This document shows, piece by piece, positions 1 through 38,946 of a stretch of DNA of 38,946 nt. Numbering within the stretch: position 1 is the stretch's first letter; each line of letters opens with the position of its first letter. The notes beneath the pieces are model-generated. The model was given only the letters and a program-made list of their open reading frames with translations, had not been told where the DNA came from and did no database searches. Location: contig CAMBDK010000016.1 of the NCBI GenBank assembly GCA_945865315.1, forward strand, positions 1 through 38,946. The letters run 5' to 3'. Position numbers and translations under genes: made by a program. This DNA is from Chitinophaga pinensis. GTDB lineage: Bacteria > Bacteroidota > Bacteroidia > 2-12-FULL-35-15.

Positions 1-1
1 A

Positions 2-118
2 GCCTGTCAGTTTGCCAATGGTGCTATCATTGGAAGTGCCTTTATTAAAGCAATTGAAAAAAGCGAAAATATTAAAATTGATATTGAGAAATTTACAAAT
101 AGCATAAATTTTATTTAA
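2..118 (+). CDS. trpA: Tryptophan synthase alpha subunit, C-terminal end (partial)
   Basis: This is the last 38 codons of a gene that enters from the left edge. The translation contains CQFANGAIIGSAFIKAI, which matches the strand-8/helix region near the C-terminus of TrpA, where a glycine-rich G-A-I-I-G-S-A segment binds the phosphate of indole-glycerol phosphate. TrpA splits indole-3-glycerol phosphate into indole and glyceraldehyde 3-phosphate and passes indole to TrpB in the cytoplasm. Only the tail is visible, so a related (beta/alpha)8 barrel enzyme is not excluded. It marks the core-genome boundary of the accessory block that follows. Confidence 0.65.
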   Translation, partial: ACQFANGAIIGSAFIKAIEKSENIKIDIEKFTNSINFI

Positions 119-272
119 AAAAATATTTAGAAATTCATTTGTAAATAAAGATAAATTTAGTTTTTAAATGCTTTTACCACTCTCGGCTAATTACAAAATA
201 AACCCTATAATAGCTTATACAGATCAAATTACAATGTATTTTAGGACGCGACACACATAAATTAAAAAGTAA

Positions 273-755
273 GTGAATTACAATTTAGACAGATTTAAAA
301 CGGCTCAAGATAATTGCTATACCAAAGTCTTGGAAGAAATGAAAAATGGCAAAAAAGTGAGCCATTGGATATGGTTTATATTTCCACAAATAGCAGGCTT
401 AGGAAAATCTGGGACTTCAAAAAAATATGAAATTGCTAACATAGAAGAAGCTGAATATTATTTGATGGATGAATTGCTTTCAAAAAGACTACTTGAACTA
501 ACTAGGATTTTAGCTTACGAAGTTGAATGGAAAACTGCGGAGGAAATATTTGGATTTCCTGATTACCTTAAATTTCAATCATCAATGACTCTTTTTTATT
601 CAGTAGTAATAACTAATAGACAATTTGAAAAAAATAGCTACTATATTTGCTTTGAAGATGCAATTAGAAAATACTATGATGGAATACTCGATAAGTCTAC
701 TTTGGAAATTTTAAAGAGAAAACACTTTTTAGTAACGAAACTCCTTATCAATTAA
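273..755 (+). CDS. DUF1810 family protein
   Basis: A 160-residue protein starting with GTG. It carries the DUF1810 hallmarks: an N-terminal L-x-R-F-x-x-A-Q segment, the block SHWIWFIFPQ at about residues 31-40 followed by GLG-S, an E-A-x-x-Y-L helix, and the SSMTLF block near residue 104. The biochemical role of DUF1810 proteins is not established to my knowledge. The family core usually ends about 15 residues before this stop; the last residues (after DKSTLEI) look unlike the family and overlap another open frame that continues downstream, so the 3' end may have been altered by a frameshift or recombination. It is the first gene of the accessory block. Confidence 0.8.
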   Translation: MNYNLDRFKTAQDNCYTKVLEEMKNGKKVSHWIWFIFPQIAGLGKSGTSKKYEIANIEEAEYYLMDELLSKRLLELTRILAYEVEWKTAEEIFGFPDYLKFQSSMTLFYSVVITNRQFEKNSYYICFEDAIRKYYDGILDKSTLEILKRKHFLVTKLLIN

Positions 756-1015
756 CAAATATTTCAGTTGAAAAAGATGACTATAATTTCAGAATAGAAT
801 ACTTTAACATTCCAACCTAGATAAATGGAAACTTAATCTTATTTCGGACGGACAAGAGCACAAATAAAAGTGACTTAATTGAAAGTTTGGCTATTGAATT
901 TGAAGAAACAGACGAAGAAAAAAAAGAACTTTCGGAAAGTGGCAACCAAACTAATTTTGACAACATTGAAGCGCTTCTATTTTGGTGGTTGGCCAAAAGA
1001 AAGATTTTTTACTAA
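695..1015 (+). pseudogene. Decayed reading frame behind the DUF1810 gene
   Basis: A second forward frame opens at 695, overlaps the end of the DUF1810 gene and runs to a TAA at 1013, interrupted once by an in-frame TAG at 818-820. Both halves look protein-like: the first has alternating charged and hydrophobic residues (NISVEKDDYNFRIEYF), the second is acidic and ends in a Trp-rich stretch (ALLFWWLAKRK). No start codon fits and I do not recognise the family. It may be the C-terminal remnant of a gene joined to the DUF1810 gene by deletion. A chance open frame in AT-rich DNA is possible. Confidence 0.3.
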
Positions 1016-1108
1016 ACTAAAAAATTGCAAATAGAAATAAAATATTTTTTCATTTCAATTCAGTTAAAACTTAAAATTTATCACATATAAAATATAATTC
1101 CATCAAAT

Positions 1109-4100
1109 TTATTTATTTTTGAAAATACTCGGCAAAGAACCAAAAATTTCTAATAACTTTTTCAATGTATCAAAATACAAGGTAATCCACAATAGTAAAC
1201 TCATCCCCCAAATAACCAAAATATTTACCCAATAGGTATCATATAAATTGCCAAACACATTTTTTTGCGGAGCAAAAAAGTGAGAACGCACAAAATGATG
1301 ATTGCTACCATCTCTAAAAATAGGGTCGGTAGTAGCAATCAATTCACCATTTTCTTCAACCACAGCATCCAAATCGGTACTCACATTTTTTACTAAATCT
1401 TCCACTTTTGTATTTTGATAATTATTCAACAATGCGTTGTATTGTGCCTTTCCACTCTCTGTTTCCTGAAACTTTGCCATCCATTCATCTTTGCTTCTTA
1501 CGGCAATGTCATATCTATCAGAATAATATTTTTTTAATTTTCCAAGATATTCTTTAAGTTCTGTTTTTATTTTCGTGTCAAGCGTTCCAATGGTAATTTT
1601 ATTTACATTTTCAAATTGTATAGCAGGCGTTTGTTGCATTTCACGCCTTAGTTCGGATTTAATTAAACTTTCTCGATTTATAGAATTGGATGAAGGATCA
1701 ATCAAATTATTCATTTTAGAAAACCAATACACTTTTTTGAAATTGCAATTACTTATTTCTTTTTCATAAGTATAAATTTGTTTTTCATAGGCATTGTTTA
1801 CAAACTGATTTACGGTTAAGGCTTCAAACGCCCAGCGAGAAGTCATTATTTCGCCCCAAACAGGTACTACCGATTGGCTTGATATTTTAGGATTCAATTC
1901 TTCAAATTTCACAATCACTCCGCTCAATAATATTTGCGGAATTAATAAAAAAGGAATCAGAATGTAAATAGTTACTGCTGAGTTAAATGATGCAGAAATA
2001 TTGAGTCCCAACATATTTGCAAAACAAGAAGTAGAAAACAGCACCATCCAAAAATCCAAATACATGCCTTTAATTTCTAAAATATAATTACCAATTAGAA
2101 CAAATGAAAGTGTTTGAATGGCAGATATAAAAAACAGAATTAATATTTTAGAAGTCAGATAACTTCCTTTACTTAAATTCAAAAACGATTCGCGTTTTAA
2201 AATTTTTCTATCTCTAATAATTTCCTCGGCACTTACTGTAAGTCCTATAAACAATGCAACTAACACACACACAAATAAATATGCTGGCATATTTTTATTA
2301 TCCGAAAATAAATAATCGTGATTGTTTTTATAATACTTTATCAATGTTGCTAATAACAAAGCAAGCAATGGAGCTTCTAATAAATTAATAGCCAGATATT
2401 GTGTATCTGCCAATTTTGACAAAATATTCCTTGTAGCAAATACCTTGAATTGATTGAAAAAATTAGGCTTTCGAAATGTATTTTTTATTGTGCGCTTTTC
2501 TTTATCTACTGCTTCTTGTTGACTGATTGCAATTTTTTCTTTATAAAACGTATTCCATTCCTTTGCAGAAATTCTTCTATTACGTGTTTGATTTCCATTT
2601 TCATCCAACACCTTCGATTCGATGATATTAAATATTTGTTCTGGATTTACATTACCACAACTAATACATTCACTCTCATTTGCATTCACTTGATTGATCA
2701 ATGTTTTAAAATAAACAATGGACTCAACAGGATTGCCATTATAAATAGGGAATCCACCAACATCAAGCAATAACAACTTATCAAACATTTTAAAAATATC
2801 GGAAGATGGTTGATGAATTACTACAAATACTAGCTTTCCTTTTAATGCAAGTTCTTTTAATAAGTCCATTATATTTTCCGAATCACGAGAGGAAAGTCCC
2901 GAAGTAGGTTCATCAACAAAAAGCACCGAAGGTTCACGAATCAATTCCAAGGCTATGTTCAAGCGTTTTCGCTGTCCACCACTAATGGTCTGATCCAATG
3001 GATTGCCAACTTTCAAATCTTTGGTTTCAATCAATCCCAAATCATTAAGCATACTGCTAACAAGCTGATGAAGATTTCCCTCTTCCATTCCATCAAAACA
3101 CAATTTTGAATTGTAAAATAAGTTTTGATAAACAGTAAGTTCCTCTATCAACAAATCATCTTGAGGAATATAGCCAATAACACCTTCAAGCATTTTCTTT
3201 TCTTTGTGAAGGTTATGACCATTCACCACTACTTCTCCAGCAGAAGGCGCATTGTTTCCATTCAAAATATTTAGTAATGTAGATTTTCCAGAACCGCTTC
3301 CTCCCATTATTCCTATTAGCTTTCCAGAGTTTTCAGTGAAACTGAGCGGATGTAAACCTATTTTTCTGCTCTTAAATTTATATTCTAAATTACTAACAGA
3401 AAAAACAAATTTACTTTCAGTTGCATCTTTCAAAAAACAACTTACAATGTCACTATAATAAATTGGATTTACTTTAGAACTGCGTATAGATGAGCCTTGC
3501 GAAAGAACGTAAATTCTATTTGGGTTTAGTATTTGTCCGTTCAAAAACAATTCTGTTTTTCCATAATAACGAATCAAATAAATGCCAATACTGTTTATAC
3601 GCAACACGGCAATATTTCCGGCAATAGAATCGGAATGAAAATTTTTTGAATTTATTTTTGATTCTTCTTTTTGTTTACCTGCAAAAAGAAAATTTGAAGA
3701 GTCCTCTATCTCAGCAATCGAATTTTTTAAAGCGAGCTGAATACATTGATTTAATTCATCTTCCTGAATATTAAACGAAGACGAAACGGTAGAAACAAAT
3801 TCCATTTCTTGTTCAGAAATAGAACCTGAAAAACTTACAAATTCAATTAGATTTAAAAGAACAATAAACTTTTGTTTTTGAGTAAGCTCTTCATTTATTT
3901 GCTCACAAATCACAATTACTTTTACCGAACTTACAGCCAATCTTCTTCTTTTCTTTTCCCCATCCGCTCCTTCATCTTGACTTTTTAGAAAAACGTCATA
4001 TAAAGCAAGAAAATCAATTACTTGCTCTGCATTCAATTGTTGTTTCAAATACGATTCAACAATGTTTCTTGCATCTGTCGAATTTTCGTTTGCTTTTGCA

Positions 4101-4147
4101 ATTATTGAAAATAAACGCATTAAGGCTTTTAAAATTTTTTCACTCAT
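1109..4147 (-). CDS. ABCG-type ABC transporter with N-terminal TerB-like domain
   Basis: A 1012-residue fusion of ATPase and membrane domains. Residues 1-145 are helical and acidic, resembling a TerB/tellurite-resistance-like helical bundle; residues 175-240 are beta-rich, of the size of an FHA-like or small regulatory domain. The ATPase follows: Walker A GGSGSGKST at 282-290, Q-loop Gln329, signature SGGQ at 389-392, Walker B VLFVDEP at 408-414. The nucleotide domain precedes the membrane domain, as in ABCG/White half-transporters and ABC-2 exporters. Membrane segments lie at about 585-800, then a roughly 170-residue extracytoplasmic loop, and a last helix near 975-995. It lies downstream of a lipoprotein and a SiaC-like gene on the same strand, but 315 bp away with a hairpin between. 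The substrate cannot be told from sequence. Confidence 0.85.
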   Translation of the reverse strand: MSEKILKALMRLFSIIAKANENSTDARNIVESYLKQQLNAEQVIDFLALYDVFLKSQDEGADGEKKRRRLAVSSVKVIVICEQINEELTQKQKFIVLLNLIEFVSFSGSISEQEMEFVSTVSSSFNIQEDELNQCIQLALKNSIAEIEDSSNFLFAGKQKEESKINSKNFHSDSIAGNIAVLRINSIGIYLIRYYGKTELFLNGQILNPNRIYVLSQGSSIRSSKVNPIYYSDIVSCFLKDATESKFVFSVSNLEYKFKSRKIGLHPLSFTENSGKLIGIMGGSGSGKSTLLNILNGNNAPSAGEVVVNGHNLHKEKKMLEGVIGYIPQDDLLIEELTVYQNLFYNSKLCFDGMEEGNLHQLVSSMLNDLGLIETKDLKVGNPLDQTISGGQRKRLNIALELIREPSVLFVDEPTSGLSSRDSENIMDLLKELALKGKLVFVVIHQPSSDIFKMFDKLLLLDVGGFPIYNGNPVESIVYFKTLINQVNANESECISCGNVNPEQIFNIIESKVLDENGNQTRNRRISAKEWNTFYKEKIAISQQEAVDKEKRTIKNTFRKPNFFNQFKVFATRNILSKLADTQYLAINLLEAPLLALLLATLIKYYKNNHDYLFSDNKNMPAYLFVCVLVALFIGLTVSAEEIIRDRKILKRESFLNLSKGSYLTSKILILFFISAIQTLSFVLIGNYILEIKGMYLDFWMVLFSTSCFANMLGLNISASFNSAVTIYILIPFLLIPQILLSGVIVKFEELNPKISSQSVVPVWGEIMTSRWAFEALTVNQFVNNAYEKQIYTYEKEISNCNFKKVYWFSKMNNLIDPSSNSINRESLIKSELRREMQQTPAIQFENVNKITIGTLDTKIKTELKEYLGKLKKYYSDRYDIAVRSKDEWMAKFQETESGKAQYNALLNNYQNTKVEDLVKNVSTDLDAVVEENGELIATTDPIFRDGSNHHFVRSHFFAPQKNVFGNLYDTYWVNILVIWGMSLLLWITLYFDTLKKLLEIFGSLPSIFKNK

Positions 4148-4165
4148 AAATTTCGTTTTTAAACA

Positions 4166-4201
4166 GAAAAGCTTTGAAGATTATTCACTTCAAAGCTTTT
4201 C
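4166..4201 (-). terminator. Perfect 14-bp inverted repeat before the ABC gene
   Basis: Arms GAAAAGCTTTGAAG (4166-4179) and CTTCAAAGCTTTTC (4188-4201) pair perfectly around an 8-nt loop. The hairpin sits 18 nt before the ABC transporter start on the minus strand and about 260 nt after the upstream lipoprotein gene. It could terminate the lipoprotein transcript or act as a leader structure for the ABC gene. It has A/T-rich arms but only a weak T-tract. Confidence 0.5.
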
Positions 4202-4347
4202 ATTTATTCCAGTTAATAATACTTGTTAGTTAGTGTATGTCCATAGAGTCAAATATTTTCAAATTATGCAAATTTTAAGATTCAGAATTCTGGATTTAAA
4301 ATTTTTGAACCAAAATTGTTTTGTTTGAAACAAAGTTAATAACGGTA

Positions 4348-4427
4348 GTCATTGCAAGGCTTTTTTAGCCGAAGCAATCTCATATATTGGTGTGAGATTG
4401 ATTCAGTCGTGCCTCCTTCGCAATGAC
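4348..4427. repeat. Palindromic REP-like intergenic repeat
   Basis: An 80-bp imperfect palindrome. The outer arms are GTCATTGC (4348-4355) and GCAATGAC (4420-4427), with AATCTCA and TGAGATT pairing near the centre. The wording (CATTGC-AGG, GAAGCAATCTCA, CCTTCGCAATGAC) matches a palindromic repeat seen between genes in many unrelated bacteria. The rest of the 315-bp gap between the flanking genes shows only this repeat and the hairpin at 4166-4201. Confidence 0.65.
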
Positions 4428-4462
4428 GTTCTAAGTTTTAATGCCGACTCTATCGACAGAGA

Positions 4463-5311
4463 CTAGTTAACAATCTTCCCACGAGCATCACTCAATTTGC
4501 TATACAATTTAGCAAGTGTTGATTTATCTAATTCTCCATTATGAATAGAAGAATAAATTTTGTCCAACTCTCCTACCGCTAAAATAGTTGCTTTTAACTC
4601 TTTTTCTTTTTCATACTCTTTTAAAAGCTGAACTAATTTTTGAGAAGTGAAATTTTGTTCAATAATTTTTTTAAATAAAATATCATTGTCCTTATTTCTT
4701 TCTACATCTTTTATCAAACTTATAGTTATGTATTGACTTTCAATCCAACTACCAACAAGTATTTGGGTTGCTGTTAATAATCTATCATTTGAACGTAAAT
4801 AACCGTCCATCTCTGTATAAATTTGGTCAATTACTTTATTGATTGTATCTTTTTTATCAATATTTTTTTCCAATCGAGAGCCTGCAATATTGTTAAAACT
4901 TTCGTCACAACCAAGGCTTTGCGCAAGGTTTTTGGATGTTTTGAAGTAATTTTTCACTTCTGAAAATTGCTCGTTTGTTGAAAGATAAACTAAATCAACA
5001 ACATATACTCCATAGTTCAAACCCTTTTTAGTAGTAGTGGTGTATTTACTTTCATTATCAGTAATATTCAACAATGATTTGTTAAAAGGGAAATTACACT
5101 TTGGTAAAAATGTAATAATCTCAAATGGAGAAGGCACATTGATAACAAGTGTTTGAAATTGAAAATCTACCAAATCAATTGTTGGTTGAGAAGCTGCTTC
5201 TTTTTTTACAGTATCTTTTTGATCGTCTGTATTTACAGTATTTTCAGTAGAACTATTTCCGCATGAAATAAGCAATGCTGCACAGGAAATGGTAATTAAT
5301 TTTTTCATCAT
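4463..5311 (-). CDS. Hypothetical lipoprotein next to a SiaC-like gene
   Basis: A 282-residue protein with a lipoprotein signal peptide: basic start MMKK, hydrophobic stretch, and a lipobox LISC with Cys17 as predicted lipidated residue. A Ser/Thr/Asn-rich linker follows (about 18-45). The mature part is mixed alpha/beta up to about 140 and mostly helical afterwards, with long amphipathic helices and many Lys/Glu residues near the end. I do not recognise a named family. It starts 23 bp after the SiaC-like gene, so the two are very probably co-transcribed, which suggests a membrane-attached partner or output of that regulator. Confidence 0.75.
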   Translation of the reverse strand: MMKKLITISCAALLISCGNSSTENTVNTDDQKDTVKKEAASQPTIDLVDFQFQTLVINVPSPFEIITFLPKCNFPFNKSLLNITDNESKYTTTTKKGLNYGVYVVDLVYLSTNEQFSEVKNYFKTSKNLAQSLGCDESFNNIAGSRLEKNIDKKDTINKVIDQIYTEMDGYLRSNDRLLTATQILVGSWIESQYITISLIKDVERNKDNDILFKKIIEQNFTSQKLVQLLKEYEKEKELKATILAVGELDKIYSSIHNGELDKSTLAKLYSKLSDARGKIVN

Positions 5312-5334
5312 AAGAATTAAGATTTTTAAATTGA

Positions 5335-5724
5335 TTATTTTGTGAATGAAACTAAATTAAAAGGAACTTTTATAATTGATTGATAATCTTCACCAGCTTC
5401 AAGCATATCATCATCTTGGTTATAATATTGCCAATTGATTATAGCTTCTCCTTTTCCACTCTTTGAAATTTGCTCCATTCTTTTGAACAAATCAACTATA
5501 CATTTTGATGAACTTGTGTTGAAATAATCAAACTGAACATTTAAAACTGTTTTTGGTGCTGGATTTAAAGCATAATTATCGAGCCATATGAAAAGTGGTT
5601 TATAAAAAATAATAGAATTTTCTGGAACTGATTTTCCCTTCACTTCAAATGTTCCAGTAGATGAATCGAAATTCATGAAAGGCGTTTTTGTTGTCTTTTC
5701 AGTTGAATATGTTTTTTCTGACAT
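5335..5724 (-). CDS. SiaC-family regulatory phosphoprotein (DUF1987)
   Basis: A 129-residue protein with the DUF1987/SiaC pattern: T-x-x-TP near residue 12, FD-x-S-TG-x-F-E-V-KG, the PEN-x-I-x-FY block at 34-41, YFNTSSSK at 67-74, W-x-Y and the C-terminal E-x-GEDYQ. In Pseudomonas SiaABCD, SiaC is switched by phosphorylation on a Thr by the SiaB kinase and the SiaA phosphatase, and its unphosphorylated form activates a diguanylate cyclase. Thr70 in the NTSS motif is the likely equivalent phosphosite. No SiaB or SiaA gene is in the window. It is the first gene of a minus-strand unit with the lipoprotein. Confidence 0.85.
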   Translation of the reverse strand: MSEKTYSTEKTTKTPFMNFDSSTGTFEVKGKSVPENSIIFYKPLFIWLDNYALNPAPKTVLNVQFDYFNTSSSKCIVDLFKRMEQISKSGKGEAIINWQYYNQDDDMLEAGEDYQSIIKVPFNLVSFTK

Positions 5725-5742
5725 GGTTTTAATTTTTCAAAG

Positions 5743-5768
5743 CAAATATAATAAATAAAAGGTACCAA
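5743..5768 (-). promoter_or_regulatory. Bacteroidetes-type promoter of the SiaC-like gene
   Basis: On the minus strand TATATTTG (5743-5750) fits the -7 consensus TAnnTTTG, and a TTG (5766-5768) lies 15 bp upstream, slightly closer than the usual -33 spacing. The box is 18 bp before the ATG of the SiaC-like gene, implying a very short leader. Confidence 0.5.
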
Positions 5769-5816
5769 ACCAGAAGATTTTTGAAAACAAAAAAATAGAG
5801 CTAAAGTATAATAAAA

Positions 5817-6184
5817 CTAAAATCTTTTTTCAATCAAATAATTGTTTCTTTCGCAAGAATTAAGAGAGATAAGTTCGCCAAAAAAACCTCCTAAAAATAA
5901 TTGTGTTCCAATTATTATAGCCACCAAACTAATTAAAAATAGGGGCTTTTCAGTAAGGTCTCGATTTGGGATAAGTAATGCGATTTATATTTTTTTTCAT
6001 TAATTAATATCAATAAAACGATTCCTCCAAAGAGAAATGAAAGTGTTCCCAACAAACCAAAAAATTGCATAGGACGTTTAACAAATTTAGAGACAAAGGT
6101 TATGGACATCAAATCTAAAAAACCACTTACAAAACTTTCCAACCCAAATTTTGTTACTCCATATTTTCGTTCAAGATGTGTAAC
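5817..6184 (-). pseudogene. Glycosyltransferase family 2 (DPM1/GtrB-like), C-terminal remnant
   Basis: The minus strand from 6184 reads H-L-E-R-K-Y-G-V-T-K, then SGFLDL, KFVKRPMQFFG and a hydrophobic helix, which matches the C-terminal part of GT2 polyprenyl-phosphate sugar transferases (basic RKYG loop, RPMxFFG before the first membrane helix). Near 5945 the frame must shift once; the other frame then gives EKPLFLISLVAIIIGTQ and FFGELI, the expected second membrane helix and end. The catalytic N-terminal domain is absent, with a stop at 6185-6187. The gene is thus truncated and frameshifted. Confidence 0.75.
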
Positions 6185-6490
6185 TTAAATTAAATAAGTA
6201 ATATAAAAACAACATAGCCGATGAAAACAAAAAAATTAACTCTGTCCATAAAGTCACTTTTTATTGAACTTTTTTCATTTCTTTATGTTACGGCATTTAG
6301 TTAAAAGGTTATATACTATAAGGGTATCACCAATAGACGAATTATTTGAAGCTGTAGGCAAGTTTAGAAAAAAAATGCAAATTGCGGACAGACAAGATAA
6401 CCAACAATAAATTTCTTTAACAGTTCTTGATTGTTTGAATTTTTTTTTAATTTTGTAAACAAAAAGTGGAGCCAACACCACTATAAAAAT
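6185..6490. other. Gene-free stretch
   Basis: About 300 bp between the glycosyltransferase remnant and the leader of the copper-domain gene. A 27-codon forward frame from the ATG at 6221 and a 78-codon minus-strand frame exist, but neither has recognisable content, so I annotate nothing here. Confidence 0.5.
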
Positions 6491-6512
6491 GGGGCGATAT
6501 CGAAAAGCCAAA
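6491..6512 (+). repeat. Leader motif shared with the gene at 17,240 (copy 1)
   Basis: The segment GGGGCGATATCGAAAAGCC plus AAA here matches 20 of 22 positions with 17193-17214. Both copies lie about 25-32 bp before the ATG of a T9SS protein whose signal peptide begins MKKITLL. The shared stretch could be a regulatory leader or a duplicated 5' module. Confidence 0.5.
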
Positions 6513-6543
6513 AGAGTAGGAAAGAATTTAAATTAAAATAAAA

Positions 6544-9114
6544 ATGAAAAAAATTACACTTTTGTTTCTCTTGTTTTCAATAAGTTTGACAGGTTTTTGT
6601 ACCACTTGGACAATTAATAACTCAGCAAATACTTTTACCCCTTCGACCATAACTATAAATGTTGGCGACAGCGTAAAATTTGTCACCACCTCCTCACACG
6701 ATGCCAGAGAAGTAAGTCAAATAACTTGGAATGCAAACGGCAATACTGCTCTATCTGCTGGATTCCAGACTGCTTTTGGTGGTGGAGTTGTTTTACCTTC
6801 ACAACTTGGAGTGGGTACGCATTATTATGTATGTACACCTCACGCTTCCTTAGGTATGAAAGGAACCATTATCGTTCAAAATTGTAATTCACCTGCAACT
6901 CCAGGCACTATTAGCGGAAATACAAACGTTTGTGGAGCAAGCTCAAATATTTATAGCATACCGGCTGTAACAGGTGCAACATCCTATACTTGGACCTTGC
7001 CTGGTGGCTGGATAGGAACTTCCACAACAAACTCCCTTTCTGCAGTTGCAAGCACAACAGGTGGCAACATTACTGTAACTGCAAACAATTCCTGCGGTTC
7101 ATCTATAGCCCAAACATTGGCTGTAACCACGAATACTGCTCCAAGTTCACCAGCTACTATCAACGGCAATGAAACTATTTGTGCAACAAGTTCAAACACC
7201 TATAGCATATCGGCTGTAACAGGTGCAACGTCCTATACTTGGACCTTGCCTGGTGGCTGGACAGGAACTTCAACAACAAATTCTATCACTTCTACTTCAA
7301 GTACCACAAGCGGAAACATTACTGTAACAGCAAACAATGCTTGTGGCTCATCTTCAAACCAAACATTAGTTGTTACTGTGATCGCTTCGATTCCTGCTGC
7401 ACCAGGATCTATTAATGGCGATACAAACGTTTGTGGAGCAAGCTCAAATATTTATAGCATAATGGCAGTAAGCGGAGCAACTTCTTATACTTGGACTTTA
7501 CCTTCAGGCTGGATAGGAACATCAACGACAAATTCAATTACTTCTGTTGCAAGTTCTACAAGCGGAAATATCACGGTAACAGCAAAAAATGCTTGTGGCT
7601 CATCTTCAAACCAAACATTAGTTGTGACTGTGAACGCTTCTATTCCAGCTGCGCCCGGAACTATTAATGGCGACACAAACGTTTGTGGAGCAAGCTCAAA
7701 TATTTATAGCATAGCGGCTGTAACAGGTGCAACATCCTATACTTGGACCTTGCCTGGTGGCTGGACAGGAATTTCAACAACAAACTCTCTTTCTGCAGTT
7801 GCAAGCACAACAGGTGGCAATATTACTGTGACTGCAAACAATGCTTGCGGTTCATCTATAGCCCAAACATTGACTGTAAACATGAATACTGCTCCAACTT
7901 TACCAGCAACTATCAGCGGCAATGAAACCATTTGTGCAACAAGTTCAAACACCTATAGCACAACGGCTGTAACAGGTGCAACGTCTTATACTTGGACCTT
8001 GCCAGGTGGCTGGACAGGAACTTCAACAACAAATTCTATCACTTCTACTTCAAGTACCACAAGCGGAAACATTACTGTAACAGCAAACAATGCTTGTGGC
8101 TCATCTTCAAACCAAACATTAGTTGTGAATGTGAACGCTTCTATTCCGGCTGCACCCGGAACTATTAATGGCGATACAACCGTTTGTGGAGCAAGCTCAA
8201 ATATTTATAGCATAACGGCAGTAAGCGGGGCAACTTCTTATACTTGGACCTTGCCAGGTGGCTGGACAGGAACTTCAACAACAAACTCTCTTTCTGCAGT
8301 TGCAAGCACAACAGGTGGCAATATTACTGTGACTGCAAACAATGCTTGCGGTTCATCTGCAACTCAAACAGTAATTGTAACAGTGAGTGGTGGCTCTGCC
8401 CTTTCTCAACCTGGACCTATCAGTGGAAATGCATCAGTTTGTCCGGCTAGTTCAAACACTTATAGTATAACAGCAGTAAGCGGGGCAACTTCTTATACTT
8501 GGACTTTACCTTCAGGCTGGATAGGAACATCAACGACAAATTCAATTACCTCTGTTGCAAGTTCTACAAGCGGAAACATTACAATATCTGCAAATAATTC
8601 TTGCGGTTCATCAGCAGCTCAAACATTAAGTTTGACTGTGAATTCTGTCGACACTTCCGTTTCACAATCTGGAGCAATCCTCACCGCTGGTGCTTCAGGA
8701 GCAGTATACCAATGGATAAATTGTATTGACAATACTCCTATTTCTGGACAAACCAATCAGAGTTTTACTGCTTCTACCAATGGAAATTATGCGGTAATTG
8801 TAGTACAAAACACTTGTTCCAACACTTCATCCTGTTATAACATATTTAGTGTTGGTATAATTGAAAACAACTCTTCAATGATTATAATTATTTATCCCAA
8901 TCCTTCCAATGGAAAATTTATAATTGAAATGAAACAGATGGAAAATGGAGTAATTGAAATTTACAATGCTCTTGGAGAAAAAGTGTATCAATCTATACTA
9001 TTATCAACACATAATGTTACGACAATAGACCTCAGTATGCAACCCAAAGGAATTTATTTTGCAAATATTTATGACGGAGAGAAAATTAATTCGAAAAAAA
9101 TAATTGTTCAATAA
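6544..9114 (+). CDS. Secreted T9SS protein with blue-copper domain and seven Ig/PKD-like repeats
   Basis: An 856-residue secreted protein. Residues 1-19 are a signal peptide. Residues 20-112 form a plastocyanin-like domain with a complete type 1 copper ligand set: His52 (SHDAREV), then Cys97, His100 and Met105 in YVCTPHASLGM. Residues 122-704 are seven tandem repeats of 83-85 residues with a TSYTWTLP core, GW-x-G-TSTTNS and a paired C-G-x-S motif, like PKD/Ig-type adhesive repeats. The C-terminus (about 785-856) is a T9SS type A sorting domain (YPNPSNGKFIIE ... KGIYFANI). Predicted location: cell surface or medium. It probably binds copper or moves electrons; no catalytic function is evident. 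It is monocistronic. Confidence 0.85.
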   Translation: MKKITLLFLLFSISLTGFCTTWTINNSANTFTPSTITINVGDSVKFVTTSSHDAREVSQITWNANGNTALSAGFQTAFGGGVVLPSQLGVGTHYYVCTPHASLGMKGTIIVQNCNSPATPGTISGNTNVCGASSNIYSIPAVTGATSYTWTLPGGWIGTSTTNSLSAVASTTGGNITVTANNSCGSSIAQTLAVTTNTAPSSPATINGNETICATSSNTYSISAVTGATSYTWTLPGGWTGTSTTNSITSTSSTTSGNITVTANNACGSSSNQTLVVTVIASIPAAPGSINGDTNVCGASSNIYSIMAVSGATSYTWTLPSGWIGTSTTNSITSVASSTSGNITVTAKNACGSSSNQTLVVTVNASIPAAPGTINGDTNVCGASSNIYSIAAVTGATSYTWTLPGGWTGISTTNSLSAVASTTGGNITVTANNACGSSIAQTLTVNMNTAPTLPATISGNETICATSSNTYSTTAVTGATSYTWTLPGGWTGTSTTNSITSTSSTTSGNITVTANNACGSSSNQTLVVNVNASIPAAPGTINGDTTVCGASSNIYSITAVSGATSYTWTLPGGWTGTSTTNSLSAVASTTGGNITVTANNACGSSATQTVIVTVSGGSALSQPGPISGNASVCPASSNTYSITAVSGATSYTWTLPSGWIGTSTTNSITSVASSTSGNITISANNSCGSSAAQTLSLTVNSVDTSVSQSGAILTAGASGAVYQWINCIDNTPISGQTNQSFTASTNGNYAVIVVQNTCSNTSSCYNIFSVGIIENNSSMIIIIYPNPSNGKFIIEMKQMENGVIEIYNALGEKVYQSILLSTHNVTTIDLSMQPKGIYFANIYDGEKINSKKIIVQ
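6907..8655 (+). repeat. Seven ~252-bp tandem coding repeats with a 753-bp higher order
   Basis: Repeat units in protein coordinates are 122-204, 205-288, 289-372, 373-455, 456-539, 540-624 and 625-704. Units 1 and 4 resemble each other most (SLSAVASTTGG, SIAQT), as do 2 and 5 (ETICATSSNTYS, STSSTTSG), giving a three-unit period of 251 residues. Unit 6 looks like a hybrid: its head resembles unit 3, its tail unit 4. Similarity is high at the DNA level too, so the array is probably recombinationally active or recently expanded. Confidence 0.85.
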
Positions 9115-9123
9115 CAAATACGA

Positions 9124-9185
9124 CCGGTGTTTTGTATTTTACTAACTATGCGTTGATTATCAGAGGCGAAAACCCATAACACCGG
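9124..9185. repeat. Palindromic intergenic element after the copper-domain gene
   Basis: Arms CCGGTGTT (9124-9131) and AACACCGG (9178-9185) enclose 46 nt; the right arm contains CCATAACACC, resembling the left end of the element at 14,872. A small hairpin AAGCAG-AATT-CTGCTT-like follows directly (9188-9205). The rest of the 290-bp gap to the next gene holds no gene. Confidence 0.45.
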
Positions 9186-9404
9186 CTAAGCAGAATTGCT
9201 GCTTTGTAAAAGTTTGCAAATCCAACTTTGGTTGCTTCTCGAAATTTCTTAGATTGTGCGCATTTACTTTTGTACTTTTAATAAAATTTATCGGTAAAGA
9301 CAGTTTTGCTATTCAAATCCGCAACTGTGCCTTGTCGCTAATTTTTATAGCCAATGCATAGACTAAAAATAAAAACAGCAATAACAATCTAAAAACCATA
9401 GATA

Positions 9405-10322
9405 ATGAAAAAACAATTTACATTACTAATGCTGACAATAATTCCTGCCATCGTTTGGGGACAACCAACAATTACCAACGCTGAGGACTTCACAATAGGA
9501 ACAGTTTTAAAATTCCAAAAGTGCAACCCTACTAGCGTAAGCGCAGGAAGCTCAGGTGCAAGTCAGACATGGAATTTTTCTGCTTTAGCAACACTGCCAG
9601 ACACTACAACAGAGTGGATGGTATTGCCTTCTTCTACTACTAATGGAAGTTTATTCCCAACGGCAAATCAGGTTGAAAAATATTCTGATGGCCGTTTTGT
9701 ATATGTTAACAAAACAGCTAACGAAAATTACTTAGTGGGTTTTATAGATACTACAAATAGTTATCCAGCCACTCATTATCCTAATCCAATGCTTTTTGCT
9801 AAACGACCACTTAATTATGGAACAATAGTTACCGATACTTTTACAATGACTGGCTCCTCTGCTTTAGGTATCGTCACAATTAATCCTGATGCTTATGGGA
9901 CACTAATTCTACCAAATGGAACGCATAATAATGTTTTAAGGGTTAAAATTACTGAAGTACATCCATGGTTTAATTTTATTGTTTACGTTTGGTTTGATGG
10001 CATTAATACTTCAGCATTATTAAAAATAGATAACCAACCAAATGTGGAGTATTTGCTAAGTGAAACAGTAGGTATTGCAGAAATCAACAACAAAAGATGT
10101 TTCAATTTTTATCCGAATCCTGCAACAAAGCAAATATCATTTGAATCAGAGGATACAGGAGAATTATCAATTACAAATAACCTCGGACAAGTTGTATTAC
10201 AAATTTTTATTAATGATAAACAAACAAATATTTCGACAGAGAATTTAGAACATGGAATTTATCATTTGACATTTGAGACGAAAAAAAATAAGACTACATC
10301 GGAGTTAATCATTCAACGATAA
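9405..10322 (+). CDS. Secreted protein with T9SS sorting domain, function unknown
   Basis: A 305-residue protein with a signal peptide (residues 1-19, MKKQFTLLMLTIIPAIVWG). The body (20-225) is beta-rich with many Thr, Ser and Asn residues and contains no motif I recognise; it includes TWNFSAL and a long Tyr/Pro-rich stretch. The C-terminus (about 232-305) is a T9SS type A sorting domain with FYPNPATKQISFE and HGIYHLTF. It is expected outside the cell or attached to its surface. It stands alone on the plus strand between two palindromic intergenic regions. Related Bacteroidota proteins are usually called hypothetical T9SS cargo. Confidence 0.8.
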   Translation: MKKQFTLLMLTIIPAIVWGQPTITNAEDFTIGTVLKFQKCNPTSVSAGSSGASQTWNFSALATLPDTTTEWMVLPSSTTNGSLFPTANQVEKYSDGRFVYVNKTANENYLVGFIDTTNSYPATHYPNPMLFAKRPLNYGTIVTDTFTMTGSSALGIVTINPDAYGTLILPNGTHNNVLRVKITEVHPWFNFIVYVWFDGINTSALLKIDNQPNVEYLLSETVGIAEINNKRCFNFYPNPATKQISFESEDTGELSITNNLGQVVLQIFINDKQTNISTENLEHGIYHLTFETKKNKTTSELIIQR

Positions 10323-10430
10323 GTTGCGACAGGCAATAAAGTAATGGCTTTAACACGGGTATTGCATTAGTGGGCGAACATTGCGAGCATAAACATTTGA
10401 GCAATAAATAAACTTTGCTACAGTTGTAAA

Positions 10431-10595
10431 ATGCCCAAAAGTTGGGAAGACAATACAAATGTTGTTATTAGTGCAATTACGCTTGTTGGTATAGCATTGC
10501 TATTGGAGTTATTTTTTCAGAAAACAATAAAAAATAAAACTGGCTATAACAAAACAAACCACTACAAAATGACAGAAAAGATTTGGTGCAGCTAA
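10431..10595 (+). CDS. Possible 54-residue single-helix membrane protein
   Basis: An ATG-started frame encodes a short polar start, one hydrophobic helix (residues 11-29, VVISAITLVGIALLLELFF) and a basic, Lys/Asn-rich tail. This would be a small inner-membrane protein with the tail in the cytoplasm. It lies in the gap after a T9SS gene, in a stretch that includes palindromic fragments, so it may equally be a spurious frame in a non-coding repeat. Confidence 0.25.
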   Translation: MPKSWEDNTNVVISAITLVGIALLLELFFQKTIKNKTGYNKTNHYKMTEKIWCS

Positions 10596-10633
10596 AATTT
10601 TCAATTTAAAAAATCCGCAATAGGAAGTTTTTG

Positions 10634-13348
10634 TTATTCCCTGATAACCCTATTAATAATAACATTAGCATCAGTAATAATTTTCACAAAGTATATTCCC
10701 TTTCCGACATTTTGCAAATCTATTTCCTTTTTATAGTTTCCTTTAAAGTGATGCAATTTTTCCTGGTAAATTAATTGTCCGTTTATGCTAAACAGTTCTA
10801 TCAGAAAAGAGTTGGTGTTATGATTATTATATGAAATATTTAAATCCTTTGTGGCAGGATTTGGGAAGATACTCAACAATTGATCATCAAAAATTGTTTC
10901 TACATCCACATAATCATAGCTAATGTAATCAGAAGATGCGAAACAGCCAAAAGTGGTATCAGTAACTGTTACTGAATAGGAGCCATTTTCTGTTATAATG
11001 TAATTTTGAGAGATCGCCCCAGTTATTAAAACACCGTTTAAATACCATTGATTGCCGGTTGCAGCAATGGATGTTAATGTATCGTTACTAAGAGTGATAT
11101 AAGGTATTGGTTGTGAAGGATAAACAATAACATCTATTGAAGCCGAAGTTGCAGAACATCCGTTTGTATCGGTTACCTTAACATTAAAACTACCTGAATC
11201 AGAAACTAAAATATTTTGCGTTATTTCACCATTACTCCAGTAATAATTAGCTATGCCTGCAGAACCCGCTGTTAGAATAACAGAATCTTCTTTACAAAAA
11301 GTCGTTGCTCCTGATGGATTTATAATTACTGAAGGATTTGAATTTACAATAACTGACACCAAAATTAATGAAGAACCGGAACATCCATTATCACTTGTAA
11401 CATCAACAGAAAAAATTCCAGTATTTGAAACTGTGATTGTTTGTGTTGTTGCTCCATTGCTCCATAAGTATGAAACAAAACCAGCGCTGGCATCCAGCAC
11501 AACACTGTCTCCCTGACAAAAAGTAGTAGAACTGTTTGCAGTAATCACAGGATTTAAACTTGAATTGATATTTACATTCAGTGATAGTGTGGTGGAGCAA
11601 TTAGTTGAAGGATTTGTTTCAGTTATGGTAGCGATTCCTGTTCCTCCTGTTCCCCAGTCTGCAAATATTGAATCTGTGTTTTGACCGTATGCAATTGTTC
11701 CCCCCGTTATTGACCAGAAAAAAATATTTCCTGAATTAATTACAGAATAAACTACTCCGGTAGAATTTGAACAAACAGAATTTTGTCCTGCTACAGTAGG
11801 TGTTGGATAAGGATTATCTATTACTGCTACTGAATCACAGCTTGACCAACAGCCAGCCGTTGACCTTGCTCTTATCTTATATGATCCTGCAGATGGTGCT
11901 GTATAGGTTAAACCGGAGCTGTCTGTGCTTGTTCCGCAAGTTGTTCCTTGCCAGTAAAAAGTAACTCCTACAGGAGGAACTGCTATTGATAATACCTGGT
12001 TGCCGCAAGTATTGGCTGTGGCGGTGGGCGTTGGAGGATCAATTGGTATCGTATTTATGGTAACTATTTTTGAACTGCAAGGTGACCATCCTCCGTTAGT
12101 AAATTTTGCTCTTAAATAATACGTTCCCGAAGTGTTAACAATATATGTCAAACCAGGATTTGCAATGCTCGTTCCGCAACTTGTTCCTTGCCAATAAAAA
12201 TCAACACCGGAAGGCGGAATCACTCTTGTTAGTATTTTTGGTCCGCATGTAGCAGTGCTTAGCGTTGGAACTGGTGGTGCAGCAGGAACTACTGGGTCGC
12301 AACCATTAGATGTTTTGAGGGCGTTATATGGTGCTGTATTTAACACTGCATTCATTCTCACTTTTTGTCCATTGGTAAAAAGATTTCTGCTATCGCAACC
12401 CGAACAAGAGCCGGAACAATAACCTGGTGTATAGTCCATATAATTCATAAACATTTTACCATTGCTATTAGGTGAACACGCGTCCACTTTTGGAAATGAT
12501 CCCGGACAGGCAGATGTTTTATCTGCCTGGTTAGGAGTATCAGAAACATAGTCGCTCCCGCCGCAACCGCCTCCATCATCACCCCAAATATGACGTAAAT
12601 TAAAGTAATGCCCCACTTCATGCGTTACAACCCATTTACCAGTTCCAAGAAAACCATAACGGCAAACAACCCCATATGTATTGCTCACTGAACCTGTTGG
12701 AAATTCGGCAAAAGAGACATCCACATCGCATATCCAGATGTTTAAATATTTTTTTACATTCCAGGCATTTAACCCTCCGGTAGAAAAGAATTTTATATTA
12801 TTGTTTGTATGATAAAATTGCTGAACGGTGGTTAGTCTTCTTTCAATACCGTTTGTAGAATCACCCACAGGTGTACGCTGTGCAAAACAGAATTGAATAT
12901 TGGTGTTAGCGGCAATTGGCTGCCAAACATTGGGAGTAAGATACGCATCAGGATTTGTTCTGCTATAATCTCTATTCAACTCCGCAAGAATCTGGTTACA
13001 TTTAGTATTAGAAATATTTTCAGTATTATTTTTATAAACTATATGAAAGACAACAGGAATTGTAACAACAGCTCTGTTTTCATCTTCCGGATTATCAGCA
13101 ATCCATTGTTGAATTTGTTTTTCATAATCTGCCTCCCTCGCAGCAAGGAATGGATCAGACAACTTTGCAGCATTTAGGTATTCCATTGTGCCGCAGGATT
13201 CATCTTGCGATGGCTGTTGCGCATTAGCAGTAAATGATAAAATGAGATATGATAAAAAAAAAATAAGTAAAAGGGGCCTTTTTCCAAAGAGAAACGAGCA
13301 TTTTATTTTGTTAAATCCTATTGCTTGGGGTAAAAGGTATTTTGCCAT
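10634..13348 (-). CDS. M43 (pappalysin-like) zinc metalloprotease with T9SS tail
   Basis: A 904-residue secreted protease. A long signal peptide ends near residue 43 (TANAQQ). Residues 50-345 are an M43 peptidase: zinc motif HEVGHYFNLRH at 243-253 (His243, Glu244, His247, His253) and Met-turn MNYMDYT at 301-307, with several Cys pairs typical of the family. Two repeats of about 75 residues follow (368-520, each with FYWQGT-C-GTS and a closing W-S-x-C). Next come Ig/PKD-like domains containing C-Q-G-D-S-V-x-L-x-A and Y-x-W-S-N-G motifs (about 530-760). The T9SS sorting domain is at 825-904 (FPNPATKDLNISY). It cleaves proteins outside the cell. It is the only minus-strand gene between 6.5 and 19 kb. 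Confidence 0.9.
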   Translation of the reverse strand: MAKYLLPQAIGFNKIKCSFLFGKRPLLLIFFLSYLILSFTANAQQPSQDESCGTMEYLNAAKLSDPFLAAREADYEKQIQQWIADNPEDENRAVVTIPVVFHIVYKNNTENISNTKCNQILAELNRDYSRTNPDAYLTPNVWQPIAANTNIQFCFAQRTPVGDSTNGIERRLTTVQQFYHTNNNIKFFSTGGLNAWNVKKYLNIWICDVDVSFAEFPTGSVSNTYGVVCRYGFLGTGKWVVTHEVGHYFNLRHIWGDDGGGCGGSDYVSDTPNQADKTSACPGSFPKVDACSPNSNGKMFMNYMDYTPGYCSGSCSGCDSRNLFTNGQKVRMNAVLNTAPYNALKTSNGCDPVVPAAPPVPTLSTATCGPKILTRVIPPSGVDFYWQGTSCGTSIANPGLTYIVNTSGTYYLRAKFTNGGWSPCSSKIVTINTIPIDPPTPTATANTCGNQVLSIAVPPVGVTFYWQGTTCGTSTDSSGLTYTAPSAGSYKIRARSTAGCWSSCDSVAVIDNPYPTPTVAGQNSVCSNSTGVVYSVINSGNIFFWSITGGTIAYGQNTDSIFADWGTGGTGIATITETNPSTNCSTTLSLNVNINSSLNPVITANSSTTFCQGDSVVLDASAGFVSYLWSNGATTQTITVSNTGIFSVDVTSDNGCSGSSLILVSVIVNSNPSVIINPSGATTFCKEDSVILTAGSAGIANYYWSNGEITQNILVSDSGSFNVKVTDTNGCSATSASIDVIVYPSQPIPYITLSNDTLTSIAATGNQWYLNGVLITGAISQNYIITENGSYSVTVTDTTFGCFASSDYISYDYVDVETIFDDQLLSIFPNPATKDLNISYNNHNTNSFLIELFSINGQLIYQEKLHHFKGNYKKEIDLQNVGKGIYFVKIITDANVIINRVIRE

Positions 13349-13677
13349 TGGATCAAATTTAAAATAATTCGTAAAAGTATTTTAACCCCTACTATAAATT
13401 TAATAACAAATAATTGATAAAAAAATACAAAACAAAATGATTAATTCAAAATCAATAGATTGGTCAGTCCAGTCATGTAAAGATATTAAAATAAAGGAAA
13501 TTAACAAATTATAATTACAATAAATTAAAAAAAAAAATACTTTGGCAGAAAAAATAAAACAATCATAGTAGCAAGTATTTACTGAGGTTTTAAAAAATAT
13601 TTTTTTATTTTTCCTCAATAATATTAACAATTTTATATACCTTTTTACAATCGTATTTTCTGGAGGTTGCATCCATT
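13349..13677. other. AT-rich gene-free stretch
   Basis: The region upstream of the protease gene is very AT-rich, with long T and A runs. A 26-codon forward frame from 13437 has no recognisable content. No clear promoter box was found for the protease; nothing else is supported. Confidence 0.5.
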
Positions 13678-14032
13678 GAATCTTATACTGCTTACAATAT
13701 TGCAAATTTTAAATATGATTATCAAAATAATTGTTACACTTGTCATGAATAAAATACAATACATACCAATGGTAAATGGCATAAAAAAGACAGAGGTAAA
13801 TCGTGCGTTAAAATAGAACAATAAAAAAAAGCTTGCAGCACTTGTCCAGTTAAAGATTTATACAAAAAAATAAATATTGACGAATGATAGAACGAAGTGA
13901 AAACAAACCTTCTCTTGAACAAATTAAACATTGAAGTAAATCCAAAGCTATACAAACAAAGGTAAACTATTGTTGACTATCCTTTTGGTATATTAAAAAA
14001 AACAATAGGGCTTTTATTAAATCATAACTAAG
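13678..14032 (+). pseudogene. IS1182-family transposase remnant
   Basis: One forward frame, broken by several stops, reads FKYDYQNNCYTCHE, then NGKWHKKDRGKS, then KACSTCPVKDLYKK. A second frame continues with LYKQR, a stop and VDYPFGILKKTIG. These are the Cys-rich zinc-binding block and the C-terminal HPFG-x-IK block of IS1182-type transposases, in the right order and spacing but with the middle shrunken. The N-terminal catalytic part is missing. Inverted terminal repeats were not found. This is an old, dead insertion. Confidence 0.75.
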
Positions 14033-14097
14033 AAAGAAAAAAAACGCGCCCATGCTTTTGAAGGCTTGATTTTAAAAGCTTTTAAATTTGCGTTTAC

Positions 14098-14325
14098 TTA
14101 TGAATATTATTGATAAAAATGTGTCTAAAAAAGTTGCTCAAAGAACTTCCCTTTTTATTTTTTCAAAAAAGAACCTCCATTAACAAAAATAAAGCGAATA
14201 CCTTGATTCCTATTTTTTAAAAAACCAATTCCAATTTTGTATTATTTTAAAATACATTAATGCGATTTACTGGGATCCATTTTTTTTACTACTTTTGATT
14301 GTAATGGTTAGTTTTTTAGACAAAC
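14098..14325 (+). repeat. Direct repeat copy 1, leader of the gene at 14,379
   Basis: About 228 bp that match 15002-15222 across nearly the whole length, with blocks such as ACCTTGATTCCTATTTT, GGATCCATTTTTTTTAC and TTTTTAGACAAAC. Each copy ends 53-85 bp before a plus-strand gene, so the repeat probably supplies a promoter or leader. The left part contains a short imperfect hairpin around AAGTT-CTCAAAGAACTT. Confidence 0.8.
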
Positions 14326-14378
14326 TCACGTTAGCTGCAATTGTAAAATCGATTTCCAAAACATAATTTAGATTAACA

Positions 14379-14837
14379 ATGAAAACAAAAAATAAACTTG
14401 ACAAAATGTTCGGACCAGTTGGAACTTCAGCAGGAGTAACTCTATTTGTTGCTGGATTAATTATAACTTATTTCTCATTGATAGGATATATTTTAGTTTT
14501 AATTGGAGCTTTTGTCGGATTTACTTCAACAAGCACATTGATTGATTTTGAAAATAAGAGATTAAGATTTACAAATAATATATTTGGAATTTTTCCAATT
14601 GGAAAATGGGTTTTTATTGAAACAGATATGAAAATTGGTATTAGAAAATCAAATAAAGTATGGGCAGCAAATAGCCGGAGTAATCGTAGCTTGATTATAG
14701 CTAATAATGATTATAGGTTGATTCTTTATGATTCTAATGGTAGAGAGATTTTGCCAATTCAAAAATTTGACAATCTTGATTCAGCAAAGTCAAATTTGGA
14801 TAAAATTAGTAAAGAAATAGGGATAGAAATAATTTGA
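14379..14837 (+). CDS. Small membrane protein with two N-terminal helices
   Basis: A 152-residue protein. Two membrane helices lie at about residues 15-33 and 35-52 (GVTLFVAGLIITYF and LIGYILVLIGAFVGF), separated by a very short turn. The rest is cytoplasmic and beta-rich, with a final helix (DSAKSNLDKISKEIG). This arrangement resembles bacterial PH-like membrane proteins, but no diagnostic motif is visible and I cannot name a family. It sits between two direct repeats, with a palindromic element 35 bp after its stop, like a cassette. Confidence 0.65.
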   Translation: MKTKNKLDKMFGPVGTSAGVTLFVAGLIITYFSLIGYILVLIGAFVGFTSTSTLIDFENKRLRFTNNIFGIFPIGKWVFIETDMKIGIRKSNKVWAANSRSNRSLIIANNDYRLILYDSNGREILPIQKFDNLDSAKSNLDKISKEIGIEII

Positions 14838-14871
14838 TTTTTTAAAATCAAGATTATATGAAACAACTGTA

Positions 14872-14986
14872 GCATAACACCTAAGGTTTCTTATCGCCTG
14901 AAAGGCGAACAATGAAACCTATATTGCACTTAACCGTTTATGCGGTGGGGGCATATCTGGCTATCGATTTGTTATGGGGATTGCGC
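14872..14986 (+). repeat. Two-hairpin intergenic element, copy 1 (full length)
   Basis: It begins GCATAACACC and ends GTTATGGGGATTGCG; the end hexamers CATAAC/GTTATG are complementary. Inside, hairpin 1 has AGGTTTC (14884-14890) pairing with GAAACCT (14914-14920) around CGCCT/AGGCG, and hairpin 2 has ACCG/CGGT (14933-14946). It shares most of its length with the copy at 19157 and about 40 bp with 16659. It follows the gene at 14379 and directly precedes direct repeat copy 2. Confidence 0.75.
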
Positions 14987-15001
14987 TTCATTTGCGCAAA
15001 A

Positions 15002-15222
15002 TTATGAACATTATTGATAATAATGTGTTTTAAAAGTTCCTTAAAGAACTTGGCTTTTTTTTTCAAAAAACAAGCTCTATAAACAAAAATAAAGCTAATA
15101 CCTTGATTCCTATTTTAAAAAACCCAATTCCAACTTTGTTTTTGTACGCTGCTTAATTATCTTCTAATGAGATCCATTTTTTTTACGACTTTTGATTGAA
15201 ATGGTTGTTTTTTTAGACAAAC
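15002..15222 (+). repeat. Direct repeat copy 2, leader of the gene at 15,308
   Basis: The partner of 14098-14325, with scattered substitutions and small indels, mostly in its second half. It starts 15 bp after the two-hairpin element at 14872 and ends 85 bp before the Ntn-hydrolase gene. The 470-bp gap between the two genes consists almost wholly of these two elements. Confidence 0.8.
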
Positions 15223-15307
15223 AGCCTTAGCGGAAAGCTTTTGGGACAGTGCTTACTTTAAACATTGGAGATTTGTATAATAATAAAAAGAAAAACTCAT
15301 TAGAAAT

Positions 15308-16618
15308 ATGATAACTAGAATAATTGGACTTATGAGCAATGTGAAAAATAAATTAACTTTGCTCACAGCATTATTAATACTGTCCTTCCTTTCAGGATAT
15401 TCCTGCAGCACCTACAAAATAACTGTGGGAGATAAAACTATTTATGGAATAAATTACGACTCTTGGTTTAGCCAACCACGAATATGGTTTGAAACAAACG
15501 GTTATGGTGCAGCTTTTACAGGTGCAAATTATCAGGGAGGAAATGACCTTACACCTCATTCAGGAATGAATGAGTATGGACTTTCTTTTGGCACCCTAGC
15601 AACACCCACACCCGATAAAGAAAAATCATTTGAAAACAGGAAAATAATTCAAAGCAGGTCAAAATATCTAAAAGATATTTTACATTCTTGTAAAAACATT
15701 AAAGAAGTAAAAGCATTTATTGAAGAATATGACCATAGCAAACTATCCAATGATGTATTTATTTATACAGACAAATCAGGGAAGTATTTGATTGTTGAGC
15801 CCTACGAAATAATTTCAGGTAATGAGGACAAGTATGTTCTTGCTAACTTCTGCCCTTCAACTATTAATGACTTAAACAGCATTAAGCAACAGCGTTATGT
15901 TAACGGAGCCGCATTTTTGAAAAGCAAAATTGACACCTCACTTGCATTTTGCACAGCACTTTCAGACACAATGCATGTTTGCAGAAAAAAAATTGGTGAC
16001 GGAACTTTACTAACTTCTATTTTGGACTTGAACAAGGGTATAGTTCATTTATACTTTTATCATGACTATAAACACATGGTTTTATTCAACTTAAAAGAAG
16101 AGTTATCAAAAGGAAATCACTCCTATGAAATCGTATCATTATTTCCTGCGAATATTGAATATCAAAAATTCATTGCTTTTCAAACACCATTGAACAATAA
16201 TAAAATTGACTACTTTCTTCGCATTTGCTTTACACTTTTTGTCTTTTCATTTCTTTTTTTTGTTACCAGTTATTTTAGAAATACAAAAATAGCGTTCGCA
16301 AACTATAAATTGCTGCTTGCCGCATTGAGTTTATGTTTAGCGTATTACATGTTTACTTTAGCTACAGAAATGGGGATTTTCTATTTTCCTTCTCCTTATA
16401 AAAATTACAAATTCGGATTGATTGATGTTGCTTCTTTTCTTCCATTCATAATGGTATTACTGATATTTCCATTATTGATTATAAACCGAAAAGTTTTTAA
16501 ATTGAATCTTTGGAATACATTTTCAAAATTTCTTTTTACGGTTAACAGCATTACATACTTAATTTTAATTGTGCTATTTTCTTACTGGGGTTTCTATAAT
16601 ATTTTTAACCAACAATGA
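15308..16618 (+). CDS. Ntn-hydrolase (penicillin acylase/C45-like) fused to a C-terminal membrane domain
   Basis: A 436-residue protein. A hydrophobic signal segment (15-31) precedes Cys33 in SCSTYKITVG, followed by the GINYDSW motif (48-53). This Cys plus N-x-D spacing, and the later N-E-Y-GLSFG, SRSKYLKDIL and DKSGKYLIVEP blocks, fit the choloylglycine hydrolase/penicillin V acylase/acyltransferase branch of N-terminal nucleophile hydrolases, in which the exposed Cys attacks amide bonds. Residues about 300-430 form four membrane helices, not part of the standard family. The enzyme domain would face the periplasm. The start could also be Met9. The substrate is unknown. It follows direct repeat copy 2. 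Confidence 0.75.
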   Translation: MITRIIGLMSNVKNKLTLLTALLILSFLSGYSCSTYKITVGDKTIYGINYDSWFSQPRIWFETNGYGAAFTGANYQGGNDLTPHSGMNEYGLSFGTLATPTPDKEKSFENRKIIQSRSKYLKDILHSCKNIKEVKAFIEEYDHSKLSNDVFIYTDKSGKYLIVEPYEIISGNEDKYVLANFCPSTINDLNSIKQQRYVNGAAFLKSKIDTSLAFCTALSDTMHVCRKKIGDGTLLTSILDLNKGIVHLYFYHDYKHMVLFNLKEELSKGNHSYEIVSLFPANIEYQKFIAFQTPLNNNKIDYFLRICFTLFVFSFLFFVTSYFRNTKIAFANYKLLLAALSLCLAYYMFTLATEMGIFYFPSPYKNYKFGLIDVASFLPFIMVLLIFPLLIINRKVFKLNLWNTFSKFLFTVNSITYLILIVLFSYWGFYNIFNQQ

Positions 16619-16658
16619 AAGGTATTAGATTGAACAGCGTGACAAATTTGCCAGCCAC

Positions 16659-16702
16659 CAACACCTAAGGTTTCGTTGCGCCTCAAAGGCGAAAAATGAA
16701 AA
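16659..16702 (+). repeat. Two-hairpin intergenic element, copy 2 (truncated)
   Basis: This stretch (CAACACCTAAGGTTTCG onward, through GCGCCTCAAAGGCG) is identical to the first 44 bp of the copy at 19157. It carries hairpin 1 only and then changes to sequence leading into a transposase remnant, suggesting that an insertion or deletion removed the right half. It lies 40 bp after the Ntn-hydrolase gene. Confidence 0.7.
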
Positions 16703-16711
16703 CAAAATGCT

Positions 16712-16906
16712 GTGAGGATACAAATATTTACAACCTTTTTAATTATACTAATGCTAAAGACTTTAAAGGCAATGGCAAAATTTAACTGGCATCTTTCTAA
16801 TTTGGTAGCATTTATAAGTTTGAATCATTTTATAAAAATTAATCTACAGGATTGGCTTGATAACCCGTTTGAATTACACAACGGACCTCAAAAAAACATA
16901 ATTTAA
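16712..16906 (+). pseudogene. IS4-like transposase, C-terminal remnant
   Basis: The frame from 16712 encodes 64 residues; from about residue 24 it reads FNWHLSNLVAFISLNHF, then KINLQDWLDNPFE. This is the typical tail of IS4-type transposases (N-L-x-x-L-V-A-x-x-x-L-N-x-F plus L-x-x-W-L-x-x-P-F). The upstream part, including the DDE residues, is missing, and the first 23 residues do not fit. The start codon is not real. Confidence 0.5.
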
Positions 16907-17192
16907 CAGATTTTTTTATATATTTGTCGAATACATTATACTTTTTTCAATAAAAAAATACTTTTATTAGCAAAAAACATTTAGGACAAGGTTGATTGCC
17001 AAGCAATTTGATTTGATAGTAAATAAATTAGTTGCTGCTGACAGCATCAAACTTCCTGCTCAAAATTCCAAGAAAAATAATTTTAATGAATCCCCCTAAA
17101 TGAAACCTTGCATTCTAAATAATAAAATATAGCACAAAAATTGTAAGCAGCAAAAATCTAAAAAAACTTGGAGACCAGATACCAAAAAAAAC
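16907..17192. other. Gene-free stretch
   Basis: This AT-rich gap between the IS4-like remnant and the leader of the next T9SS gene has no recognisable frame, hairpin or promoter box. Confidence 0.5.
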
Positions 17193-17214
17193 GGGGTGAT
17201 AACGAAAAGCCAAA
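17193..17214 (+). repeat. Leader motif shared with the gene at 6,544 (copy 2)
   Basis: The segment GGGGTGATAACGAAAAGCC plus AAA differs at two positions from 6491-6512. It stands 25 bp before the ATG of the T9SS gene at 17240. In both places one frame reads N-G-x-I-x-K-S-Q, so the motif may instead be the end of a lost coding sequence. Confidence 0.5.
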
Positions 17215-17239
17215 GTAATCGTAATAATAAAAAAAAAAT

Positions 17240-18163
17240 ATGAAAAAAATTACCCTATTATTATTAAGTTGTTCTAGTTTAGCTGGCTTTTCACAAGCAA
17301 TACCAAACTCAGGATTTGAAACATGGATTAATAATACTGAACTCCCTCAAGCCTATGAGGTTCCTCAAGGTTGGATCTCAGATGATATGATTAGATCGGG
17401 TTTTGATCCTGCATACACCGGTATTTCAGTGTCAAAAAGTACTCAGAGCTATTCAGGTTCATTTGCAGTAAAAATGGAAACCATCATTAATAATGGCGAT
17501 ACTGTTAGCGGCACTATATATTCTGTGCAATCATTAGTGGAATTTTTCAGCTACCTTTTTTCTGAAAATGCGGCCATAGGATTCCCTTATTCAGATCGCC
17601 CAGCAAATTTACAAGGTTATTATAAATTTAATTCTGTTGGAAATGATTCTGCTGGTATTGCAATTGAGATGTACAAATGGAATACAATAACCGGTGTTAG
17701 TGATATCATAGCTTTTGGTGAGTATAGTATAGGAGCAAATGCATCCTCTTATACAGTATTCAATTTACCAATTACATATATGAATAGCGAAAGTCCTGAT
17801 ACGGTTGTGATCTTTGCTGGAATAAATGGTTCACATGTTGGAACAACTTTTTATATCGATGCTCTTTCATTCACAGGAACAGCGCCCATAGGTATTGATG
17901 AATTATATTCAGATAATAAATATGTTAAACTATATCCCAATCCATTTAGCAATAGTGCTAGCATAAACATTGATATTGCAGTAAAGTTAAATAACGCATC
18001 TATTAGAATATTTGATATATCAGGTAAAGAAGTGAAAACGATAAATAATATAAACAAAAACCTCGTAATTCTTGAAAAAGGAGAAATGACTGCCGGACTA
18101 TATTTTTATAAACTTTTAAATAATAGTTCCGAAGTGTATAATGGGAAATTTATTATTAGGTAA
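17240..18163 (+). CDS. Secreted protein with T9SS sorting domain
   Basis: A 307-residue protein. Signal peptide at 1-20 (ending FSQA). The mature N-terminus has IPNSGFETW and EVPQGW, a pattern seen at the start of PCMD-like or carbohydrate-binding-like modules of Bacteroidota surface proteins; the middle is beta-rich with DTVVIFAGINGSH and FYIDALSF, typical of jelly-roll folds. The C-terminus (about 230-307) is a T9SS type A domain (LYPNPFSNSASINID ... GLYFYKLL). It probably binds glycans at the cell surface, which is inference from fold impression only. A strong terminator follows at 18222. Confidence 0.8.
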   Translation: MKKITLLLLSCSSLAGFSQAIPNSGFETWINNTELPQAYEVPQGWISDDMIRSGFDPAYTGISVSKSTQSYSGSFAVKMETIINNGDTVSGTIYSVQSLVEFFSYLFSENAAIGFPYSDRPANLQGYYKFNSVGNDSAGIAIEMYKWNTITGVSDIIAFGEYSIGANASSYTVFNLPITYMNSESPDTVVIFAGINGSHVGTTFYIDALSFTGTAPIGIDELYSDNKYVKLYPNPFSNSASINIDIAVKLNNASIRIFDISGKEVKTINNINKNLVILEKGEMTAGLYFYKLLNNSSEVYNGKFIIR

Positions 18164-18221
18164 CCTCTATTAAAATGCTCAGGTAATTTTTATTGCTTTA
18201 GTCTAAACATCTTTATTAGTA

Positions 18222-18267
18222 AGGTTTAAAACAATCCCTCCATAATGGAGGGATTGTTTTAAAACCT
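18222..18267 (+). terminator. Strong hairpin terminator of the T9SS gene at 17,240
   Basis: AGGTTTAAAACAATCCCTCC pairs with GGAGGGATTGTTTTAAAACC around ATAAT: about 20 bp, nearly perfect, with a GC-rich top. It stands 58 bp after the stop and separates the gene from the next lipoprotein gene. Confidence 0.8.
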
Positions 18268-18406
18268 AATGAATACAGTTAATTTAGTTCATACTTTTAA
18301 AAACTACCGAAAGTTGATATTATAAAAAAGACTAATTTAATTTTACTCTGATTTATTACAATAGTTCTAACAAAAATTCTAAATTCTAACTCTTAAACCT
18401 GGAAAA

Positions 18407-18910
18407 ATGAAAAAAGTATCGTTTATGTTAAGTTTTTTGCTGCTGAGTTTAATAGCTTGTAAAAAAGAGAAAGAAACACCTTTAACCACTGTACCTCCAA
18501 TTTCTTTGGTCACTGTAGAAGTAACCATAATGAATGACACTGTCGACTATAGCATAACAACTAATTGTTCCGATTGGTCAAAAGATATGGATTTTGATAG
18601 TATTAATACCAACCAAAATTATAATTTAAATTCAATAGATACTAATTGTGTTTTTACTAATAATAGAAAACTTGAGTTTAGTGCAAGCAACGGCTGCAAG
18701 TTATTTTTGAGTGATAACTTAGGGGGTAATGTAAAAAAATATAATCAAGGACAAACAATTGATTATAATACTGTTACTAATTCCTTCTCAACAAATCAAG
18801 GAAATGTTTCTGCTCGAATTTTAGAAGAAGGAGTGACAAATGAATTTAACTTAAACGAAACATTTTATTTAGGTACTGCTTTTTTAGTTAATGGAAACTA
18901 TTATAATTGA
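18407..18910 (+). CDS. Hypothetical lipoprotein
   Basis: A 167-residue lipoprotein: signal MKKVSFMLSFLLLSL and lipobox LIAC with Cys18 as lipidated residue, followed by a KKEKE charged linker that would sit just outside the membrane. The mature part is Asn/Thr/Ser-rich and beta-like, with three further Cys residues (about 54, 76 and 92). No family recognised. It stands alone between a terminator and a hairpin, just before the right end of the accessory block. Confidence 0.7.
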   Translation: MKKVSFMLSFLLLSLIACKKEKETPLTTVPPISLVTVEVTIMNDTVDYSITTNCSDWSKDMDFDSINTNQNYNLNSIDTNCVFTNNRKLEFSASNGCKLFLSDNLGGNVKKYNQGQTIDYNTVTNSFSTNQGNVSARILEEGVTNEFNLNETFYLGTAFLVNGNYYN

Positions 18911-18965
18911 TGGGTTAAAGTAAAAACGCTTAACAATTATTATTCGTGTATTATCGTTTCTTATG

Positions 18966-18987
18966 GTGTTTGTAAAACTGCAAACAC
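18966..18987 (+). terminator. Weak hairpin after the lipoprotein gene
   Basis: GTGTTTG (18966-18972) pairs with CAAACAC (18981-18987) around 8 nt, 56 bp after the stop. There is no T-tract, so termination is uncertain. Confidence 0.3.
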
Positions 18988-19110
18988 TCCTATAACTGCT
19001 GAATAAATATCATCTGCTTTAAATAAAAAGGGTGGCTAATTGCTATTGTGTGAGGAACAGTGAGATAATAAGCCTTCTTAGTATTGCGAACTGCGGGTAA
19101 TTGAAATTAA

Positions 19111-19156
19111 GTGTCAGTAACCGCGGGCTATGTGGCTCAGAAAAAAGCACTGACAC
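19111..19156. repeat. Inverted repeat abutting two-hairpin element copy 3
   Basis: GTGTCAGT (19111-19118) and ACTGACAC (19149-19156) form an 8-bp stem with a 30-nt loop. The right arm ends exactly where the conserved element at 19157 begins. Confidence 0.5.
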
Positions 19157-19268
19157 CAACACCTAAGGTTTCGTTGCGCCTCAAAGGCGAAAAATGAAAA
19201 CAGATATTGCCCGAAACCGCTTGAGCGGCTGGGGATATCAGGTTATGAATTTGTTATGGGGAATGCGT
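19157..19268 (+). repeat. Two-hairpin intergenic element, copy 3 (full length)
   Basis: It starts CAACACCTAAGG and ends GTTATGGGGAATGCG. Hairpin 1 has GCGCCT/AGGCG with TTTC/GAAA; hairpin 2 has CCGCT (19217-19221) and AGCGG (19224-19228). The second helix differs in sequence from the 14872 copy but keeps its pairing. This is the last repetitive element before the core genes; the remaining 247 bp to the threonine aldolase stop hold only T-rich sequence. Confidence 0.75.
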
Positions 19269-19515
19269 TTTGTTAATCCAATCGCATTTATTTTTTAAGA
19301 AGGTTCTCTTTTGAGTTTTTGTTATTATTTCCCCCTTACTTTTAAAACTATTTAATGCGTTTTTAATTTTTCCGACTAAATAATTATTCAAACATTTTTT
19401 TATTTTTATTTTTTTCTTAATGCGCAATAATCTGCAATAAAGCTATTTAGCAGTAAAAAATTAATTAAATTTAAGGTTCGTAACATTTGTATAAAAACCT
19501 ATTAATAAAAGTAAG

Positions 19516-20604
19516 CTAAAAAATATTTTTCAATGATTTTTCAACTTTTTCTAGCATATCATCTGTAAAATCTAAATGTGTTACAAAACGAACCGCATTC
19601 TTCCCAAAACTAACAGCCTTTATGTTATTTTTTGCTAACTTTTGTATAAATACATCGGGTTTAATTTTTTTGTTTAGATTAAAAATTATGATATTCGTAT
19701 ATACAGGTAATACACTATCCACATAGCTAAACTCAGTTATTAAATTGCTTAAGTATTTTGCTCTTTTATGGTCTTCATTCAATCGTTTTATATTATTATC
19801 TAATGCATAAATACCAGCAGCAGCAAGATATCCAGCTTGTCGCATCCCACCGCCAAATACTTTACGTACTCTACGCGCCTTGTTTATAAATTCAGCATTA
19901 CCCAATAATAAAGACCCTATAGGTGCTCCCAAACCTTTTGATAAACAAACCGAAATAGAATTAAAACAGCCTCCAATTTCCTGGGCTATTAATTCATATT
20001 GAGAATTATATCTGCTATTATTTTGGTCATTAAATTTCAATTTACTAATCTTTTTCAGGCGAGGAATTTCAACAATAGCATTAAAAATTCTAGCACCATC
20101 CAAATGAAGTTTCAACTTATTTTGATTACATGTTTTTGAAAGTTCCTGCATTTGTGCTAATGAATAATAGCTCCCCCCTGCCCTATTGGCTGTATTTTCA
20201 ATACATACAAGACTTGTGTGCGCAAGCCAATCAAAATTTTGATTGATATTTTCGAGGATCTGTTGCGACGAAATTTGACCACCTTTACCGCACAACAATT
20301 TTGCTTGTACCCCCGAGTTAAAAGAAATACCAGCTCCTTCATAATTATAGATGTGTGAAGTAGTATCACATAATAATTCATCTCCTGGTTGCGTTTGTAC
20401 TTTAATAGCAATTTGATTAGTCATTGTTCCTGAAGGACAAAACAAAGCAGACTCCTTATTAAAAAGTTTTGCTATTTTTTTCTCTAGTTTAATAACAGTA
20501 GGGTCTTCACCAAAAACATCATCTCCTACTGCTGCATTAAACATTGCTTCCAACATTCCTTTGCTTGGTTTGGTAACTGTATCGCTTCTTAAATCTATTA
20601 TCAT
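19516..20604 (-). CDS. ltaE: Low-specificity L-threonine aldolase
   Basis: A 362-residue PLP enzyme of fold type I that splits L-threonine or allo-threonine into glycine and acetaldehyde. Family motifs are clear: IDLRSDTVTKPS at the start, GDDVFGEDP (27-35), FCPSGTMTNQIA (55-66), SHIYNYEGAG (83-92), IENTANRAGG (135-144), LHLDGARIFNA (166-176) with Asp169 and Arg172, and the PLP lysine Lys223 in SVCLSKGLGAPIGS. A polar insert of about 15-20 residues (190-205) enlarges one loop compared with common homologues. The gene lies 58 bp after an O-methyltransferase gene on the same strand, likely co-transcribed. Confidence 0.92.
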   Translation of the reverse strand: MIIDLRSDTVTKPSKGMLEAMFNAAVGDDVFGEDPTVIKLEKKIAKLFNKESALFCPSGTMTNQIAIKVQTQPGDELLCDTTSHIYNYEGAGISFNSGVQAKLLCGKGGQISSQQILENINQNFDWLAHTSLVCIENTANRAGGSYYSLAQMQELSKTCNQNKLKLHLDGARIFNAIVEIPRLKKISKLKFNDQNNSRYNSQYELIAQEIGGCFNSISVCLSKGLGAPIGSLLLGNAEFINKARRVRKVFGGGMRQAGYLAAAGIYALDNNIKRLNEDHKRAKYLSNLITEFSYVDSVLPVYTNIIIFNLNKKIKPDVFIQKLAKNNIKAVSFGKNAVRFVTHLDFTDDMLEKVEKSLKNIF

Positions 20605-20662
20605 ATTTTTATTGCTTATATTAATTTTTTAAAAAAACTTTTTGGGTATTAGAAAAACACAT

Positions 20663-21304
20663 TTATATTTTTCTAATAATCATTAAACCATCTCTTATAT
20701 TAAGCAGCATATGCTCTACACGGGTATCCTTGTGGATTTTTTTATTGAAATCGTCAATAGCTTTTGTATCATAATCCATTTTATCAACAGCGTCTAAAAT
20801 TTTTCCACTCCAGAGTACATTGTCAGCAATAATAAGCCCTCCGCTATTTACCCTATCAAATATTAAATCGTAATAGTTAGAATAGTTTGATTTGTCAGCA
20901 TCAATAAATACCAAATCATAATTTTCATTTATTGTAGGAATAATATCTAAAGCATTACCGATATAATATTTTATTTTTTGAGTTAAGCCGGCCTCGTTTA
21001 TATATTTACGAACCATTAGTTCTAATTCTTCATTATTATCTATGGTATGTAAAACACCATTCTCTATTAATCCCTGGGCAAGACAAATACCTGAATAACC
21101 TGTATAGGTACCTATCTCTAATATTTGTTTTGGTTGAATCATTTTACTAAGCATGGTAAGTAAATTACCTTGCATGTGTCCGGAAAGCATGCGAGGCATC
21201 AAAATTTTGGCATGAGTTTCCCTATTAAGTTTTTTTAATATATCCGTTTCTGCCTGAGAATGAGCTAAAGCATAGGCATCAATTTTTTCAGCTATAATTT
21301 CCAT
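20663..21304 (-). CDS. Class I SAM-dependent O-methyltransferase
   Basis: A 213-residue enzyme of the caffeoyl-CoA O-methyltransferase-like group. Visible features: the N-terminal helix pair, RMLSGHMQGNLL, SAM-binding motif I LEIGTYTGYSGICLA (62-76), the acidic residue near TIDNNEE, and FIDADKSNY (about 133-141), whose Asp residues bind the metal and substrate in this family. The methyl acceptor in Bacteroidota homologues is unknown; catechol-like compounds are the family's usual substrates. It is divergent from ettA, with a 240-bp AT-rich region between them. Confidence 0.85.
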   Translation of the reverse strand: MEIIAEKIDAYALAHSQAETDILKKLNRETHAKILMPRMLSGHMQGNLLTMLSKMIQPKQILEIGTYTGYSGICLAQGLIENGVLHTIDNNEELELMVRKYINEAGLTQKIKYYIGNALDIIPTINENYDLVFIDADKSNYSNYYDLIFDRVNSGGLIIADNVLWSGKILDAVDKMDYDTKAIDDFNKKIHKDTRVEHMLLNIRDGLMIIRKI

Positions 21305-21544
21305 TAATATATATATTTTTTTTATTAACTGATGCGAATTTACATAATAGTATTGTTTAAATTTTTTCCGGATTAAAATATTGTTATATTTCTTTCAAAA
21401 AAATTACCGACATTTATGCCTTATTTTTAAAAAATACAGTAAAAGGGTTTTTAATTCTTTAATTATTTTTAAAACAATATTTTTTATTTTAGTTTTTTAT
21501 TTCGCTATTCAATATAATTTTTAATTTACTAATTTTTTAAAAAG

Positions 21545-23221
21545 ATGTCAGAAGGCAGACAAATTATTTTTTCGATGGTAAACGTGAGTCGCACGTTACC
21601 AGCAGGTAAAACTATTCTAAAGGATATTTATCTTTCGTTTTATTATGGCGCCAAGATTGGAATTTTGGGCTTGAATGGCTCTGGGAAATCTACATTAATG
21701 AAAATTATTGCAGGTGTTGAAAAAAATTATCAAGGTGAAATACATTTTTCACCAGGTTATAAAATTGGCATGCTCGAGCAAGAACCACAATTAGATAATA
21801 CAAAAACTGTAATTGAAATTGTTAGGGAAGGTGCCCAGGAGCATATGGATATATTGAACGAATACGAGGCTGTAAATAACAAATTTGCTGATGAAATGAC
21901 TTCAGAGGAAATGGATAAGCTTATTAATCGCCAGGCAAAATTACAAGATCAAATTGATCAGTTTGATTTATGGAACCTTGATAATCGTCTGGAACAAGCT
22001 ATGGAAGCGCTGCGTTGCCCCGAGAGCAATACCCCAATACTTAATTTATCGGGTGGTGAACGCAGAAGGGTAGCCTTGTGTAGGTTATTGATTCAGGAGC
22101 CAGAAATTTTATTATTGGATGAGCCTACCAACCATTTGGATGCTGAATCTGTAGATTGGTTAGAGCAACATTTAAAAAATTACAAAGGGACAGTAATTGC
22201 TGTAACACATGATCGTTATTTTTTAGATAATGTGGCAGGTTGGATATTGGAATTAGATCGTGGTGAAGGTATCCCATGGAAAGGTAATTACTCCGATTGG
22301 CTGGAACAGAAGCAAAAAAGATTGGCGCAAGAGGAGAAAACTGAAAGTAAGCGACAAAAAACGCTTTTACGCGAGTTAGACTGGGTAAGACAAGGAGCTA
22401 AAGGTCGCCAATCTAAATCAAAGGCGAGGCTAGAAAATTACGAAAAAATGCTTGGAGCAGATTCAAAAGCAACAGAAGAAAAGTTGGAATTATTTATTCC
22501 TAATGGCCCAAGATTGGGTAATGAAGTTATCGAATCCTTTGACGTTTCAAAAGCATTTGGTGACAAATTATTATACGAGCATTTAAATTTCAGGCTGCCC
22601 CCTGCCGGTATCGTTGGCATTATTGGCCCCAATGGTGCAGGGAAAACTACTTTATTTCGAATGATTATGAAGGAAGAAACACCAGATGGTGGCGAATTTA
22701 AAGTAGGCTCTACAGTTAAAATTGGATACGTGGATCAGTCACATACTGATATCGACCCGAATAAAACTGTTTACGAAGTGCTTACAGGCGGAAGTGAAAA
22801 TATTGTAATTGGAGGTCAAACACTAAATTCTAGGGCTTATGTTTCTAAATTTAACTTCAACGGATCCGACCAAGGAAAAAAATGTGGAATACTTTCTGGT
22901 GGCGAACGTAACCGCCTGCATTTAGCATTAACATTAAAAAAAGAAGCCAACGTATTACTATTGGATGAACCTACCAATGATTTGGATGTAAACACGCTAA
23001 GGGCATTAGAAGAAGGTTTAGAAAACTATGCTGGTTGCGCTGTAATTATTTCTCACGACCGTTGGTTTTTAGATCGTGTATGCACCCACATACTTGCCTT
23101 TGAAGGTAATTCTCAAGTTTATTATTTTGAAGGAGGTTATTCCGAATATGAAGAAAATAAGAAAAAACGACTAGGTAATGTTGAACCTAAAAGGGTAAGA
23201 TATAAGAAGTTAACAGTTTAA
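21545..23221 (+). CDS. ettA: Energy-dependent translational throttle protein EttA (ABC-F)
   Basis: A 558-residue ABC-F ATPase, the same length as E. coli EttA (555). Two ATPase domains: Walker A GLNGSGKST (42-50) and GPNGAGKTT (361-369); signatures LSGGE (168-172) and LSGGE (450-454); Walker B LLLDEPTN in both. Between them lie the P-site tRNA-interaction linker with the basic RQGAKGRQSKSKAR helix (282-295), and in domain 1 the EttA-type arm (about 95-145). No membrane segments. EttA binds the ribosomal E site and gates entry into elongation according to ATP/ADP. It starts with ATG in MSEGRQIIFSM. It is probably a single-gene unit. Confidence 0.92.
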   Translation: MSEGRQIIFSMVNVSRTLPAGKTILKDIYLSFYYGAKIGILGLNGSGKSTLMKIIAGVEKNYQGEIHFSPGYKIGMLEQEPQLDNTKTVIEIVREGAQEHMDILNEYEAVNNKFADEMTSEEMDKLINRQAKLQDQIDQFDLWNLDNRLEQAMEALRCPESNTPILNLSGGERRRVALCRLLIQEPEILLLDEPTNHLDAESVDWLEQHLKNYKGTVIAVTHDRYFLDNVAGWILELDRGEGIPWKGNYSDWLEQKQKRLAQEEKTESKRQKTLLRELDWVRQGAKGRQSKSKARLENYEKMLGADSKATEEKLELFIPNGPRLGNEVIESFDVSKAFGDKLLYEHLNFRLPPAGIVGIIGPNGAGKTTLFRMIMKEETPDGGEFKVGSTVKIGYVDQSHTDIDPNKTVYEVLTGGSENIVIGGQTLNSRAYVSKFNFNGSDQGKKCGILSGGERNRLHLALTLKKEANVLLLDEPTNDLDVNTLRALEEGLENYAGCAVIISHDRWFLDRVCTHILAFEGNSQVYYFEGGYSEYEENKKKRLGNVEPKRVRYKKLTV

Positions 23222-23353
23222 TATACTTTATTAAATGGTTTTTTGAATGAAAATTAAAATTATTCAATAAAGAAGACTTGATAAAATTTAAGGATAATTT
23301 ACAAATACATAAAATTCTTACATTTTAAATAACAGATATAGTAAAAAAAAACT

Positions 23354-23361
23354 TACTTTTG
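23354..23361 (+). promoter_or_regulatory. TAnnTTTG promoter box of the TPR gene
   Basis: TACTTTTG matches the Bacteroidetes -7 consensus exactly and is 29 bp before the ATG at 23391. No TTG was found at the usual -33 position. Confidence 0.45.
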
Positions 23362-23390
23362 CATTCCAATTTATTTATAATAAACTTATT

Positions 23391-24074
23391 ATGGCACAAC
23401 AAATTAAAGACGAACCAATTGTAGACGTTGAACAAGCGTTTTCCAAAACAGAACTTTATATTGAACAAAATAAAACAAGTTTAATAATTATCACTTCGGC
23501 TATTTTAGTGCTGGTTGGTGGTTATTTTGCATACAAATATTGGTATGTGGCTGGTGAAGAAGCGAGAGCAAGAACAGAAATGTTCAAAGCCGAAGATTAT
23601 TTCAGTAAAGATTCTTTAAATAAAGCTATTAATGGGGACGGAGTAGCAATGGGATTTCTTCAAATAGTAGATGAGTTCAGCATTACCCCATCTGGTAATT
23701 TAGCCGAATATTATTTAGGTATTTGTTATTTAAAACAAGGACAATTCGAAAACGCTATCCTACATTTACAGGAATTTGATAGTTCGGATCAAATAATAGG
23801 GCCGCAGGCTACAGGAGCAATTGGTGATGCTAATTTGGAGCTGGGCCGCACGGATGATGCAATTACTTATTACTTAAAAGCTGCTGAACAAAATACTAAT
23901 TTTTTTACTACTCCAATATTTTTAAAAAAGGCAGCGATGGCAAACGAGGAAAAAGCAAATTATGCCGATGCTATAAAAATATACCAGCGTATAAAAAATG
24001 AATTTTCCGAGTCTACCGAAGGGAAAGAAATAGATAAATATATAAGCAGAGCAAAGTCTTTGGGGAATTTATAA
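23391..24074 (+). CDS. YfgM-like TPR membrane protein
   Basis: A 227-residue protein with a short cytoplasmic N-terminus, one membrane helix (residues 31-52, LIIITSAILVLVGGYFAYKY) and a TPR-rich domain facing outwards. TPR motifs are visible as AEYYLGICYLKQGQFENAILHL (A-x-x-x-L-G-x-x-Y pattern) and in the segments GDANLELGRTDDAITYYLKA and EEKANYADAIKIYQRI. This layout matches the YfgM/tetratricopeptide family that works with SecYEG and periplasmic chaperones in E. coli; the exact role here is inferred. ribH follows 138 bp later and could be co-transcribed. Confidence 0.8.
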   Translation: MAQQIKDEPIVDVEQAFSKTELYIEQNKTSLIIITSAILVLVGGYFAYKYWYVAGEEARARTEMFKAEDYFSKDSLNKAINGDGVAMGFLQIVDEFSITPSGNLAEYYLGICYLKQGQFENAILHLQEFDSSDQIIGPQATGAIGDANLELGRTDDAITYYLKAAEQNTNFFTTPIFLKKAAMANEEKANYADAIKIYQRIKNEFSESTEGKEIDKYISRAKSLGNL

Positions 24075-24212
24075 AATTAAATTCCAATTTTTATTTTGTT
24101 GGTTTAACAGATTTTATTATTTATTTAAAAATATTGGATTAACAATAAAATAAGCATTTTGTAATTTTTATACTTATCCCAATAAACAATTCTACAATTT
24201 TGTAATTGTAAT

Positions 24213-24692
24213 ATGGCATCCTCTTTAAAAAATTTATCTGATCATAGTCACACTTCAATTCCTAATAGTGCTGGGAAAAGATTTGGAATTGTTGTATCAG
24301 AATGGAATATTGAAATTACGGGTTCACTAAGAGATGCTGCAATAAAAACCCTGCTAGAGAGCGGTGTCCATCAAAATGATATCCTAGTAAAATATGTTCC
24401 CGGTAGTTTTGAATTAACCTTCGGTGCACAATTTCTATGTGAAGATAATAGTTTCGATAGTATTATTTGTTTAGGTTGTGTTATTCAAGGTGAAACGCGG
24501 CATTTTGATTTTATATGTGATGCTGTAGCAAATGGTATTACCAATGTAAGTTTAAAATACAATAAGCCTGTAATTTTTGGAGTACTCACTACAAACACCC
24601 TACAGCAAGCTCAAGATAGATCAGGAGGGAAACACGGTAACAAAGGTATAGAAGCTGCATTTACCGCAATTAAAATGGTGGCATTAAAATAA
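24213..24692 (+). CDS. ribH: 6,7-dimethyl-8-ribityllumazine synthase
   Basis: A 159-residue enzyme joining 5-amino-6-ribitylaminouracil and 3,4-dihydroxybutanone 4-phosphate, the penultimate step of riboflavin synthesis; it forms pentamers or 60-mers in the cytoplasm. Motifs: SEWNIEIT (substrate Trp/Asn, residues 29-36), VPGSFELTF (69-77), LGCVIQGETRHFDFI (catalytic His in HFD), PVIFGVLT (near 114-121), and QAQDRSGGKHGNKG (127-140) for phosphate binding. Length is normal. ribD lies 4 kb downstream in a separate unit. Confidence 0.95.
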   Translation: MASSLKNLSDHSHTSIPNSAGKRFGIVVSEWNIEITGSLRDAAIKTLLESGVHQNDILVKYVPGSFELTFGAQFLCEDNSFDSIICLGCVIQGETRHFDFICDAVANGITNVSLKYNKPVIFGVLTTNTLQQAQDRSGGKHGNKGIEAAFTAIKMVALK

Positions 24693-24715
24693 TATTATAA
24701 AACTATCTACTCCTT

Positions 24716-24962
24716 TATTAAAGCTTTCAAAATAATTTCGCCGAAACAGATATATTAATAAAAACAGAGGCTTTCATTTTTTTGCAAAAAATATGCTTAT
24801 GAAAACGCGCGTGAGGAAGGTACAAACGCGATGCAGGGTTGCAGGTGGGGAGGAATCGTTTGTTCTTGATTTTTTGTTTCTTTTGTATCATGACAAAAGA
24901 AAAACACACAGTTTTTGAACCATTTAATTTGCAGATTTTATTTCGAAAACTTCACTTATTAA
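24716..24962 (-). repeat. Dispersed intergenic repeat, copy 1
   Basis: About 247 bp that match, on the opposite strand, 37110-37404. Shared blocks include GGTTCAAAAAC, AGAAACAAAAAATCAAGAAC, CCACCTGCAACCCTGCATC, TTAATATATCTG and TTTGAAAGCTTTA. Frames of about 60 codons run along both copies, but they differ in sequence and look spurious. It follows ribH directly and fills most of the gap to the ftsB-like gene. Function unknown. Confidence 0.8.
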
Positions 24963-25112
24963 TTAGAAAAATAATTTATTATCCAATATTTTTTTTGATT
25001 CTAATAAAACAAAAAAAAAATACTTTATAGCACATCTAAATTCAAGATATTTCATAATTGAATTGAAATATAAAGATCTATATATTAACAATTCGAACTT
25101 CTTTTCCACATC

Positions 25113-25145
25113 TTGTATTTGATATGAATTTTGTATTTATTTTTG
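25113..25145 (+). promoter_or_regulatory. Promoter of the ftsB-like gene, possibly leaderless
   Basis: TTG (25113-25115) and TATTTTTG (25138-25145) are 22 bp apart, matching the Bacteroidetes TTG-N17-23-TAnnTTTG pattern. The ATG lies only 4 bp after the second box, so the transcript would have almost no leader. Confidence 0.45.
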
Positions 25146-25149
25146 TTCC

Positions 25150-25458
25150 ATGAGAAAAATATTGCCAATATTAAAAAACAAGTACTTACTAACAATAATC
25201 AGTCTATTAATTTGGGTTGTATTTTTTGATAAAAATGATTTATCAACGCAAGTTAAATTAGGGCAGCAAATAAAACAGTTAGAAAATGAAAAGCAATATT
25301 ATTCAAATGAAATTTCAGTAATTACTGCCGACACTAAAGAGCTAACAACAAACCCTAAAACATTGGAAAAGTTTGCACGCGAAAAATATTTAATGAAAAG
25401 AAATAATGAAGATATTTTCGTAATTGTAGAAGATAAAAATTCTAAAAACAAAAAGTAA
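25150..25458 (+). CDS. FtsB/DivIC-like septum formation initiator protein
   Basis: A 102-residue bitopic protein: short basic cytoplasmic start, one membrane helix (12-27, YLLTIISLLIWVVFF), then a coiled coil (about 34-62, QVKLGQQIKQLENEKQYYS) and a C-terminal region with NPKTLEKFAREKYLMKR, the conserved family box (E-x-x-A-R-E-x-Y). FtsB/DivIC proteins join FtsL and FtsQ/DivIB in the divisome. The Lys-rich tail KNSKNKK overlaps the end of the convergent lpxR-like gene by 17 bp. Confidence 0.85.
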   Translation: MRKILPILKNKYLLTIISLLIWVVFFDKNDLSTQVKLGQQIKQLENEKQYYSNEISVITADTKELTTNPKTLEKFAREKYLMKRNNEDIFVIVEDKNSKNKK

Positions 25459-26465
25459 TATTGCAATGCCCCCACCCATGGTGTAATCCATTCTTAAATT
25501 CAGGACTTATATAGGCTTTTGTATATTCAAGGCTCATTGCTTTATAACTTATTACCACTCCTACATAGGCAATAGCCACAATTCTTTTAATATCATTTGA
25601 AGGAATAGTATAAATACTGTTTTTATTAAAAAAACCACCCTGCATTGTTGCGTTGTATGCCACAGTTTTTATTTCGCCCTTGCTGAAAGCATGAAATTGA
25701 AATTTTTTATTGATGACAGGGCTAACATTTTGAATTGATTTTTTTTTGGATGCCGCATTGAGTCCTAAATTATCAAAATAGGACTGCATTCTTCCCGCTC
25801 TTAGTAATATACCTAAAGACAAATCATCATATAGTGTACCAATTCTGGAGGCTGCAAAGCCAATAAATTCAAACTTCTTTTTAACATACAATCCTTTTTC
25901 AAATTTTAAATTATAATTAATTACATAGTCGCCGGCAATTTGATATTCCCATCCTAATGGCTGAATATTTTTCAATGCAAAATGTATTGCCTTTTGTTCT
26001 TCTTCCCCCTTGGCGTCAGGCCCAATAATTCCCAAATCAAACCTACTTGTAAGTCTTTGTTTTTTTTTCTTTAGCAATAGATACTAAAAAATGAGAAACA
26101 AAAAACACAGACGCATAAGGCCGTTCACCAAAATAAATGCTATCGTGGCGGATACTTCTTGGTGTAAATCCATCTTGTTCCAAATTAATACCGTAATAAT
26201 TTATGCTGTTTTTATTTAGCGGAATAAGTAATTTCGACAAGGGCGATTTTTTTATAAATGGAAAAATAAATTCTAAATATATCCCTTGCGTATAATAACG
26301 ATCGGTGGCAGAAAAAAAATCATTGTCATAATTTACCCTAAAATAACTTTCTGGTTTGGATATTTTAATTTCAGAAGTAGTGCTATCTGATTGTGCTACA
26401 GCAGATGAAAATAGCAGTTGAAAAAATATTAATATTCTTAATGATTTTACTTTCATAATTTTCAA
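25442..26465 (-). pseudogene. LpxR-family lipid A deacylase-like gene with a frameshift
   Basis: Two minus-strand frames together make one DUF2219/LpxR-like outer-membrane protein of about 330 residues. The first (from 26465) has a signal peptide ending AVAQS, NYDNDFF with TDRYYTQGI, and FGERPYASVF. The second continues with FDLGIIGPDAKGEEEQKAIH and PLGWEYQ. Removing one A from the run of nine at 26060-26068 joins them seamlessly (AKEKKQRLTSRF). LpxR removes the 3'-acyloxyacyl chain of lipid A; Asn/Asp of NDF and His of the KAIH segment match active-site positions. The shift may be an assembly error, a slippage switch or a real mutation. Confidence 0.8.
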
Positions 26466-26541
26466 ATATTTTTTATACTTAGTAGTTTATCATAAAAATA
26501 ACATTTGGGAAAGTTAAAATATATTAATTAAATAAAAAAAA

Positions 26542-27333
26542 TTATTTCTGTTCCCCACCACTATTATCGCGAAAGTTTTCATTTAGAATAAAATAAAAAG
26601 GGAAGGACATTTTCACCCTTATTAATTGATTGTCGTTTCTCCCGGGATACCACTTTATCATCCGTAACAAACGAATTGCTTCTTGATCACACCCGCCGCC
26701 AATAGTTTTTTTAAACCCAATATTTGTTACCAAACCACTAGGTTCTACAATAAAACTTAAAACTACCACACCTTGTATATTTGACAACTTTGCTTGTTGA
26801 GGATATTCTAAATTTTCTTTTATAAATTCGCGTAAAGCATAATCCCCCTTTTGATACATAGGCAATTGTGCCGGTTTATCATAAATCTTCCCCGAACTAT
26901 CAATTTTAAAATCAGGTAAATAATTAAATTTAAGAAACCCCCTTTCACGGCATATTTTAGCATATTTACCTGGTACGAAATTAAATGTTACAGACCAGTT
27001 AGTAGTTACAAATTCTCTTTCCTTTATAGCAGGCACCCACAATAATAATTTGAATATTCGCAATGCTTCTTTATCTAATTCAGGAGAAACCGATTTCAAA
27101 ATTTGTACATTTTTAACAGAACTGTCTTTCATTAAATCAAAATGTATGGTTATATTTTGATTTATTTTACCGTTTAATAAATTTTCAGGATAAACTAATT
27201 CCTGTTCAAATAACCTTTTTAACTCTTCAATGCCACCAACATTAGTAGGCACTACATCTACGTTTAAGGTATTTTGAGCATAGGTGCCGATAGCTTTTAA
27301 TAATACAAATAAAAAAAATATTTTTTTCATCAC
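26542..27333 (-). CDS. Secreted protein with two TonB C-terminal domains
   Basis: A 263-residue protein with a cleavable-looking signal peptide (1-19, ending TYAQ) in place of the usual TonB membrane anchor. Two TonB_C-like domains are seen: about 38-118 (YPENLLNGKINQNITIHF ... VKNVQILKSVSPELDKEAL ... PAIKE) and about 165-252 (YPQQAKLSNIQGVVVLSF ... GGGCDQEAIRLLRMIKWYPG). TonB C-terminal domains pass energy from ExbBD to outer-membrane receptors, but without an anchor this protein is probably a periplasmic accessory. It starts 8 bp after prmC, so the two are co-transcribed. Confidence 0.82.
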   Translation of the reverse strand: MMKKIFFLFVLLKAIGTYAQNTLNVDVVPTNVGGIEELKRLFEQELVYPENLLNGKINQNITIHFDLMKDSSVKNVQILKSVSPELDKEALRIFKLLLWVPAIKEREFVTTNWSVTFNFVPGKYAKICRERGFLKFNYLPDFKIDSSGKIYDKPAQLPMYQKGDYALREFIKENLEYPQQAKLSNIQGVVVLSFIVEPSGLVTNIGFKKTIGGGCDQEAIRLLRMIKWYPGRNDNQLIRVKMSFPFYFILNENFRDNSGGEQK

Positions 27334-27341
27334 TAATTAAA

Positions 27342-28259
27342 CTAGGTATTACAATATAAGATACGATCATTATCGTTACAATCTTTTAGTAAGCGGGTGT
27401 TTTTAAACCCTTTACTTTCAAACATTTGCTCTGTTTCTAAACCATGATACTGATTTATTTCAAGGTATAATTCCCCATTAGTCTTTAAGTATTTTAATGC
27501 AAATTCTGCAATCATTTTATTAAACAACATTGGGTCAATATCATTAACAAACAATGCCAAATGTGGTTCATAATCCAATACATTTTTATTCATTTTGCTT
27601 TTTTCTGGAATACAAATATAGGGCGGATTGCTAACAATAATATCAAATTTAAAATCAGGAATTGGAAGCGAATCTCTCAGAAAAAAAGAAGGAAGTGGGG
27701 AAAGAATATCAAAGTGTAAAAAATTAATAATAACATTATGAAGAATTGCATTTTGTTTTGCTATTTCCAAAGCTTTTAATGAAATATCCAAAGCATATAG
27801 ATTAGCTGTTGGAATATTCTTTTTCAGTACAATAGGGATACATCCAGTGCCAGTGCCTATATCTAATATTGAAAAATCCGATCCATTTTTATTTTCACTA
27901 TGCTTATTTTTTTCTTTTAATTCTTTTATAATTAAATTCACCAACTCTTCAGTTTCAGGTCTCGGTATCAATACATTTTCATTAACAATAAATTTCAAAC
28001 CATAAAAATCTGCTTTACCTAAAATGTATTGTATGGGTTTAAATTCCTTTAAGCTTTTTATGGCAAATTTAAATTTCAGCAATTCTGATTCATTAATTGA
28101 GGTACTTTTGTTTAATACAATATGGGCACGATTTAAATATAAAAATTCTTCAAAACAATATGCTATAAGAGTTTCTATCTCATTACTTTCATAATCATTT
28201 TTTAATTCATCCCGAAAAAACAGGACCAAATCAGCTATTTTGTTGGAAGAAATTGGCAT
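27342..28259 (-). CDS. prmC: Peptide chain release factor N5-glutamine methyltransferase
   Basis: A 305-residue SAM enzyme that methylates the Gln of the GGQ motif in release factors RF1 and RF2. The N-terminal helical domain (1-80) is followed by LIPRPETEELV (97-107), SAM motif I LDIGTGTGCIPI (132-143) and the diagnostic NPPYI (211-215). The second half ends in GLETEQMFESKGF and a short C-terminal extension. An insert of about 20 polar residues (112-128) precedes motif I. It is divergent from ribD (62 bp) and heads the prmC-tonB unit. Confidence 0.92.
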   Translation of the reverse strand: MPISSNKIADLVLFFRDELKNDYESNEIETLIAYCFEEFLYLNRAHIVLNKSTSINESELLKFKFAIKSLKEFKPIQYILGKADFYGLKFIVNENVLIPRPETEELVNLIIKELKEKNKHSENKNGSDFSILDIGTGTGCIPIVLKKNIPTANLYALDISLKALEIAKQNAILHNVIINFLHFDILSPLPSFFLRDSLPIPDFKFDIIVSNPPYICIPEKSKMNKNVLDYEPHLALFVNDIDPMLFNKMIAEFALKYLKTNGELYLEINQYHGLETEQMFESKGFKNTRLLKDCNDNDRILYCNT

Positions 28260-28321
28260 ATCCTATAAAAGTAAAAATAATTATCTAATAATTAACGAAA
28301 GTATTAACTTTGAATTCGAAA

Positions 28322-29362
28322 ATGAACAATCAAGAAACATATATGTTAAATTGCCTTCAACTTGCTATAAAAGGTTTGGGGAATGTTGCACCCAATCCCA
28401 TGGTAGGTTGTGTGATAGTTTATGAAGATAAAATTATTGGTGAAGGTTATCATCAGCAATATGGAAAGGCACATGCTGAGGTAAATGCTATTAATTCAGT
28501 AGAGAACAAAAAATTACTTTTGGAATCCACCTTGTATGTTAATCTAGAGCCTTGCGCTCATTTTGGAAAAACACCTCCTTGTGCTGATTTTATTATTGAA
28601 AATAAAATCCCCAATGTAGTAATTGGAAGTATTGATTTTAATTCGGAAGTAAATGGGAAAGGAATCGAAAAACTTATTAATGCTGGAATAAATGTAAAAG
28701 TGGGTATTTTAAAGGATGAATGTGAAAAAATAAACAAACGTTTTTTTACATTTCATAAGCAAAAACGTCCATTTATTATTCTTAAATGGGCACAATCATG
28801 CGATGGCTTTATTGATTTTAAAAGAGAAGAAGGAAATCCTGGAAAAGCATTACAAATTAGTAACCAAGAATCTCGTATGCTGCTTCACAAATGGCGCAGT
28901 GAAGAACAAGCCATAATTGTTGGCACCAATACCGCCCTACTGGATAATCCTCAATTAACAGTTAGGGATTATAAGGGTGAAAACCCGCTTCGTATTACTA
29001 TTGACAAGTGGTTACGCATCCCTATACAGTTTCATTTTTTTGATAAAAGTACTGCAACTCTTATATTTACAGCCATTGAAAAACCATCAGAAATTAATTT
29101 AGAGTATGTAAAAATTGATTTTGAGCAGCCCATTATTTCGCAAATTTTAAATGAATTATACAAAAGAAACATACATTCATTAATTGTAGAAGGTGGTGAG
29201 CAATTGCTCAACAGCTTTATTGATATTGCCGCATGGGATGAGGCCCGAGTATTTATATCGGATAAAAATATAGAAAAAGGAATAAAAGCACCCGAATTAA
29301 ATTCAATTCCATTAACAAAAGAAAATATCAAAGGAGATAAATTACTTACCTTTTTGAGATAA
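28322..29362 (+). CDS. ribD: Bifunctional riboflavin biosynthesis deaminase/reductase
   Basis: A 346-residue enzyme that deaminates 2,5-diamino-6-ribosylamino-pyrimidinone phosphate and then reduces the ribosyl group. The N-terminal deaminase domain shows APNPMVGCVIV, the zinc/proton site HAE (51-53) and PCAHFGKTPPC with Cys78 and Cys87. The reductase domain (about 145-346) shows LKWAQSCDGFID, the AIIVGTNTALLDNPQLTVR segment and VEGGEQLLNSFI. The ATG at 28322 gives the natural MNNQETYMLNCL start; a TTG four codons upstream is less likely. It starts 62 bp from prmC. Confidence 0.93.
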   Translation: MNNQETYMLNCLQLAIKGLGNVAPNPMVGCVIVYEDKIIGEGYHQQYGKAHAEVNAINSVENKKLLLESTLYVNLEPCAHFGKTPPCADFIIENKIPNVVIGSIDFNSEVNGKGIEKLINAGINVKVGILKDECEKINKRFFTFHKQKRPFIILKWAQSCDGFIDFKREEGNPGKALQISNQESRMLLHKWRSEEQAIIVGTNTALLDNPQLTVRDYKGENPLRITIDKWLRIPIQFHFFDKSTATLIFTAIEKPSEINLEYVKIDFEQPIISQILNELYKRNIHSLIVEGGEQLLNSFIDIAAWDEARVFISDKNIEKGIKAPELNSIPLTKENIKGDKLLTFLR

Positions 29363-29374
29363 AAAAATAAAACC

Positions 29375-30577
29375 ATGTTGAAACTAGGTATTTTAAGAGA
29401 AGAAAAAAATCCACACGACAAACGAGTTGCTTTTACTCCCGAACAATGCACATATGTTAACAACAATTTTGGAAGTTTAGAAGTTATTGTTCAACCCAGT
29501 GAATGGAGAAGTTATACCAATGAAGAGTACCTTTCGGAAGGAGTAAAAATGCAAGAAGATATTAGTGATTGTGATATTTTATTAGGCATCAAAGAAGTAC
29601 CAAAAAATGTTTTGATTAATAATAAAATCTATTTATTTTTTTCACATACCATTAAAAAACAACCGCATAATAAAGAATTATTACAAGCTATATTGAAAAA
29701 AAATATTCAATTGATAGATTATGAATGTTTGACAGATTCTAATTTAAACCGTGTTATTGGTTTTGGATATTTTGCCGGTATCGTAGGTGCATACAATGCT
29801 TTGTTAGCTTATGGTAATAAATACAAACTATTTGATTTAAAGCCCGCACATTTATGTTATGATAAAAATGAATTAAAAGAAGAATTGAGGAAAGTAAAAT
29901 TAACTAATGTTAAAATTATAGTAACAGGTAATGGACGCGTTGCCAATGGAGCCGTTGAATTGTTAGGCATTCTTAATATTAGAAGAATTACCTCCTACGA
30001 ATTTACGCATTACTCTTTTCGTGAACCTACTTATGTGCAATTGCATTCCCCAAACTACAATGAAGCCAAAGATGGAACACCATGGAATACGGATGATTTT
30101 TACAAACATCCCGAAAAGTTTCGCTCTACTTTTGGGAAATATACAAAAGATTGTGATTTACTTATTCATTGTTCCTTCTGGGATCCACGTGCTCCAATAT
30201 TATTTACTAAAAAAGCCATGCATTCACCCGATTTTCGTATCAGTGTTATTGCTGATGTAACATGTGATATAAATGGTTCCATCCCTTCCACAATCAGATC
30301 AAGCACTATAGAAGATAAATTTTATGGCTATAATCCAATAACAGAATCTATAGACGACCCATTAAGTAAAGATACAATTACAGTAATGGCCGTGGATAAT
30401 TTACCATGTGAATTACCTCGCAATGCTTCAGAAAATTTTGGTAAGGAGCTTATTGACAAAGTATTGCCTTCATTATTAATTAAAGATGATGAAGGATTAA
30501 TTGACCGCGGGAGTATTACAAAAAATGGAATGTTGATGCCTCGTTTTCAGTATCTCCATGATTACGCAGAATTTTAA
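29375..30577 (+). CDS. Saccharopine dehydrogenase-like NAD(P)-dependent oxidoreductase
   Basis: A 400-residue protein with the AlaDH/PNT N-terminal and NAD-binding fold: LGILREEKNPHDKRVAFTP at the start, GIKEVPKN with Lys73 and FFSHTIKKQPHN with His91, the dinucleotide loop VTGNGRVANGAVEL (about 183-196), and IADVTCDINGSIPSTIR. Lys73 and His91 correspond to the catalytic Lys/His pair of yeast saccharopine dehydrogenase (Lys1), which makes lysine and 2-oxoglutarate from saccharopine, or the reverse. In Bacteroidota such proteins are often called alanine dehydrogenase. It follows ribD by 12 bp, so co-transcription is likely though no common pathway is evident. Confidence 0.8.
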   Translation: MLKLGILREEKNPHDKRVAFTPEQCTYVNNNFGSLEVIVQPSEWRSYTNEEYLSEGVKMQEDISDCDILLGIKEVPKNVLINNKIYLFFSHTIKKQPHNKELLQAILKKNIQLIDYECLTDSNLNRVIGFGYFAGIVGAYNALLAYGNKYKLFDLKPAHLCYDKNELKEELRKVKLTNVKIIVTGNGRVANGAVELLGILNIRRITSYEFTHYSFREPTYVQLHSPNYNEAKDGTPWNTDDFYKHPEKFRSTFGKYTKDCDLLIHCSFWDPRAPILFTKKAMHSPDFRISVIADVTCDINGSIPSTIRSSTIEDKFYGYNPITESIDDPLSKDTITVMAVDNLPCELPRNASENFGKELIDKVLPSLLIKDDEGLIDRGSITKNGMLMPRFQYLHDYAEF

Positions 30578-30664
30578 TAGCAGCATAATTTTATAAATTG
30601 CTAATAAAATCCTTACAATACCACATTAATAATTGATTTTTATAATGCTATATTGATTCTCCTA

Positions 30665-31432
30665 CTAAATAATATCTCGCGGATCCTTATTTGTATCTGA
30701 TAATCTTTTTTTAATTTTCTTTCTCATTCTTAAATTCATTGTCTCAACAAACAATGAAAAGGCAATGGCAGTATATATAAAGGCCTTATTTACATGTTGG
30801 TGAAAGGAATCCATGATTAGTACTGCACCTATCATTATTAAAAATGATAATGCCAATATCTTTATAGTTGGATTTTTATTAATGAAATCGCTTACTACAG
30901 AAGAAAAAATAATCATGATAACCATCGCAATTATTACAGCAATTATCATAATTAATAAATTACTTACAAGACCTACTGCAGTAAGTATGGAATCGAATGA
31001 AAATACAATATCAATCATCACTATTTGAGCTACAATAGCTTTAAAACTAATATTTTTTATATTAATTTCATCTTCATCGTAACCTTGAATTTTATTATGT
31101 AATTCAATAGTAGTTTTGTAAAGTAAAAACACCCCTCCCGAAAACAAAATAAGATCCCGTCCGGTAACCTTAAAATCGCTAATAGAAAATAATTCTTCTT
31201 TTAAACCCACAATCCATGAGATGCTAAATAATAATGCAATGCGCATTATTAAAGCAAGGACTAAACCTATTGACCGGGCTTTATTTTGCTTGTTTTTAGG
31301 TAATTTATCCGCTATTATTGAAATGAAAATAATATTATCAATTCCAAGCACTATCTCCAAAATAGTTAGGGTTAATAAGCTTATTAATGAGGCTATCGAA
31401 AACAATTCGAAAAAATCCTGAGTTAAGTGCAT
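30665..31432 (-). CDS. TerC family integral membrane protein
   Basis: A 255-residue membrane protein with about seven helices. It has the TerC signature EIVLGIDNIIFISIIADKLP early, a second acidic motif IDIVFSFDSILTAVGLV near the middle, and a C-terminal MDSFHQHVNKAFIYTAIAFSLFVE; both motifs carry the Asp residues thought to bind divalent metal (Mn) in this family. The longer reading (15 residues more, from 31477) is unlikely because a promoter-like box lies at 31448-31455, between the two candidate starts. It converges with the saccharopine dehydrogenase-like gene; 87 bp between them hold nothing clear. Confidence 0.9.
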   Translation of the reverse strand: MHLTQDFFELFSIASLISLLTLTILEIVLGIDNIIFISIIADKLPKNKQNKARSIGLVLALIMRIALLFSISWIVGLKEELFSISDFKVTGRDLILFSGGVFLLYKTTIELHNKIQGYDEDEINIKNISFKAIVAQIVMIDIVFSFDSILTAVGLVSNLLIMIIAVIIAMVIMIIFSSVVSDFINKNPTIKILALSFLIMIGAVLIMDSFHQHVNKAFIYTAIAFSLFVETMNLRMRKKIKKRLSDTNKDPRDII

Positions 31433-31447
31433 ATATATATTTTTTTG

Positions 31448-31455
31448 CAAAAATA
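31448..31455 (-). promoter_or_regulatory. TAnnTTTG promoter box of terC
   Basis: On the minus strand TATTTTTG fits the -7 consensus and lies 15 bp before the chosen ATG at 31432. It argues against the upstream start codon. Confidence 0.4.
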
Positions 31456-31681
31456 CATACATTTTATGCATCCTCATAATAAACTTAATTTTTAATTATT
31501 ACCAAACCTTTGTGAAATTGATAAGTGCCCATTTAATATTATTTGTTAACAATTAGCAATAAAAAAATGAAATGAAAAATCAAAAATCACTAACAATGTG
31601 CTTGGTTACTATCAAATGTTTTTTCTGAAATTTTAATATTAAATACATTTTTTTTATTATAAAATATTTTAATTTTTTTTT

Positions 31682-31689
31682 TATCTTTG
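31682..31689 (+). promoter_or_regulatory. TAnnTTTG promoter box of the PD40 gene
   Basis: TATCTTTG matches the -7 consensus and is 29 bp before the ATG at 31719. A long T-run precedes it; no TTG at -33 was found. Confidence 0.4.
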
Positions 31690-31718
31690 TAAATACTATT
31701 TAATATATTATACCTAAA

Positions 31719-33326
31719 ATGATAATAATGAAAAAATCCTTGCTGTGCATAATTCTAGTTTTTGTTTTTTTTAGTAACACTTCAATAGATGCTCAGAATA
31801 GCAGTGGAGGAAAGGTAGACCCCTTTGATGCGGAACAAAAATTAAATCAAGGTAATTTTGAAGGAGCCTTAGAGGACTACCTTAATTTACTTTACAGCGA
31901 TCCTAAAAATGATAATTATAATTACGCCATAGCCATTTGTTATTTAAATTCAAATATTAATAAAGCTAAAGCAATACCGTATTTAGAGATTATTACCCGC
32001 AAAACTAAATTCGATCCTAATGCCTTGTATTTATTAGCTAGAGCATATCATTATTCTTACCGATTTGATGATGCTATAAAAAGCTTCACTACTTTTAAAC
32101 AAAACGCACGAGGGAATGTGGATAATTTAAATGATGTAGATCGCCAAATACAATATTGTATTAATGCAAAAGAATTATTAAAATTCCCTATAAATGTAAC
32201 CTTCGAAAATTTAGGTGCTAATGTAAATACGCCCTATGCCGATTATTATCCATTTGTTCCTAATGATGAGTCCTTTATAATTTTAAACTCTCGCAAGCCA
32301 GAAGAAGGGTCAGAAAAGGTGAGGGAAGATGGAAGCTATTCGGCTTCGGTTTACATTTCAAAAGAAAATAACGGTAATTTTTCAAAAGCGAAAAGATTTG
32401 AATCACCGATTATTAAAAAGGATGGAGAGCAGGAAGTAATAGGATTGTCAGGTTCTGGCGATGTTATGCTTTTTTATTATACTAATTTTAAAGGAGTAGG
32501 AGATATTTATATTTCTCCTAACGAAAAAGGCAAGGCTTCAAAAATTCCGGAAAAATTGAGTGATAATATAAATTCATCCGCTGAAGAAATTGCAGCCTGT
32601 TTAAATCATGATGGAAGCATACTTTACTTTGCAAGTAATAGAAGTGGAGGGTTTGGCGGTACCGATTTATACATGAGTATTTTATTACCTAACGGTACTT
32701 GGGGGCCCGCACAAAATTTAGGACCAGCAATCAACACCGTATTTAACGAAGATTTCCCTAATATTACTTCGGATGGCAAAACTTTGTATTTCAGCTCAAA
32801 TGGGCACACATCCATGGGGGGCTATGATATTTTTAAGGCGGAAAAGGATCCTGTTACCAAAAATTTTGAAAACCCTAAAAATATTGGATACCCAATAAAT
32901 ACACCACAAGATGATTATAATTTCAGGATGGCTGGTAATGGACGTTTTGGTTATATGGCTTCTTTGAGAGAGGGAGGATTGGGGGATTTAGATATTTATC
33001 GTGTTACAATTAATGAAGTGGAAGCTCAATATTCTGCAGTAATAGGTTCCATTTTATCTGCTGATACAACAAAAAAAATACAATATTCCGATGTTTTCAT
33101 CACTGTAAATGATGCTACCACGCATGAAATTATAGGTACTTATCTGCCAAATCCAAATTCGGGACGATACATTATTATTTTAAGTCCTGGTTTATTTGAA
33201 GTTACAATAGAAGCAAATGGTTTTAAAACAATAGCCGAAAAAATAAATATACTAGGCAAGAGCTCCTATAAATTTGAAATTCAAAAAGATATAAAGTTAT
33301 ATCCCGATGGTTATCCTACCAAATAA
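31719..33326 (+). CDS. TPR/PD40 protein, PorE-like without an OmpA domain
   Basis: A 535-residue exported protein. Signal peptide at about 1-25 (ending IDAQ); Met4 is an alternative start. Residues 35-150 form TPR helices (KLNQGNFEGALEDYLNLL, ARAYHYSYRFDDAIKSF). Residues 160-430 are PD40/WD40-like blades with repeated D-G-x-x-L-YF-x-SN and GG-x-DLY/DIF motifs near 305, 360 and 415. Residues 440-520 form a carboxypeptidase-regulatory-like domain (NPNSGRYIIILSPGLFEVTI). This order equals the T9SS/gliding protein PorE minus its terminal OmpA-like peptidoglycan-binding domain, so cell-wall anchoring must come from elsewhere if it has that role. Confidence 0.85.
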   Translation: MIIMKKSLLCIILVFVFFSNTSIDAQNSSGGKVDPFDAEQKLNQGNFEGALEDYLNLLYSDPKNDNYNYAIAICYLNSNINKAKAIPYLEIITRKTKFDPNALYLLARAYHYSYRFDDAIKSFTTFKQNARGNVDNLNDVDRQIQYCINAKELLKFPINVTFENLGANVNTPYADYYPFVPNDESFIILNSRKPEEGSEKVREDGSYSASVYISKENNGNFSKAKRFESPIIKKDGEQEVIGLSGSGDVMLFYYTNFKGVGDIYISPNEKGKASKIPEKLSDNINSSAEEIAACLNHDGSILYFASNRSGGFGGTDLYMSILLPNGTWGPAQNLGPAINTVFNEDFPNITSDGKTLYFSSNGHTSMGGYDIFKAEKDPVTKNFENPKNIGYPINTPQDDYNFRMAGNGRFGYMASLREGGLGDLDIYRVTINEVEAQYSAVIGSILSADTTKKIQYSDVFITVNDATTHEIIGTYLPNPNSGRYIIILSPGLFEVTIEANGFKTIAEKINILGKSSYKFEIQKDIKLYPDGYPTK

Positions 33327-33356
33327 ATCATCCTTAAAGCCTTTGCTATTCAATAA

Positions 33357-33376
33357 AAAAAGCAGTATTGCTTTTT
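33357..33376 (+). terminator. Hairpin terminator of the PD40 gene
   Basis: AAAAAGCA (33357-33364) pairs with TGCTTTTT (33369-33376) around GTAT, 30 bp after the stop, with a T-run as the right arm. This fits an intrinsic terminator. Confidence 0.6.
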
Positions 33377-33555
33377 AAAAAAGGACCTTAATTTATTTAT
33401 TTTTTTTTGCTATTAAGCCTTTGTTGAAATTTAGCCCTTTTTTGGGGAGATTACTATAATATATGTTTTTTTCATTTTTTTTTGGTTATTTCCATTAAAA
33501 TTCCGTTATTTGCAGTCCGAAAATATTAACTAGAAAATTTTAAATAAAAAATACA

Positions 33556-33795
33556 ATGTCAAGAGTTTGCGAAATAACAGGAAAAAAAGCTATTGTGGGC
33601 AACAAAGTTTCTCATTCTAATGCTAAAACAAAAAGGAAATTTAACGTGAATCTTCAAGTTAAAAAATTCTTTTTACCTGAAGAAAATAAATGGGTTACTT
33701 TGCGTTTATCCACTTCAGCATTGCGCACAATTACAAAAAATGGTATCACTGCAGTAATTAAAGAAGCTAAGGAGCAAGGTTTTTTAAAAAAATAA
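33556..33795 (+). CDS. rpmB: 50S ribosomal protein L28
   Basis: A 79-residue basic protein of the large ribosomal subunit. The diagnostic start SRVCEITGKK, the GNKVSHSNAKTKRKF segment and RLSTSALRTI-x-K-x-G match L28 throughout. Cys pairs of zinc-binding L28 forms are reduced to a single Cys here. First gene of a four-gene cluster (rpmB, rpmG, DUF4295, ftsY) typical of Bacteroidota. Confidence 0.97.
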   Translation: MSRVCEITGKKAIVGNKVSHSNAKTKRKFNVNLQVKKFFLPEENKWVTLRLSTSALRTITKNGITAVIKEAKEQGFLKK

Positions 33796-33858
33796 TCAAT
33801 TAATTATTAAAGTGTTTTTCACCTTAATACTTATATTTCATTCATAACACAATTAACA

Positions 33859-34041
33859 ATGGCAAAAAAAGGTAATAGAATTCAAGTAATTATGGAGTGT
33901 ACCGAGCATAAAACCAGCGGAAAACCTGGGACATCCCGTTATATCACCACAAAAAATAAAAAGAATACCACTGAGAGATTAGAGTTGAAGAAATACAATG
34001 CTATCTTGAAAAAAGTAACTGTTCACAAAGAAATAAAATAA
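33859..34041 (+). CDS. rpmG: 50S ribosomal protein L33
   Basis: A 60-residue ribosomal protein. [30 protein letters not shown] and the basic end [19 protein letters not shown] match L33. Only one of the four zinc-binding Cys residues is present, so this is the zinc-free form. It lies 63 bp after rpmB. Confidence 0.96.
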
Positions 34042-34122
34042 TATAGTTGGATGTTATCGTAAGAAATATATAATAATATTTTTTACTGTTATCATTAATA
34101 AACTTTAAATACTTATAAAACA

Positions 34123-34278
34123 ATGGCAAAAAAAGTAGTTGCAACACTTAAATCTGGTAAAGGAAATAACTTTACCAAAGTGATAAAAATGGTTAAATCA
34201 TCTAAAACAGGTGCTTATTCTTTTAAGCAAGAAATCGTTCATAACGATCATATAAAAGATTTTTTAGCTTCTAAGTAA
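34123..34278 (+). CDS. DUF4295 family small basic protein
   Basis: A 51-residue Lys-rich protein beginning MAKKVVATLKSGKG, with the segment KVIKMVKSSKTGAYSFKQEIV and a short acidic-basic end. This matches the DUF4295 family, which in Bacteroidota is nearly always between rpmG and ftsY. Its small size, basic character and neighbours suggest a ribosome-associated protein; this role is inference. It is 81 bp after rpmG and followed by a hairpin before ftsY. Confidence 0.9.
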   Translation: MAKKVVATLKSGKGNNFTKVIKMVKSSKTGAYSFKQEIVHNDHIKDFLASK

Positions 34279-34308
34279 TAATATTTAGAATGTTTTTACA
34301 TTATTCTT

Positions 34309-34340
34309 AAAAGCTTCCTCCAATAAATGAGGAGGCTTTT
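34309..34340 (+). terminator. Hairpin between DUF4295 gene and ftsY
   Basis: AAAAGCTTCCTC pairs with GAGGAGGCTTTT around an 8-nt loop (one G-T pair), followed by a T-rich tail. It probably ends the ribosomal transcript, at least in part, so ftsY may have its own promoter. Confidence 0.7.
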
Positions 34341-34395
34341 ATTATTTTATATCTTTCTCTTTTAAAAAATTGGAAATAATAGGTATTTAAAAATT

Positions 34396-35349
34396 ATGGG
34401 GATTTTTAGTTTTTTTAGTAAAGAGAAAAAGGAAAATTTAAATAAGGGGCTATTTGTTACAAAACAAAGCTTTTTTAGTAAGCTGGCAAATGCAATTTTA
34501 GGTAAAGCCGTAGTTGATGATGAAGTACTTGATAAATTAGAGGAAATGCTTTTAACTTCTGATGTGGGTGTTGATACTTCTATGCGAATTATTGAACGTA
34601 TTAAAAAACGTGTTGCTCAGCAGCGTAAAGTAGAAACATCAAAACTTAACGAAATTTTACGTGAAGAGATAGCTGAAATGCTTTTTTCAAATGGGATGGA
34701 GGGAAAAGATGATTTTGAATTACCATTAAATAAAAAGCCCTATGTAATTATGGTGGTTGGTGTAAATGGGGTTGGTAAAACTACTACTATTGGAAAACTA
34801 GCTTTTCAATTTAAAAAAGCGGGGAAAATTGTTGTTATTGGTGCTGCAGATACTTTCCGTGCAGCTGCCGTAGATCAAATAAAAATATGGGCCGAAAGGT
34901 CGGGGAGCATACTTGTTTCGCAGGGGATGAATGCCGATCCTGCCTCGGTAGCTTTCGACACACTTACTTCGGCTGTTGCAAAAAATGCTGATGTTGTTAT
35001 TATTGATACTGCTGGAAGGCTGCATAACAAGGTGAATCTAATGAATGAACTTTCCAAAATTAAAAATGTGATGCGGAAAATTATACCCGATGCACCACAT
35101 GAAATATTATTAGTTTTAGATGCCTCTACTGGTCAAAATGCAATTGAACAATGTAAACAATTTACAGTAGCTACTGATGTAAATGCATTGGCATTAACCA
35201 AACTCGACGGCACGGCTAAAGGTGGCGTAGTAATTGGCGTTTCTGATAGTTTTAAAATCCCTGTTAAATATATTGGGGTGGGCGAGAAAATGGAAGATTT
35301 ACAAGTGTTTAATAAAATTGAATTTGTAGATTCTTTGTTTAAAAATTAA
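34396..35349 (+). CDS. ftsY: Signal recognition particle receptor FtsY
   Basis: A 317-residue SRP GTPase. It has the N domain (20-100) and the G domain with GVNGVGKTTTIGKL (G1, 122-135), DTFRAAAVDQ, DTAGRLHNKVNLMNEL (G3), TKLDGTAKGG (G4) and IPVKYIGVGEKMEDL. The acidic A domain of E. coli FtsY is absent, as in many Bacteroidota; the N-terminus is short and basic. FtsY receives ribosome-SRP complexes at the membrane. It converges with the DUF5723 gene, about 100 bp away. Confidence 0.96.
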   Translation: MGIFSFFSKEKKENLNKGLFVTKQSFFSKLANAILGKAVVDDEVLDKLEEMLLTSDVGVDTSMRIIERIKKRVAQQRKVETSKLNEILREEIAEMLFSNGMEGKDDFELPLNKKPYVIMVVGVNGVGKTTTIGKLAFQFKKAGKIVVIGAADTFRAAAVDQIKIWAERSGSILVSQGMNADPASVAFDTLTSAVAKNADVVIIDTAGRLHNKVNLMNELSKIKNVMRKIIPDAPHEILLVLDASTGQNAIEQCKQFTVATDVNALALTKLDGTAKGGVVIGVSDSFKIPVKYIGVGEKMEDLQVFNKIEFVDSLFKN

Positions 35350-35399
35350 TTTTTTTATTAGGAGGGTAGTTCCTCACATTAAATATTTCCCCTATTGAG

Positions 35400-35416
35400 A
35401 TAGCTTCCCAAGCTAT
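35400..35416. terminator. Small hairpin between convergent genes
   Basis: ATAGCTT (35400-35406) and AAGCTAT (35410-35416) are complementary around CCC. It sits between the stops of ftsY and the DUF5723 gene and could serve both, but lacks a T-tract. Confidence 0.3.
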
Positions 35417-35450
35417 TAAAGCAAACCTTAGCTGAAAACAATAAAAAACA

Positions 35451-36995
35451 TTATATCTTCTTTGCTCGTAATCTTTTAAATTTAAATAATTTTATTCCTC
35501 GTTTTTTATTTGACGATTTATTACCCTTGGTGGCTGCTACGCTATTAGGATTAACACCTTGCTTATTCGCTAATATTGTTTTTTTGGATTTATTTCTTAG
35601 TGTTAGAAATGTATATCCTTCATATTGTATTTTTGGCGGCGTATACCTTGGTTTAGAAGCTCTGCAAGCTGGATTTTTAAATAATGAAATACCCAAATTG
35701 AAATAGATATTACCTCCATAAGTATTTTGTTTTTTTATCAATGGCAGTATATTATCCATTCCTAATACAAATGTTCTAAACCTAAAAGCACATCCTAATT
35801 GAGGATATATATACCGATGGAAGGTTAAAGGAATAGATAATTCAATATTTCTATGTTCGAAACGTGGCGCTATTGATATTAAGTTAGGCCGCTGCACCCC
35901 TATAATCCTTGGCCCTACTAGTCCCTGAATTATTGTAGCATTAATATAAAAATGATGTTTCAAATTCCAATCAGCTTGAAAACTTAATGCTGTTGGGAGA
36001 CAAGCTAAAATAGGTTTATTTAAAATTTGGGTAACCTTTAAATCGGGATCGGCCCGCAACAATGAATCTATATTGGTATGTTGCAGGTCAGTAATAACTG
36101 TGTTACCAGTATAAACTTCATTAAATGTATTTTTTGTAAAGCGTATCGCACCAAAGTCTAATAGGGATACGCCAACTTTATATTTATAATCAATTTGGCG
36201 GCAAGCCGATTTTTGAGAATTGGAAAAATACGAATCTACAAAATCTAGTGTTTTTTTATATGTAATGCCAAAATCTATACCTATTCCTTTTCCTGCATTC
36301 CAGGCGGGTATATTATACTTTGCACTTGCTCTGGCATCCATTTTTATAATAGACTGATTAGCCTGCGCACTTATATTATTCAAATGACCATTAGCAATAT
36401 TTATTCCTGTAAGATACTTAGCATTTCCTCCTACGGCAATTAAATTTTTACCATGTTTAAAATACATTTTACCGAAATTAATACCATATTCCACCCATGA
36501 CATTTGTTTTATCCTGGTATTTTTTATGTTCAATTCAAAGTTCCTGGTAGCACTATCTATTTTTAATACTTCTTTTTCAAGTAAAATATCAATTAATTCC
36601 TTGGATATGTTACTCACATTTACTTCCACCCTTCCTCTAATAAAAAAGCCATAACCTATTTCTTTATTGCTAACAATTAAAGCAGGACCATTAATTTCAA
36701 CTTTTGTATATACAAAATTCTTTAATTTTATATTACTCAATACAGGGTTAGGCAAGTCCCCCCTTATTGCATCCCAGGCATTAAATTTTGGCACATAACC
36801 CACATTGTTCATCACGTAAATATTTGCGCCTACAAGGTTAAATTGGGCTAATGTTCTGGAATCTACGGAGGATGCAGGATTAAGGAAAACACTATTGATA
36901 CTAGAGAAATTACTATTGGCAATACCTAATTTCTCTTGTGAAGAAAGAGTGAAAAGACTGAGAAAAAAAATAAAAAGTGTAAAAATTAATCTCAT
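35451..36995 (-). CDS. DUF5723-type outer-membrane beta-barrel protein
   Basis: A 514-residue protein with signal peptide (1-19, ending LSSQ). Close to the start it has VFLNPASSVDSR, a motif of barrel proteins of the DUF5723/PorP-like kind, and the body alternates short beta strands with aromatic ends (YGFFIRGRVEVNV, GIDFGITYKKTLDF, FYINATIIQG) as expected for a barrel of about 14-16 strands. The end is a basic, low-complexity extension (about 455-514). Function unknown; related proteins are often found with T9SS or lipid transport genes. It is transcribed alone, ahead of a repeat-filled gap. Confidence 0.75.
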   Translation of the reverse strand: MRLIFTLFIFFLSLFTLSSQEKLGIANSNFSSINSVFLNPASSVDSRTLAQFNLVGANIYVMNNVGYVPKFNAWDAIRGDLPNPVLSNIKLKNFVYTKVEINGPALIVSNKEIGYGFFIRGRVEVNVSNISKELIDILLEKEVLKIDSATRNFELNIKNTRIKQMSWVEYGINFGKMYFKHGKNLIAVGGNAKYLTGINIANGHLNNISAQANQSIIKMDARASAKYNIPAWNAGKGIGIDFGITYKKTLDFVDSYFSNSQKSACRQIDYKYKVGVSLLDFGAIRFTKNTFNEVYTGNTVITDLQHTNIDSLLRADPDLKVTQILNKPILACLPTALSFQADWNLKHHFYINATIIQGLVGPRIIGVQRPNLISIAPRFEHRNIELSIPLTFHRYIYPQLGCAFRFRTFVLGMDNILPLIKKQNTYGGNIYFNLGISLFKNPACRASKPRYTPPKIQYEGYTFLTLRNKSKKTILANKQGVNPNSVAATKGNKSSNKKRGIKLFKFKRLRAKKI

Positions 36996-37109
36996 AAAAA
37001 AAAATTATTCCAAAATCAAAGGTATGTTTTTTAATTCGAAAAAAAATTAAAATTGTAATTTTTGTTGTTTTTTAAAATAGGATAATACAAATATTTATTC
37101 TTTCACCCA

Positions 37110-37404
37110 CTAAATGAAGTTTTCGAAATAAATCCGCAAATTAAATGGTTCAAAAACCTTGTATTTTTCTTTTGTATTGATACCCCCTTGGGTGGTTCGA
37201 CAAACGCTCACCAAAGGTTCACTCAGAGCAGGCTCCAGAAACAAAAAATCAAGAACAAATGATTCCTCTCCACCTGCAACCCTGCATCAAGTTTGTTCAT
37301 TCCTCATGCACATTTTTATAAGGATATTTTTTGCTAAAAAATGAGATCATCTGTTTTTACTAATATATCTGATTTGTCGAAATTAATTTGAAAGCTTTAC
37401 TAAG
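37110..37404 (+). repeat. Dispersed intergenic repeat, copy 2, with a 50-bp insert
   Basis: Reverse-complement partner of 24716-24962. It holds the same blocks in order but carries an extra segment of about 50 bp near 37182-37234 (from CCCCTTGGGTGG to CAGGCTCC). It fills the upstream side of the DUF5723 gene. The remaining 255 bp up to 37659 contain only AT-rich sequence without a supported gene. Confidence 0.8.
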
Positions 37405-37659
37405 TTCTAGTTTCTGATAATTTTATGTACTTCAGAGAGCATCGTTTTGTTGCTTATTTTTTAAAAAAATTGAAAAAAGTTTACCTTGAAAAAGTATTGC
37501 TGAGGATTTAATTCAATTCGATAAAATTAAGCCATGAGGCATAGCCTTTAAAGGAAGTGGCAAATTATTAACTTTCGATTTTTTTTTATATAAATTGCTA
37601 AATTACTAAACAAAAAATAGCCTTTTGCAGTTATAAACGCATATCTAATAGAAAAAAAT

Positions 37660-37690
37660 AAAACCTCAGAAATGATATATCTGAGGTTTT
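37660..37690 (-). terminator. Terminator of the terminal lipoprotein gene
   Basis: AAAACCTCAGA (37660-37670) and TCTGAGGTTTT (37680-37690) are perfect complements around 9 nt, 52 bp after the stop on the minus strand. T-runs on both sides make it potentially bidirectional. Confidence 0.8.
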
Positions 37691-37741
37691 ATGATAAAAA
37701 AGTATGAAGATAAAAAATGGTTACGAATTAAAATATTATTT

Positions 37742-38710
37742 CTAATATGGCAAAACTATTTGCTGAGGGGTACCAGTAGAATCGATCCAATTAAATTTAT
37801 AGCCATAAGGGCATTGACCAAAAGTAACCGGATTTCCTAATATATCCACACCATAGGTGATGGTATAGCTAAAGGCGGAGGCATAATGAATTAATACACC
37901 TGTATGAGGTCTATAAAGGCATAGCGTCCCTGCTAAGTAATAAGCAACGGATGTTGGTAAATCAACTGTAAAAGGCTGCCCTAATCTATTGGTACCCCAT
38001 ACAGCTGCGTGCACATAAGATCCGAAAGTAGTATCGCCAGCAATAGTATTTGTTATTAAGCCAAGAACATTTGTAAATGTTCTAGTTTTTGCAACCAACC
38101 AGGTACGGCTAGTGCCATCGTCAAAAGTAATTTGCATGTCGGCTCTAATCTGATGTAAAATGGTAGCACCTGCCAATAGTTGGATTACTCCTCCTCCATT
38201 CACATTTTTTATAGCATGGTAACCATTAAAAGTTAAGGATTTATTATTTGATAAGCGGGTAACTTTATAATTAACAAATGTTAGTTGTGCTTTTGACCCT
38301 GCAGTAGTCCAGGTAGTTAAAGTTGTTCCATTATATGGTAACTGAATGATGATAGAACCAGAACGGGAAGTTAAACTTAAACAATCATTACCAGTATAAG
38401 TTAAAGTAATTTTACCTTGTGCTGCAAAAGTAGTATCTACCGTTGTATTGCAAAGTGCTTGAATGTCTCTTGTTTTCGAGCAATATTCTAATGCGTTAAT
38501 AGCATCGTCCATTGCTTTATTGGTTTCATCATCAAAGCTTGTTTGGTCATTCACCTTTTGAGTCTGCTGAGATTGACTTCCATTGGGTACTACTGACACT
38601 ACTGGTGTTGGAGCAGGGGCTTCCTCATCTTTTTTCTTACAGCCAGAAATTACTAAACCTGAAATGGTTACTGCTAAAATGATGTTTAAAATTGATTTTT
38701 GTGTTTTCAT
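37742..38710 (-). CDS. Hypothetical lipoprotein
   Basis: A 322-residue lipoprotein from the ATG at 38710; a longer reading adds nine residues (MKFLKKTKN) but spoils the signal peptide. Signal MKTQKSILNIILAVTISGLV with lipobox VISGC, then a charged KKKDEEAPAPTP linker. The rest is Thr-rich and beta-like, with a domain repeating short strands (GKITLTYTGNDC, GSIIIQLPYNG, QITFDDGTSRTW). Four or more Cys residues could form disulfides. No family recognised. Expected at the outer membrane. Confidence 0.75.
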   Translation of the reverse strand: MKTQKSILNIILAVTISGLVISGCKKKDEEAPAPTPVVSVVPNGSQSQQTQKVNDQTSFDDETNKAMDDAINALEYCSKTRDIQALCNTTVDTTFAAQGKITLTYTGNDCLSLTSRSGSIIIQLPYNGTTLTTWTTAGSKAQLTFVNYKVTRLSNNKSLTFNGYHAIKNVNGGGVIQLLAGATILHQIRADMQITFDDGTSRTWLVAKTRTFTNVLGLITNTIAGDTTFGSYVHAAVWGTNRLGQPFTVDLPTSVAYYLAGTLCLYRPHTGVLIHYASAFSYTITYGVDILGNPVTFGQCPYGYKFNWIDSTGTPQQIVLPY

Positions 38711-38767
38711 GTTTTTTGTTTTTTTTAAAAATTTCACGACAATATTAATAAATTAAAAAATTAAACG

Positions 38768-38775
38768 CAAATTTA
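38768..38775 (-). promoter_or_regulatory. TAnnTTTG promoter box of the terminal lipoprotein gene
   Basis: On the minus strand TAAATTTG matches the -7 consensus, 57 bp before the chosen ATG. The rest of the sequence to the right edge shows no gene. Confidence 0.4.
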
Positions 38776-38946
38776 TTTGGAATTTCTATTTTATGATACA
38801 GAAGCATAAAAAAAAGCTATTCAATATATTAATTATCAATTAATTAGAGGCAAGTAATAAAAAATAATTTGCTTTTAAAACTAATTTTTATCTAAAGTTT
38901 AATCTTTTGTTCCTCTCAAAAGTTGCATTTATTAGTTGAATCCAAG

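Follow-up and report, generated by a model that had tools for sequence, protein, structure and literature searches.

Three related elements on the + strand of the 38,946-nucleotide stretch of Chitinophaga pinensis DNA analysed here (the window) are very probably attC-like recombination sites, and the genes preceding them belong, or once belonged, to mobile cassettes of an integron-like Bacteroidota system; we place the probability of this reading at about 0.88. The elements lie at 14872-14986, 16659-16702 (truncated) and 19157-19268, each 3' of a + strand gene, as the first-pass annotation of this DNA had described them. Copies 1 and 3 match at 80% (E = 9e-21), and copies 2 and 3 have 49 identical bases in common. 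The whole-genome search that the annotation had proposed returned seven copies in the window's own genome, and the exact core of the element was found in 83 other stretches of species genomes, nearly all of Bacteroidota; for this reason the element is not a product of chance.

Attachment-site-like elements and probable cassette genes in the window

The complementary ends CATAAC and GTTATG, on which the comparison with attC had originally been built in part, did not hold up as ends. They are neither conserved nor recombination ends: copies 2 and 3 start with CACCAAC, copies in other genomes start with xxTAAC, and GTTATG is part of a conserved inner motif of the element. The complementarity argument was therefore wrong in detail, in that pairing takes place with the beginning of the cassette and not with the other end of the same 115-bp element. 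Moreover, the functional unit of copy 1 is longer than that element, at about 350 bp, and ends at 15227-15240.

Cassette 1 is opened by the R' site GTTAGCTGCAATTG (14330-14343, + strand), the 3' end that remains of an upstream attC-like site after loss of its 5' half. The leader before it (14086-14329, +) represents the 3' part, the inner spacer, of a window-type site and is repeated at 14990-15222 with 81% identity over 241 bp; it ends in TTAGACAAACTCAC followed by GTTA, the 3' motif also of complete sites in other genomes. Leader and R' together (14086-14343) constitute an additional partial copy in front of the gene at 14379, homologous to a leader elsewhere in the same genome that precedes a verified R' (L003/L085). 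The cassette 1 gene (14379-14837, +) is an open reading frame of 152 aa with no Pfam or NCBIfam family. It is followed by the R'' box CAACTGTAGCATAAC (14864-14878, +), which is complementary to the R' at 14330 in 12 of 14 positions with one inserted base and carries the position-11 A/G signature described below. Attachment-like site 1 in full length (14875-15230, +) comprises hairpin 1 (14885-14919, +), hairpin 2 (about 14922-14960, +), a spacer and a degenerate R' at 15227-15240 without the G of its GTTA. Hairpin 1 is a conserved, covarying stem with a conserved G.T pair and a 2-nt bulge, from which copy 1's own hairpin departs slightly. Complete homologues of site 1, in loci L092, L138 and L170, measure 362-393 bp.

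The cassette 2 gene (15308-16618, +; 436 aa) is weakly related to the C45-type acyltransferase/hydrolase (27.8 bits, cut-off 85). Its protein has homologues in other families that are 81% and 77% identical, and homologues of ~50% in genomes G182 and G241 adjoin cassette sites. Copy 2, which follows it (16656-16704, +), is truncated after hairpin 1, its 49 bp being identical to 19154-19202. Copy 3 (19154-19493, +) is of the long form, with 77% identity over 336 bp to the own-genome locus L005. The R'' boxes of copies 2 and 3 (CACCAAC in copy 3) are decayed, and the only recognisable R'/R'' pair in the window is that of cassette 1, with its one inserted base (P = 0.002, simulation). A second candidate, the pairing of W3 with 15240 at 11/14, fell within the chance level for a 4-kb scan. 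Among 36 congeneric genomes, the cassette 1 and cassette 2 genes each occur in one, the window's own, and a flanking gene of the window is present in 30.

The first-pass annotation had seen no integrase in the window, which is correct, and the search of its whole genome yielded none either. Since the genome has no such recombinase, the window copies are an orphan, partly decayed remnant, and activity in this strain is therefore unlikely.

Complementary boxes, arrays and folding

What ties an element to the gene before it? Directly upstream of its TAAC, each element carries bases whose reverse complement is found at a GTTA site 0.4-3 kb further upstream, where the same gene unit begins, such that 10 variable bases plus TAAC (R'') and GTTA plus 10 variable bases (R') are complementary over about 14 nt. 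This cassette identity is the decisive evidence for the cassette reading. With a match of 12/14 taken as the criterion, a GTTA partner at or above it was located upstream of 35 of the 68 window-type sites, where shuffled boxes give an expectation of 0.4; one of the 35 (L167) is a scan artefact with its partner on the wrong side. An earlier, looser test on eight leading bases was dropped (44 matches vs 35 in shuffles). About half of the window-type sites have no partner within 4.5 kb, and many of these lie on short or broken contigs. Cassette pairs were also seen in the window's own genome (C173) and in G013, G008 and G038. Across 84 distinct verified pairs, position 11 is mismatched in 79, of which 78 are A.C on the top strand (G.T on the bottom) and one is of the opposite kind. 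The pair test is symmetrical under reverse complement and hence uninformative on direction, which was taken from the TAACA side.

In isolates, complete genomes and metagenome-assembled genomes alike, one tyrosine recombinase is followed, after about 100 bp, by an attI-like site from which arrays of such cassettes extend downstream. In 11 loci, 90-146 bp separate the recombinase match from the first R' downstream, which has A+T-rich surroundings (for example TATATACTA followed by GTTA), the attI assignment being one of position and pairing only. Chains of six pairs (G026) and four pairs (G009) extend downstream of the recombinase, and the complete genome CP012155.1 carries several consecutive cassettes (L202, L204). 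The window-type site itself is the attC of the first cassette in G038 and lies within arrays in Flavobacterium tegetincola (L208) and F. macacae (L217); 27 of the 30 genomes that carry it have a recombinase match.

On this reading a cassette runs from R' through one or a few genes to R'' and then the inner folded part, and because the R' and R'' of one cassette are complementary, the excised circle would carry one complete folded site. By analogy with integrons, the tyrosine recombinase, whose gene lies just upstream of the attI-like site, would bind attC in the form of its folded bottom strand and integrate the cassette at attI, producing arrays co-directional with that gene. We infer excision and integration in this manner, with use of the bottom strand and a crossover between G and TTA.

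The hairpins reported from the letters alone are real. In 44 distinct sequences, 97.7% of hairpin 1 is paired and doubly changed cells number 85, vs 28 ± 8 in shuffles; hairpin 2 was compared between copies by eye. In the window-type site, hairpin 1 adjoins the R'' box, at a distance of 200-300 bp from R'; this long site has no clear L'' to L' pairing adjoining R', and its whole fold is not conserved. In the usual site types the L''-L' pairing next to the R box is clear. There are many such types, with the same R box and different inner sequences, and most measure 51-192 bp, the window type reaching about 390 bp. For 27 complete sites of other types, the bottom strand folds better in 22, although the energy difference averages a small 2 kcal/mol and does not always have the same sign. 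This tendency and the 78-to-1 bias of the position-11 wobble are indirect hints that the single-stranded bottom strand of attC would be the one recombined. The motif TANNTTTG occurs in 7 of these 27 top strands and in none of the bottom strands (1.4 in shuffles), which is suggestive of a promoter in the inner part.

One alternative is that the element is a structured RNA at the 3' end of mRNAs, in which hairpin 1 acts in the transcript, in stability or termination, and spread along with the gene. The covariation of hairpin 1, a conserved G.U pair with greater stability in RNA, the position a short way 3' of genes and the terminator-like stems with adjacent T runs in some relatives would all suit such a role. 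However, it leaves unexplained the complementarity with a site 0.4-3 kb upstream, the arrays beside a recombinase and the many site types that combine the same R box with other inner sequences. Furthermore, Rfam gave no match at or above the gathering threshold at the elements (only two DUF805 RNAs elsewhere in the window), and the absence of a terminator match at copies 1 or 3 leaves a terminator reading of the spacer unsupported in the window. We consider this explanation improbable as the sole one; attC sites may act in mRNA too, so the two roles are not exclusive.

A recombinase without the IntI-specific domain

The linked recombinase is 350-400 aa long with invariant catalytic residues R221, K246, H310, R313, H336 and Y345. 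Its best fold match is VchIntIA (2a3v), from an AlphaFold model of modest confidence (pTM 0.53), and it is nearest to XerA and IntI; the placement of IntI1 in the recombinase tree is unsafe because of a long branch. The IntI-specific domain is absent: residues 180-249 of VchIntIA align with only residues 266-292 of the recombinase, so that ~43 residues are missing there. Against TIGR02249 it scores 210-216, below the cut-off of 265, in two pieces with 57 model positions skipped, whereas IntI1, taken as a control, covers the full length of the IntI model in one piece at 508 bits. The cassettes could alternatively be members of ordinary integrons, served by a canonical IntI encoded at another place in the genome; the general layout of attI, attC, cassettes and bottom-strand bias is common to both systems. 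That possibility is slight, as 37 genomes contained no recombinase above the IntI cut-off and the linked enzyme lacks the very domain that the control retains. Least likely of all is a non-autonomous palindromic element (MITE or REP-like) moved by a transposase: its copies would be dispersed, several per genome, within a variable region, as is seen here, but outside the TAAC core every copy has bases of its own, matched by a partner where the neighbouring gene begins, which strongly disfavours it, and neither target-site duplication nor association with a transposase was seen.

Of the three origins first offered for the elements (cassette system, mobile palindrome or structured RNA), the cassette system is therefore the one sustained, by R'/R'' identity, by arrays at a recombinase and attI-like site that include the window-type site in named isolates, and by gene-content variation. 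Covariation and gene-content variation, whose joint absence had been named as fatal to the cassette idea, were both found, and the idea stands.

Relation to integrons, Xer recombinases and resistance genes

Integrons are the main gene-capture platform of Proteobacteria and drivers of antibiotic resistance, and their R box consensus is 7 nt long (RYYYAAC/GTTRRRY). The Treponema intI gene is co-directional with its array. The Bacteroidota system resembles IntI integrons (class 1, the Vibrio superintegron; PDB 2a3v) in its tyrosine recombinase, attI-like site, arrays of one-gene cassettes, complementary R'/R'' boxes with AAC/GTT and folded attC-like sites with a slightly more stable bottom strand. 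It differs in that its recombinase has no IntI-specific domain and has an extra N-terminal module, its R box is ~14 nt with a fixed position-11 mismatch and departs from the 7-nt consensus in many boxes (e.g. GCATAAC), its window-type site reaches about 390 bp, and in most loci its array follows the recombinase gene and reads in the same direction. With XerA, XerC and XerD (PDB 5hxy, 4a8e) the recombinase shares domain make-up, a score above the NF040815 cut-off and the lack of the IntI insertion; unlike them it is linked to cassette arrays and not to dif, where they act in chromosome dimer resolution, ends in SP.D.L as IntI does and carries a ~60-aa N-terminal module in one to three copies. 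Separate XerC/D-like genes are present in the genomes.

The integrons of Treponema and Salinibacter ruber also lie outside Proteobacteria, and were reported complete by a tool that requires the IntI domain (PMC9024848). For Bacteroidetes only isolated cases are on record, S. ruber being the only complete one named by IntegronFinder 2.0 (PMC9024848), and the literature consulted reports almost no integrons of Bacteroidetes. Our survey of 295 genomes of class Bacteroidia found the recombinase in 146. Phage records gave no element match, and one pattern match in viral contigs (L171), in which the hairpin is not kept, was taken as chance. A blastn search in other families gave no match either, a misleading result, since the diverged G038 copy surfaced only through locus comparison.

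Two resistance genes belong in this context. An Empedobacter plasmid carries the gene lnu(H) as a complete cassette of the Bacteroidota type. Acinetobacter plasmids have an xerD-tet(X3)-resolvase segment whose XerD/TnpF shares 54% identity with the recombinase and nests in its clade, and in which tet(X3) lies between attI-like and attC-like sequence; there the recombinase is truncated and the segment is moved by ISCR2 (PMC7758954). That paper did not recognise the segment as an integron, a word absent from its text. The Acinetobacter unit looks like a displaced piece of the Bacteroidota system.

An integron-like system that carries antibiotic-resistance genes among others seems to be widespread in Bacteroidota and to have gone unnoticed. 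On balance, we favour the broader view that about half of Bacteroidia species carry such an unrecognised gene-capture system, with a recombinase type and families of attI and attC of its own, that it was the source platform for the mobilised tet(X3) and lnu(H), and that it works without the IntI-specific domain, so that folded single-strand sites would be recognised in another way. If real, a platform comparable to integrons exists in half of the sampled class (146/295) and would be missed by the usual detection tools, which require the IntI domain. It would bear on resistance through the lnu(H) cassette of the Empedobacter plasmid and the xerD-tet(X3) unit of Acinetobacter, and it would lead one to ask how folded DNA is recognised by a recombinase that has no IntI domain, and hence how integrons originated from Xer-like enzymes.

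Cassette boxes and arrays

Elements had been proposed in the first-pass annotation at 14872-14986, 16659-16702 (truncated) and 19157-19268 on the + strand; all three (copies 1-3) are present there and mutually related. Related copies occur at four further places in their own genome (GCA_945865315.1), and five more members of the genus carry copies too. Alignment of the copies with their flanks gives a constant core, TAACAGCTAAGGTTTCGTTG-loop-AACAATGAAACC, with a variable stretch immediately 5′ of TAAC and a sequence 3′ of the core that differs between copies; the CATAAC start suggested as an element end is found in copy 1 alone. Cassette identity, the property that defines a cassette, was tested as the pairing of GTTA plus 10 bases at the cassette start (R′) with 10 bases plus TAAC at its end (R″, which opens the attC-like site). 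In G009, a genome of the same genus, a recombinase gene heads a co-directional textbook array, where attC-like sites of the form TAACAGC...GCGAAACGTTA lie between genes and the R″ of each site is the reverse complement of the preceding site's R′. Chains of R′/R″ pairs occur in this genome and in G026, G027, G033 and G045. In the complete genome of Bacteroidetes bacterium UKL13-3 (CP012155.1), two recombinase genes each have an attI-like site (the first R′ downstream of a recombinase) at +106, with several consecutive cassettes behind it. This sequence (G101:C1) holds eight recombinase matches, two of which (L202, L204) head clear arrays.

Sites of the window's own type had a partner matching at 12/14 or better in 35 of 68 testable cases, against 0.4 expected from shuffled boxes; L167, counted among the 35, is an artefact with its partner on the wrong side. 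A scan of 84,980 species genomes found the window-type pattern in 83 stretches, nearly all from Bacteroidota (Pontibacter, Flavobacterium, Pedobacter, Chitinophagaceae, Cytophagales and Saprospirales); two contigs among them binned as Limnohabitans are likely misbinned.

Fold of the sites

R′ and R″ mismatch at position 11 in 79 of 84 distinct pairs. In 78 instances the top strand has A.C, which makes G.T on the bottom strand; the opposite arrangement occurs once. Such a bias is unexpected for plain inverted repeats and fits use of the folded bottom strand. Of 27 complete sites of the usual types (51-192 bp, median 126), 22 fold better on the bottom strand. Complete window-type sites (L092, L138, L170 and copy 1) measure 356-393 bp, counted from TAAC to the 3′ end, which reads for example TTAGACRAACTGMC before GTTA. 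Their conserved part is hairpin 1, a stem adjoining R″, and the region from there to R′ varies. Helix-supporting covariation is seen in hairpin 1: 97.7% of cells are paired, 85 are doubly changed against 28 in shuffles, all slid controls are far lower, and a G.T pair is retained in 43 of 44 sequences. Save for one position the 5′ arm is fixed by the search pattern, so the evidence for covariation comes from this one position and from the apical stem. Hairpin 1 would stand in for the inner arm and loop that a usual attC has, and a spacer would separate it from R′.

A minimal site at L013:560-600 (CGCTAACAGCAAAACGTTATAAGC) has next to nothing separating R″ from R′. The window-type site at L161:1506-1570 is palindromic almost throughout (TAACAGCTAAGG...CCTTAGCTGTTG) and resembles two inverted halves joined together.

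The linked recombinase

The integron integrase model had no match above cut-off in 37 genomes; partial matches reach 150 bits at most and pass over the part of the model that represents the IntI-specific domain. In G038, from another family, the recombinase behind one of these partial matches is followed, 1.2 kb downstream, by a diverged element copy with compensated changes in hairpin 1. The protein has 350-400 residues, more where its N-terminal module is repeated, and scores above the XerA cut-off (NF040815) and below that for IntI. Aligned with VchIntIA it is missing ~43 residues at the position of the IntI-specific domain, and control IntI1 matches the IntI model in one piece at 508 bits. 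Catalytic residues are invariant across 15 sequences, and the fold of an AlphaFold model (mean pLDDT 80) is closest to attC-bound VchIntIA (2a3v), then to XerA. The N-terminal module, ~60 residues long (F..N..L...W....W.VP), matches nothing in Pfam; L049, L051 and other recombinases carry it singly or as two or three tandem copies.

Within the class, 295 genomes were searched with a profile of this recombinase, and 146 match at E <= 1e-80. Among 30 genomes with a window-type site, 27 have a recombinase match, which in one of the 27 is only a short Xer-like protein. The window's own genome gave no match, including in the profile search at E <= 1e-80.

The window, resistance genes and integrons

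Cassette 1 comprises an R′ at 14330, the gene at 14379-14837 and the R″ of copy 1; its boxes match at 12/14 once an inserted base is allowed for, and they carry the position-11 signature (P = 0.002). In copy 1 the G of R′ is gone, and the boxes of copy 3 and truncated copy 2 are decayed. Gene content varies around the elements: of 36 congeneric genomes, the window's own is the only one with the cassette 1 and 2 genes, and a flanking threonine aldolase gene is in 30. The cassette 2 gene (15308-16618) has homologues 81% and 77% identical in other families, and relatives at ~50% adjoin cassette sites in G182 and G241. The window is therefore what is left of a cassette array, orphaned and partly decayed. 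Two DUF805 RNAs (RF03081; 6461-6526 and 17163-17228) each lie directly upstream of a gene for a C-terminal-secretion-signal or similar surface protein.

Resistance genes also occur in this system. Acinetobacter plasmids encode a truncated XerD/TnpF next to tet(X3), and this protein falls within the Bacteroidota cassette recombinase clade. On FJ012881.1 (L243:3016-5170) tet(X3) has an attI-like site on one side and the 5′ half of an attC-like site on the other; R′ and R″ agree at 10/14 and show the position-11 signature (taken alone, P about 0.02). In Empedobacter brevis, lnu(H) on plasmid NZ_CP043637.1 (L244:4093-5150) is a complete cassette of the Bacteroidota system (R′/R″ 13/14, attC on both sides), and arr immediately upstream may be another.

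The openly available journal literature that was searched offers no account of the system; an earlier account may exist elsewhere. For Bacteroidetes proper, IntegronFinder 2.0 reported just one complete integron, that of Salinibacter ruber (PMC9024848), and an earlier survey listed intI genes for the Bacteroidetes/Chlorobi group (PMC2426708). Cassette arrays, attI-like and attC-like sites are common to this system and integrons, whereas its recombinase has no IntI-specific domain. Two loci, L075 and L081, have the divergent layout of classical integrons, with attI-like site and array upstream of the recombinase. Paired sites, arrays, the link to a recombinase and the lack of the domain are observed, and recombination, the strand used and the part played by hairpin 1 are inferred from them. 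The system works like an integron, but by the IntI-specific domain, named as defining in the archaeal integron paper (PMC9668308), it falls outside that class.
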